The notes under the pieces were generated by a model. The model did not search any database, had not been told where the DNA came from, and saw only the letters and a list, made by a program, of their open reading frames with translations. A stretch of 64,000 bases of DNA from Aerococcus urinae (lineage in GTDB: Bacteria > Bacillota > Bacilli > Lactobacillales > Aerococcaceae), in assembly GCF_001543175.1 (NCBI RefSeq), contig NZ_CP014161.1, positions 62,001-126,000 on the forward strand. Direction: 5' to 3'. The position numbers were made by a program, and so were the translations under genes. Positions 1 to 64,000 of the stretch are shown here, piece after piece. Position 1 is the stretch's first letter, and the number at the start of each line of letters is the position of its first letter.

Positions 1-758
<758 letters not shown>

Positions 759-821
759 TCACTTGATTTCGTGTTAGAATAGTATGGACTCTACAGATAT
801 CGTGATAAAGGAGAGCATACC

Positions 822-1958
822 GTGAAAAAACGCATCCAACATATGATCGTGATTGGCTTAGCGTCACTGAGCCTGTTAGTAGCTTGTGGGAGGGACGCCC
901 AACCCAAATCAACCGCTGGGCAAACCCAAACCACGGAAGAATCAAGTAGTGAAGAGGAAGAAAGTGGTAAGAAGAACACCCTTACCGAAGCTTACTACCC
1001 TGCCGCTATCAAAGATGGCAGCTATCCCTTGAGTAACAGCCGGGGCACCTTATCCAGCCGGACCAGCCAAGCTAACCTGGAAAATATGGAACGTGGTCTC
1101 TATGAATTAATGAAGAATGCCTATCCTACCGATGAGTATTCCTTGGCTGAAGGCCAGGTCCTATCCAAAGACAAGATCACTTCCTGGCTCAAGCCCAAGT
1201 CAGAGGACAATCCTGAAGGGCTCAACCCCGAAGCCAGTGCTGCTAGTGACCGCAATCAATTCCAACCCCGTTATCTGAATTCCATCTTGGAATATAATTT
1301 AATGCAGGAAAATGGGGATGACTATGACTTGAAAGTTATCAGCCTAGGACTGGCTATGAATGCTGAAGATCGCTTCCAAAATAAGGATAGCGAAGAAACG
1401 GTGGAAATTAGCCGCGACCAAGCCCTCCAGGAAGGTAAGGCCATGGCCCAAACCGTTGTTGAACGCATCCGCCAAGAAGGCAAATATGGCCAAACCCCGA
1501 TTCAAATCGCCCTTTTCTATAATGACAAGCAAAACAGTCTCGGGGGCGGGTCTTATATGGCAGAAGCCATCGCTGAACCAGGAGCCGGCCTAGGAAAGTG
1601 GAAGGAATACAATCGTCAGTACGTGGTTTACGGGGTCGACCAAGCGCCGCGTGAGGAGGATAACACCTCATTCAGCCGTTTCCGTGGCGAAATTGAGTCC
1701 TTCTTCCCTGAATTGAGCGGGATTGTCGGCGTTGGCCAGTACGATAACGGCAAGCTAAACGGGATTGACTTCCATATCAATACTCCCTTTGACGGTTATA
1801 CCGAAAACATCGCCCTAGTCCAACACGTCATTGCCAGTCTGGACGCCATCTATCCTAAAGACGTACAAATGCAGGTGACCGTCGAAGGCCCTAGCCGGAT
1901 GACCGCCAACATCACCCGCCTATCTGGACAAGGTAAATTTCAATATACGGTGTACTAG
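822..1958 (+). CDS. camS: CamS family sex pheromone lipoprotein
   Basis: A 378-residue lipoprotein starting at GTG with a good ribosome-binding site (AAAGGAG at about 806). The signal peptide ends in a lipobox (LLVAC, lipid-modified Cys22), followed by an acidic Ser/Glu-rich linker of about 30 residues. The rest resembles the CamS family, whose processed signal peptide acts as the cAM373-like pheromone in enterococci and staphylococci. The function of the mature lipoprotein is poorly known. Position between ligA and gatCAB matches the usual neighbourhood. A weak extended -10 (TGTTAGAAT, 772-780) may give it its own promoter; otherwise it is read with ligA. Confidence 0.88.
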   Translation: MKKRIQHMIVIGLASLSLLVACGRDAQPKSTAGQTQTTEESSSEEEESGKKNTLTEAYYPAAIKDGSYPLSNSRGTLSSRTSQANLENMERGLYELMKNAYPTDEYSLAEGQVLSKDKITSWLKPKSEDNPEGLNPEASAASDRNQFQPRYLNSILEYNLMQENGDDYDLKVISLGLAMNAEDRFQNKDSEETVEISRDQALQEGKAMAQTVVERIRQEGKYGQTPIQIALFYNDKQNSLGGGSYMAEAIAEPGAGLGKWKEYNRQYVVYGVDQAPREEDNTSFSRFRGEIESFFPELSGIVGVGQYDNGKLNGIDFHINTPFDGYTENIALVQHVIASLDAIYPKDVQMQVTVEGPSRMTANITRLSGQGKFQYTVY

Positions 1959-2050
1959 ACCAGTAGACGGATGAAAAGGGTGTATAGACCTGAATTTGTG
2001 AGATTTTTTTACAAGAATAAGTAAGTCAGTCAAAATGCCCTAAGAACTTA

Positions 2051-2059
2051 TGTTAAAAT
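2051..2059 (+). promoter_or_regulatory. Probable extended -10 promoter of gatCAB
   Basis: TG-T-TAAAAT lies about 40 bases before gatC, in the 140-base gap after camS. No good -35 box is seen at the expected distance, so an extended -10 promoter is the best reading. Confidence 0.4.
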
Positions 2060-2099
2060 AGAACAGTAAATATTTTGAAAAAGAAAAAAGGAGGCCATT

Positions 2100-2399
2100 A
2101 TGTCTATCAGCGAACAAGACTTTAAACACGTGGCACAACTTGCAAAACTGTCCTTTTCTGACGAAGAGGTAGGTCCCATGAACGACCGCTTTACTGAAAT
2201 CCTCGATATGGTTGAACAACTATCTGAAGTGGATACCGAAGGGGTTGAAGTTATGACCCACGGTATTAACCTAAAAAATATTATGCGCGATGATAAACCT
2301 GAAGCAGGTACCGATCGTGACTTAATGTTAAAAAATGCGCCAACCAAACGGGATGGCTTTATCGTCGTACCAGCCAGTTTTGATGAAAGTGAGGATTAA
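2100..2399 (+). CDS. gatC: Asp/Glu-tRNA(Asn/Gln) amidotransferase subunit C
   Basis: A 99-residue protein of the normal GatC size, with ribosome-binding site AAGGAGG. GatC wraps around GatA and GatB and stabilises the amidotransferase that converts misacylated Glu-tRNA(Gln) and Asp-tRNA(Asn) to the correct species. The N terminus ([18 protein letters not shown]) is the typical helix with the conserved VAxLAxL pattern. It is the first gene of gatC-gatA-gatB and ends five bases before gatA. Confidence 0.96.
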
Positions 2400-2404
2400 T
2401 CCAT

Positions 2405-3856
2405 ATGAGTCGATTTGATGAAAGCATTAAAGGCTTAAACCAACAATTGGTCGATGGAGAAATCACTGCCGTTGAATTGGTACAGGCTACCATTGACCGT
2501 ATTAAGGAACTCGATGAAACTTACAAGGCCTTTCTTACCCTAGATGAAGAAGGCGCTCTTGCAGCCGCAAAAGCGAGTGATGAAAAAGGGTATTCTACCG
2601 ACCGCCCCCTACAAGGGATTCCAATCGGGATTAAGGACAACATCATTACTGAAGGTATTGAAACGACCGCTTCTTCCCGCATTTTAGAAGGTTTTGTGCC
2701 AGTTTACCAATCCGCCGTGGTGGAAGCCTTAGAAGCCGCTGGCGCCATTACTATTGGTAAATTAAACTTGGACGAATTCGCTATGGGGTCTTCTACCGAA
2801 ACCTCCTACTTTGGACCAAGTAAGAACCCTTGGGATACCAGCCGGGTACCAGGTGGGTCTTCCGGTGGATCTGCTGCCGCTGTAGCCTCTGGTGAAGTCG
2901 TCGCTTCCCTAGGTTCTGATACTGGTGGATCTATCCGCCAACCAGCCGCCTATAACGGTATTGTGGGGATGAAACCAACTTACGGCCGGGTATCACGCTG
3001 GGGCTTAATTGCCTTTGGTTCTTCCCTAGACCAAATCGGTCCAATGACTAGAACCGTTGAAGACAACGCCTTGGTCCTTAACGCCATTGCTGGCCACGAC
3101 CACCGTGACTCCACCACAGCCGACATTGAAGTCCCTGACTTCACCGCCCAATTAGGTGACAGTATCGAAGGCTTACGGATCGCTGTTCCTGAAGAATTCT
3201 TCACCAACGGGATCGAAGCCGACGTCCAAGACCGGGTCGAAAAAGCTATTGACCAACTTGAATCCATGGGAGCCATTGTGGAAAAAGTCCACTTCCCACT
3301 CTTAAAATACGGGATTCCGGTTTACTACATTGTGGCTTCCTCAGAAGCGTCTTCCAACTTGCAACGTTTTGACGGGGTCCGTTATGGCTACCGCGCTGAC
3401 GATATCCAAGACTTGGAAGACCTCTACGTACGTAGCCGCTCAGAAGGTTTCGGTGACGAAGTCAAAATGCGGATTATGTTAGGGACCTTCTCCCTATCTT
3501 CCGGTTACTATGACGCTTACTTCAAGAAAGCCGGTAAGGTTCGTACCATGATCCGTCAAGAATTTGAAGAACTCTTTGAAAAATATGATGTTGTTGCTGG
3601 TCCAGTCACCACCTCGACCGCCTTCAAATTCGGTGAAAAATCCGATGACCCAATCGAAATGTACTTAGCCGACCTCTTGACCGTTCCTGTGAACTTGGCC
3701 GGCCTACCAAGTATTTCGGTGCCTTGTGGTTTCGACAGCGATGACTTACCAATCGGTTTACAATTAATTGGTAACTACTTCGATGAAGCGACCTTGTACA
3801 AGACCGCTTATGCCTACGAACAAGCAACCGACCACCACACTAAACATCCAGAGTAG
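2405..3856 (+). CDS. gatA: Asp/Glu-tRNA(Asn/Gln) amidotransferase subunit A
   Basis: A 483-residue amidase-signature enzyme that releases ammonia from glutamine for the GatCAB complex. The Ser-cisSer-Lys triad is visible as Lys77 (PIGIKDNI), Ser152 ([14 protein letters not shown]) and Ser176 ([12 protein letters not shown]). Length and N terminus match the family. The start codon ATG follows gatC after five bases, consistent with translational coupling. Codon use is strongly biased, as expected for a highly expressed core gene. Confidence 0.98.
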
Positions 3857-3871
3857 AAGGGAGATTATTAC

Positions 3872-5302
3872 ATGAATTATGAATCAGTTATTGGCTTAGA
3901 GATCCACGTGGAATTAAAAACCCAATCCAAAGTTTTCTCCCCAACACCTACCAGTTTTGGTGCCGATCCGAATACCCAAACTAACGTGATTGACTGGGGT
4001 TACCCTGGGGTTTTACCAGTAACCAACCACCATGCGGTTGAATTTGGCTTACGGGCTGCTTTGGCTTTGAACTGTGAAGTCAACCCGGTCCAAAGCTTTG
4101 ACCGCAAGAACTATTTCTATCCTGACAACCCTAAGGCCTACCAAATTACCCAATTAGACCGTCCTTTAGGGGAACATGGTTATGTGGATATTGAACTTGA
4201 AAATGGGGAAACTAAACGTATCCGCATTGAACGGATCCACTTAGAAGAAGACGCTGGGAAGAGTATCCACGATGAAGGCGATACCTTAGTGGACTTAAAC
4301 CGCCAAGGCACTCCGCTAGTGGAAATCGTTTCTGAAGCGGACATGCGTTCACCAGAAGAAGCCTATGCTTACTTGGAAAAAATCCGCGAAACCATGATGT
4401 TTATCGATGTTTCTGACGTGAAGATGGAAGAAGGGTCCATGCGTTGTGACGCCAACATCTCCTTGCGCCCTTATGGCCAAGAAGAATTCGGGACCAAGAC
4501 CGAAATTAAGAACTTGAACTCCTTCTCCAACGTCCGTCGCGGTTTAGCTTACGAAGAAAAACGTCAAGCCCAAGTCTTAAACCGCGGTGACCGGGTGGTT
4601 CAATCCACCCTCCGTTGGGACAAGGACAACCAAAAGACTGTCCTCATGCGGGTGAAAGAAGGGGAAGCCGACTACCGTTACTTCCCAGAACCTGACCTTC
4701 CTGAATTTACCGTCAGTGAAGAATGGTTGGACGAAATCAGAAAATCGATCCCAGAAATGCCAGCTGAACGTCGGAAACGCTACGTTGAAGAATACGACTT
4801 ACCAGACTATGATGCTATGGTCTTAACCCAAACCCTCGTGATGTCTGACTTCTTCGATGAAGCCGTTAAACTCGGTGGCGATCCTAAACAAGTTTCCAAT
4901 TGGTTGATGGGTGAAGTGTCCGCCTACATGAATGACAATGAAAAGACCCTGGACGAAATCGGTCTGACTCCAGAAAACTTGACCGAAATGATTGACTTGA
5001 TTGCTAACGGGACTATTTCTTCAAAAATTGGTAAGAAAGTCTTCAAGCACTTAGCTGAAAATGGCGGCTCTGCCAAGGAATATGTGGAAAAAGAAGGCCT
5101 GGTTCAAATTTCTGACCCAGAAACCTTGCTACCAATGATTAACGAAGTCATTGACAATAACCCACAATCCCTAGAAGACTACCGGGCTGGTAAGAAGAAA
5201 GCCATGGGTTACTTGGTTGGTCAATTGATGAAACAAACCAAGGGTCAAGCCAACCCACAAGTCTTGAACAAACTATTAAAACAAGAATTAGATAAACGTT
5301 AA
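3872..5302 (+). CDS. gatB: Asp/Glu-tRNA(Asn/Gln) amidotransferase subunit B
   Basis: A 476-residue GatB, the subunit that binds the misacylated tRNA and carries the kinase-like site. The family signatures are clear: the N-terminal [26 protein letters not shown], and [10 protein letters not shown]. The C-terminal helical YqeY-like tail is complete ([14 protein letters not shown]). The ribosome-binding site is AAGGGAG. It is the last gene of the operon and is followed by an intrinsic terminator. Confidence 0.98.
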
Positions 5303-5320
5303 TGTACTTTCTTAGCATAT

Positions 5321-5357
5321 AAAAAATGCCACATCCGTTTGGGTGTGGCATTTTTTC
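5321..5357 (+). terminator. Intrinsic terminator after gatB
   Basis: Hairpin AAAAAATGCCACATCCG / GGGTGTGGCATTTTTT with a 3-base loop and a T-run. The symmetric A/T flanks would let it work on both strands, but no minus-strand gene abuts it. Confidence 0.9.
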
Positions 5358-5490
5358 TTGGATTCTTTGCCTTTGTTTCTCGAGAAGATGCAAAAAGAGA
5401 CAGACTAGAACAAATATTGTTTATTTACTGTCAACTTAAGCTAAAAAGTTGGTTTATTGGTATTGTTTGGGGTATTATTAGGGCTAATTA

Positions 5491-5508
5491 TACAGTGGGA
5501 TCACTGTA
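5491..5508. promoter_or_regulatory. Perfect inverted repeat upstream of the giant adhesin
   Basis: TACAGTG-GGAT-CACTGTA, two perfect 7-base arms, lies 130 bases before the adhesin start in the otherwise AT-rich 5303-5637 gap. Apart from the gatB terminator and this repeat, the gap contains two TATAAT-like boxes (5583-5588 and 5592-5597) without a convincing -35. It could be an operator; no regulator can be named. Confidence 0.4.
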
Positions 5509-5637
5509 GCTTTAATATAAATAAAAAATAATTTAAAAATGCTTTTAAGATGTTAATATATAGATTAACTAAATTAACTTAATATAATTAGTATAATATT
5601 GTATAAGTTAAAGTCTTCGCTTTTATGGAGGAGAACA

Positions 5638-8600
5638 ATGGAGAAGAATTATAGATACGCAATAAGAAAAACCACCTTGGGGGTGGGGAGTGTTGCCATT
5701 GCTGCCTTCTTAGCTGGTCAAGGCCAAGAAGTCCAAGCAGCGGAACAACCCGCCCAGCCAAGTTCAGCCCTAGCAGTTGATGCAGTCAACCCAGCTGACC
5801 AAGCCGGCTACTATGCTGCAGAAGGGGCCCCAGTTAACACTGACCAACCCGCATCCGGTGACACCGCTAAAACGTCCGGCCTACCTGCCGACACCGTCAA
5901 CATGCCGATTGTGCCAGCCAATGCATCCAATCCGGACTATTCAGATAATGAGAAGAATATCGACCATTATAGACAATCAGAAATGGCGAATAATGGGATT
6001 GGCTATTCAACTAGTGAACAAGCAGGGAAGACAGAAGGGGTAAGCCATGTTGTTACCAACCCTTCAGCAAACTCTACTGATAAAAGAGAGTATGGAATTG
6101 ATATTTCTATCGATCGAAATGACTCGGAAAGAACTTATAATCATGTTTCGTTTACAGATTCTAAAAGGAATGTGCCTGTTAGAGCGAATAGAACCATAGA
6201 GTTTGAAAATGAGGGTTCTCCTACATATATATCGGAAAAAAATGTAGACTTTAAGCCTAGTGGAAATGCGGTTATTGGAAAATCAGGTCCACAATTCAAT
6301 CTTAATTCGACATTAACTGAATCAGATCTCAAACATATCAATAGATATGATAATAAAGAAACTACTATTTCTTTTAGAGATAGATATACTAAAGATAATA
6401 CATCTGGACCACATTTTTTTAAAAATGTATCTGATAATAACTTTGGATTTACCTTCGGTGTAAACCCCTATCCAAATGAGAATTCTAATCTATCTCTTAT
6501 CAAGGTAGTCGGGGACACTAATGTCAACCGAGTGGCTGTCAAAGAAGGCTATATCAAGACAGGTGCCCATATTGAAAATCTCGATCCCGCTGATTATGAC
6601 CGGGTAGTGGGTCAAGTCTACCATCCTGATGGAACCGTAGTGAAAGAAGCTAACGCCTTCATTATTACCCCTAAGAATATTGATGAATACAAGGCTAAAT
6701 TAGGCGATGATATCAAGCTCGGCCAAATTATCTTTGCTATGCCTAAGGGCGCCCTAGAAGACCCTAGTTCTATCTTTAATACCGAGAAATTCAAGGGTAT
6801 ACAAAGCCTTAAGGCCCAATTCTTTGCTCGTCCGAGAACCGCTGTAGAATTCCAAGAAGCTGCTGACACCAAGAACATGGATGCAACCGGTGTTGCAACA
6901 ATGGAAGAGTACAAGACAGCCGTTGCAGAAGGTTGGGACACTTCCCCTTACAAATACGTCGAAACCGGTGCCGGCACCCAAGCTCTTAACCACAACGGTG
7001 AGACGGTTATTGCTGACAAGCAAGGCATCGCCCGCTACGACAACTATAATGACCTAGGTTCTATCACCATCAACTTGGACGACACCCGTTACTATGACCA
7101 AAAGTTCGACCAAGGTTTTGAAAATAAAACCGATAAGGTGACTCCAATCCTTCCAGGCCAAGGTAAGGTTCTTGAAATTTCGAATAAGGGTATTGATCCG
7201 GCCATCGACCCTAACCGCAAGACCTATGAAGAAATGAACGAGGCCGGCAAAAAGGATTTCGCTTCCGGGGTTATTGACCAAGATTTTGTTAAGAAAGCGG
7301 AAGAAAAAGGTTGGAAGGTTGAAACTACTCCTGGTGATATTTCTAAGCTCAAGGTGACCGCGCCAGCTGGAGCTAAGGCTGGGGAATTTATCGCCATCCC
7401 AATTACTTATACCTACACCAACGGCTCCACCGACCTCCATTGGTTCCACTTTGTAGTTCAAGACTCTAACACCAACAAGCCAGAATACCATGCTGAGGTC
7501 GGCTACCAAGGGGATATCCTGACCAATGTGCCGGAGATCCCTCAAGATTCCAAGAAATTAGCCCCACAATCCTTTGAGTTGGTTGACCAAGCGAGTGGTT
7601 ACAAGGACGACCATGGTAATGTCTGGCATGATGTTAAGATTGATCCTAAAACTGGTGTGGTAACCGCCACCGTGCCAACTGATGCCAACATTATCGGCGG
7701 TGAGAATGTCTATATTCCGGTTAAGGTCAACTATAAGGATCCAGATTCTGGTCAATATAAAGAAGAATTTGTCAAAGCCCAATTCATCGCTCGTCCAAAA
7801 TACAAGACCACTGTCACCGATACCGATGAAAAGTTGATCCCTTATGAAACTAAGGAAGAATATGATGAAAGCCTACCAGCCGGGACCATCCAAGTGGTGA
7901 CCCCAGGTAAGGCCGGTAAGGAACGGACCATCTTTGAACAAGATGTGATCAACGGCAAAAAAGGTCTCATTGACCCTGCCACTGGCCAATTCACAGCCGG
8001 CGACCAACTTTTCCGTAAACGGACTGAAACCATCGAAGAAAAACAAGACCGTCTAGTCAAGGTTGGGGTAAAACCGGTTGAAGAAACGGTAACCATCCCT
8101 CGGACTGTTGAAGTGGAAGTGGATCCCAATATGGAAACGACTGCTGAGCCGGTTGTGGTTGAAGAAGGCCAAGATGGCGTGGTGACCGTGAAGACGACCA
8201 GAGACCCACAAACGGGCGCGGTCAACATCACTAAGGCCACCACGACACCAGCCCAGCCGAAGAAGGTCAAAGTCGGAACCAAGACTACCGGCACGGTTGT
8301 TGATACCGACGAAATTCCATTCACCTACACCGTGGAATTCGACCCTAACTTCTACACCAACTACCCTGACGCGACTGAAAATTACAAGGTCGTGACCCCA
8401 GGACAAGCGGGCTCCAACAAGAAGACCTGGACCATTGAAAATTCCAAGGTCGTTGGGGACCCTGTCGTGGAAACCGTGGCCCCAGTCAACGCCGTCATCA
8501 AGGTCGGCCAGAAAGACTACACCGGCAGCTTTGAAACCGTGGACAAGGACCCAGTTCCTTATGAAACGGAATATATTGTGGATAATACGCTCGAACCAGG

Positions 8601-11600
8601 TGCCGAAGTGGTCGAAAATCCAGGGGCTCTTGGTGAGAAGACCACCACAACCACCCATACCATCCAAAATGGCCAAGTGACTGGCTCAACCCCAGGTCAA
8701 AGCCTTCAAACTAAGGATCCAGTGAAACGGGTTGTCCGCATTGGGGCGAAGACCAATGGAACCCACCAAGTGACGGAACCCATTCCATTCCAAGTGGAAG
8801 TGAAGACCGATCCATCACTTAAGAAGGGCGAATACAAGGTCGCAAATCCTGGTAAGGCAGGTAGCCAAACCAAGACCCTGACCATTGAGAACTCTCAAGT
8901 AACGGCTACTTCTGAGCCAACCATCAATGAACAACCTACTAATGCGGTAGTCCTAGTGGGCGACCAAGACTTCACTGGTGAAGTCAGCCACGATGTCACG
9001 GAGAAAGTGCCATTCCCAGTCAAGGTCGTTGAAGACCCAACGCTGGACAAGGGCACTTACCATGTGGACCAAGAAGGGTTGCCAGGGTCTAAGACAACGA
9101 CCTACACCCAAGCTATCAAGAATGGGGCTGCGGATGGGGCCTTAACCTCAGCCGTTACAGCGGAAACCGCGCCTAAGGAACACATTATCCGGGTCGGCAC
9201 CAAGCCATTAGCGGGTTCCACCAATGTGACAACCACCAACCAAAAACCATTCGATGTGGAAATTGAATATGACAACACCAAGCCAGCTGGTACCGTCGAA
9301 GTCGTGCCTAATACAGGCGTGCCAGGTGAAGAGACCCAGACCACTCCAGTCACTGCTGAAGATGGAACGCTGACCCCAGGAACCACCACAACCACTGAAA
9401 CCAAGGCCCCTGTCAATAAGAAGATTATTGTCGGGACCCAAGGCTACAACGGTGAATTCAGCCATGAATACACCAATGTGGTTCCTTTTGAAACCGAAGT
9501 TGAAGTCGACCCAAGTCTGGCACCGAATGAAGTGGTTGAAGTTCAAAAAGGCCAATTAGGTGAAACCACCACCAAGGTGACCCAAAGCATTACTAACGGT
9601 GTTCCTGGTGAGAAAGTGGTTTCTGACCCGGTTCAAACCAAGGCAGCAGTTAACCGCAAGATCAAGGTAGGCGCCAAGACCAATGGCCAACATTCTCACA
9701 CCGAAGAGATTCCGTTTAAATACACGGTTGCGTATGATCCAAGCATTAAAGCAGGCGAATACAAGATAGAAGTACCTGGTACGCCAGGCCAAAGAACAAC
9801 GACATGGATCATTGAAAATTCCAAGATCGTTGGACAAGCGGAAGTCACTGAAACGGCTCCTGTAGATGCTGTCATCAAGGTTGGCAATAAAGACTTTGAA
9901 GGTAGCTTTACCACCGTCGACAAGAACCCAATTCCATTCCAAGTGGAAGTCAAGGTCGACCCAAGTCTGGCACCTGGAACGGAAGTTGTGGACCAAGAAG
10001 GTGTCCTCGGGGAAGAAGAAACTCCAACCAGCCATAAGATTGTTAATGGGCAAGTGACCGAATCGACACCAGGTGAAACCAAGCAAACCAAGGCGCCAGT
10101 CAAGAAGATTGTCCGCCTTGGGGCCAAGACAGATGGTACTTACACCCATACGGAAGCTATTCCGTTTGAAGTGGAAGTGCGGAAGGTCAAGGACCTCAAG
10201 AAGGGCGAATCTAGAGTCGCTCAAGAAGGTCAACCAGGTGAACAAACCACCACGGTAACTATCGAAAACTCCCAAGTTGTCGGTACACCAACCACAACTA
10301 TCACCAAGGCACCGGTCAAACACATTATCGAAGTGGGCGACCAAGACTTCACGGGCGAAGTGTCCCATAATGTCACTGAAACCCTTCCATTCAAGGTGGA
10401 CATCCAAGAAGATCCAAACCTCCCACTCTTTGAAATTCAAGAAGTTCAAAAAGGTGAGAACGGATCCAAGACCACTAAATACAGTCAAGCTATTAAGAAT
10501 GGGGCGGCTGATGGCGAGCTGAAGACGGAAGAAATCGCTCGTACGGAACCGAAGACCCATATCATCAAGGTCGGCACCAAGGCACCAGAAAATTCTGAAA
10601 GCAGAGTCAAAGAAGTGCCAGCCGAGATTGAATATGTTTACGATAATACCAAGGACAAGGGCACGGTTGAAAAGGGTGCCTACACCCCAGGTAAGGTTGA
10701 AACGAAGATTAAGAATGTCTTCAACCCACAAACTGGCCAAATTGAAACTACAACCGAAGAAGTAGTCACCCCAGCCAAACAAGTGATTGTGGTGGGTACC
10801 AAGGACTACACGGGTGAATTCAAGCACACCGAACAAAGTCTGGCACCATTCAAGACCGAATATAAATTGGACCCAAGCTTGAAGCCAGGCCAAGAAGTCG
10901 TTGAACAAGAAGGCAAACTCGGTTTAATCGAACGTGACGTCAGTCAGAAATACGTCAATGGCACCATGGCCGACAAGGTCTTTGGTGAAACCCGAGAAGT
11001 GATCGCTCCTGAAAATCGGATCGTCCGCATCGGTGCTAAGACCAATGGCAGCCATACTTCTACAGAAGAAATTCCATTTGATGTCAAGGTTGAAGTCGAT
11101 CCAAGCTTGCCTAAGGGTGACTACCAAGTCGTGACTCCAGGTCAACCAGGTATCAAGGAAACGACTGTAAACATTGAGAACTCTCAAATTGTTGGTCAAC
11201 CCGTGTCTAAAGTTACCAAGGAACCGGTGACTCAAGTGATCAAGGTGGGTAACCAAGACTTTACCGGTCAAGTGAACCATACCGAACGCTTCGAAGTGCC
11301 TTACAAGGTGGAAGTCCGTGAGAATCCAAATCTCAAGGCTGGCGAAACTAAGCTGGTCCAAGCAGGTCAGCCAGGTTCCTACGACGTAACCTACACCCAA
11401 GCCATCAAGAACGGCCAAGCCGATGGTGACTTGGAACGCGCAATCTCTAATCCGGTAGAACCTAAAGCCCATATCATTGAAGTCGGCACCCAGCCTGTTG
11501 CCGGCACAGAAACAGCTATCAACAAGGAAATTCCAGTTGAAATTGAATACGTCTTTGATGACAGCCTTGAAAAAGGTCAAGTGGAAACTGGTCAATTGAC

Positions 11601-13539
11601 CCCAGGGAAGACAGAAACTAAGGTCGTTTCTAAAGTAGTGGACGGTCAAGTAGTTAATACGGAAGAAACGGTAGTAACTCCTGCTAAACAAATCGTTCGC
11701 GTGGGGGCCAAGGACTTTACCGGTGAATACAAGTTCTCTAATACTTGTCCTGTCCCATTCCCAGTTGAAATCAGACAAAACCCTGATTTAGCAATCGGCA
11801 CGACCAAGACAGTTCAAGAAGGGGTTCCAGGTTCTAAGACCACGGACTACACCCAAGCCATTAAGAATGGTCATGCTGAAGGGGCACCGGTCAGCCAAGA
11901 TGGCGCCTACACCGCACCAAAAGCCCACATCATTGAAGTGGGGACCAAGCCAGTTGCAGGCAATACCCATGAAAGCAACAAGGAGGTGCCTGTCGAAACC
12001 ATCTTTGAATATGACCCAAGTCTGGACAAGGGCAAGGTGGAAACCATCCAAGTCGTGCCAGGCCATGTAACCACTCAAATTGTCAACAAAGTCGTTGACG
12101 GCAAGGTTGTGACGGAAGAAGTGCCTGTAGTGACCCCAGCCAGACATATCGTTAAGGTGGGCACCAAGGACTATACTGGCAGCTTCACTACGGTCGACAA
12201 GAATCCGCTTCCATTTGAAATCGAGTACAAACTGGATCCGACCTTGGAAACCGGCAAAGAAGTTGTTGACCAAGAAGGCGTCCTAGGCGAAGAAGAAACC
12301 CCAACCACCCATACCATTGTCAACGGTCAAGTCACCGAATCTAAACCAGGTGAGACCAAGCAAACCAAGGCCCCAGTCAAGAAGATTGTTCGCATTGGTG
12401 CCAAGACTGATGGGAGCTACACCCACACGGAAGAAATTCCATTTAAGGTGGTAGTGGAAGTTGATCCAAGCCTTAACAAGGGCGAATACAAGGTTGAAAC
12501 CCCAGGTCAAGTGGGGCAAAAGACCACTACGGTCACGGTTGAAAACTCTCAAGTTGTGGGCGCGCCAAAGGTAGAAGTGACCAAAGAACCGGTAACCGAA
12601 GTCATTAAGGTGGGCGATAAAGACTTTACTGGTCAAGTCAGCCATACCGAACACTTCGAGACCGCCTTTAAGGTGATTGTGCGTCGTAATGATGCCCTCA
12701 AACCAGGTCAAGTGAAGACCGTTCAAGAAGGCGTAAAGGGTTCCTATGATGTCACCTTTACCCAAAAGATTAAGAACGGCCAAGCGGATGGGTCACTCCA
12801 AGCTGACCGTCATAATGAAATCGCTGCGGTTGATCATATCATTGAAGTGGGACCAGATTGTCCAATCTGCCCAGTTCCTGAACAACCTGACCAACCCGGC
12901 CAAGACAAACCAAATCCTGATAAGCCTAATGAAGACAAACCAGGCAATGACACACCAGGTGGACATAACTCAGATGGTGAAAAACCTGGTGATAAGACAC
13001 CGGACGGACACATTCCAGGGGGAGAGAATCCTGAAACACCTCAACCAGGAAGTGACCAACCGGAAAATCCATCCTCAAGTGATGACAAGCCAGGTAATAA
13101 CACACCAGACGGCCAAACATCAGAAGATCCTAAGCCAAATGACAAGAAACCAGGTCAAGGCACTTCTGACCCTGACACACCGGGCGGATCCAAGACCAAT
13201 GAGGGTGTTCCAGGAAAACATCCATCCGATGACAACACACCAGGAAATCCAACACCAGGAGCTGGCATTCCAGGAAACAATGTTTCAACGGATAAGCACC
13301 CAGATGGCAATGTCATAAGTGATAAACCTGCAAGTGAGGATCTAGCGATTGATCCTGATTCATCCGCTAGCCTTAGTCCGGTTAGTCATAAGACTAGCTC
13401 TACAGATAGCCGCCAACAAGTGCAAGTGGCTTCAGTCTTACCACAAACCGGTGCTGTTGCTTCAGTGACAGGAGTCGGTCTATCCCTACTCCTTGCTGGA
13501 CTAGGCTGTCTCAGCTTAGACCGTAAGAAGAAAAAATAA
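5638..13539 (+). CDS. Giant LPXTG surface protein with about 21 G5-like repeats
   Basis: I place the start at ATG 5638, eight bases after GGAGGAG; an upstream in-frame TTG (5599) has no ribosome-binding site. The 2633-residue product has a YSIRK-type signal peptide (YRYAIRKTTLGVGS) and a unique N-terminal region with YPDG/Rib-like elements (to about residue 800). About 21 G5-like units of roughly 75-80 residues follow (about 800-2405), each ending in a VGxK/VGD-type motif. Then come a Pro/Gly/Asp-rich wall-spanning segment with a CPIC at its start, and an LPQTG sortase signal (residue 2601) with a hydrophobic stretch and an RKKKK tail. G5 domains occur in adhesins and biofilm proteins (Aap, SasG), so attachment or biofilm is inferred. 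No sortase gene is in the window. The segment 5950-6500 is visibly AT-richer than its flanks. Confidence 0.93.
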   Translation: MEKNYRYAIRKTTLGVGSVAIAAFLAGQGQEVQAAEQPAQPSSALAVDAVNPADQAGYYAAEGAPVNTDQPASGDTAKTSGLPADTVNMPIVPANASNPDYSDNEKNIDHYRQSEMANNGIGYSTSEQAGKTEGVSHVVTNPSANSTDKREYGIDISIDRNDSERTYNHVSFTDSKRNVPVRANRTIEFENEGSPTYISEKNVDFKPSGNAVIGKSGPQFNLNSTLTESDLKHINRYDNKETTISFRDRYTKDNTSGPHFFKNVSDNNFGFTFGVNPYPNENSNLSLIKVVGDTNVNRVAVKEGYIKTGAHIENLDPADYDRVVGQVYHPDGTVVKEANAFIITPKNIDEYKAKLGDDIKLGQIIFAMPKGALEDPSSIFNTEKFKGIQSLKAQFFARPRTAVEFQEAADTKNMDATGVATMEEYKTAVAEGWDTSPYKYVETGAGTQALNHNGETVIADKQGIARYDNYNDLGSITINLDDTRYYDQKFDQGFENKTDKVTPILPGQGKVLEISNKGIDPAIDPNRKTYEEMNEAGKKDFASGVIDQDFVKKAEEKGWKVETTPGDISKLKVTAPAGAKAGEFIAIPITYTYTNGSTDLHWFHFVVQDSNTNKPEYHAEVGYQGDILTNVPEIPQDSKKLAPQSFELVDQASGYKDDHGNVWHDVKIDPKTGVVTATVPTDANIIGGENVYIPVKVNYKDPDSGQYKEEFVKAQFIARPKYKTTVTDTDEKLIPYETKEEYDESLPAGTIQVVTPGKAGKERTIFEQDVINGKKGLIDPATGQFTAGDQLFRKRTETIEEKQDRLVKVGVKPVEETVTIPRTVEVEVDPNMETTAEPVVVEEGQDGVVTVKTTRDPQTGAVNITKATTTPAQPKKVKVGTKTTGTVVDTDEIPFTYTVEFDPNFYTNYPDATENYKVVTPGQAGSNKKTWTIENSKVVGDPVVETVAPVNAVIKVGQKDYTGSFETVDKDPVPYETEYIVDNTLEPGAEVVENPGALGEKTTTTTHTIQNGQVTGSTPGQSLQTKDPVKRVVRIGAKTNGTHQVTEPIPFQVEVKTDPSLKKGEYKVANPGKAGSQTKTLTIENSQVTATSEPTINEQPTNAVVLVGDQDFTGEVSHDVTEKVPFPVKVVEDPTLDKGTYHVDQEGLPGSKTTTYTQAIKNGAADGALTSAVTAETAPKEHIIRVGTKPLAGSTNVTTTNQKPFDVEIEYDNTKPAGTVEVVPNTGVPGEETQTTPVTAEDGTLTPGTTTTTETKAPVNKKIIVGTQGYNGEFSHEYTNVVPFETEVEVDPSLAPNEVVEVQKGQLGETTTKVTQSITNGVPGEKVVSDPVQTKAAVNRKIKVGAKTNGQHSHTEEIPFKYTVAYDPSIKAGEYKIEVPGTPGQRTTTWIIENSKIVGQAEVTETAPVDAVIKVGNKDFEGSFTTVDKNPIPFQVEVKVDPSLAPGTEVVDQEGVLGEEETPTSHKIVNGQVTESTPGETKQTKAPVKKIVRLGAKTDGTYTHTEAIPFEVEVRKVKDLKKGESRVAQEGQPGEQTTTVTIENSQVVGTPTTTITKAPVKHIIEVGDQDFTGEVSHNVTETLPFKVDIQEDPNLPLFEIQEVQKGENGSKTTKYSQAIKNGAADGELKTEEIARTEPKTHIIKVGTKAPENSESRVKEVPAEIEYVYDNTKDKGTVEKGAYTPGKVETKIKNVFNPQTGQIETTTEEVVTPAKQVIVVGTKDYTGEFKHTEQSLAPFKTEYKLDPSLKPGQEVVEQEGKLGLIERDVSQKYVNGTMADKVFGETREVIAPENRIVRIGAKTNGSHTSTEEIPFDVKVEVDPSLPKGDYQVVTPGQPGIKETTVNIENSQIVGQPVSKVTKEPVTQVIKVGNQDFTGQVNHTERFEVPYKVEVRENPNLKAGETKLVQAGQPGSYDVTYTQAIKNGQADGDLERAISNPVEPKAHIIEVGTQPVAGTETAINKEIPVEIEYVFDDSLEKGQVETGQLTPGKTETKVVSKVVDGQVVNTEETVVTPAKQIVRVGAKDFTGEYKFSNTCPVPFPVEIRQNPDLAIGTTKTVQEGVPGSKTTDYTQAIKNGHAEGAPVSQDGAYTAPKAHIIEVGTKPVAGNTHESNKEVPVETIFEYDPSLDKGKVETIQVVPGHVTTQIVNKVVDGKVVTEEVPVVTPARHIVKVGTKDYTGSFTTVDKNPLPFEIEYKLDPTLETGKEVVDQEGVLGEEETPTTHTIVNGQVTESKPGETKQTKAPVKKIVRIGAKTDGSYTHTEEIPFKVVVEVDPSLNKGEYKVETPGQVGQKTTTVTVENSQVVGAPKVEVTKEPVTEVIKVGDKDFTGQVSHTEHFETAFKVIVRRNDALKPGQVKTVQEGVKGSYDVTFTQKIKNGQADGSLQADRHNEIAAVDHIIEVGPDCPICPVPEQPDQPGQDKPNPDKPNEDKPGNDTPGGHNSDGEKPGDKTPDGHIPGGENPETPQPGSDQPENPSSSDDKPGNNTPDGQTSEDPKPNDKKPGQGTSDPDTPGGSKTNEGVPGKHPSDDNTPGNPTPGAGIPGNNVSTDKHPDGNVISDKPASEDLAIDPDSSASLSPVSHKTSSTDSRQQVQVASVLPQTGAVASVTGVGLSLLLAGLGCLSLDRKKKK
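8050..12850 (+). repeat. G5-like repeat array with a four-unit higher-order period
   Basis: About 21 units, identified by recurring segment ends such as VIKVGQKDYTG, VVRIGAKTNG, VVLVGDQDFTG and IIRVGTKPLAG. They fall into four recognisable types that mostly recur in a fixed order (KDYTG-type, AKTNG-type, DFTG-type with TQAIKNG, then TKPVAG-type). The order is broken at two places, which suggests loss or gain of unit pairs by recombination inside the gene. Confidence 0.8.
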
Positions 13540-13570
13540 AGCTTTCCCTAAGAAAGTTTAAGAATTTTTT

Positions 13571-13598
13571 AGCCGAAGTGTTTCGCTTCGGCTTTTTT
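13571..13598 (+). terminator. Intrinsic terminator after the G5 adhesin
   Basis: Hairpin AGCCGAAGTG-TTT-CGCTTCGGCT followed by T-run. The preceding 30 bases and the hairpin are nearly identical to the 3' flank of the next surface protein gene at 18782-18838. Confidence 0.92.
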
Positions 13599-13675
13599 GT
13601 ACGCTTAAAAAGTGATGTAATAGCGCGAAAGGAATTGCTATCTAGCTAGGAAGGATAGGTGCCTTTCTTAATGGA

Positions 13676-13704
13676 TTGTCAAAGTTTGTGATATTTTATA
13701 TAAA
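13676..13704 (+). promoter_or_regulatory. Sigma-A type promoter of the MucBP surface protein
   Basis: TTGTCA, 17-base spacer, TATAAA. It leaves a long AT-rich leader of about 100 bases before the ATG at 13813, whose ribosome-binding site is weak. Confidence 0.7.
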
Positions 13705-13812
13705 TCATCTAAATTTTGAAATTTACAATTTATCAATTTCTAATTTTAATTTATAATATTTGATGAATTGTTAAGTGCTTTTAAACAAAATGAAATGAAT
13801 GGATGATTAGAA

Positions 13813-16800
13813 ATGGAAAATTTTGAAAAAAAACAGCGTTTCTCTATTAGAAAATTATCTGTTGGGGTGGGCTCTGTTTTAATTGCTACCCTTTTGTTTG
13901 CTCAGTCAGGGACTGTTTATGCTGATGAAATATCTAATACTGAGAATAAGTCAGCTCATATTGGCGAGGGAGAAGCTCCAGCTTCAGCTCTAGATAGTGG
14001 AAAAAATGAGAATATATCTGATAAGGTAAGTTATTATAGTGCTGATGCCGTGTCAGAAAATAAAGATACTAATAAAAAATCTCAAAACGAAGCTGAAAAA
14101 ACGCATAAAGTTGAAACTGCAGCGCCTACAAATGCTGAAGATCCTATGCCAACAGCAACTGATTCAAATTTAAAAGTCACTCACTTTGTAAGGGATCCTG
14201 AGGTGGAAGGCAAGGAACTCAAGTATGCTGAAGATCCTATAAAATATAACAAAGTAAGACCTGCAAAATTACCTGAAACAGTCAGTTTTGTAAATTCTGA
14301 TGATGCGGATAAGCGTGTCACTAATGTTTTTGCTCTCTCGGATCAATCGGGAGAGAAAGATGCTTATTATATTGCTGTGAACACTAATTTGAAGACAAAT
14401 GAATATGAAGGAAGTGTTTATGACAAGAATAAGAAGCTGATTAATACTTATAAATTAGATAAGAATGGTGAGATTCCTCTCCCTCTCTTTGGTCAGGATG
14501 CAAACTTCTCTAAAGCCAATTTACCTAAAGTAAAATTCAAAGTGGATGAAAATGGAGAATATTTAGTGTTTGACCGTGCCGAAGACTGGAAAAATACAAA
14601 TAAATATTCTGCTAAGAGTTTATATGCAGTAGCAGTTAAAACTGTTATTCCTGATAAATACGAATACCATAATGGAGCCCATGACGAATACAACCAATCA
14701 TTGCCACATAAGACAAAGGTTATGGTCAATTATTTAGAGGTTGGAACTAAAAAACAATTAGCGCCTTCCCAAGAATTCCCTGCTTTCGTAGGAGATAACT
14801 ATATCACTAATAGTTCGAAAGACCGTTTTTATAAAGAGTTTAATAAAGACGATTATCGTTTAGTTAAGGCATCGAACTATCCTGAAGGTAAAATCAATGG
14901 TACTTATTGGGCCGGTAAGGGTTTTTCAATAGTAAATACGATTGTTAATAACGCAGCTAGTGTTTCTAGAACCTTTGTTGTTCGTCGTACAGTGGTTAAT
15001 GATAATGGTGATATTGTCATTGAAATGTGGGATAAGGCTACAGGAGTTAAACTTCCAATCAGAAATTATAAGACGGTTGATAGAAAAGTCGTTGAACTGG
15101 TAAACAAAGAAAAAGTTAAAGAAGAAGATTATCAAGTTTATGTTTCAGAACCAATCGCATCATCAGTGGCCGGTGTGAAGTCAGATGCTAAGTACATCGG
15201 TGTTAATTTCTTATGGAAAGATGACAAAGGAATTCTATCATTCTCTAATGATGGAAAAACCCGTTATAAATTTAACGATATGTCAAAAGGGCAAAGATTA
15301 TCCTACTGGACTAGCGGCTGGCAACCTGCAGGGAAAGAGATTACTTATTGGTATGAACCGATTAATAAACCTAAAGGCTCCTTCCAAGAACACCATGTTT
15401 ATAGAACCGTAGATAAGAATGGAAATGTGATTTCTGTAGATTCAAAAGAAGATGGTAAGACCACTGAAGGGAAATCTTCAGAAACATACACTACCTCCAA
15501 GAAAGACAAAGCAGGCTACAAACTCGTTAAGGTAGAAGCTAAAAATGGCGGTCAATTCGATAAGAACGGTGCCGAAACAAAAGCCAACTATGTTGACAAC
15601 ACTAAGCAAGAAGTCACCTACATCTATGAAAAGGTTAAAGAAGAAAAAGGTTCCTTCCAAGAACATCACATCTACAGAACTGTTGATAAAAACGGTAATG
15701 TGATCTCAGAAGATTCAAAAGAAGATGGTAAGATCACCGAAGGTAAATCTGACGAGCTTTACACCACTTCTAAGAAGGATAAAACCGGCTACAAACTGGT
15801 TAAGATAGAAGGTAAAAATGGTGGTCAATACGATAAGAATGGTGCTGAAACCAAAGGGAATTACGTTGACAACACCAAACAAGAAGTAACTTACATCTAT
15901 GAAAAGGTTAAAGAAGAAAAAGGCTCCTTCCAAGAACACCATATTTACAGAACCGTAGATAAGAACGGCAATGTGATTTCTGAAGATTCCAAGGAAGATG
16001 GTAAGACTACGGAAGGAAAATCTGACGAAACTTACACTACCTCCAAAAAAGAAAAAGCTGGCTATAAACTGGTTAAGATTGAAGGCAAAAACGGCGGTCA
16101 ATTCGATAAGAACGGTGCCGAAACCAAAGCTAACTACGTTGACAACACCAAACAAGAAGTGACCTATATTTACGAAAAGGTTAAAGAAGAAAAAGGCTCA
16201 TTCCAAGAGCACCATATTTACAGAACCGTAGATAAAAACGGTAATGTGATCTCGGAAGATTCCAAAGAAGATGGGAAGATTACAGAAGGAAAATCTTCGG
16301 ACCACTATACTACCTCTAAGAAGGACAAAGCCGGCTACAGACTAGTAAAGATCGAAGGTAAAAATGGCGGCAAGTTCGACAAGAATGGTGTTGAAACCAA
16401 AGGGAATTATGTTGACAATACCAAACAAGAGGTAACTTACGTCTATGAAAAGGTTAAAGAAGAAAAAGGTTCCTTCCAAGAACACCATATCTACAGAACA
16501 GTTGATAAAAATGGGAATGTTCTTTCAACTGATGAGGTAACCGATGGTGAAACTTCTGAAGGAAAATCTTCTGAACAATACACCACTTCTAAGAAGGATA
16601 AAGCTGGTTACAAACTGGTGAAGATCGAAGGTAAAAATGGCGTTCAGTTCGATAAGAACGGTGCCGAAACTAAAGGAAATTATGTTGATAATACCAAACA
16701 AGAAGTAACTTACGTCTATGAAAAGGTTAAAGAAGAAAAAGGTTCCTTCCAAGAACACCATATTTATAGAACCGTAGATAAGAATGGAAATGTAGTTTCT

Positions 16801-18780
16801 GAAGATTCTAAAGAAGACGGAAAGACCACCGAAGGGAAATCTTCTGAACAATACACCACTTCTAAGAAGGATAAAGCTGGTTACAAACTGGTGAAGATCG
16901 AAGGTAAAAACGGTAGTCAATTTGATAAGAATGGTATCGAAACAAAAGCTAATTATGTTGACAACACTAAACAAGAAGTGACCTATATTTATGAAAGGGT
17001 TCAAGAAGAAGTACCAGTTGAGAAGAAAGGTTCCTTCCAAGAACATCACATCTACAGAACCGTAGATAAGAATGGAAATGTTCTTTCAACCGATGAAGTC
17101 AGTGACGGTGACACCACTGAAGGAAAATCTGACGAAACTTACACCACTTCCAAGAAAGACAAAGCTGGCTATAAACTGGTGAAGATCGAAGGTAAGAACG
17201 GCGGTCAGTTCGATAAGAATGGTGCCAAAATTAAAGCTAACTACGTTGATAACACCAAACAAGAAGTGACCTACATTTACGAAAAAGTCCAAGAAGAAAC
17301 ACCAGTTGAGAAGAAAGGTTCCTTCCAAGAACACCATATTTACAGAACCGTAGATAAGAATGGAAATGTTATTTCAACCGATGAAGTCAGCGACGGTGAC
17401 ACCACTGAAGGTAAATCTGACGAAACTTATACCACCTCCAAGAAAGACAAAGCCGGCTACAAACTGGTGAAGATCGAAGGTAAAAATGGTGGTCAATTTG
17501 ATAAGAATGGTGCCGAAACAAAAGCCAACTACGTTGACAACACCAAGCAAGAAGTCACCTACATCTACGAAAAGGTTAAAGAAGAAAAAGGCTCCTTCCA
17601 AGAACATCACATCTACAGAACTGTTGATAAAAACGATAATGTGATTTCTGTAGATTCCAAAGAAGATGGCAAGACCATCGAAGGTAAATCTGACGAAACT
17701 TACACCACCTCAAAGAAAGATAAACCAGGCTATAAACTGGTTAAGATTGAAGGTAAAAATGGCGGCAAGTTCGATAAAAATGGTGCTGAAATCAAAGCTA
17801 ATTATGTTGATAGCACCAAACAGGAAGTAACTTATATCTATGAAAAAGTTCAAGAAGAATCATCAGTTGAGAAGAAAGGTTCCTTCCAAGAACACCATAT
17901 TTATAGAACCGTTGATAAAAATGGAAATGTGATTTCTGTAGATTCCAAAGAAGACGGTAAGATTAGAGAAGGAAAATCTGACGAAACTTACACCACCTCG
18001 AAGAAAGACAAAGCTGGCTATAAACTGGTGAAGATCGAAGGTAAGAACGGCGGTCAGTTCGATAAGAATGGTGCCAAAACTAAAGCTAACTACGTTGATA
18101 ACACCAAACAAGAAGTGACCTATATTTACGAAAAAGTCCAAGAAGAATCACCAGTTGAGAAGAAGGGCTCTTTCCAAGAACACCATATTTATAGAACCGT
18201 AGATAAGAATGGAAATGTGATTTCTGAAGATTCAAAAGAAGATGGAAAGATTACCGAAGGAAAATCTGACGAAACTTATACCACCTCAAAGAAGGATAAG
18301 CCAGGCTACAAACTGGTGAAGATCGAAGGTAAAAACGGTAGTCAATTTGATAAGAATGGTGCTGAAACCAAAGGGAATTATGTTGACAACACTAAACAAG
18401 AAGTGACCTATATTTATGAAAGAGTTCAAGAAGACCTGAGCCAAGAGTATCCTATTACTCAAACAAGTCATAAGAATGGTAAGGTTAATTTAGTTGCTAA
18501 GACAGTAAAAATCCCTGACCAAGAAACACCAGTTGTGGAAAGTAAAGAAAAAGATGCAGTTCTGCTCGAAACACCGAAAGAAAACAGTAAAAAGGATAAA
18601 GTTGAAAGCCCTAATGTTGGGGAAACAGTAGAAAAACACTCTGAAACCTATCCAACTGCTGAAAAAGTTGTAAGCAGTCTACCTAAGACAGGAGCGATTG
18701 CACCATCTTTACTCAGCGAAGTGTTTGGTTTTGCTCTTACATTTGCAGGGTTTAGAGTCTCCAAGAAGAGAAAATTTTAA
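13813..18780 (+). CDS. LPXTG surface protein with 11 MucBP-like repeats
   Basis: A 1655-residue cell-wall-anchored protein. It starts with a YSIRK-type signal peptide (FSIRKLSVGVGS, cleavage near VYADE). A unique, AT-rich, Lys/Asn-rich ectodomain runs to about residue 520. Eleven copies of a 91-96 residue repeat follow (about 521-1540), each beginning KGSFQEHHIYRTVDKNGN and ending TKQEVTYIYEKV. The repeats look like MucBP-type mucin-binding modules, so host-surface binding is inferred. A short spacer and an LPKTG signal (residue 1623) end the protein. The sorting hydrophobic segment contains a Glu, slightly unusual. Only a weak ribosome-binding site (GGATGATT) precedes the ATG. Confidence 0.93.
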   Translation: MENFEKKQRFSIRKLSVGVGSVLIATLLFAQSGTVYADEISNTENKSAHIGEGEAPASALDSGKNENISDKVSYYSADAVSENKDTNKKSQNEAEKTHKVETAAPTNAEDPMPTATDSNLKVTHFVRDPEVEGKELKYAEDPIKYNKVRPAKLPETVSFVNSDDADKRVTNVFALSDQSGEKDAYYIAVNTNLKTNEYEGSVYDKNKKLINTYKLDKNGEIPLPLFGQDANFSKANLPKVKFKVDENGEYLVFDRAEDWKNTNKYSAKSLYAVAVKTVIPDKYEYHNGAHDEYNQSLPHKTKVMVNYLEVGTKKQLAPSQEFPAFVGDNYITNSSKDRFYKEFNKDDYRLVKASNYPEGKINGTYWAGKGFSIVNTIVNNAASVSRTFVVRRTVVNDNGDIVIEMWDKATGVKLPIRNYKTVDRKVVELVNKEKVKEEDYQVYVSEPIASSVAGVKSDAKYIGVNFLWKDDKGILSFSNDGKTRYKFNDMSKGQRLSYWTSGWQPAGKEITYWYEPINKPKGSFQEHHVYRTVDKNGNVISVDSKEDGKTTEGKSSETYTTSKKDKAGYKLVKVEAKNGGQFDKNGAETKANYVDNTKQEVTYIYEKVKEEKGSFQEHHIYRTVDKNGNVISEDSKEDGKITEGKSDELYTTSKKDKTGYKLVKIEGKNGGQYDKNGAETKGNYVDNTKQEVTYIYEKVKEEKGSFQEHHIYRTVDKNGNVISEDSKEDGKTTEGKSDETYTTSKKEKAGYKLVKIEGKNGGQFDKNGAETKANYVDNTKQEVTYIYEKVKEEKGSFQEHHIYRTVDKNGNVISEDSKEDGKITEGKSSDHYTTSKKDKAGYRLVKIEGKNGGKFDKNGVETKGNYVDNTKQEVTYVYEKVKEEKGSFQEHHIYRTVDKNGNVLSTDEVTDGETSEGKSSEQYTTSKKDKAGYKLVKIEGKNGVQFDKNGAETKGNYVDNTKQEVTYVYEKVKEEKGSFQEHHIYRTVDKNGNVVSEDSKEDGKTTEGKSSEQYTTSKKDKAGYKLVKIEGKNGSQFDKNGIETKANYVDNTKQEVTYIYERVQEEVPVEKKGSFQEHHIYRTVDKNGNVLSTDEVSDGDTTEGKSDETYTTSKKDKAGYKLVKIEGKNGGQFDKNGAKIKANYVDNTKQEVTYIYEKVQEETPVEKKGSFQEHHIYRTVDKNGNVISTDEVSDGDTTEGKSDETYTTSKKDKAGYKLVKIEGKNGGQFDKNGAETKANYVDNTKQEVTYIYEKVKEEKGSFQEHHIYRTVDKNDNVISVDSKEDGKTIEGKSDETYTTSKKDKPGYKLVKIEGKNGGKFDKNGAEIKANYVDSTKQEVTYIYEKVQEESSVEKKGSFQEHHIYRTVDKNGNVISVDSKEDGKIREGKSDETYTTSKKDKAGYKLVKIEGKNGGQFDKNGAKTKANYVDNTKQEVTYIYEKVQEESPVEKKGSFQEHHIYRTVDKNGNVISEDSKEDGKITEGKSDETYTTSKKDKPGYKLVKIEGKNGSQFDKNGAETKGNYVDNTKQEVTYIYERVQEDLSQEYPITQTSHKNGKVNLVAKTVKIPDQETPVVESKEKDAVLLETPKENSKKDKVESPNVGETVEKHSETYPTAEKVVSSLPKTGAIAPSLLSEVFGFALTFAGFRVSKKRKF
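15373..18425 (+). repeat. Eleven tandem MucBP-like repeats (273-288 bp)
   Basis: Copies start at 15373, 15646 and so on; the basic unit is 91 codons. Four junctions carry five extra codons (linker VPVEK or similar) giving 96. Two internal versions alternate: one with EDSKEDGK after the first motif, the other with STDEVSDGD. Synonymous differences show the copies are not freshly duplicated. Confidence 0.9.
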
Positions 18781-18810
18781 ATCTTTCCCTAAGAAAGTTT
18801 AAGAATTTTT

Positions 18811-18839
18811 AGCCGAAGTGTTTCGCTTCGGCTTTTTTT
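18811..18839 (+). terminator. Intrinsic terminator after the MucBP surface protein
   Basis: Same hairpin as at 13571 (AGCCGAAGTG-TTT-CGCTTCGGCT plus T-run), with the same upstream 30 bases. Confidence 0.92.
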
Positions 18840-18963
18840 AAAATTAATTGAGATGAAAATTCACAAAAGTTAAAAACATTTGCCTAATTAATTCATAGCT
18901 TTTTCACAAATGTCTTCTATGATAAAGATAGTCCAAATAAATTTCTTTATATTTTTCTCCCAG

Positions 18964-18991
18964 CGAGCTTTCAAGCGAAAGCTCGTTTTTT
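18964..18991 (+). terminator. Strong hairpin with T-run in the leader region of the Phn operon
   Basis: CGAGCTTTC-AAGC-GAAAGCTCG followed by TTTTTT, about 150 bases upstream of the PhnD gene and 125 bases after the adhesin terminator. A TATGAT box lies at 18918-18923. It may end a short transcript, act as a leader attenuator, or be a second terminator for the adhesin gene. Confidence 0.65.
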
Positions 18992-19033
18992 GTTGGGAAA
19001 TTTTTAAGAGGTAAAAATTTTTACTAAAACATG

Positions 19034-19056
19034 TGAAAATTTACAAAAACTATACT
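19034..19056 (+). promoter_or_regulatory. Pho-box-like repeats before the PhnDCE operon
   Basis: TTTACA (19040-19045) and TATACT (19051-19056) are 11 bases apart, the spacing of PhoP-binding half-sites in Bacillus. A near-identical 15-mer (TGAAAATTCACAAAA at 18854, TGAAAATTTACAAAA at 19034) occurs twice in this leader. Binding of a phosphate regulator is inference. Confidence 0.3.
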
Positions 19057-19138
19057 TTGAATTGACGGTATTTTTATATAAATATGAGATCCTTTAGGTG
19101 TAAGAGTAATTCTATCAAAAGCCTACAAGGAGGATAAA

Positions 19139-20182
19139 ATGAGTATCAAAAAATGGCTATTAAGTGGTTTAAGCGTATTAACTGCTTTTGGTTTGGCAGC
19201 TTGTGGTAATGAAGGTGGAGACAGTGGGGATTCAGCTGAGTCAAGTAATCATATCGATACCTTATCAGTAGAATTCGTTCCTTCTCGTGACCCCGAGGAA
19301 ATTATTACCGTTACTGATCCTTTGAAAGACATTTTGAAGGAAGAATTAGAAAAACAAGGTTTTACTGTTGATAATGTCGATATCAATGTTGGAACCAGTT
19401 ATGAAGCGACGGGTGAAGCTTTAGAGGCTGGGACGACTGATGTTGGTTTTATTCCAGGTGGGACCTATGTTCTTTATGAAGAAGGCATTGAACCGATCTT
19501 AACCGCTACTCGTGGTGGGCTTTCGGTTACTGGTGAAAATCCACAAGATTGGAATAAGGAACCTGTCACCAAGGTGGATGACCAAGTTACTTACTATCAC
19601 GGTCTAATCCTAGCGGGACCTAGTGAAAAAGGTCAGGAATTAGCCGAAAAGGTAAATAATGGTGAAGAACTGAGCTGGGAAGACCTCAATTCAGCGAATT
19701 GGTCAGTGATGGGAACTTCCTCTCCAGCGGGTTACATCTATCCATCCCTTTGGCTGCAAGATCACTATGACAAAAATATTACCGATTTAGATAATGTGGT
19801 TCAAGCGGACTCCTATGCTTCGGCTTTTGCCCGTTTAGCCTCTGGTCAAGTGGATGTCATGGTCACTTACGCTGACGCCCGTTTAGATAATGAAGAGAAA
19901 TGGCAAGAACAACTTGGTGGATCTGATGAAATTTGGCAAGAAGTTCAAGTAATTGGGGTAACTAAACCCATGATGAACGACACCATTTCCGTGTCTAAGA
20001 ACTCTGAAAACATGACTCCTGAATTAGCTGAAGCTTTACAGGAGGCTTTCATTAATATTGCCCAAACTGATGAAGGAAAAGAAATCATTGCGGTCTACAC
20101 CCACGAAGGGTATGAAAAGGCAGAACCCTCTGACTATGACACCGAACGTGAAGCCCAAAAATTAGTGCAAGAAATGAATTAG
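19139..20182 (+). CDS. phnD: PhnD-type substrate-binding lipoprotein
   Basis: A 347-residue lipoprotein with a lipobox ending in Cys22 (LAAC) and an acidic Gly/Ser linker. The body is a PhnD/SsuA-type periplasmic-binding fold (SVEFVPSRDPEEI near the N terminus, GTTDVGFIPGGTYVL, GTSSPAGYIYPSLWL), the family that captures phosphonates, phosphite or phosphate esters for an ABC importer. It is exported and tethered to the membrane surface. The ribosome-binding site is AAGGAGG. The matching ATPase and two permeases follow on the same strand. Confidence 0.88.
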   Translation: MSIKKWLLSGLSVLTAFGLAACGNEGGDSGDSAESSNHIDTLSVEFVPSRDPEEIITVTDPLKDILKEELEKQGFTVDNVDINVGTSYEATGEALEAGTTDVGFIPGGTYVLYEEGIEPILTATRGGLSVTGENPQDWNKEPVTKVDDQVTYYHGLILAGPSEKGQELAEKVNNGEELSWEDLNSANWSVMGTSSPAGYIYPSLWLQDHYDKNITDLDNVVQADSYASAFARLASGQVDVMVTYADARLDNEEKWQEQLGGSDEIWQEVQVIGVTKPMMNDTISVSKNSENMTPELAEALQEAFINIAQTDEGKEIIAVYTHEGYEKAEPSDYDTEREAQKLVQEMN

Positions 20183-20236
20183 TTGAGATAATCGCTCGAT
20201 GGTTATTTTGAGTTTAAGAATAAGTGATTAGGATAA

Positions 20237-20284
20237 AAAAGTGCTTCAATCAATGACTAAATATTGGTTGAATGCACTTTTCCT
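20237..20284 (+). terminator. Hairpin between the PhnD and PhnC genes
   Basis: Imperfect stem AAAAGTGC-TTCAATCAAT / ATTGGTTGAAT-GCACTTTT in the 176-base gap. As in other importer operons, such a hairpin after the binding-protein gene may give partial termination and protect the upstream mRNA, so that the binding protein is made in excess. Confidence 0.55.
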
Positions 20285-20358
20285 ATTTCTAATTATGCAA
20301 TGAAGTAGTTTGCTTGAGCGGTAGTGAGCGATCATGTTTTTGGAGAAAGGAATAAAAA

Positions 20359-21096
20359 ATGATTCGATTTGAACATGTGGATAAGGTTTATGAAGGTGGA
20401 TTAAAAGCCTTAGATGACATTAATTTAGAAATTCCCAACGGACGTTTTGTCGCCATTGTGGGGAAATCAGGTGCCGGTAAATCGACTTTAATTCGTACCA
20501 TTAATAAGATGCATGATATTAACGGAGGACAATTGACCGTTAACGATAGGGATGTCTCTGCTTTAGAAGGTAGCCAATTAAGAAAATTCCGTAGAGATAT
20601 TGGCATGGTCTTCCAATCTTTTAACCTCGTGGAGAAGACCACCGTATTAAATAATGTATTGAATGCCTTTTTACCTGACTTAGCCTGGTATCAGAAACTC
20701 TTTTCCCTATTTACCGAGGAGCAAAAGGTTAAAGCCTTGGAAGCCTTAGAAAGTGTGGATATCCTCGATAAGGCCTATGACCGGGTCGATCAATTATCTG
20801 GTGGACAGAAACAAAGGGTGGCCTTAGCGCGGACCCTGGTTCAGGAGCCCTCCATCATTTTAGCCGATGAACCGGTGGCCAGTCTGGACCCAATTTCTTC
20901 TAAACAAGTGATGGATTACTTTAAAAATATTAATCAAAACCAAGACATCACTATCTTAATTAATATCCATGACGTAGATATGGCCCTTGATTATGCCGAT
21001 AGCGTGATCGGAATTAATGCTGGAAAGATTGTTTATTATGGCCCAAGTAGTGAGGTTAATCAAGAGATTTTAGATACGATCTACAAGAAGTCTTAG
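20359..21096 (+). CDS. phnC: Phosphonate-type ABC transporter ATPase
   Basis: A 245-residue ABC ATPase with Walker A GKSGAGKST, signature LSGGQKQR, Walker B IILADEPVASLD and a terminal H-loop (NIHDVDMA). The insert with FLPDLAWYQKLFSLF between Walker A and the signature is typical of PhnC. It powers import through the two PhnE-type permeases. The ribosome-binding site is GGAGAAAGG. Confidence 0.92.
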   Translation: MIRFEHVDKVYEGGLKALDDINLEIPNGRFVAIVGKSGAGKSTLIRTINKMHDINGGQLTVNDRDVSALEGSQLRKFRRDIGMVFQSFNLVEKTTVLNNVLNAFLPDLAWYQKLFSLFTEEQKVKALEALESVDILDKAYDRVDQLSGGQKQRVALARTLVQEPSIILADEPVASLDPISSKQVMDYFKNINQNQDITILINIHDVDMALDYADSVIGINAGKIVYYGPSSEVNQEILDTIYKKS

Positions 21097-21106
21097 GGGG
21101 ATTAAA

Positions 21107-21910
21107 GTGTTTAAACGAAAAGAATATCAACTGGCTTCTGGGAAGGTATTTAAAGAAAAACGTTCGTGGACGCCAGTGATTGTATTAGTTTTAGCCATTG
21201 CTTTATATGTTGCTTTGCAAGTGACGGAGTTTGATTTCGGTGATGTGATAAAACGGGGTCATCAATTAACGACTATCGTTGCTCAACTCTTTCAACCGGA
21301 TTGGTCCTACCTATCTGATGTGATTCAACCCTTGATGGATACCATTAAGATGTCACTATTTGGTTCTTTTGCCGGAGCAGCGGTTGCCCTTCCCTTTGCC
21401 TTTTTAGCTTCATCCAATATGGTCCATTTTGCGCCGGTGAACTGGTTGGTTAAGGTGCTATTTACTATTATTCGTACCATCCCTACCCTAGTTTCCGCCT
21501 TGATCGCAACGTATTTGTTTGGTTTAGGAACACTGGCAGGTACGGTAGCCATCTTCCTATTTTCATTTTCCTATGTGGGTAAGCTATTGTATGAAGAGAT
21601 TGAAACCACTAATTTAGGCGCCTTTGAGGCCATGATTGCCATGGGGTATACCCGTCCTTTTGCCTTTTTAAAAGGTGTGATTCCTAATATTATGCCTTTC
21701 TACCTCTCTACCGCCCTCTTTAACTTTGAAGGGAATGTACGTTATGCCTCGATCTTAGGTTATGTGGGTGCCGGCGGTTTAGGGTTACTTATTAATGAAA
21801 ATATTGGTTGGCGCGATTATGAAAAAGTAGGAACGATTCTCTTTGTTCTATTAATAACTGTTTTCATCATCGAAAACTTAAGCCGTTATATTCGGCGCAA
21901 GATTAGTTAG
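21107..21910 (+). CDS. phnE: Phosphonate-type ABC transporter permease 1
   Basis: A 267-residue membrane protein of the BPD permease family, starting at GTG 21107 ten bases after the PhnC stop. It has about six membrane segments and the EAA-like cytoplasmic loop (EAMIAMGYTRPFAFLKGVIPNIMP) that contacts the ATPase. It pairs with the next gene to form the channel. Confidence 0.88.
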   Translation: MFKRKEYQLASGKVFKEKRSWTPVIVLVLAIALYVALQVTEFDFGDVIKRGHQLTTIVAQLFQPDWSYLSDVIQPLMDTIKMSLFGSFAGAAVALPFAFLASSNMVHFAPVNWLVKVLFTIIRTIPTLVSALIATYLFGLGTLAGTVAIFLFSFSYVGKLLYEEIETTNLGAFEAMIAMGYTRPFAFLKGVIPNIMPFYLSTALFNFEGNVRYASILGYVGAGGLGLLINENIGWRDYEKVGTILFVLLITVFIIENLSRYIRRKIS

Positions 21911-21921
21911 GAGGGCTAACT

Positions 21922-22737
21922 GTGACAGATTCAATTCAAACCGTATTAGACAAAGAGCCGAATTATCGTGCTATTCAAGGAATCATTACTGTCCTTGTGT
22001 TACTGGTATTATTTTGGTCATCTAGTGTGATTGATTTTTCTAATTATAGCCAGGACGGTTGGGCTGTAGCTGGAGAAATCATTTCTGGAGTGCTCCATCC
22101 AGATATGAGTATGCTGACTGATTTTTCTTCCAGTGGTTTATGGTTTTTATTATTTGAAACCGTCTGTATTGCTTTTGTTGGGACCTTAATTGGTGGTATC
22201 ATTTCTTTACCTTTAGCTTTTTTATCATCCAGTAATGTGGTTCCCGCTTGGCTGGCCGCAATCTTCCGGGTTGTGATTATGATGCTTCGAACCGTCCCAG
22301 CCATTGTTTACGGACTGATGTTTATCCGAGTGACTGGTCCTGGGCCAGCTGCTGGGGTCTTAACCATGACCTTTACTTCGATTGGGATGTTAACCAAGCT
22401 CTTTTCAGAGACTATTGCCGATTTAAATACCGACATCTTAGAAGCCTTTCGGGCCATGGGAACGACCACCATGGATCAAATTATGTTTGGTATTATTCCA
22501 CAGTTATCGGCGAGTTTCTTATCGACTTTAATCTATCGTTTCGATATGAATATCAGAGATGCAACGACTTTAGGTTTGGTTGGTGCTGGTGGGATTGGGG
22601 CTCCCCTACTATTTGCGATTAACTCATATCGCTGGAATCAAGTGGGCGCCATTCTAATTGCACTAATCTTATTAGTTTTCTTAGTTGAAGCGATTTCTAC
22701 CCGCCTACGTCAATATCTCGCCTATGGTCACTTTTAG
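21922..22737 (+). CDS. phnE: Phosphonate-type ABC transporter permease 2
   Basis: A 271-residue permease, paralogous to the preceding gene (shared EAFRAMGTTTMDQIMFGIIP loop and GLVGAGGIG end). The start is GTG after a TAGGAGG ribosome-binding site. Two different PhnE-type permeases probably form a heterodimer. The next gene follows after 11 bases, so the phosphoesterase is almost certainly co-transcribed. Confidence 0.88.
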   Translation: MTDSIQTVLDKEPNYRAIQGIITVLVLLVLFWSSSVIDFSNYSQDGWAVAGEIISGVLHPDMSMLTDFSSSGLWFLLFETVCIAFVGTLIGGIISLPLAFLSSSNVVPAWLAAIFRVVIMMLRTVPAIVYGLMFIRVTGPGPAAGVLTMTFTSIGMLTKLFSETIADLNTDILEAFRAMGTTTMDQIMFGIIPQLSASFLSTLIYRFDMNIRDATTLGLVGAGGIGAPLLFAINSYRWNQVGAILIALILLVFLVEAISTRLRQYLAYGHF

Positions 22738-22748
22738 AAAGGACAAGC

Positions 22749-24329
22749 ATGAAATTAACTTTACTCGCCATGAGTGATGTTCATGGACATTTTTCAACCC
22801 AAAGTTTTCAAGCAAGAAATAAAACAATGGATCAGGGAATATCACGCTTTGCCAGTGTTTTAAAGGCCAAACGTCGCCAAGAAGACCATACCCTTTATCT
22901 GGAGAGTGGGGATATGATTCAAGGGTCTCCACTGACCAATTATGAGGAAAGCCATCATGACTACGCCAAGATATCCAGCAAGGTCTATAATTATATGCAG
23001 CCTGATGTCTGGACCCTGGGTAACCATGAATTTAATTTTGGTTTAGATTATTTAAGGAAAACTATTACTCATATGCCTGATTCTATGGCTTTGGCTAACG
23101 TTATTTCTGATGGGGAAGTTTTCTTCCATCAGCCCTATCGGATTTTTCAATGTGAAGATATCCGAATTGGGGTACTGGGCTTAGTTACCCAGTATATTCC
23201 GCATTGGGAAAAGGAAGAAAATATTGCAGGTCTGGAATTTAAGTCCGCCCTAGAGACTGCCCAATATTATATTCCGATTATGAAGGAAAAGGAGCACTGT
23301 GATCTTATCTTTATTACTTACCACGGGGGCTTTGAATGCAACCTGGAGACAGGCGAGCCAGAAGAAGATTTAACCGGGGAAAATGAGGGCTATGCGATTT
23401 TAAGTAGTGGCTTGCCGATTGATGCCTTCTTTACCGGCCACCAACACCGTGAGATTGCCACAGTATGGCAAGGCATACCAATCATCCAACCGGGCTTTCG
23501 GGCTCAGAAGTATGGAGAAGTCGTTTTTGAGCTTGATAAAGGAGCGGATGGCAGGCTGGATAAAAAGCTAGTAAGCTGCCAATTGCACTCGCTTGCTGAC
23601 CAGCCGGCTGACCCAGACTTAGAAGAATTACTGGCAGAGGATAATGAAAAGATTCAAGATTGGTTAGATCAGCCACTGGGCCACTTGAATCGACCCGCCT
23701 TAGTCGATAATTTCTTTGAGGCTCAAGTTGAGGGCAATCCTTATTTTGCCTTGACCAATAAAATTCAGATGGAAGCCACAGGTACTGATATTTCAGCCTC
23801 TTCAGTTTTTAACTTGGACGTCTACGGCTTAAAGCAAGAAGTGACCATACGTGATTTGGTGATTAATTATCCCTTCCCTAATGGATTATGCAAGATTAAG
23901 CTCACAGGTAAAGAATTAAGAGAGAACTTAGAAAAAAATGCCGAATATTTTGCCTTAGATGACCAAGGCAACTTAGTCATTAGTGAGGATTACCTCAATC
24001 CTAAGGTAGAAGTTTATAACTATGATATTTATTCGGGGATTGACTATACGATTGATGTCTCTAAAGCCCGAGGTCAACGGATTGTTCAACTAGATTATCA
24101 GGGTCAAGCGGTTGAAGATGATGATGAATTATACCTAGCCATTAACCAATATCGGATGGCAGGGGGCGGTAACTTCCCGCATTTCTCTAGAGACAAGGTC
24201 CTAGAAGAACTGGACACTGATATTCCCAACTTAATCATTAATTATTTTGCTAACCATGATGTCGTTGAAGTCCCAGAAAACAATAATTATCAAGTGATTG
24301 GTTATCAAAACATAAGTGACGCTATTTAA
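22749..24329 (+). CDS. Cytosolic 5'-nucleotidase / metallophosphatase family protein
   Basis: A 526-residue two-domain protein of the UshA/5'-nucleotidase family. The metal-binding motifs of the N-terminal domain are present: DVHGHF (residues 10-15), GDMIQGSP, LGNHEFNFG, TYHGGFE, and GHQHRE. The C-terminal substrate domain carries NLDVYGLKQ and YPFPNGLCKIKLTGKELRE. There is no signal peptide or LPXTG anchor, unlike secreted relatives, so it should act in the cytoplasm, perhaps on a phosphate ester brought in by the Phn-type importer encoded just upstream. The true substrate is not evident from sequence. Confidence 0.85.
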   Translation: MKLTLLAMSDVHGHFSTQSFQARNKTMDQGISRFASVLKAKRRQEDHTLYLESGDMIQGSPLTNYEESHHDYAKISSKVYNYMQPDVWTLGNHEFNFGLDYLRKTITHMPDSMALANVISDGEVFFHQPYRIFQCEDIRIGVLGLVTQYIPHWEKEENIAGLEFKSALETAQYYIPIMKEKEHCDLIFITYHGGFECNLETGEPEEDLTGENEGYAILSSGLPIDAFFTGHQHREIATVWQGIPIIQPGFRAQKYGEVVFELDKGADGRLDKKLVSCQLHSLADQPADPDLEELLAEDNEKIQDWLDQPLGHLNRPALVDNFFEAQVEGNPYFALTNKIQMEATGTDISASSVFNLDVYGLKQEVTIRDLVINYPFPNGLCKIKLTGKELRENLEKNAEYFALDDQGNLVISEDYLNPKVEVYNYDIYSGIDYTIDVSKARGQRIVQLDYQGQAVEDDDELYLAINQYRMAGGGNFPHFSRDKVLEELDTDIPNLIINYFANHDVVEVPENNNYQVIGYQNISDAI

Positions 24330-24352
24330 AGCAAGGTGTTGAAGGTGAGTAG

Positions 24353-25339
24353 ATGACAACTTTAAAGGATATTGCTAAGGCAACCGGTTATTCTGTATCA
24401 ACCATTTCTAGAGTATTGAGAGAAGATCCTACCCTATCCGTTAAAAGCTCTACCCGTCAAGAGATTAATGCTGTGGCTCAAGCCATGAACTATGCTATAC
24501 GTGGTCTTAGTAGCTATGCCTATGATATTCTCGTTATCCATAAAGATGACCATTTCCGCGACCATATTGATAACGCCTATTATTTTAATATGCGTTTTGG
24601 GATTGAATCCATCATCCATGAATATGGTTACAGCTGTTATTTTGTCCCCATTAGTCGCTTAAAGAGATTCAAACGGACATTTGACGGCATCCTATTATTG
24701 GGCAATTTTACTCAAGCAGAGCAAGAAGCGATTGTCACTTCTTACAAAGACTATCCGATCGTCACCGTTTGCTTAATGAATTTTTTCCCTGACCACATGG
24801 ACCAGGTAGCCTATGATATTGAAAAAACCATGGAACTTTTGTTAGATCAGGTCGCTGATGAAGGGTATCATTCCTTGGTTTATGTATCTGGTGAAGAAAT
24901 TGACCAGGCCCATTTGACCAGCAGTAAGGAACAAATTTTACGGGCGATCTTGCCAAAGTACCCAACCATTGACTGCCAAGGAATTATTTCTATCAAACAA
25001 AGTTCCTATTCTGGGACTCAAGCAGCCAAGAAATTCTTTAGTCAAAGCGAGTCTTTACCGGATGTGATCATCTGTTCCAATGATCCCATCGCTTTTGGCT
25101 TTTTAGGGGTCATGCAAGATTTAAAAATTAATGTACCGCTCTTATCCATCAATGGCGATTCCTATGGGGAAGTGACCACTCCACAACTGACTAGTGTAGA
25201 TGTGAAAACCGAAGAAATCGGTCAGGTCGCAGTAGAAAGATTATTAGAGCGTTTGAAAGACCCCCAAGCGCCCTGTCAAAAAATCTTAATCCAACCGCAA
25301 ATGCTCTTGCGGCAAAGTCATCTAAATAGACCAAGCTAG
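24353..25339 (+). CDS. LacI family transcriptional regulator
   Basis: A 328-residue regulator with an N-terminal LacI helix-turn-helix (TTLKDIAKATGYSVSTISRVL) and hinge, followed by a periplasmic-binding-like effector domain (DVIICSNDPIAFGFLG, PLLSINGD, TSVDVKTEEIGQVAVERLLERL). It begins 23 bases after the 5'-nucleotidase gene and may regulate this operon. LacI proteins normally sense sugars or nucleosides, so a nucleoside-type effector is possible. The ligand is unknown. Confidence 0.88.
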   Translation: MTTLKDIAKATGYSVSTISRVLREDPTLSVKSSTRQEINAVAQAMNYAIRGLSSYAYDILVIHKDDHFRDHIDNAYYFNMRFGIESIIHEYGYSCYFVPISRLKRFKRTFDGILLLGNFTQAEQEAIVTSYKDYPIVTVCLMNFFPDHMDQVAYDIEKTMELLLDQVADEGYHSLVYVSGEEIDQAHLTSSKEQILRAILPKYPTIDCQGIISIKQSSYSGTQAAKKFFSQSESLPDVIICSNDPIAFGFLGVMQDLKINVPLLSINGDSYGEVTTPQLTSVDVKTEEIGQVAVERLLERLKDPQAPCQKILIQPQMLLRQSHLNRPS

Positions 25340-25405
25340 ACCCATAGCCCATTATCCCTGCCTGTGTTATCATTAATAAGAAAAGTGATAAAGGAGCGTG
25401 GAAAT

Positions 25406-25891
25406 ATGGCAAAAGTTGAAAGTTTTGATTTAGACCACAATAAAGTCAAGCCCCCTTATGTACGGGTGGCTGGTCGTGAAGAGGGGGAACATGGTGACCA
25501 AATCACTAAGTTCGATATTCGTTTAGTCCAACCCAATGAACAAGCGATTCCTACTGCAGCCCTCCACACCATTGAGCATATGTCAGCGGCTTATATCCGT
25601 GATTATCTGGAAGGGGTCATTGACCTCTCACCCATGGGTTGCCGGACGGGCTTCTACTTAATCATGTGGGGCCAAGCGGAACCTGAAGAAGTTGCGGTGG
25701 CTTATACGAAAGTTTTGCGTGATATTGTTAAGAGTGACTGGTCGGATGTCCAAGGAACCGAAGCGGTTTCCTGTGGGAACTACCGTGACCATTCCCTCTT
25801 TGGTGCTCAAGAGTGGGCTAAGAAGATCCTTGACCAAGGCTTCTCCAAAGATCCCTTTGACCGCCAAGTGGTTGAAGTTCCTGAAGACTAG
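25406..25891 (+). CDS. luxS: S-ribosylhomocysteine lyase (AI-2 synthase)
   Basis: A 161-residue LuxS starting at ATG 25406 after AAAGGAG; in-frame upstream codons are not part of the family. The zinc ligands are His54 and His58 (HTIEH) and Cys123 ([11 protein letters not shown]), with catalytic Glu57 and Cys79 (MGCRTGFY). It splits S-ribosylhomocysteine to homocysteine and DPD, the precursor of the AI-2 signal, completing the activated methyl cycle. It is a single-gene unit ending at a bidirectional terminator. Confidence 0.97.
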
Positions 25892-25909
25892 TCAACTTAA
25901 AGGCAAAAG

Positions 25910-25949
25910 AAAAAGCGTTAGTCCCAAAATTGCGGGGCTAACGCTTTTT
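25910..25949. terminator. Bidirectional terminator between luxS and the aldo-keto reductase gene
   Basis: AAAAAGCGTTAGTCCC / GGGGCTAACGCTTTTT stem with A- and T-runs on both sides, placed between two convergent genes. Confidence 0.92.
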
Positions 25950-25957
25950 CCTGTTTT

Positions 25958-26794
25958 CTAGAAGGGTTTACTATCAGGATCAGGAGCTTCGATGTCAGCG
26001 ATCGTATCCAGTAATTCCATATCGCGGTCGGTCAGTTGGATATCAAAGACCTCTAAATTGGCTTTGATATTTTCTGGGGTTTTTGACCGAGGAAGTGGGA
26101 CAAAGCCATGTTTTAAGGACCAGGCCAGGGCAATTTGTGCTACCGAATAGCCTAAGCGGTCGGCAATGGCTTGGACTGCTTCATTGTCGAAGATTTCGCC
26201 TGACCCAAGCGGACTATAACCTTCTAAGAGAATATTATGTTTCTTGCAATAGTTGACGATATCATCCTGGGTAAGTCCTGGGGTTAACTTGATTTGGTTA
26301 ACCAAAGGAACCACTTTAGCGGATTCTAAGAGGGCATCCAGGTGGTAGGGGAGGAAGTTAGAGACCCCAATGGCCTTGGCTTGGCCTTTTTCATAGATGG
26401 CTTCCAAAGCCCGCCAGACTTCCGCATTCCGTGCTTTATAGCCGGGATCTTCACGGTAAGGTTTGGGGTTAGGCCAGTGGATGAGGAGAAGGTCAACATA
26501 GTCAGTGCCCAGTTTTTCTAAGGATTCTTCAAAGGAAGCTAGGGTATCTTCATAGCCCACCTTGTCGTTCCAAACTTTTGTGGTTAGGAAGATGTCTTTC
26601 CGGGGTACAGGACTCTTCTTGATGGCTTGTCCCACTTCGTGTTCGTTGCCGTAGTATTGGGCAGTATCAATATGGCGGTAACCCACTTCCAAGGCGTAGG
26701 AGACCGCATTGACCGCCATGTCGCCTTCTAATTTCCAGGTCCCAAAACCGATAGCAGGAATTTCAACACTGTTAGATAACTTATAAGTTTTCAT
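25958..26794 (-). CDS. Aldo/keto reductase
   Basis: A 278-residue NADPH-dependent oxidoreductase of the AKR family (B. subtilis YvgN / 2,5-diketogluconate reductase type). The catalytic tetrad is Asp43 and Tyr48 (HIDTAQYYGNE), Lys73 (TTKVW) and His106 (LLIHWP). The NADPH-binding end motif (PLPRSKTPENI) is present. It acts on small aldehydes and ketones in the cytoplasm. The ribosome-binding site is AAAGGAAAG. About 100 bases separate it from the upstream hydrolase gene on the same strand. Confidence 0.93.
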   Translation of the reverse strand: MKTYKLSNSVEIPAIGFGTWKLEGDMAVNAVSYALEVGYRHIDTAQYYGNEHEVGQAIKKSPVPRKDIFLTTKVWNDKVGYEDTLASFEESLEKLGTDYVDLLLIHWPNPKPYREDPGYKARNAEVWRALEAIYEKGQAKAIGVSNFLPYHLDALLESAKVVPLVNQIKLTPGLTQDDIVNYCKKHNILLEGYSPLGSGEIFDNEAVQAIADRLGYSVAQIALAWSLKHGFVPLPRSKTPENIKANLEVFDIQLTDRDMELLDTIADIEAPDPDSKPF

Positions 26795-26896
26795 TGAAGC
26801 TTTCCTTTCTTTTTTAGCAGACTACTTGAATTTGACTTCATAGTAACACGGATCAGTGGAGACACATAACAGTTTGATCTGATCAAGCGTGAAGTG

Positions 26897-27649
26897 TCAG
26901 CCAAAGCGCGAGGTGATAAAGTGCTGGTCGAAAAACTTAACCATAGCCTTGGTCGTATCGATATCGACCAGGTGACCGGCATCTTCCGCTAGAAAATGAA
27001 TATGAGCAGTAGGGTTCTCTTTAACAAAGGCTTCCGTCTGGTCAAAGGGGACCCGCTGGTCTTGTTTGCCATGCCAGATAAACAAGGGACGTTGGCCTAA
27101 GCGCTCGCTGTGTCTAGATAGGTCATAGTTTTCTAGCCAAGCGATGAGCTTGAAGTAATCATCTGGCATAAAACGCTGGGCGGCTTTAGCGTGTTGGTAC
27201 AAGCGTTCAGCGTAGGCCAGGGGTTGGGGCGTTCCCATTAAGGCAGCGGCTGCTTGGATATTGGGGTGCTGGGTTAAGAGGGCAAAGCTGGTCATCCCAC
27301 CCATAGATACCCCAGCAACTGCCACTTGATCACTAGCTAGCTGGCGTCTTTGAAAGAAGTCGACAATATAGGAAAATTCGAAGAGATTGCTCTGGATACT
27401 TTGCCAGAAGGTCTGGGAAGGGATAGCTTGGACGGGCACTTGGCGCTCTCCGTGGTTAGCGGCATCGGGCACAATGATCCGGCAACCCAGTCGGGCCAAT
27501 CTGCGGGCAGCGGTAAGGTTTAATTCCTTGTGCGACCGCCAACCGTGGTAGTAAATAATTAAGGGTAAAGCCTTATGGACCAGGTCTTCGGGGACACATT
27601 CCAATAAGGGAATGGTGCCTAGCCAACGATGGCGGATAGTGATGGACAC
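26897..27649 (-). CDS. Alpha/beta hydrolase
   Basis: A 250-residue hydrolase of the dienelactone-hydrolase/prolyl-oligopeptidase-like group (YitV/YtmA type). It has the oxyanion region YYHGWRSH, nucleophile elbow GVSMGG (Ser115), acid region WHGKQDQRVP and a C-terminal His in DAGHLVD. No signal peptide is seen. The substrate is unknown; the family includes esterases acting on acyl or lactone bonds. The start codon ATG follows AAGGAGG on the minus strand. Confidence 0.85.
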   Translation of the reverse strand: MSITIRHRWLGTIPLLECVPEDLVHKALPLIIYYHGWRSHKELNLTAARRLARLGCRIIVPDAANHGERQVPVQAIPSQTFWQSIQSNLFEFSYIVDFFQRRQLASDQVAVAGVSMGGMTSFALLTQHPNIQAAAALMGTPQPLAYAERLYQHAKAAQRFMPDDYFKLIAWLENYDLSRHSERLGQRPLFIWHGKQDQRVPFDQTEAFVKENPTAHIHFLAEDAGHLVDIDTTKAMVKFFDQHFITSRFG

Positions 27650-27791
27650 GTGACTCCTCCTTTTCTAGTCTAAAAAAACATTTGGGACTTTTAAATAAGG
27701 ATAAAACAAAGTGGAAGAAAAGTATAAAAAACTGCTTTTCGTGCTACAGATAAATTTCAATTGCTATTGAGAAAATTCCCTAGTTCTGCCA

Positions 27792-27800
27792 TGTTATAAT
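27792..27800 (+). promoter_or_regulatory. Extended -10 promoter of the RlmCD-like gene
   Basis: TG-T-TATAAT about 30 bases before the start codon; no consensus -35 at 17 bases. Confidence 0.55.
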
Positions 27801-27829
27801 AGAAAAGATCAAAGAGAGAGGATGTCAAT

Positions 27830-29209
27830 ATGGCAAAGAAAAAATGGCAAGCGCCAGTTAAGAAGAATCAAATACTCGATGTCACCATCACTGACCTGAC
27901 TTATGAAGGTATGGGTGTGGCTAAAATCGACCGCTACCCTCTATTTATTCAAAATGCCCTAGTGGGGGAAGACTGCCAGGTCAAGGTGGTCAAAGTGCTT
28001 AAGAAGTTTGCCTTTGCAATTGTCCTAGAACGCTATAATGACGCCGATAGTCGCGTTCCCCTCCGTGATGAAAATGGCCTAAGAACGGGGACTATGCCCC
28101 TACAACATATGGCCTATCCGGCCCAGCTGGCCTTCAAACGCCAACAAGTGGTCAATAGCCTACAAAAACAAGGCCTACTTGAGCAAACTGAGGTCCTAGA
28201 AACCATTGGTATGGAAGAGCCTTGGCACTACCGCAATAAGGCCCAAATTCCAATTGGCCAAGCGGATGGTCAGCTCTATACCGGCTTTTACCGCAAGGGG
28301 TCGCACAAATTGGTCCCTATGACCGATTATCAAATTCAGCTGCCAGGGATTGACCAAACCTTACAAAAAGTACTGGCTATCCTTAACCAGTATCCTATTT
28401 CTGCCTATGATGAAGACGCCCACCAAGGCCTACTCCGCCACCTGATCGTTCGCCAGGGCTACTATACCGGTCAAATCATGTTGGTGATTGTGATTAATGG
28501 ACAGAATCTTCCTGAAGAAGATGAAATCGTAGATACTCTCAAAGCCCAAATCCCTGACTTAGTTTCTATTGTGTTTAATATTAACCAGAAAAATACCAAT
28601 GTTATCTTGGGACAAGACCAGCGGGTGGTCTATGGGGAGGATGCCTATGAGGACCGGATGTTTGACTTGCGCTTTAAGATCTCCTCTAAGTCTTTCTTCC
28701 AGGTCAATACCAGTCAGGCGGAAAAACTCTACCACCAAGCTCTGACAGCTGCTGACCTAAAGGGGGACGAAGTAGTTGTGGACGCTTATTGTGGGATTGG
28801 GACCATTTCACTTTGCCTAGCCCAATCTGCTAAAGAGGTTTACGGGGTCGAAGTCGTTTCGGATGCCATTGACCAAGCCCGGGAAAATGCTCAAATCAAC
28901 GGCCTAGACAATGTGACTTTTAAGGCTGGCAAGGCCGAAGAAGTTATCCAAGACTGGGTCCAAGCGGGATTGAAACCCGATGTTGTTGTCGTCGACCCAC
29001 CACGTAAGGGCCTAGCGGAAGACTTTATCCAGTCTGTCTTAGAAGTCCAACCAGAAAAAATTGTCTATGTCTCCTGTAATCCCGCCACCCTAGCTCGCGA
29101 CTTAGTCAAATTTGTTGACCAGGGCTATCAATTAGGCAAGGTTCAGCCCGTAGATATGTTCCCCCAAACCCACCATGTCGAGGCGGTTGTGGGATTGACG
29201 CGGAACTAA
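27830..29209 (+). CDS. 23S rRNA (uracil-C5)-methyltransferase, RlmCD type
   Basis: A 459-residue TrmA/RlmD-family methyltransferase. It has an N-terminal TRAM RNA-binding domain (DVTITDLTYEGMGVAKIDRY, about residues 15-75), a central insert, and a SAM-binding Rossmann domain (VVDAYCGIGTISLCLAQ). The catalytic Cys motif is YVSCNPATLARDL, preceded by VVDPPRKG. In Firmicutes such enzymes methylate U747 and/or U1939 of 23S rRNA. A paralog lies at 45055-46449. Transcription is probably monocistronic. Confidence 0.92.
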   Translation: MAKKKWQAPVKKNQILDVTITDLTYEGMGVAKIDRYPLFIQNALVGEDCQVKVVKVLKKFAFAIVLERYNDADSRVPLRDENGLRTGTMPLQHMAYPAQLAFKRQQVVNSLQKQGLLEQTEVLETIGMEEPWHYRNKAQIPIGQADGQLYTGFYRKGSHKLVPMTDYQIQLPGIDQTLQKVLAILNQYPISAYDEDAHQGLLRHLIVRQGYYTGQIMLVIVINGQNLPEEDEIVDTLKAQIPDLVSIVFNINQKNTNVILGQDQRVVYGEDAYEDRMFDLRFKISSKSFFQVNTSQAEKLYHQALTAADLKGDEVVVDAYCGIGTISLCLAQSAKEVYGVEVVSDAIDQARENAQINGLDNVTFKAGKAEEVIQDWVQAGLKPDVVVVDPPRKGLAEDFIQSVLEVQPEKIVYVSCNPATLARDLVKFVDQGYQLGKVQPVDMFPQTHHVEAVVGLTRN

Positions 29210-29419
29210 TAAGGAAATAATGCGGTAACAGCGAACCACTGAGTTGTCACATGCCTAAGCAAAGAGAGGTTAATAAACTAAGCTCATGCCAGGAATTTCC
29301 AAGAAGGCGACTAAAAGGAAGGATGGCAAGTTTCCTAAAAGACTGTAATAAGCTCTACTAGTGTATACTTTTAAAAAATTTAGCTCTTTGATATAGTAAA
29401 AAAGGAGGATATATGAAAT

Positions 29420-29635
29420 ATGTCACTATTTGATAAAAAAGATGAAAAGAAATATGAAAAAATTGTAGAAGATTTTAATCTTGAAGACCTTAATAAGGAT
29501 GATTTAGAAGTACTATTGAACAACTCAGATGCAGCATATGGTGGCTTAAGTGCTTTGTTAGTCCAAAATTATATCATCATGAGACAGCTTGATAGGCTAA
29601 ATAAAAATATAGAACAATTAATGAAAAAACAATAA
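29420..29635 (+). CDS. Small hypothetical protein, 71 residues
   Basis: A charged small protein (MSLFDKKDEKKYEKIVED) with a hydrophobic middle (GGLSALLVQNYIIMRQL) and a Lys-rich coiled-coil-like end. It has no domain I recognise. The ribosome-binding site AAAGGAGG lies 12 bases upstream. A six-codon out-of-frame ATG at 29413 overlaps the start and sits at a better distance from it, which could lower initiation or be a coupling leader. It sits just before a disrupted RDD membrane gene. Confidence 0.6.
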   Translation: MSLFDKKDEKKYEKIVEDFNLEDLNKDDLEVLLNNSDAAYGGLSALLVQNYIIMRQLDRLNKNIEQLMKKQ

Positions 29636-29658
29636 GTATAAGTCTAAAAATAGAAAAG

Positions 29659-30193
29659 ATGTTTAGCCCCAAGAGAGAAATTATGCTTATCAAAAATAAT
29701 CCAATATCATTTAAAAATCGTATGAAAGAATTGCTTTTCGATTATTTACTTATTCTTCTGTATTTAGCCTTGTTATTTGGAATAACCCTGGTAGTTTATT
29801 ACCTGTTTTTTAAAGGTATTCCGAAAATGAGTGAGTTACAAGCGCAGGTCATTGCTTTATTGACATCAGTTATTCCGATTATTTTGCTTTTTGCATATTT
29901 GGATTATTCAAAAGATGGCAGTATAGGTAAACGAAAAGCCGGTTTAAAGCTTGTTTATAAAGATAAATCTTTTCAAGCGAGCCTTATAAGAAACGTGATC
30001 AAATTTTTACCATGGCAAATAGGCCATATGAGTACGATCCATGGGAACCTATACTGACTTTGACATCTGGGCTATGGTGCTGTCTTTTATGAGCATCGGG
30101 TTTGCTGTATTACTATTATTAATGGGCCTCATGCGCAATGATAAAAGGCATTTAGGCGATTTGTTGGCACATAGTCAAGTACAGAATCGATAG
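29659..30193 (+). pseudogene. RDD family membrane protein, frameshifted
   Basis: The first frame gives a 124-132 residue RDD-like protein (start 29659 or, better, ATG 29683) with two membrane segments and the DGSIGKRKAGLKLVY motif. It ends abruptly after FLPWQIGHMSTIHG at a TGA (30055-30057). The continuation lies in another frame: FDIWAMVLSFMSIGFAVLLL and KRHLGDLLA, to a TAG at 30191-30193. Removing one base near GGGAACC (about 30044) joins the two parts. This is a single-base frameshift or an assembly error. RDD proteins are membrane proteins of varied or unknown transport role. Confidence 0.85.
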
Positions 30194-30272
30194 GTATTGA
30201 TTAGCAAAATAAGAGTTAAAATTTAAAGGAAGGACGACAAGTCCAGTCCATTTATCAAGAGCGAGGAATCAT

Positions 30273-30329
30273 CTAAAAAGCACCCTCAGCCTGGGCTGAA
30301 TCAGTGACTCCAATCCGATAATCATTCAT
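30273..30329 (-). pseudogene. Stub of a RelE/ParE-type toxin gene
   Basis: The minus-strand ATG overlaps the last codons of the antitoxin gene (ATGA arrangement). It encodes only 18 residues (MNDYRIGVTDSAQAEGAF) before a TAG. The YRIxxTxSAQA pattern resembles the beginning of ParE/RelE toxins. No continuation is seen in any frame. Inference: the toxin gene was lost, leaving the antitoxin. Confidence 0.5.
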
Positions 30330-30588
30330 GGTTCAGCTCTTTTCTTAAATCATTCATGACGTCTTTGAGTGGTTTTGTTCGTCCTGCGGCAACATCCTGC
30401 TCTCCGGCTTTTAATAAGGCATAAAGTTCATGCTTGCCAACGAGTTGTTCGTAGGCTTGAATACTCATCACAGCTAAATCGCCACGACCATTTTTAGTGG
30501 TAAAATCAGGAGAATTGCTTGCATGACAAAAGTTTGAAATATCATCATTGTTATTCCTTAAATCCGTACTCGATTGAATCTTAGACAT
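30322..30588 (-). CDS. Phd/YefM family antitoxin (orphan)
   Basis: An 88-residue protein with the Phd/YefM N-terminal fold: STDLRNNNDDISNFC near the start, then FTTKNGRGDLAVMSIQAYEQL. The C terminus is an acidic/basic helix of the kind that wraps a toxin. Ribosome-binding site AAAGGGTG on the minus strand. No intact toxin gene follows; only an 18-codon stub overlaps its end. Such antitoxins bind their own promoter. Confidence 0.82.
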   Translation of the reverse strand: MSKIQSSTDLRNNNDDISNFCHASNSPDFTTKNGRGDLAVMSIQAYEQLVGKHELYALLKAGEQDVAAGRTKPLKDVMNDLRKELNHE

Positions 30589-30732
30589 TTAAATCACCCT
30601 TTCTAAAGATATAATGCCATTATTTCTTTAGAGTAACAATTAAACTATTCCTAGCCTAGCTTATTGCCCATGCCTTCAATAAGGGCTTGAAAAACTAAAT
30701 AATCAATGAAAATTGAAATAAGAAACTAGCAA

Positions 30733-30757
30733 GAGGCTCCAGCAATGGAGCTTTTTT
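30733..30757 (+). terminator. Intrinsic terminator in the 30.6-30.95 kb gap
   Basis: AGGCTCC-AGCAAT-GGAGCTT plus T-run. It belongs to a small family of similar elements in the window (see 35949, 47022, 50536). The rest of this gap is AT-rich with no recognisable gene or riboswitch; a TTGACT (30839) and TATGAT (about 30889) occur but are not at promoter spacing. Confidence 0.6.
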
Positions 30758-30957
30758 AATGGAATAAATTTTATACCAGATAGTAGTTAAATAATTAATA
30801 AGATAAATTAAGATATTTAAAATAATAAATTACTATTTGTTGACTGTACACGCTTGATCGGTAAATGATAATTCATTTTTAAAAGTGCTATGATAGAATA
30901 ACTTAATCACAAAGAACTTAAATGTTAATGCTATTTGATTTAAGTAAAGGAGGAAAA

Positions 30958-31515
30958 ATGATGAATAAACATTTTAGCACACGAAACATTGTTGCAGTTG
31001 CTATTGGAGCAGCCCTATTTGGGATTTTGATGACTTACGGAGGGATTCCAGTTTTTACCAATACCAAGTTATCCACGGCTTACATCGTTCCTATCGTGGT
31101 TGGAGCCCTATTTGGACCGGTTCAAGCAGCCTTAGTTGGTTTGATTGGGAACGTCTTTGCGGATGCCTTAGGCGGAAGTGGTTTCTGGTTGGATTGGACC
31201 GTGGGCAATATGTTTGCTTGCTTCTTTATCGGCGCTTTAAAACTTTATGGTGCCGATATTCGTCGGGGCATCTTTACCGCTAAGCACGCGATGATTTATG
31301 CCTTGGTATCTGTTGTAGGATTAGAACTTTCTTTTGGTTTGATCACACCGCTCTTGACTAAGGTCTTCTACGGTGGTGAATTGGCCATTACCATCACTCA
31401 AGCCCAAGTGGCGGTTCTAACCAATGCCATCGTCGTCCTTGTCGTGGGGATTCCCTTGCTCTTTACTCTGGCTAAACGTTATCGGGGGACAACAAACTTG
31501 GTGGATGAAAACTAA
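30958..31515 (+). CDS. ECF transporter S component (UPF0397-like)
   Basis: The start is ATG 30958, five bases after AAAGGAGG; upstream in-frame codons are not part of the family. The 185-residue product has about five or six hydrophobic segments. It resembles the UPF0397-type S components (KLSTAYIVPIVVGALFGPVQAALVGLIGN type core, FWLDWTVGNMFACFFIGAL). An S component binds the substrate and docks on the shared energising module. The ATPase and T component follow directly, so this is a dedicated (group I) ECF system. The substrate is unassigned; the downstream SAM hydrolase genes suggest a SAM-, adenosine- or methionine-related compound. Confidence 0.82.
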   Translation: MMNKHFSTRNIVAVAIGAALFGILMTYGGIPVFTNTKLSTAYIVPIVVGALFGPVQAALVGLIGNVFADALGGSGFWLDWTVGNMFACFFIGALKLYGADIRRGIFTAKHAMIYALVSVVGLELSFGLITPLLTKVFYGGELAITITQAQVAVLTNAIVVLVVGIPLLFTLAKRYRGTTNLVDEN

Positions 31516-33245
31516 TGCAGCAAAATAGTCTTTCACCAATTATTCAATTTAAAGATTTTTCTTTTACCTACGCTTCCGCCCAAGAACCGGCTCTTAAAGA
31601 TATTAACTTGGAAATTTATCCAGGCGAAAAGATTCTGATTTTAGGGGCTAGTGGGAGTGGAAAATCCACCCTGGGACAGTGCATCAATGGACTGATTCCT
31701 AACCAGTTTGAAGGGACCATCACTGGGATGGCCACTGTTGCTGGGCACGCGGTAGGGTCTTCATCAGTTTTCGATTTATCTCAAGAGGTCGGTTCGGTCT
31801 TGCAGGATAGCGATGCCCAATTTGTTGGCATCAATGTGGCTGAGGATATTGCCTTTGCCCTAGAAAACCGTAACACGCCCAGATCTGTGATGAGGGCTTT
31901 CGTTGACAAGGTCGCTCGGCGGGTTGGGGTGATGGACCAGTTACAGTCGCTACCCTATTCCCTATCCGGCGGTCAGAAACAAAAAGTCTCTGTGGCAGGT
32001 ATCCTGGGGGAAAAGAACCAAATTTTACTCTTCGATGAACCCCTAGCAGCCTTAGACCCCCAGATGGGACTATCCATGGTTGAACTCATTGATTCTTTAA
32101 ATAAGCAGGATGGGAAGACCGTGATCATCATCGAACACCGCTTTGAAGATGTCCTCCACCGGCCTATTGATCGGGTGGTTTTATTAGACCAAGGGCGGAT
32201 TGTGACCGTGATGACGCCGGATGAACTGATTACTTCCGATCTCTTGATAAAATATGGGATTCGCGAGCCCCTTTATATTAGTGCCTTGAAGAATATGTAC
32301 GGAGGCTTGAAGCAAAAAGCAGGCTTGACCCAGTTAGATACTATCGACTTGTCTTCTTACCAAGGAAAACAGCCTTTGTTAGCAGTCGAAGAGTCCACTT
32401 CCAAAGAAGCTGAGGGAAGTGGTCAGGGTTCGCAAAGTGATTCTGACCAGGTCATTGTTCATTTAGAGGATTTGCGCTTTGGCTATGATCCCAAGCAGCC
32501 GCTTATTCAAATCCCAGAACTAACCATTAAACGGGGAGAACGTATTGCCATTGTGGGTGAGAATGGGTCAGGAAAATCCACCCTAGCCAAGCTCTTAACT
32601 GGGGTCTTAAAGCCACAGTCGGGGAGGATCGAACGCCTCGGAGACCCTGTTACCATTCAAGAAATCGCCCAACTGATTGGCTATGTCATGCAAAATCCTA
32701 ATCAAATGTTGGTGACGGATTCAGTCTACCGGGAGCTTGCCTTGGGATTGGAATACCGGCAGCTTGCTAAGGATGAAATCGATTCGCGGGTCCAGCAAGT
32801 CCTTCAAGTTACCGGCCTTTATCCGAAGCGGAACTGGCCAATTTCAGCCCTAAGTTACGGGCAGAAGAAGCGCTTATCAGTGGCTATTGTCCTCGCCCTA
32901 GAACCGACCTGCATTATCCTTGACGAGCCAACTGCTGGATCGGATTATGCTCATTACCGGGAAATTATGGAATTTATTGACGACCTGAACCAGACCTACC
33001 AAATGACCATGATTTTTATTACTCATGATATGCATTTGGCCCTGGAATACACCGATCGGGGCCTGGTCATTGAAGACGGCCACTTAATTGCTGACCGGCC
33101 GATTTTTGATATTTTAGCGGATGACCAACTGGTTCAACGGGCGTCCTTGAAGAAGACATCCATTTTTGACTTTGCCAAGCGCTTGGACTTACCGGTAGCT
33201 GACTTTGTTCAAGCCTTTATTAAAAGCGAAAGGGAGGGAAAGTAG
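31515..33245 (+). CDS. ECF transporter ATPase, two fused ABC domains
   Basis: A 576-residue protein with two complete ABC ATPase domains. Domain 1 has Walker A GASGSGKST (residues 44-52), signature LSGGQKQK and ILLFDEPLAALD. Domain 2 has GENGSGKST (about 348), LSYGQKKR and IILDEPTAGSD. A Ser/Glu/Gln linker near residues 285-305 joins them. It is the fused equivalent of EcfA1-EcfA2 (YkoD type). The start codon overlaps the S component stop by one base (TAATG). Confidence 0.92.
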   Translation: MQQNSLSPIIQFKDFSFTYASAQEPALKDINLEIYPGEKILILGASGSGKSTLGQCINGLIPNQFEGTITGMATVAGHAVGSSSVFDLSQEVGSVLQDSDAQFVGINVAEDIAFALENRNTPRSVMRAFVDKVARRVGVMDQLQSLPYSLSGGQKQKVSVAGILGEKNQILLFDEPLAALDPQMGLSMVELIDSLNKQDGKTVIIIEHRFEDVLHRPIDRVVLLDQGRIVTVMTPDELITSDLLIKYGIREPLYISALKNMYGGLKQKAGLTQLDTIDLSSYQGKQPLLAVEESTSKEAEGSGQGSQSDSDQVIVHLEDLRFGYDPKQPLIQIPELTIKRGERIAIVGENGSGKSTLAKLLTGVLKPQSGRIERLGDPVTIQEIAQLIGYVMQNPNQMLVTDSVYRELALGLEYRQLAKDEIDSRVQQVLQVTGLYPKRNWPISALSYGQKKRLSVAIVLALEPTCIILDEPTAGSDYAHYREIMEFIDDLNQTYQMTMIFITHDMHLALEYTDRGLVIEDGHLIADRPIFDILADDQLVQRASLKKTSIFDFAKRLDLPVADFVQAFIKSEREGK

Positions 33246-34088
33246 ATGCATGAGCAATTGATTATTCGTTATGATATTGGCGATGGCTACTTTGATCGCC
33301 TAGCGGGGTCAACCAAGTTATGGGTATTTGTCACTGCGCTAGCCTTAATGATGGTGTCTTTCGATTTGCGGATTATCCTTCCCCTTTTTCTGATCCACGC
33401 CTGGATCTTCAAGCAGGTTTACCGTGAGAGTAAGGCCTTGAAATTTATCTTTCGTTTTATGTTAATCATGAATCTGATTAATGTTTTACTTTACTATCTG
33501 GCTAATCCCTTAACCGGGACCGAGCTAGCAGGACAAATAACGATTTTATATCGCTTTAATGATTACTTTGTCGTCACCTATGAGACCTTGGTTTATTTCC
33601 TAGCCAGAATCATGAAGATGATTGGTAGTTTGATTATCAGCCTCTGCTTTATCTTAACCATCACGCCCACCCAGTTAGCCAGTGGTTTGTATGCTATGGG
33701 AGTGCCTTACCAAGTTGGCACCATGTTTTCTTTGGGGCTGAGATATATGCCGGATATCTTCCGCGATTTTACCGCGATCAAGGAATCCATGCAGATGCGG
33801 GGCTTGGAGCTCAATCCTAAGCGGGCTGGCATTTTCAAACGGCTCAAGGCTAATACTGCTATTCTCTTGCCCTTAATTATTGTCTCTTTTGACCAGGTCG
33901 AAACCATTTCCAGTGCCATGGATCTAAGAGGTTATGGCCAAGGGAAAAAACGAACTTACTATGGGGACCTAGAGCCTGGTGACCACGATAAACAGATGCG
34001 ACTCTTGGCCATAGTGCAAGGGGGAATCTTTGTTATTTATATGTGGTTACGGCTGACTGGAAGAGTGCATGAATTGTGGGTCATTTAG
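33246..34088 (+). CDS. ECF transporter T component
   Basis: A 280-residue EcfT/CbiQ-family membrane protein. It begins directly after the ATPase stop codon, so it is translationally coupled. It has several membrane segments and the cytoplasmic coupling motifs: SLGLRYMPDIFRDFTAIKESMQMRG (compare A-R-G motif) and ISSAMDLRGYG (compare SRG motif). These dock in the grooves of the two ATPase domains. Confidence 0.88.
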   Translation: MHEQLIIRYDIGDGYFDRLAGSTKLWVFVTALALMMVSFDLRIILPLFLIHAWIFKQVYRESKALKFIFRFMLIMNLINVLLYYLANPLTGTELAGQITILYRFNDYFVVTYETLVYFLARIMKMIGSLIISLCFILTITPTQLASGLYAMGVPYQVGTMFSLGLRYMPDIFRDFTAIKESMQMRGLELNPKRAGIFKRLKANTAILLPLIIVSFDQVETISSAMDLRGYGQGKKRTYYGDLEPGDHDKQMRLLAIVQGGIFVIYMWLRLTGRVHELWVI

Positions 34089-34169
34089 CTGAGCGATGAC
34101 TAGTAAGGCGAGTTGTACTCACTATTCACAGTGATTGTACGCCATGATAGAAGGGAGACCATTAACATA

Positions 34170-35018
34170 GTGAAAGCAATTTTAGTATTTCAGACCGATT
34201 TTACCTATAAGGAGGCAGCCGTCAGCGCCATGTATGGGGTGGTCAAGTCAGTCGACCGTGACTTAGAAATTATTACGGGGACCCATGAGATTCCCAACTA
34301 TGATATCTGGAGCGGTTCTTTCCGTCTTTACCAACCCATGCAATTTTGGCCCCAGGGCACTATTTTCGTCTCAGTCGTTGACCCTGGTGTGGGGACCAGT
34401 CGGCGGACTTGTATTGCCCAGACCAAAAACGGCTACACCATTGTGACACCCGATAACGGGAGCCTGACCCATGTGGCCAAGCACTTTGGGATTGAAAGGG
34501 TGGTTGAGATTGATATTGACCGTCACCGCCTAAAGGGGCAGGGGACAGAAGGGATCTCGGTCTTTCATGGCCGTGATGTCTTTGCCTATTGTGCGGCACG
34601 GTTAGCTAGCGGACAAGTTGCCTTTGAAGAATTTGGCTCGGAATATCCGGTAGATGAGATTGTCACTTTCGATTTGATTGAGCCGAAAAAAGCACAGGAC
34701 CGGTTGACAGGAATGGGAGAGATTATTGACCCTAACTTTGGTAATTATTGGACCAACATCCCCTTTGCCTGGTTAAAAGACCAATCCGGGAAGTCAGTTA
34801 GAGTCATTGTGCGTTCAGCGAGTGGAGCAGTCGTCTTCGATGAAGCGATTCAAATCCATAAGACCTTTGGCGAGGTGAGCTTAGGGGAATTAACTATTTA
34901 TCAGAATGAATTTGGCAACTTGAGTCTAGCTATTAACCAAGGCAGTTTTATTTCTAAATACGACCTGCCTTACGGGGTTGGGGTTAGTGTCGAAGTAGTA
35001 TTGAGTGAGGAGGAATAG
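34170..35018 (+). CDS. SAM hydroxide adenosyltransferase (DUF62), triad intact
   Basis: I use GTG 34170, after AAGGGAG. Upstream in-frame codons to 34113 are not family-like. The 282-residue protein belongs to the DUF62 family (SAM + hydroxide to adenosine + methionine; also fluorinase and chlorinase). The Asp-Arg-His triad of the hydrolases is intact: Asp71 and Arg78 in VVDPGVGTSRR, His133 in VFHGRDVF; PDNG is also present. The N-terminal DFG..D motif is altered (TDFTYKEAAVS). It is the fourth gene of the ECF operon, 81 bases after the T component, and ends four bases before a paralog. Confidence 0.86.
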   Translation: MKAILVFQTDFTYKEAAVSAMYGVVKSVDRDLEIITGTHEIPNYDIWSGSFRLYQPMQFWPQGTIFVSVVDPGVGTSRRTCIAQTKNGYTIVTPDNGSLTHVAKHFGIERVVEIDIDRHRLKGQGTEGISVFHGRDVFAYCAARLASGQVAFEEFGSEYPVDEIVTFDLIEPKKAQDRLTGMGEIIDPNFGNYWTNIPFAWLKDQSGKSVRVIVRSASGAVVFDEAIQIHKTFGEVSLGELTIYQNEFGNLSLAINQGSFISKYDLPYGVGVSVEVVLSEEE

Positions 35019-35021
35019 ATA

Positions 35022-35900
35022 ATGGGTATCGATTTTAGTAAAGTTCCTGCTTTTCGTCAGCAATTAGTCTTTCAAAGTGACTTTGGACTTAACGATGGGG
35101 CGGTATCGGCCATGACGGGGGTAGTAGTGACGGTTGATGAGAGTCTTAGTATCCATCACTTAACCCACAACATTCCTCCTTATGATATTTATTTGGCTGG
35201 CTATCGGCTCTATCAGACCTATTCCTACTGGCCTGAGGGGACCATCTTCGTATCGATTGTTGACCCTGGTGTGGGCTACCAGCAAAAGTCAGTGATTGCC
35301 TTGTTAGAGAGTGGTCATTATATCGTCACCCCTAATAATGGGACCCTGTCTTTTCTGGCTAAGTATGTGGGGGTCCAGGCGGTTTGGGAAATTGATAAGG
35401 AGAAGAACTTACTCCCTTCGACCAACCAGTCCTATACCTTCTACGGCCGCGACTTGTACGCTTATACAGCGGCTCGTTTAGCCAGTGGGAAATTACAGTT
35501 AAGTGAAGTGGGGGAAGAACTTGCTATCAGTGAGCTCAAGCTCCATGAGATTGCTGACTTCCAGATTAATCCTGAGGAAGCTGTACTCAGTGGTCACGTT
35601 GCCATTCACGATGAACGTTTCGGCTCGCTCTGGACTAATATCCCCTATGAGTCTTTACAAGACTTAGAAGTGAAAACAGGCGACCAACTCCATCTTCAAA
35701 TCCACCACCAAGGGCAGACGGTCTATGATGACTTAGTTCCAGTCGTCCAATCCTTCCAATCTGTTCCCCAAAGTCGGGCGCTGATCTACTGTAATTCGCT
35801 CAAGAATTTGGCGGTTGCCCTCAATCAAAATAGCTTTGCCCAAGCCTACAAGGTCGGTTATGGGTCTGACTGGCAGCTTACTTTTCAAAAGAGTAAATAG
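35022..35900 (+). CDS. SAM hydroxide adenosyltransferase paralog (DUF62), triad degenerate
   Basis: A 292-residue DUF62 protein, clearly homologous to the gene before it (same length and motif order). It keeps the N-terminal SDFGLND motif and Asp81 of VDPGVG. However, the triad Arg is replaced by Gln88 (GVGYQQKS) and the triad His by Tyr141 (TFYGRD); PDNG became PNNG. The residue identities are seen directly; loss of SAM hydrolysis, a changed nucleophile, or a partner role in a mixed trimer with the first copy is inference. It ends the operon before a terminator. Confidence 0.85.
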   Translation: MGIDFSKVPAFRQQLVFQSDFGLNDGAVSAMTGVVVTVDESLSIHHLTHNIPPYDIYLAGYRLYQTYSYWPEGTIFVSIVDPGVGYQQKSVIALLESGHYIVTPNNGTLSFLAKYVGVQAVWEIDKEKNLLPSTNQSYTFYGRDLYAYTAARLASGKLQLSEVGEELAISELKLHEIADFQINPEEAVLSGHVAIHDERFGSLWTNIPYESLQDLEVKTGDQLHLQIHHQGQTVYDDLVPVVQSFQSVPQSRALIYCNSLKNLAVALNQNSFAQAYKVGYGSDWQLTFQKSK

Positions 35901-35948
35901 AATTTGATCGTTGATTTTGTATTCCTAAATGGATATTTGTCAATTGAA

Positions 35949-35976
35949 AGAAGCTCCAGCAATGGGGCTTCTTCTT
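35949..35976 (+). terminator. Terminator of the ECF/SAM hydrolase operon
   Basis: GAAGCTCC-AGCAAT-GGGGCTTC followed by TTCTTTT; same core as the hairpin at 30733. Confidence 0.75.
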
Positions 35977-36171
35977 TTGCAGAGCTGGGCCTGACCCCTA
36001 TGCTTACATTGGTTAGGGAGGAGAGCGTTTAATTTCTTGGTCTCTTGTAAAAAAATAGACTTTTATTGAAATATCCTAGCAGGTTGATCTCTGATAAAAT
36101 AATAAAGATATTTATAGAGTCTGATAATAAAATATCTTATTATAAACGAGGACCAGAATGGTGGTGAATAG

Positions 36172-36717
36172 GTGGAAGAATTGAGTCTGTTCTTAGGGCT
36201 AGTGGGATTCTTAGGGGTCCTTTTTCTAATACTAGCTAATGGATTGAAAAGTCGACAGTCATCGAGTGGGAAGTTTAAGCTATTTGTCGAATGCATGGAC
36301 CAGCTTGGTTTTCTCTTCTTAGCTTTCTTGCTCATAGCTGTGATCTTAATGGGAGACTTTAATTGCAGCAATTGGAAATTTTGGCTTTTAGCTCTTTGTG
36401 CGCTCCTCCTTTTTATTTCTGGAAGCTGGGGATTGTTTCGCCTAATTAATGACCAGTTTCAAGGTACCAAGAAGCAGGTTTTTCATGTGAAGGGGGCGGT
36501 AAGAGAATCCCATATCAATCTTCAAGCAACGACCTATCGCTTGGAGACCGTGGAGGGGATAGGTTTGCGGGTGGATAGGTCTCAGTATCAGACTGTCAAA
36601 AATGCTTTTATCTTGTTAGAGGGCCAGCATTATTCACTCTACAGGTCTGAGCTTGCCTACCAGATTGACTACTACCCAAAAACCAAACTGGTGATTGCTC
36701 TGACACTTATAAAATAA
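36172..36717 (+). CDS. Membrane protein of unknown function A
   Basis: A 181-residue protein starting at GTG 36172 after GGTGGTG. The N-terminal part has three hydrophobic segments; the C-terminal part is a soluble domain of about 80 residues ending in a conserved IDYYPKTKLVIAL strand. It is a paralog of the protein at 37405-37911, with the same layout and the same DYYPK(T/S)K ending. I recognise no named family. It forms a three-gene set with the two following genes, all encoding membrane proteins of similar size. Confidence 0.7.
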   Translation: MEELSLFLGLVGFLGVLFLILANGLKSRQSSSGKFKLFVECMDQLGFLFLAFLLIAVILMGDFNCSNWKFWLLALCALLLFISGSWGLFRLINDQFQGTKKQVFHVKGAVRESHINLQATTYRLETVEGIGLRVDRSQYQTVKNAFILLEGQHYSLYRSELAYQIDYYPKTKLVIALTLIK

Positions 36718-36764
36718 TTGGTCAGAAGAGAAGTGAATGATTTTCAGCTCAAAGGAGGAATACC

Positions 36765-37379
36765 TTGAAAAGCATCTTAATTATCCAGCAAATCACTTTC
36801 TTGGTTGCTTCTTTGTTGGGGCTCTTTGTGAATTGGCAGGCTAAACGGCGGAAGAAACAAATCCTAGCAGCTGAGACGACTAGTCAAGGGCCGATCATCC
36901 AAAAAGCGCCCAAAAGAATAGCAATCATTGCCTACTTATTAATGGGCTTAGCGGGGATCCTCCTCATCATGACTGTGCTGTTAACATTTGCTGAACAAGA
37001 GGTCGGTGAGCTGGCCTTCGTAATCTTTTTGGTCCTATCCTTAGTCTTTTGGTTAATAGGGATCTACTTATCCCTAGTGGGCAGGCATTATTTATATGCG
37101 GAAGATGAGGAAAAATTCTTGCTAAAAACCATTGGCAAGCTGACCACCATATATTATAAAGATATGCTTACTTATCAGGTAAAACATGACCAGCTCATTG
37201 TCACAGATCGACGAGGGCAGCAAGCAGCTGTTGATCTTCGCTTATTTGCACCTGTGAAACTGGTAGGAGTCATTTTAAGCCAGCTTAATGATGAAATTGA
37301 CCGCCTAAGGCTTTTAAATGAAGATATTCCTGACCATTTATTCGTCTATCAAGATTGGTTGAGGCGATATTTGGATTGA
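36765..37379 (+). CDS. Membrane protein of unknown function B
   Basis: A 204-residue protein starting at TTG 36765 with a strong ribosome-binding site (AAAGGAGG). One N-terminal membrane segment, a short basic loop, two further segments around residues 52-110, then a soluble C-terminal domain of about 90 residues ending in a charged Leu/Asp-rich helix. It lies between the two related proteins A and C. No family recognised. Confidence 0.7.
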   Translation: MKSILIIQQITFLVASLLGLFVNWQAKRRKKQILAAETTSQGPIIQKAPKRIAIIAYLLMGLAGILLIMTVLLTFAEQEVGELAFVIFLVLSLVFWLIGIYLSLVGRHYLYAEDEEKFLLKTIGKLTTIYYKDMLTYQVKHDQLIVTDRRGQQAAVDLRLFAPVKLVGVILSQLNDEIDRLRLLNEDIPDHLFVYQDWLRRYLD

Positions 37380-37404
37380 ATCTTTACTAGAAAAGGAAAA
37401 ACGA

Positions 37405-37911
37405 ATGACTTATATGGCTTACATCGGATTTACCGGAATCCTCTTAATGGCTAGCTACGGAGTCTTGGCTAGTTTTAAAGTAAGAAGTGCCAAATATCAA
37501 CTCTTTCTCCAGGGCTTATGGGCCCTGGCTTTACTGATGGCGAGTCTCTTTCCCCTAGCTTTGCTTCTAAAAGAAAGGCCTGCTATTAGCTCGCTATTTT
37601 TCTGGGTTAGCAGTCTTACAGGGATAGGATTAATTAGCTGGGGTGCCTATGAAGGTTATCGCTTGCTTTATGACCTGTGGCATGGAAGTCAGCGCCAATC
37701 CTTCCAAGTGATTGCAGCTCGAAAGATTGATCGAAGTTTGCGCCATGGTGGGGATTATTATCTCATTGAAAGCGCTCAGGGAATGATTTTTGAAGTAGAT
37801 TATTATACTTATCAAGCGGTTAAGCGAGCGTTATGGCAAACACCAAGACTTTCAGTTTGCTTAGACTATTATCCCAAAAGCAAAATTATTGTTGAATTAG
37901 TTATGGATTAA
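37405..37911 (+). CDS. Membrane protein of unknown function C (paralog of A)
   Basis: A 168-residue protein with three N-terminal hydrophobic segments, a short Trp-rich linker (YDLWHGSQRQSFQV), and a C-terminal domain ending LDYYPKSKIIVELV, matching protein A at 36172-36717. The ribosome-binding site is AAAGGAA. It follows protein B after 25 bases, so A, B and C are probably one operon. Function unknown. Confidence 0.7.
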   Translation: MTYMAYIGFTGILLMASYGVLASFKVRSAKYQLFLQGLWALALLMASLFPLALLLKERPAISSLFFWVSSLTGIGLISWGAYEGYRLLYDLWHGSQRQSFQVIAARKIDRSLRHGGDYYLIESAQGMIFEVDYYTYQAVKRALWQTPRLSVCLDYYPKSKIIVELVMD

Positions 37912-38043
37912 AAGGCAGATTGTCTTTATACTATTCAATAGACAGGAAAGCGCTTAAGAATATATGCTTTGCAGTCTGTTAAAAAGTGGGTTTTCCTTGC
38001 CTAAGAAAAGGGCTAATTTAATCAATATAGAGAAGGTGACGAG

Positions 38044-39180
38044 ATGTCTTTAGAAGCTGAAAAAATTTATCGAAATATCCAAAAATTTCTTGACCAACAT
38101 AGCGGTGAGTTTGATGATCCTGAAGCAGCAACGGCTCATGCGATTAACTTGTATAATGCGGGTATGCTAGATTTTGATGACGATGACCCCAGTTTTAGGG
38201 CTATGGACTTATTTGAGACGGCCATGTATACAGAGGACCAAGACCAGAGTTCGGCCTTGTTAGAAGAAGCTTATGCCTTGGATTCTGATAACTTGGACAT
38301 TTACACTGCCTGGGCCCTTGATAAATTCGATGACTTTGAAGCCCTGGAAATGATTCGAGACAAGGCTGATGACTATTTCAAGGCCCACCGCAAGGAAATC
38401 AAAGAATCTGGTTATTTAGCGGCAGAAAACCGACCCTATTTCCGGGCGCAAAACCTCCTATTAGATGCCTACAAGGAAGACTTGTTTATGGAAGAGGCTG
38501 AAAAAATTGCCAAGCATATCCTGCGTTATAATTCCAATGATAATATGGGCGTTCGCTACAAGTTAATGGCGATTTACGTCAATAGCTTTCAACATAAGAA
38601 GGTTCGGGCTTTCTTTAAGAGGGATCCCCACTATCGCTTTGACGATCAAATGCTGTTTTATTCGGCGATTAGCCTGATTTTAGAAAGAGATTTCAAACTG
38701 GCCCAGAAACGGATTAAAGAATTACAAGAACTTAATTCAGAACTTGTTGAATTCTTTATTGATGAAGAATTTGATGAATTTAAAGTTTACGTTAACCTGT
38801 CAACAGACTACTACCAAGCAAATTCTAAATCTTCTTTGGCGATGGCTTTTGAAGAGGTCTTACCTCTTTTTATCCAGTCCAAATTTTTGTATCACTATTT
38901 TAGACAAAGTTTAAAGGAGATTGTTCCTGGGTATTTTGATGCTGTGCATGCCAAAAAGCAGCAGGCGGTCAATGCTATTTTTGCTGCTGATACACTAGCA
39001 GGCAAGGGCATTTTTACTAATATTGCTAGTCAATATGTCCGCGCTTTACTATTAGAAGGCTTGGAAACGGCAGATGATTTTAAAGGCAAAACAGAAGCAG
39101 AGGTCCTGGCTATTGATGGTATCGGAAAGGCCACGATTAATAAATTAAAGACAAACGGGGTTCGTTTTAAGGAAAATTAA
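38044..39180 (+). CDS. Helical-repeat protein with C-terminal helix-hairpin-helix
   Basis: A 378-residue acidic protein without signal or membrane segment. Residues about 10-290 are rich in helices with TPR-like spacing (for example LLEEAYALDSDNLDIYTAWA and AEKIAKHILRYNSNDNMGVR). The last 40 residues form a helix-hairpin-helix element (VLAIDGIGKATINKLKTNG), the type that binds DNA non-specifically. The combination is unusual and I know no named function. It stands alone between intergenic gaps; ribosome-binding site GAAGGTGA. Confidence 0.75.
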   Translation: MSLEAEKIYRNIQKFLDQHSGEFDDPEAATAHAINLYNAGMLDFDDDDPSFRAMDLFETAMYTEDQDQSSALLEEAYALDSDNLDIYTAWALDKFDDFEALEMIRDKADDYFKAHRKEIKESGYLAAENRPYFRAQNLLLDAYKEDLFMEEAEKIAKHILRYNSNDNMGVRYKLMAIYVNSFQHKKVRAFFKRDPHYRFDDQMLFYSAISLILERDFKLAQKRIKELQELNSELVEFFIDEEFDEFKVYVNLSTDYYQANSKSSLAMAFEEVLPLFIQSKFLYHYFRQSLKEIVPGYFDAVHAKKQQAVNAIFAADTLAGKGIFTNIASQYVRALLLEGLETADDFKGKTEAEVLAIDGIGKATINKLKTNGVRFKEN

Positions 39181-39353
39181 TCTTAAAAAGTATCCCTTCG
39201 ATAGTTCCTAGTGATAGAAATATTTATACCCGCTTTAAAAGTCATTAAAAGAGATATATAATTTAACTTAACTTTAAGGATTACTCATCCGAGAGCCCTC
39301 GATAAGCTAATTCAAGTAAAGCTTAATTAGCGATCAATAGGAGAACAAAGCCA

Positions 39354-39578
39354 ATGATAAGAGCCATTCGAGAAGCCGATGCCAAAGCGATTCAGGAATT
39401 ATGCCAAGTGGCACTGGGTTATGACGTTGACCTTGACTTAGTTAGATCACAAATTAAGAAATTATCAAAAGACCAGGCCCACCATATTATTGCTGTTTAT
39501 GAAGATGACAGTTCTGGTAGTGCTCTTGCTTTTGTTCACGCTGAAATCTATGAAAGGCTCTATTTATCTCTGCAATGA
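39354..39578 (+). pseudogene. GNAT acetyltransferase, truncated
   Basis: A 74-residue open frame matching the first half of a GNAT N-acetyltransferase (MIRAIREADAKAIQELCQVALGYDVD, then HHIIAVYEDD and FVHAEIYERLY). It stops before the acetyl-CoA binding motif A (Q/RxxGxG/A). No continuation is seen in other frames downstream, so the 3' half has been lost. The short product cannot be catalytic. Confidence 0.75.
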
Positions 39579-39618
39579 CTGACTTAGCAATAATTAATCA
39601 CTTTTAGGAGGAATTATC

Positions 39619-39966
39619 ATGGCGATCACAGCAATAATCATGGCATTCTTCGGGACTCTATGGATTATGGGAGCTCTGTTTTTGAATTATAATATTTATA
39701 AACTAGTACTGATTGATGCTAAAGCAAGAAAAATGAAGCGTCCCCGCTTATGGGCCTTCCTAAGTATGGGCCACAATAACGGGAGTGCCTTTTTACCGAT
39801 CTATTTCTTCAATAGGCGAAAGTATCCGAGAAAGGTATTCAGTCCTCAGGAAGCTGCAAATTACGAAAGATATAAAAAGCAAGCCAAAATTTCCTTGGCT
39901 TTATTTTTAATTGGAACAGTGGTATTTTTTATCTGCTTTATTCATTATTTTAAAATTTGGCAGTAG
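39619..39966 (+). CDS. Small membrane protein of unknown function
   Basis: A 115-residue protein with an N-terminal membrane segment (IIMAFFGTLWIMGALFLNY), a basic middle (KARKMKRPRLW, FNRRKYPRKVF) and a C-terminal membrane segment. Ribosome-binding site AGGAGG. It ends before a bidirectional terminator. No family recognised. Confidence 0.65.
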   Translation: MAITAIIMAFFGTLWIMGALFLNYNIYKLVLIDAKARKMKRPRLWAFLSMGHNNGSAFLPIYFFNRRKYPRKVFSPQEAANYERYKKQAKISLALFLIGTVVFFICFIHYFKIWQ

Positions 39967-39997
39967 CTGTCTTGCTAGTGGATCCTTTACCAGACAA

Positions 39998-40047
39998 AAA
40001 AGAGACACAGAGTCATGTTATCTAATTACACGCTCTGTGTCTCTTTT
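39998..40047. terminator. Bidirectional terminator between convergent genes
   Basis: 15-base perfect stem AAAAGAGACACAGAG / CTCTGTGTCTCTTTT with a 20-base loop. Confidence 0.9.
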
Positions 40048-40091
40048 ATTATTATCTCATTAATTCTTTACCTAAGCGACTTGACTGGTTA

Positions 40092-40649
40092 TTAAGCATG
40101 ACGGTCTTTAACTAAGTTGGAAATGGCCTTGAAGTGTGGGTTCTTGGCATCTTCAAGCAGGCAGTAGAGGAGGCTCTCACTGGATAAGAGTCTGGCACCT
40201 TCTGTTTGGAGTTGGCTGAGGGCCCATTCGTGTTCTTGAGCGCTTCTAGCAGTCAAGGCGTCACGGACCAAAGTCACTTCCACTTGCGGATGATCCTCTA
40301 ATAATTGATGGGCGGTTTGCTCCACACAGATAGGGGTTTCCATTCCGATAATTACCACATGATCAATCTCAGGCGTGATGTGGTTGATGACTTCGGGAAT
40401 GCAGGCATTGAAACGGGTCTTGGCGTAAACCGGTGCATCGCTTAGATAGCTCTTAATGTCAGGATGGGTAGACCCTAAACCTTGAGGATATTGTTCGGTG
40501 ACCACTTTCTTAACGCCTAAGTGGTTTAAACCTTCCAGAAGAAATTGCAGGTTGGTTAGATAGGTGTCGGGATCACTCATAGCAGGGACAAGCTTTTCTT
40601 GGATATCGATGACAAGGACCAGGGTATTATCAACAGTCATTGAAGTCAT
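40092..40649 (-). CDS. Isochorismatase-like cysteine hydrolase
   Basis: The start is ATG 40649 (MTSMTVD) after AAAGGAAG; in-frame codons further upstream are outside the family. The 185-residue hydrolase has the catalytic triad Asp15 (VIDIQEKL), Lys77 (YAKTRFNAC) and Cys108 (METPICVEQT). The family covers nicotinamidases, isochorismatases and carbamoyl hydrolases; this one lacks clear nicotinamidase zinc ligands near the front, so only the class is assigned. Monocistronic. Confidence 0.88.
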   Translation of the reverse strand: MTSMTVDNTLVLVIDIQEKLVPAMSDPDTYLTNLQFLLEGLNHLGVKKVVTEQYPQGLGSTHPDIKSYLSDAPVYAKTRFNACIPEVINHITPEIDHVVIIGMETPICVEQTAHQLLEDHPQVEVTLVRDALTARSAQEHEWALSQLQTEGARLLSSESLLYCLLEDAKNPHFKAISNLVKDRHA

Positions 40650-40848
40650 GGTGAACTTCCTTTCTAAGAATCTTATTTCTTCTTTAATTATATCAAGCAC
40701 AGGACGAACTGCCTAGGTTTCTAAAAAAATCTCCTAGGAATATCATGAGACTGAGTTCCTTACAGGAAAGACTTTCCCTTTTTATTGACTGAATTGAGAA
40801 TGGTGTTTTTTAGGAGATATTTAAAGAAAGAATCATCCTGAAATGAAT

Positions 40849-40877
40849 TCCAAATGGCTAATGTATATACATTTGGA
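40849..40877. promoter_or_regulatory. Nested palindromes upstream of mazEF-like genes
   Basis: Outer arms TCCAAATG / CATTTGGA enclose a perfect 14-base palindrome (AATGTATATACATT, 40860-40873), 40-65 bases before the antitoxin start. This is where MazE-type antitoxins bind to repress their own operon; binding itself is inferred. Confidence 0.5.
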
Positions 40878-40914
40878 TAGTCATTTGATAAAATAGGCTT
40901 GAGGAGGCGATAGT

Positions 40915-41157
40915 ATGCAAACTAAAATTGCTCAATGGGGGAATTCAAAGGCGATCAGAATCCCATCAACGATAGTTAAACAGCTCAATTTAAAGGATAA
41001 TCAAGTGCTCTCACTTGAAATCAAAGATCAGGCCCTAGTGATTAAGCCTAAGGAAGCAGAAACTATTCAGGAATTATTTGCTGATTACAACACTTCTTTC
41101 ACTTATGAGGAAGAAATGGATTGGGGACCAGCAGTGGGAGAAGAGATCGAATGGTAA
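40915..41157 (+). CDS. mazE: MazE-type antitoxin
   Basis: An 80-residue protein with an N-terminal AbrB/MazE swapped-hairpin domain (KIAQWGNSKAIRIPSTIVKQLNL) and an acidic C-terminal tail (EEEMDWGPAVGEEIEW) that would lie across the toxin surface. The ribosome-binding site is GAGGAGG. The toxin gene overlaps its end by a few bases, the classic arrangement. Confidence 0.88.
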   Translation: MQTKIAQWGNSKAIRIPSTIVKQLNLKDNQVLSLEIKDQALVIKPKEAETIQELFADYNTSFTYEEEMDWGPAVGEEIEW

Positions 41158-41504
41158 TGCGGCAGGGCGACATTTTTTACGTTAATTTTAATCCAAATAT
41201 CGGGCACGAACAGAGAAATAGTCGTCCGGCTATTGTATTAAGTCATGATCTCATTTTTCAGACGAGTCGAATGGCGATTGTTGCGCCTATCTCAACAACT
41301 AAACGAAATTATCCAGCCTATTATGAGCTTCAAGAGACTGACCATACCAAGGGTAAAGTTCTTTTGGATCAAACAAAGTCTCTTGATCTTTATCATTGCC
41401 AAGTCAGCCAAGAAAATTTTATTGAACGAGCTAAACCGAATGAATTTAAGCGTATTATTCATCGTTATAAATTGTTATTCGATCTGGTAGATGATTATCA
41501 ATAG
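41151..41504 (+). CDS. mazF: MazF-type endoribonuclease toxin
   Basis: A 117-residue PemK/MazF toxin: RQGDIFYVNFNPNIGHEQ, the catalytic-site RPAIVLS with Arg, and ISTTKRN with the conserved Thr. MazF cuts single-stranded mRNA at short specific sequences. The start may be ATG 41151 (better distance to GGAGAAG) or ATG 41157 (TAATG overlap). All core strands are present, so it should be active when not bound by the antitoxin. Confidence 0.9.
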   Translation: MVMRQGDIFYVNFNPNIGHEQRNSRPAIVLSHDLIFQTSRMAIVAPISTTKRNYPAYYELQETDHTKGKVLLDQTKSLDLYHCQVSQENFIERAKPNEFKRIIHRYKLLFDLVDDYQ

Positions 41505-41581
41505 GCAATTAATAAAACGATGAGATTGAAAGAAAACCATTGTTGTGATGGTTAGACTCTATTCAAATCTGTTCCAAGCAC

Positions 41582-41626
41582 AGAGCAAGCGACCACTTCA
41601 GAAAATGGCGGTCTTGCTCTTTTTTT
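41582..41626 (+). terminator. Terminator after the mazEF-like operon
   Basis: GAGCAAGCGACC / GGTCTTGCTC stem with a 2-base bulge and TTTTTTT. Confidence 0.85.
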
Positions 41627-41647
41627 CTTATCAATATAGAAAATAAA

Positions 41648-41677
41648 TTGACAAGAAATCTGTATTAAGGATATAAT
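41648..41677 (+). promoter_or_regulatory. Promoter of the GntR/ABC exporter operon
   Basis: Consensus TTGACA and TATAAT with an 18-base spacer, 55 bases before the GntR start codon. Confidence 0.85.
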
Positions 41678-41709
41678 ACAGATGAGAAGTGTATTAGTGT
41701 ATTAATACA
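41660..41709. promoter_or_regulatory. Two palindromic operators of the GntR (YtrA-like) regulator
   Basis: Site 1, CTGTATTA-N6-TAATACAG (41660-41681), covers the -10 box. Site 2, TGTATTAATACA (41698-41709), lies just after the start of transcription. Both share the TGTATTA/TAATACA half-sites, suggesting two dimers of the regulator repress the operon. Confidence 0.7.
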
Positions 41710-41731
41710 GTAAGCGGAAGGGAGGACGACA

Positions 41732-42109
41732 ATGGAATTTAATGACCGCTTGCCCATCTACCGACAAGTGGCGGATTATTTTCGTGAGAAGATGGCGACA
41801 GGTGAATATCAAGCTGGCAGTGAATTACCGAGTAGACGGCAAGTGGCTAGTGATTTTCGGGTAAATCCCAATACCGTGCAAAGGGCCTATAGCTTACTGG
41901 AAAGCGAAGGGCTCATTGAAACCCATAAAACCATGGCCAGCCGAGTAACGGAAAAGGAAGACCGTTTACAGGCGTTAAGAGAAGAATTGCTTGGCCGAGC
42001 CATCGCTAGTTTCGTGGATAAGATTGCTCCTTTTGACATGGAGCGCTCGACAGTGATGGACTTACTTAATCAAGCATTGGATGAAAAGGAGGCAGAAGAC
42101 CATGATTGA
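41732..42109 (+). CDS. GntR family regulator, YtrA subfamily
   Basis: A 125-residue regulator with an N-terminal winged helix-turn-helix (LPIYRQVADYFREKMATGEYQ, SRRQVASDFRVNPNTVQRAYSLLESEG) and only a short C-terminal helical dimerisation part, as in YtrA. Such proteins repress the ABC exporter genes they precede and respond to cell-envelope stress in relatives. It overlaps the next gene by eight bases. The operator pair upstream fits autoregulation. Confidence 0.92.
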   Translation: MEFNDRLPIYRQVADYFREKMATGEYQAGSELPSRRQVASDFRVNPNTVQRAYSLLESEGLIETHKTMASRVTEKEDRLQALREELLGRAIASFVDKIAPFDMERSTVMDLLNQALDEKEAEDHD

Positions 42110-42791
42110 ATTTTGCGATGTACATAAATCCTATGGCAGTAAGAAGGTTCTTGATGGTATCAATTTTTTCTTTGCCAAAAACCAGGTGACTTGTCTGATC
42201 GGTGTGAATGGAACAGGGAAGACGACTCTGATGAAGCTGTTGATGAAGTTAACTCCCCTGGATGCTGGAAAAATTCTTATCGACGGTAAGCCGGTGACGA
42301 CAAAGGATTTCGAACGGATCATTTTCATCCCTGATATGCCTACTCTGGATGATCGGCAAAGTATTCGTCAGGCCTTAGACGGGGTTAAGCGTTACTATCA
42401 GCTTTATAACGAAGAACGGGCCCAGGAGCTCTTGCGTTTCTTTCATTTAGATGAAAGCGACCGCATTGCTAACTTATCCAAGGGTAATGTTGCCAAGGTC
42501 GGCCTTTTGTTGGGTTTAGCGGTGGATGCCGATTATATGATTATGGATGAACCTTTTTCGGGAATTGATATTTTTACCCGTGAAGAAGTGGCTCGGGTGT
42601 TCACTGACCAATTAATGGAGGATCGCGGGGTTTTGATTTCAACCCATGAAATCCAAGACATTGAAAGCTTGGTTGACCAAGCTATTCTCTTGGACCAGGG
42701 CCGTATTATTGAAAGTTTTTCTCCTGAAGAGGTACGTGACTTAGAAGGTAAATCAATTGTTGATGTCATGCGGGAGGTGTATGGGCGATGA
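42102..42791 (+). CDS. ABC transporter ATPase of the YtrA-type operon
   Basis: A 229-residue ATPase starting at ATG 42102 after AAGGAGG, inside the end of the GntR gene. Walker A GVNGTGKTT, a signature with an unusual sequence (NLSKGNVAKVGL), Walker B YMIMDEPFSGID and switch His (STHEIQDIE). It resembles the EcsA/BcrA-type exporters. The divergent signature (SKGN instead of SGGQ) is common in YtrB-like proteins. Confidence 0.9.
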   Translation: MIEFCDVHKSYGSKKVLDGINFFFAKNQVTCLIGVNGTGKTTLMKLLMKLTPLDAGKILIDGKPVTTKDFERIIFIPDMPTLDDRQSIRQALDGVKRYYQLYNEERAQELLRFFHLDESDRIANLSKGNVAKVGLLLGLAVDADYMIMDEPFSGIDIFTREEVARVFTDQLMEDRGVLISTHEIQDIESLVDQAILLDQGRIIESFSPEEVRDLEGKSIVDVMREVYGR

Positions 42792-43594
42792 AGAAGTTTT
42801 CTTCACTATTTATTGATGAAATGAATCGGTCCAAGTCCTATTTCTTAGGAGTCCTTAGCTTTATGTTAGGAGGCGAGACCCTCATGGTGCTTTTGCGTGT
42901 CTTTCATATGGCTAACTTGTTTAGACGTGGCGAACTAGTTGAAGCAGGAGACTTGGCAAGCTTTACCTTAACGGGCTGGAATAATCTTATCTATGGGGGT
43001 GTCTTCTTAGCACTGGCCCTCTATACCGTCTTAATTTGGCAAAGAGATTGGGAGGGCAAGGGAAGATTGGTGTATCGCTTAATGACCTATCCAGGCTCGC
43101 GCTTGACCGTCGCCTTAGCCAAGTGGGCTACGATCTTAACCATGGTTTTCGCCTTACTAGGGATTCAATTGATCTATATGGCAGCCTTAAACCACTTGCT
43201 CAATGGACTCCTGCCCAATGAACTCTATCGTTTTGCCCCTTACTATACTTATTTCACTCACGATTGGAGTTTTATGAATCTCTTTCTCCCCTTTAATGGC
43301 TATGATTTTATCGCCTCCTATAGTTTAGGAAGTGCAGCTATTCTGGTTATTTTTAATAGCATTCTGATCTATTATTGTGAGCGGGCCAATGGCTTTATCA
43401 TAATGCTTTTGAAGTTGTTTATTTTCCTTGTCCTGACTGCTGCCTTAGCAGTGGGCTATGTCTGGTTGATGGCTAGCATCCTTTATCCGCTTGGCTTAGA
43501 GATTTTTTATTTGCTCTTGCTAGGCGCTTTAGTTTTGATCACTTTTAATATATTGCTGCTGAATTATCGGCTCAACCATCGTCTGTATTGTTAG
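42788..43594 (+). CDS. ABC transporter permease of the YtrA-type operon
   Basis: A 268-residue membrane protein with about six hydrophobic segments, overlapping the ATPase gene by four bases (ATGA). No motif beyond the ABC-2-like layout is recognisable; assignment rests on position and topology. Confidence 0.82.
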   Translation: MKKFSSLFIDEMNRSKSYFLGVLSFMLGGETLMVLLRVFHMANLFRRGELVEAGDLASFTLTGWNNLIYGGVFLALALYTVLIWQRDWEGKGRLVYRLMTYPGSRLTVALAKWATILTMVFALLGIQLIYMAALNHLLNGLLPNELYRFAPYYTYFTHDWSFMNLFLPFNGYDFIASYSLGSAAILVIFNSILIYYCERANGFIIMLLKLFIFLVLTAALAVGYVWLMASILYPLGLEIFYLLLLGALVLITFNILLLNYRLNHRLYC

Positions 43595-43606
43595 GAGGTT
43601 TAGGAT

Positions 43607-44758
43607 ATGAAACGTTATGCTTTTCCAACTTTTCTAGGCTTAGGGCTCACTGGTCTTCTACTGATGGCTTTTGCTTATCCAGCGGTGAAACAAGATCGCA
43701 TCCAAATTTCAAATAACCAAGGCAACCAAGCCTTACTTGATCGAGAAATCGTTTCCTTGTTTCGTCTGGAAAAAGATGAGCAGGGACAAGAGATTCCAAA
43801 TTTTTTTAGTGGCTACTACTATATCGATAGGCACTCTACCCTCTATCCTTCGCGTTATTTTAGCGCCATGTATCTGCCTACTGCTACTCTAGAAGTGATG
43901 CAGGCATTTCCTATGGGTAACCGTCCTAAACTACATAATTACAATATCTTGAGTCTAGGAGACGATAAGGCCCTAGCTTATAAGCCCCACTATCTGACCA
44001 GTGCTAGCCAACAATTTGACTATGTCTGGATTGACCGACAAGCAAAAAGTTTTGCGGCAGGGAATTGCGACCTCCCTGAAGATTGGCAAGGTGCCAGCCT
44101 ATATTCTTATCATTGCCAAGGTGATCAATTACGTCTCTTTGTAGTGGAGGACGGGGCCAATAGAGAAGGTACGGGACCGCTCGATTTAATGGAAGTCAAG
44201 ATTGACATGGCTAGTGGTAAGCTTCACGATAGCCGCCAAGTGAATTTACAAGTACCTGAAGGGAATCTTGACCAAAATTATGTCCAGGCTTCGAGAAATC
44301 CTAAGTGGCTTCCTATTCGAAGTATGGATGACCAGAACCGTAGGAGTGAAGTCGTATTATATAATGCCTCTAACTTAGAGGATTCACTCACTTTGAAGGC
44401 TAAGGACTTAGGGGTAGAGGACGTAGACCAGGCCTTTAACCAGTTATTTGTCATTGGTGATGGGATTTATACCCGTATCTGGTCGCCAGAAAGCGGCATG
44501 GAGGCGACCGTTGATAAGGGATCTTGGCAGTTTTACCGCTATGATAGGCAGAGTGAAAAGTTTCAACCCATTCTTAATGGCAAAGCTTTTGACCCAGGCA
44601 GCCTGGTTCAGGACGGCCGGGGTTATCTCATGCAAGCTGTTGATGACCAAAGCATCGGTTTAAGAATTATCGATTTAGAGACAGAAGCAGAACTTGCCAG
44701 TCGCAATTACAGCTTACCTACCCGTGAAAATACCCGAGTGACGGGTCAGATTGAATAA
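43607..44758 (+). CDS. Membrane-anchored protein of the YtrA-type operon
   Basis: A 383-residue protein with one N-terminal membrane segment (FLGLGLTGLLLMAFAYPA) and a large extracytoplasmic part, rich in short strands and Asp/Tyr, with a propeller-like look (for example AKSFAAGNCDLPEDW). It starts 12 bases after the permease gene with ribosome-binding site AGGAGG. The function is unknown; comparable extra membrane proteins are often found in these operons. It may be a sensor or accessory domain for the exporter. Confidence 0.75.
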   Translation: MKRYAFPTFLGLGLTGLLLMAFAYPAVKQDRIQISNNQGNQALLDREIVSLFRLEKDEQGQEIPNFFSGYYYIDRHSTLYPSRYFSAMYLPTATLEVMQAFPMGNRPKLHNYNILSLGDDKALAYKPHYLTSASQQFDYVWIDRQAKSFAAGNCDLPEDWQGASLYSYHCQGDQLRLFVVEDGANREGTGPLDLMEVKIDMASGKLHDSRQVNLQVPEGNLDQNYVQASRNPKWLPIRSMDDQNRRSEVVLYNASNLEDSLTLKAKDLGVEDVDQAFNQLFVIGDGIYTRIWSPESGMEATVDKGSWQFYRYDRQSEKFQPILNGKAFDPGSLVQDGRGYLMQAVDDQSIGLRIIDLETEAELASRNYSLPTRENTRVTGQIE

Positions 44759-44780
44759 TGTTTGTAATTGCTTATATGAT

Positions 44781-44829
44781 AAAAGACTCCTAGGACTTGC
44801 AGCTTGCTAAGCCATGTTCTAGGGGTTTT
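44781..44829 (+). terminator. Terminator after the YtrA-type operon
   Basis: AAAAGACTCCTAGGAC / GTTCTAGGGGTTTT stem with a small bulge. The remaining 220 bases to the next gene show no recognisable gene or regulatory site. Confidence 0.65.
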
Positions 44830-45054
44830 ACTTTAACTAATAGATTACTGCTAAGGCGACTGATCGGGACGCTATTATATCGCAATGGGCTAGCCAATAT
44901 TTTTACTTGTTATAAGGATTTTTCCCTTTGTAGCTAGACTATATCTCTGCCATAAGCGAGAGACAAGGACTTGCGCAGTGGCTAAGATTATGCTTTACTA
45001 AACAGGATGAATTTTACAGTTTGAGAAAATCAAGCGACAGAAGGGGATTTGCCG

Positions 45055-46449
45055 ATGAAGCACCGTTATCCAAGTGAACAATTAGAAGTGGAAGTGACCG
45101 GACTTTCTGAGAAGGGGCTAGGTTTAGCCGAATACCGTTTTCCGGATACCGAATTAGGAAAAGGACGGAAATTAAAACTTCAAATTCCTAAGGCCCTACC
45201 TGGGGATAAATTGTTAGTCACTGTACCCAATGCCAGAGGTCGAAGACGAGCAACACGGACCTATGACCGGATCATTGAGCCTTCGCCTAGTCGAAATGGG
45301 GGTTATGAATTAAATGGCCCCCAAGTTGGTGGAGCACCTTTGGAATATATGAATTATCCCGATCAATTGGCCTATAAGCGAGCACTCACCCAGGGTTTCT
45401 TGGCTGACCAAGGCTTTGATCCCACTGTGGTGGGTGAGGTATGGGGGATGGATGACCCTTACCATTACCGCAATAAGCTGGAGCTGAGTTTCTCGATCGA
45501 TGGCGACTTGGGCTTCTTCGTCCAAGGCGACCAGTATCAGATTGTCGATTGGCAAAAGAATATCCTCGCCCCAGAAATCTTCATGACCCTTAAAGAAGAA
45601 GTTCAAGCCTGGCAAAAGGCTTGGGGTTTAGCTGGTTATGAAAAACAGTCTAAGCAAGGTTTGCTCAGACAACTGCTCTTGCGCCAAGGCCAGCACAGTG
45701 GCGAAGTCATGGTAGCTATTTTTGCCCAAGAAAAAACGGCAGATCTTGATCCAGATGCTATTCAAGACCTCATCCAACGCTTGCAGGCTTATCCTGAGAT
45801 TAATAGCTTGATGTGGATTAAGAATACCGCCATTGCTGACCGGATGGGGGCTGACAAGGTGGAAGTTCTTGCTGGTCGGGACTATATCCGTGATGAGCTG
45901 GCTGGTTTTAACTACCGCCTTTATTTCGACACTTTCTTCCAACCTAATCCTACCCAAGCTCAAAAGATGATTGATTTGGCTTGCGATTGGGCAGAATTAG
46001 ATGCAGATAGCCTGGTAATTGACCTTTTCTGTGGAGTTGGTAGCTTTAGTTTGCCCCTTGCCAAGCGAGCTAAGGCCTTGGTGGGAATTGAGATTGTGGA
46101 GCAATCGATTGAATCGGCTAAACGTAATGCTCGGGATAATGGGATCACTAACGCCCACTTTATTGCTCGTGATGCTCGCCACGGTTTGGCTGAAATTGAA
46201 GAAGAGTGGGGACAAGCGGACCTGCTCTTACTTGATCCTCCACGCAACGGTGCCGGTGGAAAAATCATGCGTCGGATTGGGCGGATGGGCCTAGACAAGA
46301 TCATTTACGTCTCCTGTAACCCTAAAAGCTTGGCAGCAGACCTAGTCTGGCTCAGAGACTTTGGTTATGAGATTATGAAATTCCAATTAATCGATCAATT
46401 CCCGCACACCCAGCATGTTGAATCGGTCGTGTTGTTGGAGAAGAAATAG
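45055..46449 (+). CDS. Second 23S rRNA (uracil-C5)-methyltransferase, RlmCD type
   Basis: The start is ATG 45055, eight bases after AAGGGG (TTG 45049 is also in frame). The 464-residue protein has an N-terminal TRAM-like domain (EVEVTGLSEKGLGLAEYRF), an insert, a SAM-binding motif (VIDLFCGVGSFSLPLAKRA) and catalytic Cys in YVSCNPKSLAADL after LLDPPRNG. It is a paralog of 27830-29209 with clearly diverged sequence. In Gram-positives one enzyme can methylate both U747 and U1939; two copies suggest split or changed targets. Confidence 0.9.
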   Translation: MKHRYPSEQLEVEVTGLSEKGLGLAEYRFPDTELGKGRKLKLQIPKALPGDKLLVTVPNARGRRRATRTYDRIIEPSPSRNGGYELNGPQVGGAPLEYMNYPDQLAYKRALTQGFLADQGFDPTVVGEVWGMDDPYHYRNKLELSFSIDGDLGFFVQGDQYQIVDWQKNILAPEIFMTLKEEVQAWQKAWGLAGYEKQSKQGLLRQLLLRQGQHSGEVMVAIFAQEKTADLDPDAIQDLIQRLQAYPEINSLMWIKNTAIADRMGADKVEVLAGRDYIRDELAGFNYRLYFDTFFQPNPTQAQKMIDLACDWAELDADSLVIDLFCGVGSFSLPLAKRAKALVGIEIVEQSIESAKRNARDNGITNAHFIARDARHGLAEIEEEWGQADLLLLDPPRNGAGGKIMRRIGRMGLDKIIYVSCNPKSLAADLVWLRDFGYEIMKFQLIDQFPHTQHVESVVLLEKK

Positions 46450-46470
46450 AATAATATAAAATGTAGAAGA

Positions 46471-46493
46471 AAGATCCTGAAAGGGGGCTTTTT
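46471..46493 (+). terminator. Weak terminator after the second RlmCD-like gene
   Basis: AAGATCCT / GGGGGCTTTTT imperfect hairpin with T-run, of the same family as 47022. Confidence 0.4.
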
Positions 46494-46633
46494 GTTATGG
46501 GGAATAGCAAGGAGGACATTAGTGTATTAGTGAAGAAATCGTGCTGTCTTTCGTTTTTTGATTTAATAACTTAGAAATATGAAATTGTGAGTGAATCGTG
46601 TAAAATCGATTAGATTGAAGGAGGGAGTTATAA

Positions 46634-46981
46634 ATGACGGAACCTGATAGTAACGGAGAAATTATTATCTACCAAAGTGAAGATGGAACGAGTAAATTAG
46701 ACGTTAAACTTGAAGATGAAACAGTTTGGTTGACACAAGCACAACTCGTTGAATTATTTCAGTCTAGTAAAGCTAATGTTAATGAACATATAAAAAACAT
46801 CTTCGATGGAGGAGAACTTGAGGAAAGTTCAACTGTTCGGGAATTCCGAATAGTTCGTCGAGAAGGAAGCCGAGATGTTGCTCGTAAAATAAAACATTAC
46901 AACCTCGATATGATCATCTCCCTTGGCTACCGCATTCAATCTAAGGTAGCTACTCACTTACAGCGCTGGGCGACCAAATAG
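46634..46981 (+). pseudogene. RhuM/virulence-protein family, truncated
   Basis: A 115-residue open frame with the start of a RhuM family protein (GEIIIYQSEDGTSKLDVKLE, ETVWLTQAQLVELFQSSKAN, YNLDMIISLGYRI). The family is normally about 330 residues, and this copy stops right after the RWAT motif. No further homologous sequence follows. RhuM genes often travel with mobile or restriction loci, but no such partner is here. The short product could still act as a small DNA-binding protein. Confidence 0.75.
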
Positions 46982-47021
46982 TATGTAGGATAATCATATG
47001 ATCATAGATAAATTTACCAGA

Positions 47022-47047
47022 AGAAGCTCCTGAAAAGGGGCTTTTTA
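47022..47047 (+). terminator. Intrinsic terminator before the TetR gene
   Basis: AAGCTCC-TGAAAA-GGGGCTTTTT. Confidence 0.6.
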
Positions 47048-47159
47048 TTATGGAAAAAATAGAAGGAATCTCCATTTTGAGCCATAGTCCCAACTTTTGA
47101 TAGAAGTTAGATCTTTCTGACACCACTATTAGCTATTTACAAAATAAAACATATAAATA

Positions 47160-47215
47160 ATGAACTTTTATTCATATTTTTATTTATTTTTCGCTCAACA
47201 TGAACTTTAATTCAT
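47160..47215. promoter_or_regulatory. Two TetR-type operators upstream of the TetR/ABC operon
   Basis: ATGAACTTTTATTCAT (47160-47175) and ATGAACTTTAATTCAT (47200-47215) differ by one base, are 40 bases apart, and each has ATGAA / TTCAT palindromic arms. They lie 28-80 bases before the regulator start. Confidence 0.65.
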
Positions 47216-47242
47216 AAAAAGAAAAATTACCTGGAGGATACA

Positions 47243-47821
47243 ATGGCTAAAGATAATAAAGAAAAGTTAATTCAAGCAACTGACCGCTTGCTGAGGGATA
47301 GAAGCATTAGTTCAATTACCACTAAGGAAATCACCAAGGAAGCGGGGGTATCTGTCGGCGTCTTTTACAACTATTTCACTAGCAAAGAAGATGTCTTCAC
47401 AGAATTGATCAAAAGCTTCTTCAATTATTCACTAGAAGAAATGAAAAAACTTCAAGCAGAAATAACCGGAAAGAATCTGAGGTCGGAAATAAAGTTTAAA
47501 GAATATTTGATTAAGGGGATAGATAAAGATTGGGAAAATCGCTTCTTAAATAGTGATATTTTAACGCTTTCAAGAAAAGACCAAGCTTTCAACGAATTAA
47601 TGATGGATTTTAATGAAGGAATGATTGCGATTATTGTTGATATTTTAACCATTATTCAAGCGGACGCTCAGGACAATGACCTGGTCATTAAGGCCAAGTT
47701 AATCATGAATTTGATTCAGAATTCCTACCCCGTCTTTTCTAGTTTTGAGGATGACCAAGAGCAAGAAGCTTATATGGAGCAAGTGGTCAAAATAATTTTT
47801 GATCTGAGCTTTAATGAATAG
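47243..47821 (+). CDS. TetR family regulator
   Basis: A 192-residue regulator with an N-terminal TetR helix-turn-helix (TTKEITKEAGVSVGVFYNYFTSKEDVF) and a helical ligand domain. Ribosome-binding site CTGGAGG. It is followed after 11 bases by an ABC exporter, which it most likely represses together with itself through the two repeats just upstream. The inducer is unknown. Confidence 0.92.
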   Translation: MAKDNKEKLIQATDRLLRDRSISSITTKEITKEAGVSVGVFYNYFTSKEDVFTELIKSFFNYSLEEMKKLQAEITGKNLRSEIKFKEYLIKGIDKDWENRFLNSDILTLSRKDQAFNELMMDFNEGMIAIIVDILTIIQADAQDNDLVIKAKLIMNLIQNSYPVFSSFEDDQEQEAYMEQVVKIIFDLSFNE

Positions 47822-47832
47822 AGGACAAGACT

Positions 47833-48774
47833 ATGGAGAATATTTTAACCGTCAAAGACCTATCAAAAACCTATAAAAATGGGCGAAAAGCCCTTGATCA
47901 TTTAAATTTCACTGTGACTAAGGGTGAGATCCTTGGCTTTTTAGGACCCAATGAGGCTGGGAAGAGCACCACCATCAATATTCTATCGACCCTACTAAAA
48001 GCGGATGAAGGGCAAGTGATCTACTTTAATAATGACCACTTGCCACTTAAAACCATCAAACAGCACCTGGGGATTGTGCCACAAGAACTCGCCATTTATG
48101 AGGATATTTCCGCTTTTGATAATGTAAAATTCTTTGCCTCCTTATATGGTGTCAAGAAAGCTGAAATGAAGGACCGGGTAATAAAGGCGTTAAGGAAGGT
48201 CGGATTGGAAGAACGCGCCCATGATAAGGCTGCCACTTTTTCGGGTGGGATGAAGCGACGTTTAAACATTGCCTGTGCCATAGCCCATGATCCCCAATTA
48301 ATTATTTTTGATGAGCCTACCGTGGGGATTGATCCCCAGTCGAGAAACCATATTCTCGAATCGATCGAGGCTTTGCGGGATGAAGGGGCCACGGTTATCT
48401 ACACCACCCATTACATGGAGGAAGTCCAGCAGCTTTGTGACCGGGTCATTATTATGGATGGGGGAGAGGTTTTATTAAATGACCGCTTGGATAATATCTT
48501 GAAAGCTTACAGCAATGTCAAGTATCAAATGAGCCTGGACCAGCCCATATTCCCAGACTTATTAGATATCATCCACCACTTACCCCAGGTGCTGTCTGCT
48601 AGTCAGGACGATGAATTGCACATGAATCTCACGATGAAGGAAGCAGGTACTTCGTTAAATGAAGTCTTGGAATTATTGGTTCAGTCTCATATTGCGATTA
48701 CCAGTATCCAAACCAGAAAGAATAATCTAGAAGATGTTTTCTTAAGCCTAACCGGAAAACAATTAAGGGACTAG
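47833..48774 (+). CDS. ABC-2 type exporter ATPase
   Basis: A 313-residue ATPase of the DrrA/CcmA-like drug export group. Walker A is GPNEAGKST (Glu where Gly is usual, but the essential G....GKS/T is intact), signature FSGGMKRRLNIA, Walker B IIFDEPTVGIDPQ, H-loop TTHYMEE, and the C-terminal extension of about 90 residues typical of this group. The first gene after the TetR regulator. Confidence 0.92.
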   Translation: MENILTVKDLSKTYKNGRKALDHLNFTVTKGEILGFLGPNEAGKSTTINILSTLLKADEGQVIYFNNDHLPLKTIKQHLGIVPQELAIYEDISAFDNVKFFASLYGVKKAEMKDRVIKALRKVGLEERAHDKAATFSGGMKRRLNIACAIAHDPQLIIFDEPTVGIDPQSRNHILESIEALRDEGATVIYTTHYMEEVQQLCDRVIIMDGGEVLLNDRLDNILKAYSNVKYQMSLDQPIFPDLLDIIHHLPQVLSASQDDELHMNLTMKEAGTSLNEVLELLVQSHIAITSIQTRKNNLEDVFLSLTGKQLRD

Positions 48775-48793
48775 AGCCAAAGGAGAAATGCTT

Positions 48794-49534
48794 ATGTTAA
48801 CCATCATGAAACAAGATCTGGTGAATCTTTTCAAAAATAAGCCGATTATGACCTATCTAATACTTTATCCCTTTCTCTTAATTACAGTGACAGGCTTTGT
48901 CTTTTCATCTCTTTTTAGTGATGACCTGCTCACAGCCTATGACTATTATGGGGTCACTATGATGATCTACTTGTCCATGGCCACGGTGATTATCCTGCCC
49001 GAGCTCTTCTTTGGTCACCAGGTCAAGTATGCTAATTATCGGATTGTCTATTCGCCTATGGCTCGATACAAAGTTTATTTATCCAAACTAATTGTATCTA
49101 TTTCAGTCTCCTATGCCATCCTAGCCAGCTATATCTTGGTTTTTAATGCGGTAGGTTGGGTTAACTATGGGGGCAGGCATGTGGCCTTTATCTTATTACT
49201 GGATTTAGCCCTGGTGATCTTTTCCATTACTTTTGGGGGTGCTTTCTGCCTGTTGTTAAAGAGCGAAGATCTCGCCACAAAAATTCTAAATTTGGTGATT
49301 AATGTTTTCGCCATTCTGTCGGGGCTATTCTTCCCCATGTCTATCTTTGGAAAAAGGGCCGCTCAAATCGCTAACCTATCACCTATCGCACAAGTGATGA
49401 AGAGCTTTTTCGAGATTATTTATGATCAAAATGCCAGTTTCCTATCGCAGACGATCATCGCTTTAATGTGTGCCTCACTAGGCTTTTTATTGATTATCCA
49501 CTTAAAATATCACCCGGAAGATTTTGGAGAATAA
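48794..49534 (+). CDS. ABC-2 type exporter permease 1
   Basis: A 246-residue permease with six hydrophobic segments. ATG 48794 is preferred over ATG 48788, because AGGAG (48781-48785) is eight bases from it and only two from the earlier one. The family-like C-terminal part (LVINVFAILSGLFFPMSIFG, LSPIAQVMKSFFEIIY) is present. The next permease gene begins two bases after its stop. Confidence 0.88.
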   Translation: MLTIMKQDLVNLFKNKPIMTYLILYPFLLITVTGFVFSSLFSDDLLTAYDYYGVTMMIYLSMATVIILPELFFGHQVKYANYRIVYSPMARYKVYLSKLIVSISVSYAILASYILVFNAVGWVNYGGRHVAFILLLDLALVIFSITFGGAFCLLLKSEDLATKILNLVINVFAILSGLFFPMSIFGKRAAQIANLSPIAQVMKSFFEIIYDQNASFLSQTIIALMCASLGFLLIIHLKYHPEDFGE

Positions 49535-49536
49535 AA

Positions 49537-50487
49537 ATGAAATTTGTCATTCTAAACAACAATTTAAAACGCCTCTTTCAAGCAAAATCCTACCTCGTCC
49601 TATCGATGCTACTTGTCTTTGTAACGGTCGCCGCTAGTGCTTTTGTGGTCACCATGGATGCCCCCAAACCCATAATGGGGGTCGACCCAAGTGCCAGTGA
49701 ATTGTTAGACATGAATATTGATGATTTATCTGTTGAAGAACTATCAGAAGATCATCCTGCTTACACTAAACTTATCACCGGCGACTACGATGCCTACATC
49801 ACTAAAGAAGACGGCAAGTATCAAGTGACGACAGTAAGAAATGCTGAATTGGGAGATGAGTTGAACCAATTTCTCAATACGGGGCAATTAAGCAGTGAAC
49901 CCGATCCAGGCAATAATCAATTTAAAGTGATTCTCAGTGTTCTAGCGATGAGCTCGATGATTCTTTCTTTAATTCTTTATCGTTTTTACTTTGATGACTG
50001 ACAAGGGATTGATAAGCGGATTTATTCCAGCGGACTTTCGACCCTTTCTTACCTTTTTCAGCAAGTGCTGTTCACTTTTCTGCTTCTGTTTACGATTAGT
50101 ACCTTAGCTTGCTGTAGTCTTTTTCCTCTCTTTGACCTCGAATTATCTGGACGATTTTTCTTAGATTTATTTTTTCTTGAACTATTTGCTGCCAATTTTG
50201 GCATGGTCTTATCAACGCTGACTAAGAAAAATCAGGGAGCCCTCTTAGTGGGGACCATGCTATCTGTTTTGACCATGCTGCTTTCGGAGGCTCTATTTAC
50301 ATTAAAAGCAAACAGTCTACAAGAAGAGATCCAGCCGCTTTTTCCGCAATTCTATATGGCCAAGTTGGGATCAGGGTTGGATGGCCAGTCGGTAGATCTA
50401 AGGCAATCGGTATGTGTTCTTTTACTCTATACTTTGCTTTTCTTCTTAATCGCCCTCAACGTGCAAAAGCGAAGAATAGAAAAGTGA
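49537..50487 (+). pseudogene. ABC-2 type exporter permease 2, interrupted by an in-frame TGA
   Basis: The frame opens at ATG 49537 (after TTTGGAG). It has one N-terminal membrane segment, an extracytoplasmic domain, and a second segment, then meets TGA at 49999-50001 (FYFDD-stop-QGIDKRIYSSG). The same frame continues without any other stop to 50487 and encodes the remaining four membrane segments. One base change (CGA to TGA, Arg in that conserved position) would explain it. If real, this exporter lacks a working second permease, unless the stop is read through or the two parts are translated separately. Confidence 0.88.
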
Positions 50488-50535
50488 TAGATCGAACCAA
50501 AGAAATAGAATGCGATAGATACGATATCTTATTTT

Positions 50536-50558
50536 AGCCTCACAAAAGGGGCTTTTTC
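50536..50558 (+). terminator. Terminator after the ABC-2 exporter operon
   Basis: AGCCTC-ACAAAA-GGGGCTTTTT. Confidence 0.6.
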
Positions 50559-50577
50559 TATAGATCTTTTATACTAC

Positions 50578-50606
50578 TTGCAACGTACTACGTAAGGCGA
50601 TATAAT
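50578..50606 (+). promoter_or_regulatory. Promoter of the PadR/DUF2812 pair
   Basis: TTGCAA, 17-base spacer, TATAAT, 24 bases before the PadR start. TACTAC (50572) and GTAGTA (50611) flank it as an inverted pair and could be regulator half-sites. Confidence 0.8.
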
Positions 50607-50629
50607 AAGGGTAGTAAGAGGGTGACAAA

Positions 50630-50968
50630 ATGGCCGATGAAACACAGTTAGCAAGTGAAATTCCTCTAACCGAAACCCATTTTCTCGTCTTATTAACCAT
50701 GGTTAAGCCCAACCATGGTTACGGCGTTATGCAAGAGGTGGAAGTGATCACCCATGGACGGGTTACTTTTGGACCGGGGACTTTATATGGAGCGATTAAT
50801 AACCTTTCAAAGAAGGGTTGGATCGAAATGGTTGAACACGATAAGAAAAACCGGCGGAAAATTTATCAAACCACGACGACAGGACGTAAGTTGCTTGAAT
50901 TAGAGTTCAAGCGCATGAAGCAATTAATTGAGGCAAGTCAGGACTATTTAAGGGAAGGTGAGTCATGA
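50630..50968 (+). CDS. PadR family regulator
   Basis: A 112-residue PadR-like protein with a winged helix (LTETHFLVLLTMVKPNHGYGVMQEVE, FGPGTLYGAINNLSKKGWIE) and a C-terminal dimerisation helix. It is paired with a DUF2812 membrane protein that overlaps its end (ATGA), a combination widespread in Firmicutes. It likely represses this two-gene operon. Confidence 0.92.
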   Translation: MADETQLASEIPLTETHFLVLLTMVKPNHGYGVMQEVEVITHGRVTFGPGTLYGAINNLSKKGWIEMVEHDKKNRRKIYQTTTTGRKLLELEFKRMKQLIEASQDYLREGES

Positions 50969-51612
50969 TGGTGACAAAGTTTAAGGCCTTTTTTAACCCG
51001 ATTGAAGGTCGTCAAGAGTACCTCAACACCCTAGCAGACCAAGCATATCGTTTACTTTCAAGTGGCGGCTTGCTGCAAAGATTTCAAAGATCTGACACCC
51101 AGCCGCTTCATTATACGGTTCAATATATCGGCCATATGGTCCCTAAAGAGCGGAAGGATTACTGTGAATTTTTAGAAGGATTGGGCTATCAAACATTTTT
51201 TGCCCCGCTTAATATGGGCAAGTTTACTTTGGGCAATGTGCGCTGGCGTCCTTATAATAACGGACGGGCGGCGCTTGCGACCAGCCTAGGGATGATTAAT
51301 CATGAAATATTAATCATTGAGAGCAAGGAAGCTAAAGAACTACCAGCCTTTAGCGAAAAGGAGGGCAAGCGAGCGGACTTGAAAGGGCGGTTAAGACCGG
51401 CAACCTATCTGATGATTGTTTCCCTTATTATGTTAGGGATTGCCCTATTAGTTTACTTGGATTTCTCCCAAGACTGGTGGGCGTGGACGGCTAGGAGTGT
51501 TCGCCCCTTGGAAGGTGTATTCTGGGTCTGGCTAATCGTTGGTGCTGTGCTCTTGATTTATTCTGGCTGGACGATAGCTCGAATTCGGTCTTTAATTCAG
51601 GACCTGTCCTAG
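50965..51612 (+). CDS. DUF2812 membrane protein
   Basis: A 215-residue protein with an N-terminal cytoplasmic DUF2812-like domain (residues about 1-130) and two C-terminal membrane segments (YLMIVSLIMLGIALLVYLDF, VFWVWLIVGAVLLIYSGW). It is the standard partner of PadR regulators, possibly involved in sensing envelope or membrane-active compounds; the actual role is unknown. Confidence 0.85.
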   Translation: MMVTKFKAFFNPIEGRQEYLNTLADQAYRLLSSGGLLQRFQRSDTQPLHYTVQYIGHMVPKERKDYCEFLEGLGYQTFFAPLNMGKFTLGNVRWRPYNNGRAALATSLGMINHEILIIESKEAKELPAFSEKEGKRADLKGRLRPATYLMIVSLIMLGIALLVYLDFSQDWWAWTARSVRPLEGVFWVWLIVGAVLLIYSGWTIARIRSLIQDLS

Positions 51613-51665
51613 GCGACCTATAATAATTATGGAAACATTCGAAGACTATACACAAAGGAGGGCTT

Positions 51666-52103
51666 ATGACTAGCTTAGTCTTTACTGAAAAAGATAAAAG
51701 CTTAACTGTCGATATTCTTGGCTATGAATTCAAAGATCTATCTGAAAGTGATGATGTATTTGATCGAAATTGGTTAAAAGTAGCGTTTAGCTATTCGGAT
51801 TCAGTCAAGTCCTTTAAACAAGTGGATCCTTGCCTATTAAGTTTTGAGCTGGGAGACATCATTGAAAGTATCCATTCGCTGATATCGGGAAAGGAAACAG
51901 AGGTGTTGAGAACATTTACAGAGCCCTACTTGTCCATGGCTATTACTCAAATCGATTCTTGCTATGCTTTCCAAATAAGTTTTGTCTATGACACTAAGAA
52001 TGATTGGAAAAAAGTATCTTTATGCCAAACATTGAATTGTGAAGAGCTTAAGCAGTTGAGCTTTCAATTAAAGGATTTCTATCAAAGATCTCCATTAAGA
52101 TAA
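51666..52103 (+). CDS. WapI-like immunity family protein (orphan)
   Basis: A 145-residue soluble protein. The pattern LGYEFKDL, FDRNWLKVAFSY, and DPCLLSFELGDIIESI resembles the WapI-type immunity family, which protects against contact-dependent toxins of the WapA type. No toxin gene, polymorphic toxin repeat or secretion gene lies next to it. The assignment is moderate. The ribosome-binding site is AAAGGAGG. Confidence 0.55.
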   Translation: MTSLVFTEKDKSLTVDILGYEFKDLSESDDVFDRNWLKVAFSYSDSVKSFKQVDPCLLSFELGDIIESIHSLISGKETEVLRTFTEPYLSMAITQIDSCYAFQISFVYDTKNDWKKVSLCQTLNCEELKQLSFQLKDFYQRSPLR

Positions 52104-52281
52104 AAGTGTCATAAAAGGCTTTACAGGCTGAGGAGAAAATAGCCAACACGATAGTATGGGGAAAGCTAATGGAGTTATGGTTAAGCCGTAATTAAGAGGT
52201 TCGGTACTGTCCAAGCAAGACCAGGCCTGCCAAGAGCTTTGGGCGCAAAATAAATATCTGGTACTAAAGTTTTTTTATTCA

Positions 52282-52481
52282 TTATATTACCTTCTCATAA
52301 ATAAAAATATCTTCGATTTTTAAATCAAAATTTTTAGCAATTTTGAATGCTAATATAATTGAAGGATTATATCTACCATTCTCAAGAGAACTAATAATTT
52401 GCCTAGAAACTTCTAGGGCTATTGCAAGTTCTTTTTGACTTGTTTTCTCGACTTATGAAGTGATTCTAGTTTATTTTTCAC
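52282..52481 (-). pseudogene. Small XRE family regulator, frameshifted
   Basis: On the minus strand a GTG start (52481) after AAAGGTG gives VKNKLESLHKSRKQ, then goes out of frame. The continuation in another frame is QKELAIALEVSRQIISSLEN, followed by GRYNPSIILAFKIAKNFDLK to a TAA at 52282. Adding one A in AAACAAGTC restores a 66-residue XRE-type helix-turn-helix protein. It was followed by a now very short open frame (MNKKTLVPDIY) overlapping its stop, where such regulators usually have a membrane partner. The rest of the 52.1-52.7 kb gap shows nothing else. Confidence 0.8.
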
Positions 52482-52688
52482 AACTTATTTCACCTTTAAT
52501 TCCTAAATGGAAAGCTAACTTTATTTGTTGTATAAGATAAAACGACTTATGACAAGTGAGCTTTCCTTTTTTTTGCAATAATGACATAGATAGTCAATTA
52601 AGGATATAGTGAAAGCTAGAGTATTGGCGTCATTCTTTGTCTTTGGATTTGATATAATGATATTGAAAAATGAAATGGCGAATAATCC

Positions 52689-54155
52689 ATGATAAAGAGT
52701 ATTAAAATTGAAGAGGTGATGAAAATAGAAAACTACACTATAGAATCCTTAAAGGACATGCATGAAGGGCAGTATTTTGATCGGAAAAGTGCAAGGATGA
52801 AGCCCAAGGATGCAGTAAAACATATTATCGCTTTTGCTAATGCAGACGGTGGAAGTTTAGTCATAGGAATTGAAGATAACGGAGATTTATCCGGTACAAA
52901 CTATCAAGGGGCTCATACATTAGAAGATTATAAGCTGGCAATCCAACAAGATATATTGGGTCAACCTTGCGTTTCTTATGAATATATTGATTACTTAATG
53001 GAAGGACAAGAAGATAGATTATTTTTAATCCGCGTTGAATTATCAGTTGACCGATTGATTAAAAGTCGCAATGAAGAAGTTTATTTAAGGATTGGCGATA
53101 AAAGTGTCAAACAGACCTACTCTCAAATTAGACAGTTAGAATATGCTAAAGGGGAAAGATTATTCGAAGATAACTTAGTCGCTGAAGCTAACATAACGGA
53201 TTTAGACGAGCAACTGTTGAATGAATATAAGAGACATCTTAATTGTAGCGACTTAAGTCACCGTCAAGTTTTAGAAGCTCGTGGTTTTATGCAGCAAGGA
53301 CAATTAACAGTTGCAGCAATTTTGATGTTTGCTGAGAATCCAAGTTATTATTTTCCTCAAGCTCGCTTAAGATTTTTGCGATATGAAGGAGCTAGGCGTG
53401 AAACAGGAGTGCGCATGAATATCGTTAAAGATCAGACTTTTGATGGTCCAATTCCAGAGATTATTCGCCAAGCTCAAGTTGCAGTTAACGCTCAACTTAG
53501 AGAATTTCAGTTTCTTGGAGAAGATGGTCGCTTTAAAATTGTTCCCGAATATCCGGAATTTGCATGGTTTGAGGGAATTGTCAATGCAGTTGCTCATCGT
53601 GATTATTCTTTTCGTGGGGACTATATCCGTATTAGCATGTTTGATGATCGTTTGGAAATCTTTAGTCCAGGCTCTCTACCTAATATCGTGACCTTAGATA
53701 ATATGCGATATACTCGCTATGCGAGAAATCCTAGAATAGCACGAGCTTTAGTAAGTTTTGGCTGGGTTAGAGAATTAAATGAGGGTGTCAACCGAATTTA
53801 TGATGAAATGGCAGATTTTTACCTTAATGAACCTGAATATAGCCAACCACATCCCCACGCTCTTCTTTTAAAATTAGAAAACAACTATCTTTCTCGTCAG
53901 ATGAGGATGGACGATAGGGTGGGAGACCTCGAGAAAAAACTGATTACAGATGAATTTAATGAAAATGAGCGTAAAATTCTGGCTTATTTATATGGTAATG
54001 GACGCATAACAGTAAAAAAAGCTTCTGAAATTATTGAAATGAGTGATGCCACAGCTCGTAAGCTATTAAGAGCATTGGTTGATAAAGAAGTTCTTTGTTG
54101 GCATGGAAATTCAAAGCGAGATCCTAGACAATATTACACTCTCATAAGTGAGTAA
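52689..54155 (+). CDS. AlbA_2 / RecG-like ATP-binding protein
   Basis: A 488-residue protein (478 if ATG 52719 with GAGGTG is the start). The N-terminal AlbA_2 (Schlafen-like) domain is seen as GQYFDRKSARMKPKD and HIIAFANADGGSLVIGIED (about residues 25-140). A C-terminal HATPase_c_4-like region has NAVAHRDYSFRG and RLEIFSPGSLP. A winged helix (ITVKKASEIIEMSDATARKLL) ends it. These proteins (COG2865) are common accessory genes, often near phage or defence loci, with unclear roles in nucleic acid or transcription control. A tandem repeat follows its stop codon. Confidence 0.85.
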   Translation: MIKSIKIEEVMKIENYTIESLKDMHEGQYFDRKSARMKPKDAVKHIIAFANADGGSLVIGIEDNGDLSGTNYQGAHTLEDYKLAIQQDILGQPCVSYEYIDYLMEGQEDRLFLIRVELSVDRLIKSRNEEVYLRIGDKSVKQTYSQIRQLEYAKGERLFEDNLVAEANITDLDEQLLNEYKRHLNCSDLSHRQVLEARGFMQQGQLTVAAILMFAENPSYYFPQARLRFLRYEGARRETGVRMNIVKDQTFDGPIPEIIRQAQVAVNAQLREFQFLGEDGRFKIVPEYPEFAWFEGIVNAVAHRDYSFRGDYIRISMFDDRLEIFSPGSLPNIVTLDNMRYTRYARNPRIARALVSFGWVRELNEGVNRIYDEMADFYLNEPEYSQPHPHALLLKLENNYLSRQMRMDDRVGDLEKKLITDEFNENERKILAYLYGNGRITVKKASEIIEMSDATARKLLRALVDKEVLCWHGNSKRDPRQYYTLISE

Positions 54156-54165
54156 AAATATTAAA

Positions 54166-54210
54166 GAGTAGTTCGGAGTAATTCGGAGTAGTTCGGAGTA
54201 GTTCGGAGCG
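54166..54210. repeat. 10-bp tandem repeat, four copies plus
   Basis: GAGTAGTTCG, GAGTAATTCG, GAGTAGTTCG, GAGTAGTTCG, then GAGCG, starting 11 bases after the AlbA_2 gene. A degenerate echo (GAGTAAGTT..AGAGTTCAGAGTAG) lies at about 54264-54290. The 54211-54408 stretch otherwise shows no gene. Confidence 0.9.
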
Positions 54211-54408
54211 TCTTACAATAATTTCCAATGCTTTCAGCTAATTAAAGCACTTTTTACAGGTTTAGAGTAAGTTGAAAGAGTTCAGAGTAGCATGTCTTTA
54301 TTGAGAGTGGTTTCTTAGAAATGTCTCCACTGTTTAGCAATTTTCATCAACTTCTTCCCCCTATCCCTCTGTGAATATGGTGTTGTTTATTTCATAGCAA
54401 AAGATAAT

Positions 54409-54460
54409 AGCGGTTTTCTGACAAAGCTTTAGTTGTGTAAGAATACCGCTTTTTGTTTTT
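54409..54460 (+). terminator. Probable terminator upstream of the two-component operon
   Basis: AGCGGTTTTCT / AGAATACCGCT stem (long loop) followed by TTTTTGTTTTTTT. Confidence 0.6.
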
Positions 54461-54543
54461 TTAAATAGTGAGATTACCTGATAGAATGGGAGTAAAGAAA
54501 TAGGATGACATGGAGGAACTGCTATCATTTAAGGAGGTTTGGC

Positions 54544-55185
54544 ATGAATTCCCTACTTTTAGTGGAAGATAATCCCATAATTGGCCAAGAGATCAGCGAC
54601 TTTTTGACCAATCACGGCTATCGGGTGAAGCTGGCAAGGAATTTTGCAGAAGGACAAGCAGCAGCTAGGCAATCGTATGATTTGGCTATCTTGGATTTAA
54701 ATTTGCCTGATGGGAATGGCTTTGATCTTTTGGAGTGCTTTTTACAGAATAATATTCAAGTGATTATTACCACCGTGGTTGATGATGTGGATTTTATCGC
54801 TAAAGCCCTCGATGCTGGCGCGTCGGACTATCTCACTAAGCCCTTTAATTTGAATATTTTGCGGGCCCGGATTGCGGCTTGCTTGAGGGACTTCGGGCAT
54901 ATGGAAGAGGACAGCGAATTAGTCCTTAAAGAAGACCAGGGAATGATTTATTATCAGGGGCAGGCGGTTGCTTTGACGGCTTTGGAATACCGGCTCTTGG
55001 CTCATTTTATCCGCCACCGAGGTCAACTTCTGACCCGGGACCAATTGCTGGATCGCTTCTGGGATGCCCGGCAAGCCTATGTGAATGACAATACCCTGAC
55101 CGCCACCATTAAGCGGATCCGCGACAAGACCTCCAAAGACCTGATTGAAACCGTCCGCGGCATCGGCTACAGGTTGAAGCTATGA
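54544..55185 (+). CDS. OmpR-family response regulator
   Basis: The start is ATG 54544 after AAGGAGG; upstream in-frame codons are not family-like. The 213-residue regulator has a receiver domain with phospho-acceptor Asp51 (LAILDLNLPDGNG) and Lys in DYLTKPFN, then an OmpR winged helix (ALTALEYRLLAHFIRHRGQL, ETVRGIGYRL). It is encoded with a histidine kinase and an FtsX-type ABC exporter, the layout of peptide-antibiotic sensing and resistance modules. Confidence 0.94.
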   Translation: MNSLLLVEDNPIIGQEISDFLTNHGYRVKLARNFAEGQAAARQSYDLAILDLNLPDGNGFDLLECFLQNNIQVIITTVVDDVDFIAKALDAGASDYLTKPFNLNILRARIAACLRDFGHMEEDSELVLKEDQGMIYYQGQAVALTALEYRLLAHFIRHRGQLLTRDQLLDRFWDARQAYVNDNTLTATIKRIRDKTSKDLIETVRGIGYRLKL

Positions 55186-56021
55186 TTTATATATTATGGC
55201 TTCTAAGCATACTTGCTGTAGTCTGCTGGTTGAAGTTCCACCGGCGCCGGCGGATTCAAGAGCTGACGGACCTGATCGACCAACTCTACCAGAAAGATTA
55301 TCAGATTCCCATGAAGCAGGATGATTTCTCCCAGTTGGAAGACCAGATCTATAAGTTATTCATTGAGTTGGTCGAAGAGAAAGAAAAGGTCCTTCATTTG
55401 TCCCAGACCCAGAGTCAAAATCTTGAAGACATTGCCCATCAGATTAAGACGCCGATTACAGGCATGCTCTTTGCCTTGGAAAATGATAAGACGGATCCGG
55501 CTACTTTCTCCCAGCAATTAAACCGCCTCAATGACTTGTCCAATGCTCTCTTGAAATTGGCCAGTCTGGATAATAACGTTGAGGGTTTCAAGTTGTCGCC
55601 AGTCCACTTAAGTGAAGTGATGGATTACGCCTTAGATATCTTAAGCGATGAGATTGAAGATCGTGAGATTAGTGTGGATATTGATCTCGGGGATAAGGTC
55701 ATGCTCGGCCACTTCAACTGGTTGAGCGAGGCCGTCATTAATATCTTAAAGAATGCCATCAACCAGGATCAAACGACTCATATCTGCTTGGAAGCGCGGG
55801 AGAATCCGATTTATCTGGAGCTATCCATACGTGATGATGGTGGGGGAATTGCTAAAGATAAGCAAAAGAAAATTTTCCAGCGTTTCTATAAAGACCCCGA
55901 TTCCAATGGCTTTGGGATTGGCCTAGCTATGGCTAAACGCATTGTCGAGAAACACCAGGGACAAATCAGCTGCCGAAATACTGAACACGGGGCAGAATTT
56001 ATCCTACAATTCTATAAGTGA
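55182..56021 (+). CDS. Sensor histidine kinase with minimal N terminus
   Basis: A 279-residue kinase overlapping the regulator gene by four bases. One short membrane segment (ILWLLSILAVVCWL) starts the protein, and there is no extracytoplasmic domain. The H-box is EDIAHQIKTPITGM (His86); N-box and G-boxes follow (NAINQ, RDDGGGIAK, GFGIGLAMAKRI). Lack of a sensor domain suggests that it is triggered through a membrane partner such as the FtsX-type permease encoded next to it, as in BceS systems (inference). Confidence 0.92.
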   Translation: MIYILWLLSILAVVCWLKFHRRRRIQELTDLIDQLYQKDYQIPMKQDDFSQLEDQIYKLFIELVEEKEKVLHLSQTQSQNLEDIAHQIKTPITGMLFALENDKTDPATFSQQLNRLNDLSNALLKLASLDNNVEGFKLSPVHLSEVMDYALDILSDEIEDREISVDIDLGDKVMLGHFNWLSEAVINILKNAINQDQTTHICLEARENPIYLELSIRDDGGGIAKDKQKKIFQRFYKDPDSNGFGIGLAMAKRIVEKHQGQISCRNTEHGAEFILQFYK

Positions 56022-56111
56022 GAGGGAAATAATCGCGGAGGCAATTTTTTTATCTGTTTTGTCACCGACTTGTCATTTTCATTGGCTATAGTCAAACTAG
56101 GAGGAGATCTT

Positions 56112-56792
56112 ATGGAAATACTTCGAGTCGACAATTTGACCAAGATTTATGGCCAAGGAGAAAAGCAAGTACGGGCCGTCGATGGGGTAAATTTGTCCGT
56201 CAATCGAGGAGAGCTGATCGCTATTGTCGGGCCGAGTGGATCGGGGAAGTCTACCCTGCTCCATATGCTTGGTGGGGTGGACCGACCCAATGTGGGAAAG
56301 ATACTCATTGAAGGGTCCGATATTGCCAGCTATTCGTCAAAGGAAATGGCCCTGTTCCGGCGGCGCAAGGTGGGGTTGATCTACCAGTTCTACAACCTCA
56401 TCCCCAATCTGACCGTGGCACACAATATTAAACTGCCCCTGAAGTTAGATGGCCGCCAGGTGGATGACGCCTTCTTTAATGATTTGGTGACCAAGTTGGG
56501 CTTATCCGATAAGTTAAAGGCCTTTCCGAGTGAGCTATCAGGAGGCCAGGAGCAGCGTGTGGCCGTGGCCCGCAGCCTGATCTACCGGCCTTCCATCATC
56601 TTAGCGGATGAACCGACCGGGAACCTGGACCGGAAGAACTCTCAGGAGATTATTGACCTTTTGAAGTACTTCAACCAGACCCTCAAGCAGACTATCTTGA
56701 TCATCACCCACGATGAAAATCTGGCTCTTCAAACCCAGCGGATTATCACCATGGTCGACGGGGCTATCGTAGGAGATGAGCCCAATGAATAA
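56112..56792 (+). CDS. ABC transporter ATPase, LolD/BceA type
   Basis: The start is ATG 56112 after AGGAGGAG; a TTG further upstream (56070) is not needed. The 226-residue ATPase has Walker A GPSGSGKST, signature LSGGQEQRVA, Walker B IILADEPTGNLD and H-loop ITHDENLA. It belongs to the MacB/LolD/Bce group that works with FtsX-type permeases. The preceding 90 bases include a possible promoter region (TTGTCA) separating it from the kinase gene. Confidence 0.93.
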   Translation: MEILRVDNLTKIYGQGEKQVRAVDGVNLSVNRGELIAIVGPSGSGKSTLLHMLGGVDRPNVGKILIEGSDIASYSSKEMALFRRRKVGLIYQFYNLIPNLTVAHNIKLPLKLDGRQVDDAFFNDLVTKLGLSDKLKAFPSELSGGQEQRVAVARSLIYRPSIILADEPTGNLDRKNSQEIIDLLKYFNQTLKQTILIITHDENLALQTQRIITMVDGAIVGDEPNE

Positions 56793-59220
56793 GAAGAATT
56801 TACCAATTTTCATTTCACTTTTGATTGTTAGCCTCTTTTTCACGGTGATTTTTTACTATGCTTATACCAATATTTCGTCAAGTAACCGCCAGTTGAAAGC
56901 AACAAATTTCTACCATGCCCGCTTGTCGGAAGACCTGTCCCAGGAAGAGATCGAGAAACTCAACCAAGTGGAAGCCATTGAGCTTGTAGGTGGGACTTCT
57001 GCCAGGGCCCACAGTGCTAAATACAAGGATCATCTCATTTCCATGGTGGGACAGGATGTGCAAGTCAATCAGATGCGGGAAGAGTCCTATTTGTTGGCTG
57101 GGCGCTTTCCCGAGTCGGCGGATGAAATCGTCCTGAATGAATCTCTGGTTAAGCAGGAAGACCTGACCCTAGGCGATGAGCTAGTGATCGAGCTAGGAGA
57201 CCGTCAGGTGGACGGGGAGACGATCGATGCCCGGTCCACATATACCGCTGAAGAAAGCTTTGAGACCAAAGAAAGGCGTCATTATACCCTGGTGGGTGTC
57301 TACAAAGATTTCTATAATGAAAATTTGAAAATCAATTATGGTCTCCCCTTGGTGGCTGATGATGAAGAATTGATCCCTTTGATCACTTTCCATGACTTCA
57401 AGGCAGCCTACGCCCAGCGCGAGACCATCCAAGACGAGATCCAAAGCTTGCTAGGGAAAGAAGTAGAATTGGACTTTAATGACTCCCTGGTCCGCTACTA
57501 TGGTCTGGACGTCAGCCAAAGTAAAAATCTGATGACCCAGCTTGTCAATGCCTTATCCCTTCTCCTATGTATGGGGATCTTTGTCTTCTTTATCAAAAAT
57601 ATTTTCTGGGTCTGGGGCGTGCGCAAGATTCGTGAGCTCTCCATGTATAAATCCATCGGCTCGACGGACTTTCAAATCTATCTCTTGCTGGTGAAAGGGG
57701 CAGTCACGGTCTCCGTCCTGCCCGTTTTAATCGGCCATGTCCTGGGCTTCTTCCTTATTCGTTATCTCTTTGAAGTTGCCAATAGCGGCAAGGCTGAAGT
57801 GGTTTTCTTTAACCAGGTTCACTTTAACTGGATCTTGTCTCTGGTCATTATCCCGGTGGCCTTAGCCGTTGTCTTAGTAGCGGTCATCTATCCAGCGCGT
57901 AAAATTGCCAAAATCGATATTATTGAAGGCCTCAAGGGGAATTTTAACTTCTCTAAAAGACGAGGCAAAAAAAGAAATCCTAATCTTTGGAAAGAACTTC
58001 GACTGAACAATATGGCCAGTATAAAGTCCCAGCGCTATATCTCAGCTATTGGCATCCTCATTGTGGCCATCTTTTGCATTGTCTATGCCATCGCTGACTA
58101 CAATCGGGACTTCTACGCCTTTGATGATGGCTACGATCTCACGGTCCACTACTACAATGACACCGGTGACTTGCCCGCTATCCTGCCCGAAATTCTAGCT
58201 GACTATGAGGGTGAGGGCTATATTTCTAAGGAAAAGAACCTGGCCATTGAACCTAACTTAGAGCTCTCACAGGCCGCTCAATCACTGGGCCTGGATGAGC
58301 AATTGAAGCAAATGATGGCTGACACCAAGCCCCTATACATCAGGGGAATTCTGGTCGCCCTCGAAAATGACGACCTCCAGAAACTGGGTGGCAGCCCAGG
58401 GGAATTTACCCTCTACAACCAGGTCCAAGCAGACCCCAACGAGCCCCTTGCCCAGGCTGAAAAAGTGCCGTATTTTGATCATCCTGATCAATTAGACATT
58501 AGTATTAATGAGAAGCAGCGAAGCCTTTCCATTGCGCACAGCATTGATGATCTTGGCCCTTACCGGACCCGGCTCCTGCCCTTTACCGTCATGGTCTATA
58601 CAGATTTTGAGACTTATCAAGAGCTGATGGAAGAGGTTCAAGACGATAAAAATTATAATTATCCCTTCGAAATGAAGCTCAAGTTAGCCAAGGGAGAAGC
58701 TGGTCGGGCCAAGGAGGAAATTACCAGCCGCATCGAAAATACCATAGCTTATAATGAAAGTTTCAAGGTCTTTACAGATGAGGAGATCCAGGACGAACAG
58801 TTTACAGATATTCAAAGCTTCAAGCTGATTATCTATGGGATTGCGGCCATCATCTTCCTGATGAATATCACCAACGGCTATTCCTCCATCAACCTGAGCT
58901 TGATGAGCCGGCGCAAAGAAATTGGAACCCTCTATTCGATTGGAATGGATGTCCAGGCTTTGAGAAAGCACTTCAGTCGCGAATTTCTCTTCGAACAAGG
59001 GAAGTCCTTCTTCTTGTCTGCCCTGATTACTTTAGGGATTATGCTAGGAATCGCTGGGCTATTCAAGAGCGTCGATATGAAGGCCTTAATTTTATACTTC
59101 CCCTACTTAGTCTTCCTGGGCTTTTCACTCTTAGTTTATGGCTTGAACTTGTTAATTTACTGGACAGGTCTCAGTGCTATTCTAAACCATGAACCGATTG
59201 ATTTGATCCGAGGAATATAA
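56785..59220 (+). CDS. FtsX-family ABC transporter permease
   Basis: An 811-residue permease. ATG 56785 is chosen because AGGAG (56771-56775) is nine bases from it; ATG 56776 directly abuts the ribosome-binding site. Layout: N-terminal membrane helix, extracytoplasmic MacB-like domain (about 40-250), three helices, a basic loop (FNFSKRRGKKRN), a further helix, a second extracytoplasmic domain, and three C-terminal helices. The FtsX signature is twice present (RKIRELSMYKSIGST, RRKEIGTLYSIGMD). Ten-helix permeases of this size act in antimicrobial peptide resistance in BceAB systems. Confidence 0.9.
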   Translation: MNKKNLPIFISLLIVSLFFTVIFYYAYTNISSSNRQLKATNFYHARLSEDLSQEEIEKLNQVEAIELVGGTSARAHSAKYKDHLISMVGQDVQVNQMREESYLLAGRFPESADEIVLNESLVKQEDLTLGDELVIELGDRQVDGETIDARSTYTAEESFETKERRHYTLVGVYKDFYNENLKINYGLPLVADDEELIPLITFHDFKAAYAQRETIQDEIQSLLGKEVELDFNDSLVRYYGLDVSQSKNLMTQLVNALSLLLCMGIFVFFIKNIFWVWGVRKIRELSMYKSIGSTDFQIYLLLVKGAVTVSVLPVLIGHVLGFFLIRYLFEVANSGKAEVVFFNQVHFNWILSLVIIPVALAVVLVAVIYPARKIAKIDIIEGLKGNFNFSKRRGKKRNPNLWKELRLNNMASIKSQRYISAIGILIVAIFCIVYAIADYNRDFYAFDDGYDLTVHYYNDTGDLPAILPEILADYEGEGYISKEKNLAIEPNLELSQAAQSLGLDEQLKQMMADTKPLYIRGILVALENDDLQKLGGSPGEFTLYNQVQADPNEPLAQAEKVPYFDHPDQLDISINEKQRSLSIAHSIDDLGPYRTRLLPFTVMVYTDFETYQELMEEVQDDKNYNYPFEMKLKLAKGEAGRAKEEITSRIENTIAYNESFKVFTDEEIQDEQFTDIQSFKLIIYGIAAIIFLMNITNGYSSINLSLMSRRKEIGTLYSIGMDVQALRKHFSREFLFEQGKSFFLSALITLGIMLGIAGLFKSVDMKALILYFPYLVFLGFSLLVYGLNLLIYWTGLSAILNHEPIDLIRGI

Positions 59221-59238
59221 TAAATCACTGAATAAAAT

Positions 59239-59282
59239 AACCGACTTTCTGAGCCTTTTAGGACGAAGGGAGTCGGTTTTTG
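59239..59282 (+). terminator. Terminator after the FtsX-type exporter
   Basis: AACCGACT / AGTCGGTT stem followed by TTTTTG. Confidence 0.8.
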
Positions 59283-59501
59283 TTAATGGTAAATTTATTT
59301 TTTACGATTACGGGGTCGTTTCATCTAAGTTTATTTATTCAATGGAATGCATGTTGGCTAGATTAAATTAAAAATGTGTTTCTAGCAATAAATGCCTATG
59401 CAACAAGGATTGCAACCGCTAATTGACTGATTGTCAAGTGCGCTTGATAGTGGATAAGTGGTTAATATTGTAGACTGATTTGTGAAAGGAAGTGAATAGC
59501 C

Positions 59502-60498
59502 ATGACCTTAGCAGATAAAATATTAGATCTTTGTAAAAAGCGAGGTTGGTCACAAGAGAAACTCGCCGAAAAAATTCAGGTCTCTAGACAGTCCGTTTCT
59601 AAATGGGAATCGAGTCAATCAATACCGGATATGAAACGAGTGGCCGAATTGAGCCAGATTTTTGGCGTGAGCATTGACTATTTGATCAAAGATGATATCG
59701 AAGAGTCAGAGGGAGGACGAGTTGAGGACAAGGAGAGCGACGCCCACTTTGTTTCCATGGAGGAAGCTAATGACTATTTAAAATTTAAAGAAAAGAATCA
59801 AAGTGGGATGGCTAACGCTATTTCTTTATTTATCCTATCGCCTATTATTTTGATTATCTTATTGGGATTAACCAAGGCCGGCTACTTATCATTAACAGAA
59901 GGTGCAGCAATTAGCTTAGGGGTAATCGTTCTCTTAATCACAGTAGCTTATGGTATTTATCGCTTGATTCTTTCGATTCAAAAAGAAGAAGCTTTTGAAT
60001 ATCTTGAAAAGGAAGCCATTGAAACTGAATATGGTGTGACAAGTATGGTCGAAAAAAGGGTAGATGAGTTCCGGCCCAATTATTATCGAGGACTAGGTTT
60101 GGATGTCGGTCTAATCATTATGGGCGGTATTCCATTAGTTTCATCAGTACTTATTCAAGAACCTTATGAAGCTGTGACTAGTTTGACTCCTATTTTGACC
60201 TTAGTATTTCTTGCTTGGGGGATTAACTTGTTGATTCGAGTTGGAATACCTTGGGAAGCATACAAGGTACTATTGAGTGAGGGAGATTATTCATTATTTA
60301 GAAAGTATTATCGCCAGAAAATGGGCCCTATTACAAGTATCTACTGGCCTTTCGGTAGCTTTGATTTATATCGCTACTGGTCTGATTTGGGGTGTTTGGC
60401 GCACCAATTATATTATTTGGCCACTGGCAGCCCTAACTTATTTCATTCTAGCTTTAGTGATGGAGACTATATATAAGAAGGAATATGAAAGTAAATAG
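59502..60498 (+). pseudogene. XRE-HTH protein with membrane domain, frameshifted near its C terminus
   Basis: The first frame (ATG 59502, ribosome-binding site AAGGAAG) gives an XRE helix-turn-helix (LADKILDLCKKRGWSQEKLA, QVSRQSVSKWESSQSIPDM), a linker, and membrane segments. It goes out of frame after GPITSIYWP and ends at 60476. The family-like end (VALIYIATGLIWGVW, then NYIIWPLAALTYFILALV) is in another frame to 60498. A single missing base at about 60351 (GGCCTTTCGG) explains it. Related proteins pair DNA binding with a membrane domain and probably sense membrane conditions. It may be functional without the last helices or be a sequencing error. Confidence 0.85.
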
Positions 60499-60626
60499 AA
60501 ACCTTAAATGACTTGGGCATGATGCTTTGCTAGTTTGTTTTCTCGTGATAAGCTAAAAATGGAAATTGTAACTCGTGGGGAAGTGACTAAAGCTTTTCCA
60601 CTATTCCCTTAAGGAGGTTACTGATC

Positions 60627-61049
60627 ATGAAGTCATTGAAAGAATTAGAAGAAGCTCATCAGGCCGCCCAAGAAGTCCTGATTCATTTAGATAAGGGAAT
60701 TGAATTACTCCAATCGGCCTCCAAATGGGGGATGTGGGATTTACTGGGTGGTGACTTTCTGCCTAGTTTAATCAAGCGGCGCAGAATTCAGGCGGCAAAC
60801 CAAGAAATTGAGTCCCTGGCCCAGTCCTTAAGATATTTAAACCAAGAATTAGCGGATGTCAGCATGGCCTTGCCCCAAGGAATGAGTGATGGACTGAAAG
60901 ACAATTTTTTGGATACTTGGTTTGACAATGTCTTTACGGATGCGAGGGTTCAATCAGATATCAAAGACCAGCTCCAAGCCATGCAAAGGATGCGCCGGTC
61001 GATTAGTCAAGTAAAGGCCAACTTAGGTCAGCAAATTAAAGAATATTAG
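60627..61049 (+). CDS. Hypothetical helical protein, 140 residues
   Basis: Ribosome-binding site AAGGAGG. A soluble, Gln- and Leu-rich helical protein with a conserved-looking segment (ASKWGMWDLLGGDFLPSLIK, then RRRIQAANQEIESLAQSL) and coiled-coil tendency. Related small proteins without known function occur in other Lactobacillales; I cannot assign a role. Monocistronic, ending at a bidirectional terminator. Confidence 0.7.
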   Translation: MKSLKELEEAHQAAQEVLIHLDKGIELLQSASKWGMWDLLGGDFLPSLIKRRRIQAANQEIESLAQSLRYLNQELADVSMALPQGMSDGLKDNFLDTWFDNVFTDARVQSDIKDQLQAMQRMRRSISQVKANLGQQIKEY

Positions 61050-61055
61050 CCAAGC

Positions 61056-61105
61056 AAAAAAGACGAACTGACCTGTTCTTTGTGAGCAGGGAGTTCGTCT
61101 TTTTA
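61056..61105. terminator. Bidirectional terminator between convergent genes
   Basis: AAAAAGACGAACT / AGTTCGTCTTTTT stem with an imperfect inner part. Confidence 0.88.
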
Positions 61106-61120
61106 TTGTTTACACTTGAC

Positions 61121-62338
61121 TTAAGCTTGATACTGACCTCTGGCTTTGGGCCAAACTGCTTCTTGACCAGGTTTATCTACTAATTTCTTACCCCAAGTTT
61201 CGAGGACTTGGTTGACATAGGGGAGGATATTATGACAGTATTCCACACAGCCGATGTAGTGGCCGTCTGCGTCATAGATTCCCTTAAAGGTACAGATAAT
61301 CCATTCCCCAGGTGAGGTGGACGAAATAAAGTGTTTTTCACTAGTCTTCTCTTTGTTCTTGAGAGCAGCTAGGATACTTTTGACGGTTTCATGTTCCGCT
61401 TCTGGATAGTTATAGTTAATGTCTAATCCCACTGAGGTCACGGTTTTAGGGTTGAGCATTTCATCAACATCGTTCTTATAATTGAAATAAAGCAGGCGGT
61501 CTTCCTGGTCATAGTAGGCGACTTCGACAGGGATCTGCTTTAAGAAATGGTTCAAGTGAGACACCGTGAGAATACCGCGGTCTAAGCAGACATAATCATG
61601 ACCTGTTGCTGGCTCTTTAACTTCCACTTTTTGAGCCAACCAGTTATTATCTGGGTAGATTTGGCTTTCCAAGCGGTGGGGGGCTTGGGATCCCTGGGTC
61701 CAGTCGTCAAACTTCTTATCAACAAAGCGTGATGAGCGACTGTCTAAGATTACTTGAGGTTTAGACTTAGGATCAGCGGCCTCGTCATCGACCATCTCCT
61801 GGCCGGTCATCTGACAATAATAGTCAACAATAGGTAAGTTATCTTGGACCCATTCCATGGTGCCTTCGTAGCTCCCGTCCGGGTTGTAAAAAGCTCGGTG
61901 GTTATGGGTCACAAAACGTTCTGTTTCACTCCAATTAGACCGTAGGACCACCCGAGGAACTTGGTGAGTTCGCATTTCATAGATGAGTTTGGCAACACTT
62001 TCGGCCACTCTTTCGGGGTGGATGTTGAAGAGGGCTTCACCGACTGCTTCAGGGTTCCGTTTGGCTACCATGTCTTCTTTGGGCTTGTGACGGTTGTAGA
62101 AGAGATATTGGTTATTGGCGTCGCAAGTAGTTACCTCATGGTCAATATTGGCCAAGAGCTGATTAATTTGGTTAACGCTTAATACCCCACAGTCGAGTTT
62201 GACGGTATCACTGCCACGAACTGCTTGGGTTTTCTCGGCGGCGACTTCCACCCAATTATCAAGCGAGCGGTCAATATCAGTGATCAGGCTTTCCACGGGG
62301 TGTTCTACTTTAAGATCTTCAAGGTCTGTATATTTCAA
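61121..62338 (-). CDS. Double PAS domain protein linked to an iron-type ABC importer
   Basis: A 405-residue soluble protein with two related halves. Residues 49-175 (CGVLSVNQINQLLANIDHEV ... YNPDGSYEGTMEWVQDNLP) are mirrored by residues 253-375 (RGILTVSHLNHFLKQIPVEV ... YDADGHYIGCVEYCHNILP). Both look like the PAS domain found at the end of DUF438 proteins. No kinase, cyclase or DNA-binding domain is attached. The gene begins 26 bases after the importer ATPase on the same strand, so it is the operon's last gene. A heme- or cofactor-binding or sensing role linked to iron uptake is an inference. Ribosome-binding site AAAGGAAGG. Confidence 0.75.
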   Translation of the reverse strand: MKYTDLEDLKVEHPVESLITDIDRSLDNWVEVAAEKTQAVRGSDTVKLDCGVLSVNQINQLLANIDHEVTTCDANNQYLFYNRHKPKEDMVAKRNPEAVGEALFNIHPERVAESVAKLIYEMRTHQVPRVVLRSNWSETERFVTHNHRAFYNPDGSYEGTMEWVQDNLPIVDYYCQMTGQEMVDDEAADPKSKPQVILDSRSSRFVDKKFDDWTQGSQAPHRLESQIYPDNNWLAQKVEVKEPATGHDYVCLDRGILTVSHLNHFLKQIPVEVAYYDQEDRLLYFNYKNDVDEMLNPKTVTSVGLDINYNYPEAEHETVKSILAALKNKEKTSEKHFISSTSPGEWIICTFKGIYDADGHYIGCVEYCHNILPYVNQVLETWGKKLVDKPGQEAVWPKARGQYQA

Positions 62339-62364
62339 TGCTTGGCCTTCCTTTCTTTGATGGC

Positions 62365-63138
62365 TTAATAAAAGTCTAAAACAAAGTGACCTTTTGGATG
62401 ATGGAGACGGTCGGAGTGTACTTGGTAGGTTTCTTCAATGGTGGATTCGCTGAGGACCTCTGCGGGTTTTCCACCGGCCATTAACTTACCCTCAGAGAGC
62501 AGGTAGGCATAATCGCAGTAGCGTAAGACCTGGTTGAGGTCGTGGAGTATCATGACCACGGTCAGCCCCTTTTCTTCATTCAGTCGACCAATGAGATTGA
62601 GAAAGTGAATCTGGTTTCGGATATCCAGATAGGTCGTCGGTTCATCGAGAAAGAGGAGGTCAGGCTCTTGGGCCAAAGCTAAGGCTAGCCAGACTAACTG
62701 CCTTTGGCCACCAGAGAGCTCCTTGAGTTGTTTATCCCGATAATCACTTAAGCCTACCATGTCGATCACTTGCTTGACAATTGCTTGGTCTTCCTTAGAA
62801 CCATGGTCTAGCCAAGTCTGGTAAGGGCTCCTCCCCAGATTCACAATATCAAAAACAGACAATAATAATTGGTTGCGGTGGCTTTGTTGGACCACGGCGA
62901 TCTTTTTGGCGCGTTCTTTTAAGGGAATAGTATGTAAGTCCTGTCCTTCAAAAATCACTTGGCCACTCTCTAAGGTCTTGCGCCCATTGAGGCAGTCGAA
63001 GAGGGTGGTCTTACCTGACCCGTTAGGACCGATTAAGCCGGTGATGCTTCCCGCTTCAATACCCAGCGAAATATGACTCAAGTGAAAGTCAGACTGTCTT
63101 CCATAAGAATAGCTGATATCTTTGGCTGTTAATAAGAT
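62365..63138 (-). CDS. Iron-siderophore/heme/B12 type ABC importer ATPase
   Basis: A FecE/FhuC/BtuD-like ATPase with Walker A GPNGSGKTT, Q-loop, signature LSGGQRQLVWLALALAQEPDL (shortened here: LSGGQRQ), Walker B LLFLDEPTTYLD and ILHDLNQ. The normal N terminus (LLTAKDISYSYGRQ, holding the A-loop Tyr) is present in frame only if translation starts at ATC (63138), nine bases after GGAGG. The first ATG/GTG/TTG-type codon in frame is TTG at 63081, which would remove that strand. A GTG overlapping the permease stop is one base out of frame. The start is therefore uncertain: rare ATC start, or a one-base error. Confidence 0.9.
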   Translation of the reverse strand: MLLTAKDISYSYGRQSDFHLSHISLGIEAGSITGLIGPNGSGKTTLFDCLNGRKTLESGQVIFEGQDLHTIPLKERAKKIAVVQQSHRNQLLLSVFDIVNLGRSPYQTWLDHGSKEDQAIVKQVIDMVGLSDYRDKQLKELSGGQRQLVWLALALAQEPDLLFLDEPTTYLDIRNQIHFLNLIGRLNEEKGLTVVMILHDLNQVLRYCDYAYLLSEGKLMAGGKPAEVLSESTIEETYQVHSDRLHHPKGHFVLDFY

Positions 63139-63144
63139 CGTCGA

Positions 63145-64000
63145 TCACCTCCGAGTCGATTGGCGATAAAGCAGATAGAGGAAGAAAGGTCCTCCAATGA
63201 GAGACATGGTGGTTCCAATAGGAATTTCCAATGGCGCAATCACTGTCCGCGATAAGGTATCGGCTAAAATTAGTAAAATAGCTCCTAGGATCCCAGTAAA
63301 GGGGATCAGATGGCTATGTTTTCCACCAACCAGTAAACGAGTGACATGGGGGATAATCAAGCCTACAAAACCGATCATACCCACAAAGGAAACCGTAATG
63401 GCAGCTAGGTAAACCCCAATAAGGGCCACCATTAAGGCGACCCGTTTAGGCGGATAACCTAAGGAATGAATCAGTCCATCTTCTAATTGCAGTAAATCCA
63501 TCTTGGGATGGATGAAGATCAGACAAAGGTAAGCCGGGAGGGCATAGAGGAAGAGTAAGAAAATATCTTGCCAACTATGACCACTGAGATTACCGTTTAG
63601 CCAGAGAATGGCCCCATGGAGACGGTCACTATTCATGGTAACGATAACGCTTTGTAAACCACCCAATACCGAGCGGATGGCTAAACCGGTTAGAACAATG
63701 CGTACCGATGAATAAGCAGACTGAAAAGCCAAGAGACCCACCAAAAGGAAGGCTCCCACCCCACCAATAAAGGCAAAGAAAGGGACCAGGGCCGTCTGTT
63801 CTGGAAAGAGGATCAAAATCACTACAGCTAGTAAGCTGGCCCCGGCATTAATTCCTAAGATATTGCTATCGGTGATGGGGTTTTTGAGCACGCTTTGAAT
63901 GAGCAGTCCGGAAAGTCCTAGGTTCAATCCAGCTAAGAGAGTGATGACGATCCTGGGATAGCGGATGCTCCAGAGAATCTGCCCCCGCTTAGTGGCTTGG
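63145..64000 (-). CDS. FecCD family ABC importer permease, partial at window edge
   Basis: The reading frame is open to the right window edge, so the N terminus is missing. About 285 residues are visible, including LWSIRYPRIVITLLAGLNLG, GLLIQSVLKNPITDSNILGI and GFVGLIIPHVTRLLVGGKH, which are hallmarks of BtuC/FecD permeases. Multiple membrane helices follow the family layout and the C terminus is complete. It forms the channel for a siderophore, heme or cobalamin-type substrate together with the ATPase encoded next. The other permease and binding protein should lie beyond the window. Confidence 0.92.
   Translation of the reverse strand, partial: QATKRGQILWSIRYPRIVITLLAGLNLGLSGLLIQSVLKNPITDSNILGINAGASLLAVVILILFPEQTALVPFFAFIGGVGAFLLVGLLAFQSAYSSVRIVLTGLAIRSVLGGLQSVIVTMNSDRLHGAILWLNGNLSGHSWQDIFLLFLYALPAYLCLIFIHPKMDLLQLEDGLIHSLGYPPKRVALMVALIGVYLAAITVSFVGMIGFVGLIIPHVTRLLVGGKHSHLIPFTGILGAILLILADTLSRTVIAPLEIPIGTTMSLIGGPFFLYLLYRQSTRR

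Follow-up and report, generated by a model that had tools for sequence, protein, structure and literature searches.

Organization of the Locus

The window analyzed here is a stretch of 64,000 nucleotides (G000 C1:62001-126000) from the Aerococcus urinae genome, which consists of a single contig of 1.97 Mb. It carries an operon with the gene order EcfS-EcfAA-EcfT-A-B (S-AA-T-A-B), an order common to two other genomes, in which the last genes, A and B, encode two paralogs of the DUF62 family, referred to below as copy 1 and copy 2.

30958..31515, + strand: EcfS, substrate-binding component of the ECF importer (PF07155, 90.6 bits, cut-off 26.7; NF010182, 118 bits, cut-off 99)
31515..33245, + strand: EcfA-EcfA' fusion, the importer's two ATPases in a single protein (TIGR04520, 397.7 bits, and TIGR04521, 345.1 bits, both above cut-off)
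33246..34088, + strand: EcfT, transmembrane component (PF02361, 78 bits, cut-off 25)
34170..35018, + strand: copy 1, type A SAM hydroxide adenosyltransferase (PF01887, 153.4 bits, cut-off 26.3; PF20257, 64 bits, cut-off 25.5)
35022..35900, + strand: copy 2, type B paralog (PF01887, 157.9 bits; PF20257, 68.3 bits)
35950..35979, + strand: possible terminator, an 8-pair hairpin followed by T-rich TTCTTTTG, read by eye

The set of ECF transporter components (S, A, A', and T) is complete in the window, with PF07155, TIGR04520 and TIGR04521 within one protein, and PF02361 all above cut-off, and EcfS is 63.9% identical to its counterpart in the genome G020, which belongs to the same taxonomic family. 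The EcfS start at 30958 was picked on the basis of the preceding AAAGGAGG, the start given by the ORF lister being 30922, and for copy 1 the GTG at 34170 was preferred over the lister's first start, a TTG at 34113, which was judged less likely. Copies 1 and 2 are separated by three bases and are the only PF01887 matches in the whole genome. The hairpin at 35950-35979 was absent from a terminator scan, which yielded no excess over the region (6 found, 6.0 expected). On the 3' side of the operon, positions 36172-37911 of the window encode small membrane-type proteins, of which one of 181 residues, without a Pfam match, and one of 168 residues are alike (26.9% identity, E 3e-13).

The importer shares its S, A, A', and T components with ECF transporters such as ECF-CbrT, for vitamin B12 (PMC5997447, in part), here with enzymes as operon neighbors; it differs from characterized ECF transporters in the fusion of A with A' and in that these neighbors are SAM hydrolase paralogs. 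No description of a pairing of an ECF transporter with DUF62 proteins was found in open-licence papers, although comparative surveys of ECF transporters may mention it.

Distribution and Classification of the Paralogs

Family members were found in 26 of 60 relatives, in 23 of 76 genomes of the taxonomic family, and in 142 of 395 genomes of the order, among which G000 and G020 were the only ones with two full-length copies. The second matches in G084 and G391 are fragments, and the partial or stop-interrupted SAM_HAT matches in the order (G079, with one TAG; G391, with one TGA; G035; G070; and G084) may be taken as a sign of repeated gene loss.

A search of named genomes with an alignment of copy 1 and the G020 A protein returned 167 relatives, 80 loci of which were taken; when copy 2 was the sole query, none of 79 stretches yielded a confirmed relative. 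After removal of matches with E over 1e-10, proteins shorter than 200 residues, and duplicates, the pooled set held 274 distinct proteins plus PH0463. Types were defined by motif: type A by DFT[YF]xE (82 proteins), type B by DFGxxDGA (174 proteins), with 19 others, PH0463 included. The motif letters are circular with respect to this definition; the triad counts given below are not. Among the others, L191 has Glu where the triad His would be, and L084 is incomplete.

The Transporter Module

The genomic setting was surveyed across 79 type A loci, after L093, a duplicate of G020, had been dropped. The AA protein lies upstream of A in 71 of these 79, and 64 have an S component no farther than 6 kb away (those beyond the window being named by similarity to two queries only). 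Among the 75 loci with upstream sequence exceeding 1 kb, EcfT precedes A by no more than 1.5 kb in 71. A same-strand B is found in 39 of the 79, downstream of A in 13 and upstream in 26. The locus is one operon of a widespread kind, in which an ECF importer is followed by one or two DUF62 paralogs.

With a B protein as query, 35 whole genomes were searched, 34 of them without a complete B at the A locus and one, L136, that has one there. A B-type match turned up in 5 (L136 among them), 3 carried an extra tandem pair related to A, and the remaining 27 had no further full-length match, figures that apply to assemblies that may be incomplete and to a sample without the short-contig, A-only loci L130, L146, L150, L152, L158, and L161. 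From this search and the locus survey, it is common for either type to be present without its counterpart. The sequence-only reading had named co-occurrence of the paralogs across genomes as a point to check; because A stands alone in 27 of 35 genomes and two full-length copies occur in 2 of the 395 genomes of the order, there is no general dependence of one type on the other.

A second tandem SAM_HAT pair, both of whose members have complete triads, was encountered at L321:4172-5905, L322:1914-3729, and L323:4516-6282. It follows S, AA, and T-like genes (assigned by eye) and branches with type A; in its C-terminal domains, the motif FGN-x-WTN is changed to FGLVSSN and FGNISTN. Since this pair again stands behind S-AA-T, tandem duplication beside this transporter took place more than once. 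Two further observations were made in passing. A Spirochaetes contig that carries an A-B pair also has, on the opposite strand from the pair, a divergent type B-like gene by an ABC ATPase (L171:959-1804, minus strand), and approximately 1 kb downstream of the G020 operon, a short tandem DNA repeat (L085:8986-9331) shows up within an open frame as a peptide repeat (RRESLCILAVDNRF...).

Active-Site Residues of Copy 1 and the Type A Clade

The published hydrolase triad is D68-R75-H127 (PMC4859513, in part), residues that are thought in the literature to activate water. For copy 1, D71, R78, and H133 had been read as this triad, alongside an altered N-terminal motif (TDFTYKEAAVS), and alignment to PH0463 bore out each of these residues. 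Copy 1 has both the N- and C-terminal SAM_HAT domains and the Asp-Arg-His triad. The triad is retained throughout type A (in PH0463 numbering, D68 in 82/82, R75 in 82/82, and H127 in 81/82), a clade that spans four phyla: Bacillota, Chloroflexota, Spirochaetota, and Actinomycetota. Judged by these residues, copy 1 is a normal type A protein rather than a degenerate one, and its DFT motif is a trait of the clade. The proposal that the two copies show opposite patterns of active-site change was therefore half right: copy 2 is altered, but no triad residue is missing from copy 1, which shares the DFT motif with the rest of a set of 82 proteins.

Types A and B differ elsewhere in the site. In the fluorinase FlA, the carboxyl of the methionine moiety is bound by Ser269 and Arg270 and its amino group by Asp21 and Ser23 (PMC1282579, in part). 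Copy 1 has Glu247 at the place of FlA Ser269, as do all other type A rows (Glu in 81/81), whereas the residue in type B is Ser, in copy 2 (Ser259) and in 173/173 others. At the place of FlA Asp21, type B has Asp and type A has Glu, a difference that is built into the type definition. The comparison with the SalL and FlA sites was confined to rows fixed by motif (S269, N215, W217, PNNG, Y70/D, T80, and R75). The two types thus differ at the site that holds the methionine end of SAM, which may affect the choice of substrate.

Both copies fall within the domain families of the SAM hydroxide adenosyltransferases, or (R)-SAM hydrolases (PH0463, TM1088, and MJ1651; PF01887 + PF20257), from which they differ by residing in an ECF operon, type A by its Glu at the Ser269 place, and copy 2 by the loss of Arg and His. 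Against the (R)-SAM hydrolase equivalogs NF053629 and NF058624 (cut-offs 470 and 350), copy 1 scored 122.1 and 118.3 bits and copy 2 86.2 and 124.2 bits, all below cut-off, as were the scores of copy 1 (77.8) and copy 2 (88.5) with the fluorinase model TIGR04507 (cut-off 400 bits).

Copy 2, an Altered Triad on a Retained Fold

In copy 2, the sequence-only reading had noted SDFGLND and D81, with Q88 in place of Arg and Y141 in place of His, and these assignments held up: the alignment has no gap at the triad positions, and the vacant places are not taken by another Arg or His, the column of K89 being occupied elsewhere by K, R, L, or Q. Further changes are Asn105 for Asp (P-N-N-G) and Tyr86 for Ser/Thr. 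With copy 2 counted, type B proteins retain D68 in 174/174, R75 in 173/174, H127 in 172/174, and the Asp of PDNG in 171/174. Copy 2 is the sole type B protein without the Arg; it shares Tyr for His with L147 and Asn in PNNG with L271, while L112 has Glu at the latter place. Because Arg is present in 173 and His in 172 of the 174 proteins, the changes in copy 2 lie beyond ordinary type B variation.

The protein otherwise looks intact. Copy 2 has both SAM_HAT domains, retains 63 of 70 conserved columns, and is predicted to adopt the family fold (pLDDT 91); its frame is full-length and without a stop, is preceded by a ribosome-binding-like GAGGAGG, and shows a steep gradient of constraint. With only D81 of the triad kept beside Gln88 and Tyr141, copy 2 is best regarded as a homolog within the family and was not filed as a SAM hydrolase. 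A Fisher test for loss at the triad positions gave p = 0.027, which is weak, the test having been made after the positions were seen. The B gene is the only fast-changing gene of this operon. A tree in which copy 2 was held together with the B proteins of G020 and L094 had a p-AU of 0.0746, at which orthology is not proven. The form found in copy 2 is known from one genome, on which relaxed decay and a retained new role are not separable. The pair as a whole belongs to a known enzyme family and stands in a transporter setting that is widespread; copy 2, stripped of its triad by nature, is a single-genome oddity.

Resemblance to the SAM-dependent halogenases is partial. In SalL and ClA1 (7ccg), Tyr stands in for the triad His and the PNNG motif is present, as in copy 2 (Y141 and N105), and Y157 of FlA is listed among its active-site residues (PMC9234330, in part). 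However, these enzymes carry Tyr instead of the triad Asp (Y70 in SalL, Y77 in FlA), where copy 2 has D81, and halide contacts are attributed to T80-S158 in fluorinase and Y70-G131 in SalL (PMC4859513, in part). With Asp81 kept and Val at the Thr80 place, filing of copy 2 as a halogenase was rejected.

Location of the Active Site and the Question of Sharing

The FlA site sits between the N-terminal domain of one subunit and the C-terminal domain of its neighbor, and the same work speculates that SAM may be bound inside one subunit in FlA-like proteins that lack the long loop (PMC1282579, in part); in published DUF62 structures, the site lies between protomers (PMC12120602, in part). In either arrangement, the triad belongs to a single chain. 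It had accordingly been suggested that a mixed trimer of copies 1 and 2 might contain composite sites. The idea of a composite triad was not supported by comparison with the domain boundaries. D81, Q88, and Y141 all fall inside SAM_HAT_N (residues 16-164 of copy 2), so a partner subunit could not lend copy 2 an Arg or a His, and a composite triad is unlikely by this argument, which concerns domain position only. Conversely, it is possible that the C-terminal domain of copy 2 is lent to a copy 1 site in a mixed trimer, an arrangement that is not needed elsewhere.

Regulation and Possible Cargo of the Transporter

One clue to the physiology of these operons comes from L094, a locus with the same S-AA-T-A-B gene order and a GC content of 28%. 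A T-box leader (98.1 bits; Rfam) was found there at L094:4648-4853, 55 bases before the EcfS start at 4909. Its specifier triplet, which we take to be AUG (methionine) from alignment to the Rfam consensus, would read UAU or UGG if displaced by one base to either side. If the AUG reading is right, the L094 operon would be switched on under methionine shortage, which would suit the uptake and cleavage of a sulfonium that yields methionine; the leader hints at methionine salvage. That L094 is a mis-binned Aerococcaceae contig is less likely, given its GC content of 0.278 versus 0.448 in L093. The scan took in 28 loci, 21 carrying type A and 7 carrying B alone, and only in L094 did a T-box directly precede the operon. 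The modules of L086 and L126 do not include the T-boxes found in these loci, and a T-box motif scan of all loci identified L094 only, being insensitive enough to have missed these two. At gathering score, no Rfam riboswitch was detected over the 64-kb window, and at E up to 1 there was none in positions 30000-31000, before EcfS, nor before the G020 operon.

The salvage lead is weakened because the window S component passes NF010182, named for an ECF-type riboflavin transporter substrate-binding protein, which is a family name and not a test of cargo, and because the genome encodes MetK and a MetE-type protein. Auxotrophy for SAM or methionine as the reason for import is likewise not supported as a simple story, with MetK and the MetE-type protein present. 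A sequence search of the PDB with the S component returned a single match at chance level (E 0.67) and thus no solved relative.

Proposed Roles of the Two Paralogs

The explanation that we favor, at a probability of about one half, is that copy 1 is a triad-bearing hydrolase in an ECF operon and that copy 2 is impaired in hydrolysis and is either kept for binding or assembly or drifting, without a triad shared between them. With water attacking C5', copy 1 would hydrolyze SAM or a close sulfonium relative, imported or internal, and release adenosine and methionine; its triad is evident from the alignment, and activity and substrate are inferred. In copy 2, the Arg and His that would help to activate water are gone, while Asp, the fold, and most conserved residues are kept, and the protein may still fold and bind SAM or adenosine, hydrolyzing it slowly or not at all. 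It might then persist as a partner in binding or assembly or be in an early stage of functional drift.

Other fates for copy 2 are conceivable. It could merely be decaying as a redundant, functionless paralog beside copy 1, in keeping with the broken or partial copies elsewhere in the order (G079, G391, G035, G070, and the second match in G084) and with B alone being fast within this operon; yet free drift at ~50% identity should have cost far more conserved columns than the 7 of 70 lost, and the stop-free frame with GAGGAGG ahead of it and the steep constraint gradient also speak for upkeep, so simple decay seems unlikely. A gain of a new reaction is decidedly improbable: the five changed or retained pocket residues (Asp81, Tyr86, Gln88, Asn105, and Tyr141) on a kept fold might admit another nucleophile, such as a halide, onto SAM, and halogenases share the Tyr at the His place and the Asn of PNNG, but against this stand the retained Asp, the Val for Thr80, the low fluorinase score (88.5 bits versus 400), and a lack of recognizable biosynthetic genes among the neighbors examined. 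Least probable is a mixed trimer in which composite sites restore or change activity. Sites between subunits in this family (PMC1282579 and PMC12120602, both in part), genes three bases apart in one operon, recurrent tandem pairs beside the importer with a same-strand B in 39 of 79 type A loci, and a copy 2 C-terminal domain whose Ser259 and W204 could line a copy 1 site are all compatible with it. Nevertheless, one N-terminal domain supplies the whole triad, which leaves no repair of copy 2 by a partner, copy 1 already has a full triad of its own, type A lacks another full-length match in 27 of 35 genomes, and in G020 and L094 both partners are triad-complete.

A different question is whether importer and hydrolases share a function at all. 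The cargo might be unrelated, for example riboflavin, with the hydrolases as neighbors that have a separate housekeeping job such as removal of (R,S)-SAM. EcfS passes the NF010182 cut-off (118 versus 99) as well as PF07155, a DUF62 enzyme selective for (R,S)-SAM has been measured (PMC12120602, in part), and SAM can be made inside the cell since MetK is present. Still, the adjacency of EcfT and A, seen across several phyla in 71 of the 75 loci that could be tested, is tighter than expected of chance neighbors, and the family name of an S component without a solved relative by sequence does not test its cargo; we regard this separation of functions as somewhat unlikely. A bolder scheme, offered as speculation with a low chance of being right as a whole, joins the observations: ECF-DUF62 operons would import and cleave external SAM or a related sulfonium, types A and B would take different forms of the substrate, and copy 2, having given up hydrolysis in the window organism, would bind SAM or adenosine and so act as partner or sensor to either copy 1 or the transporter. 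Because A has Glu and B has Ser at the FlA Ser269 place, which contacts the methionine carboxyl, the candidate forms would be the SAM epimers or, alternatively, a sulfonium that lacks this carboxyl. Import and cleavage, if true, would supply methionine and adenosine from outside.

The role of DUF62 SAM hydrolases has been debated, as the hydrolysis has been called wasteful and it has been suggested that the true function may be something other than cleavage of (R,S)-SAM (PMC12120602, in part). The conserved importer linkage, the A/B difference at the carboxyl contact, and the L094 T-box make that role testable as uptake and cleavage of an external sulfonium, while copy 2 constitutes a natural experiment on the triad, in which Arg and His were lost and Asp and the fold retained.

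The His has also been lost in another setting. At L147:7980-9704 (also L320), both paralogs lack it, with FNGRD (Asn) in A and FYGRD (Tyr) in B, and both keep Arg and Asp. In the family of L147, 12 of 32 genomes have a match, 11 of the 12 have an A-B pair, and His is present in both genes in 10 of these 11. The His can therefore change in nature, even in the two paralogs of a single genome, while the reading frames stay open, and it may be dispensable. Because L147 lost it in both, the argument that copy 2 has no function for want of a His is weakened; the loss of Arg is unaffected by this comparison. Tyr at the His place with Arg kept is also seen in L179, a protein outside both types.
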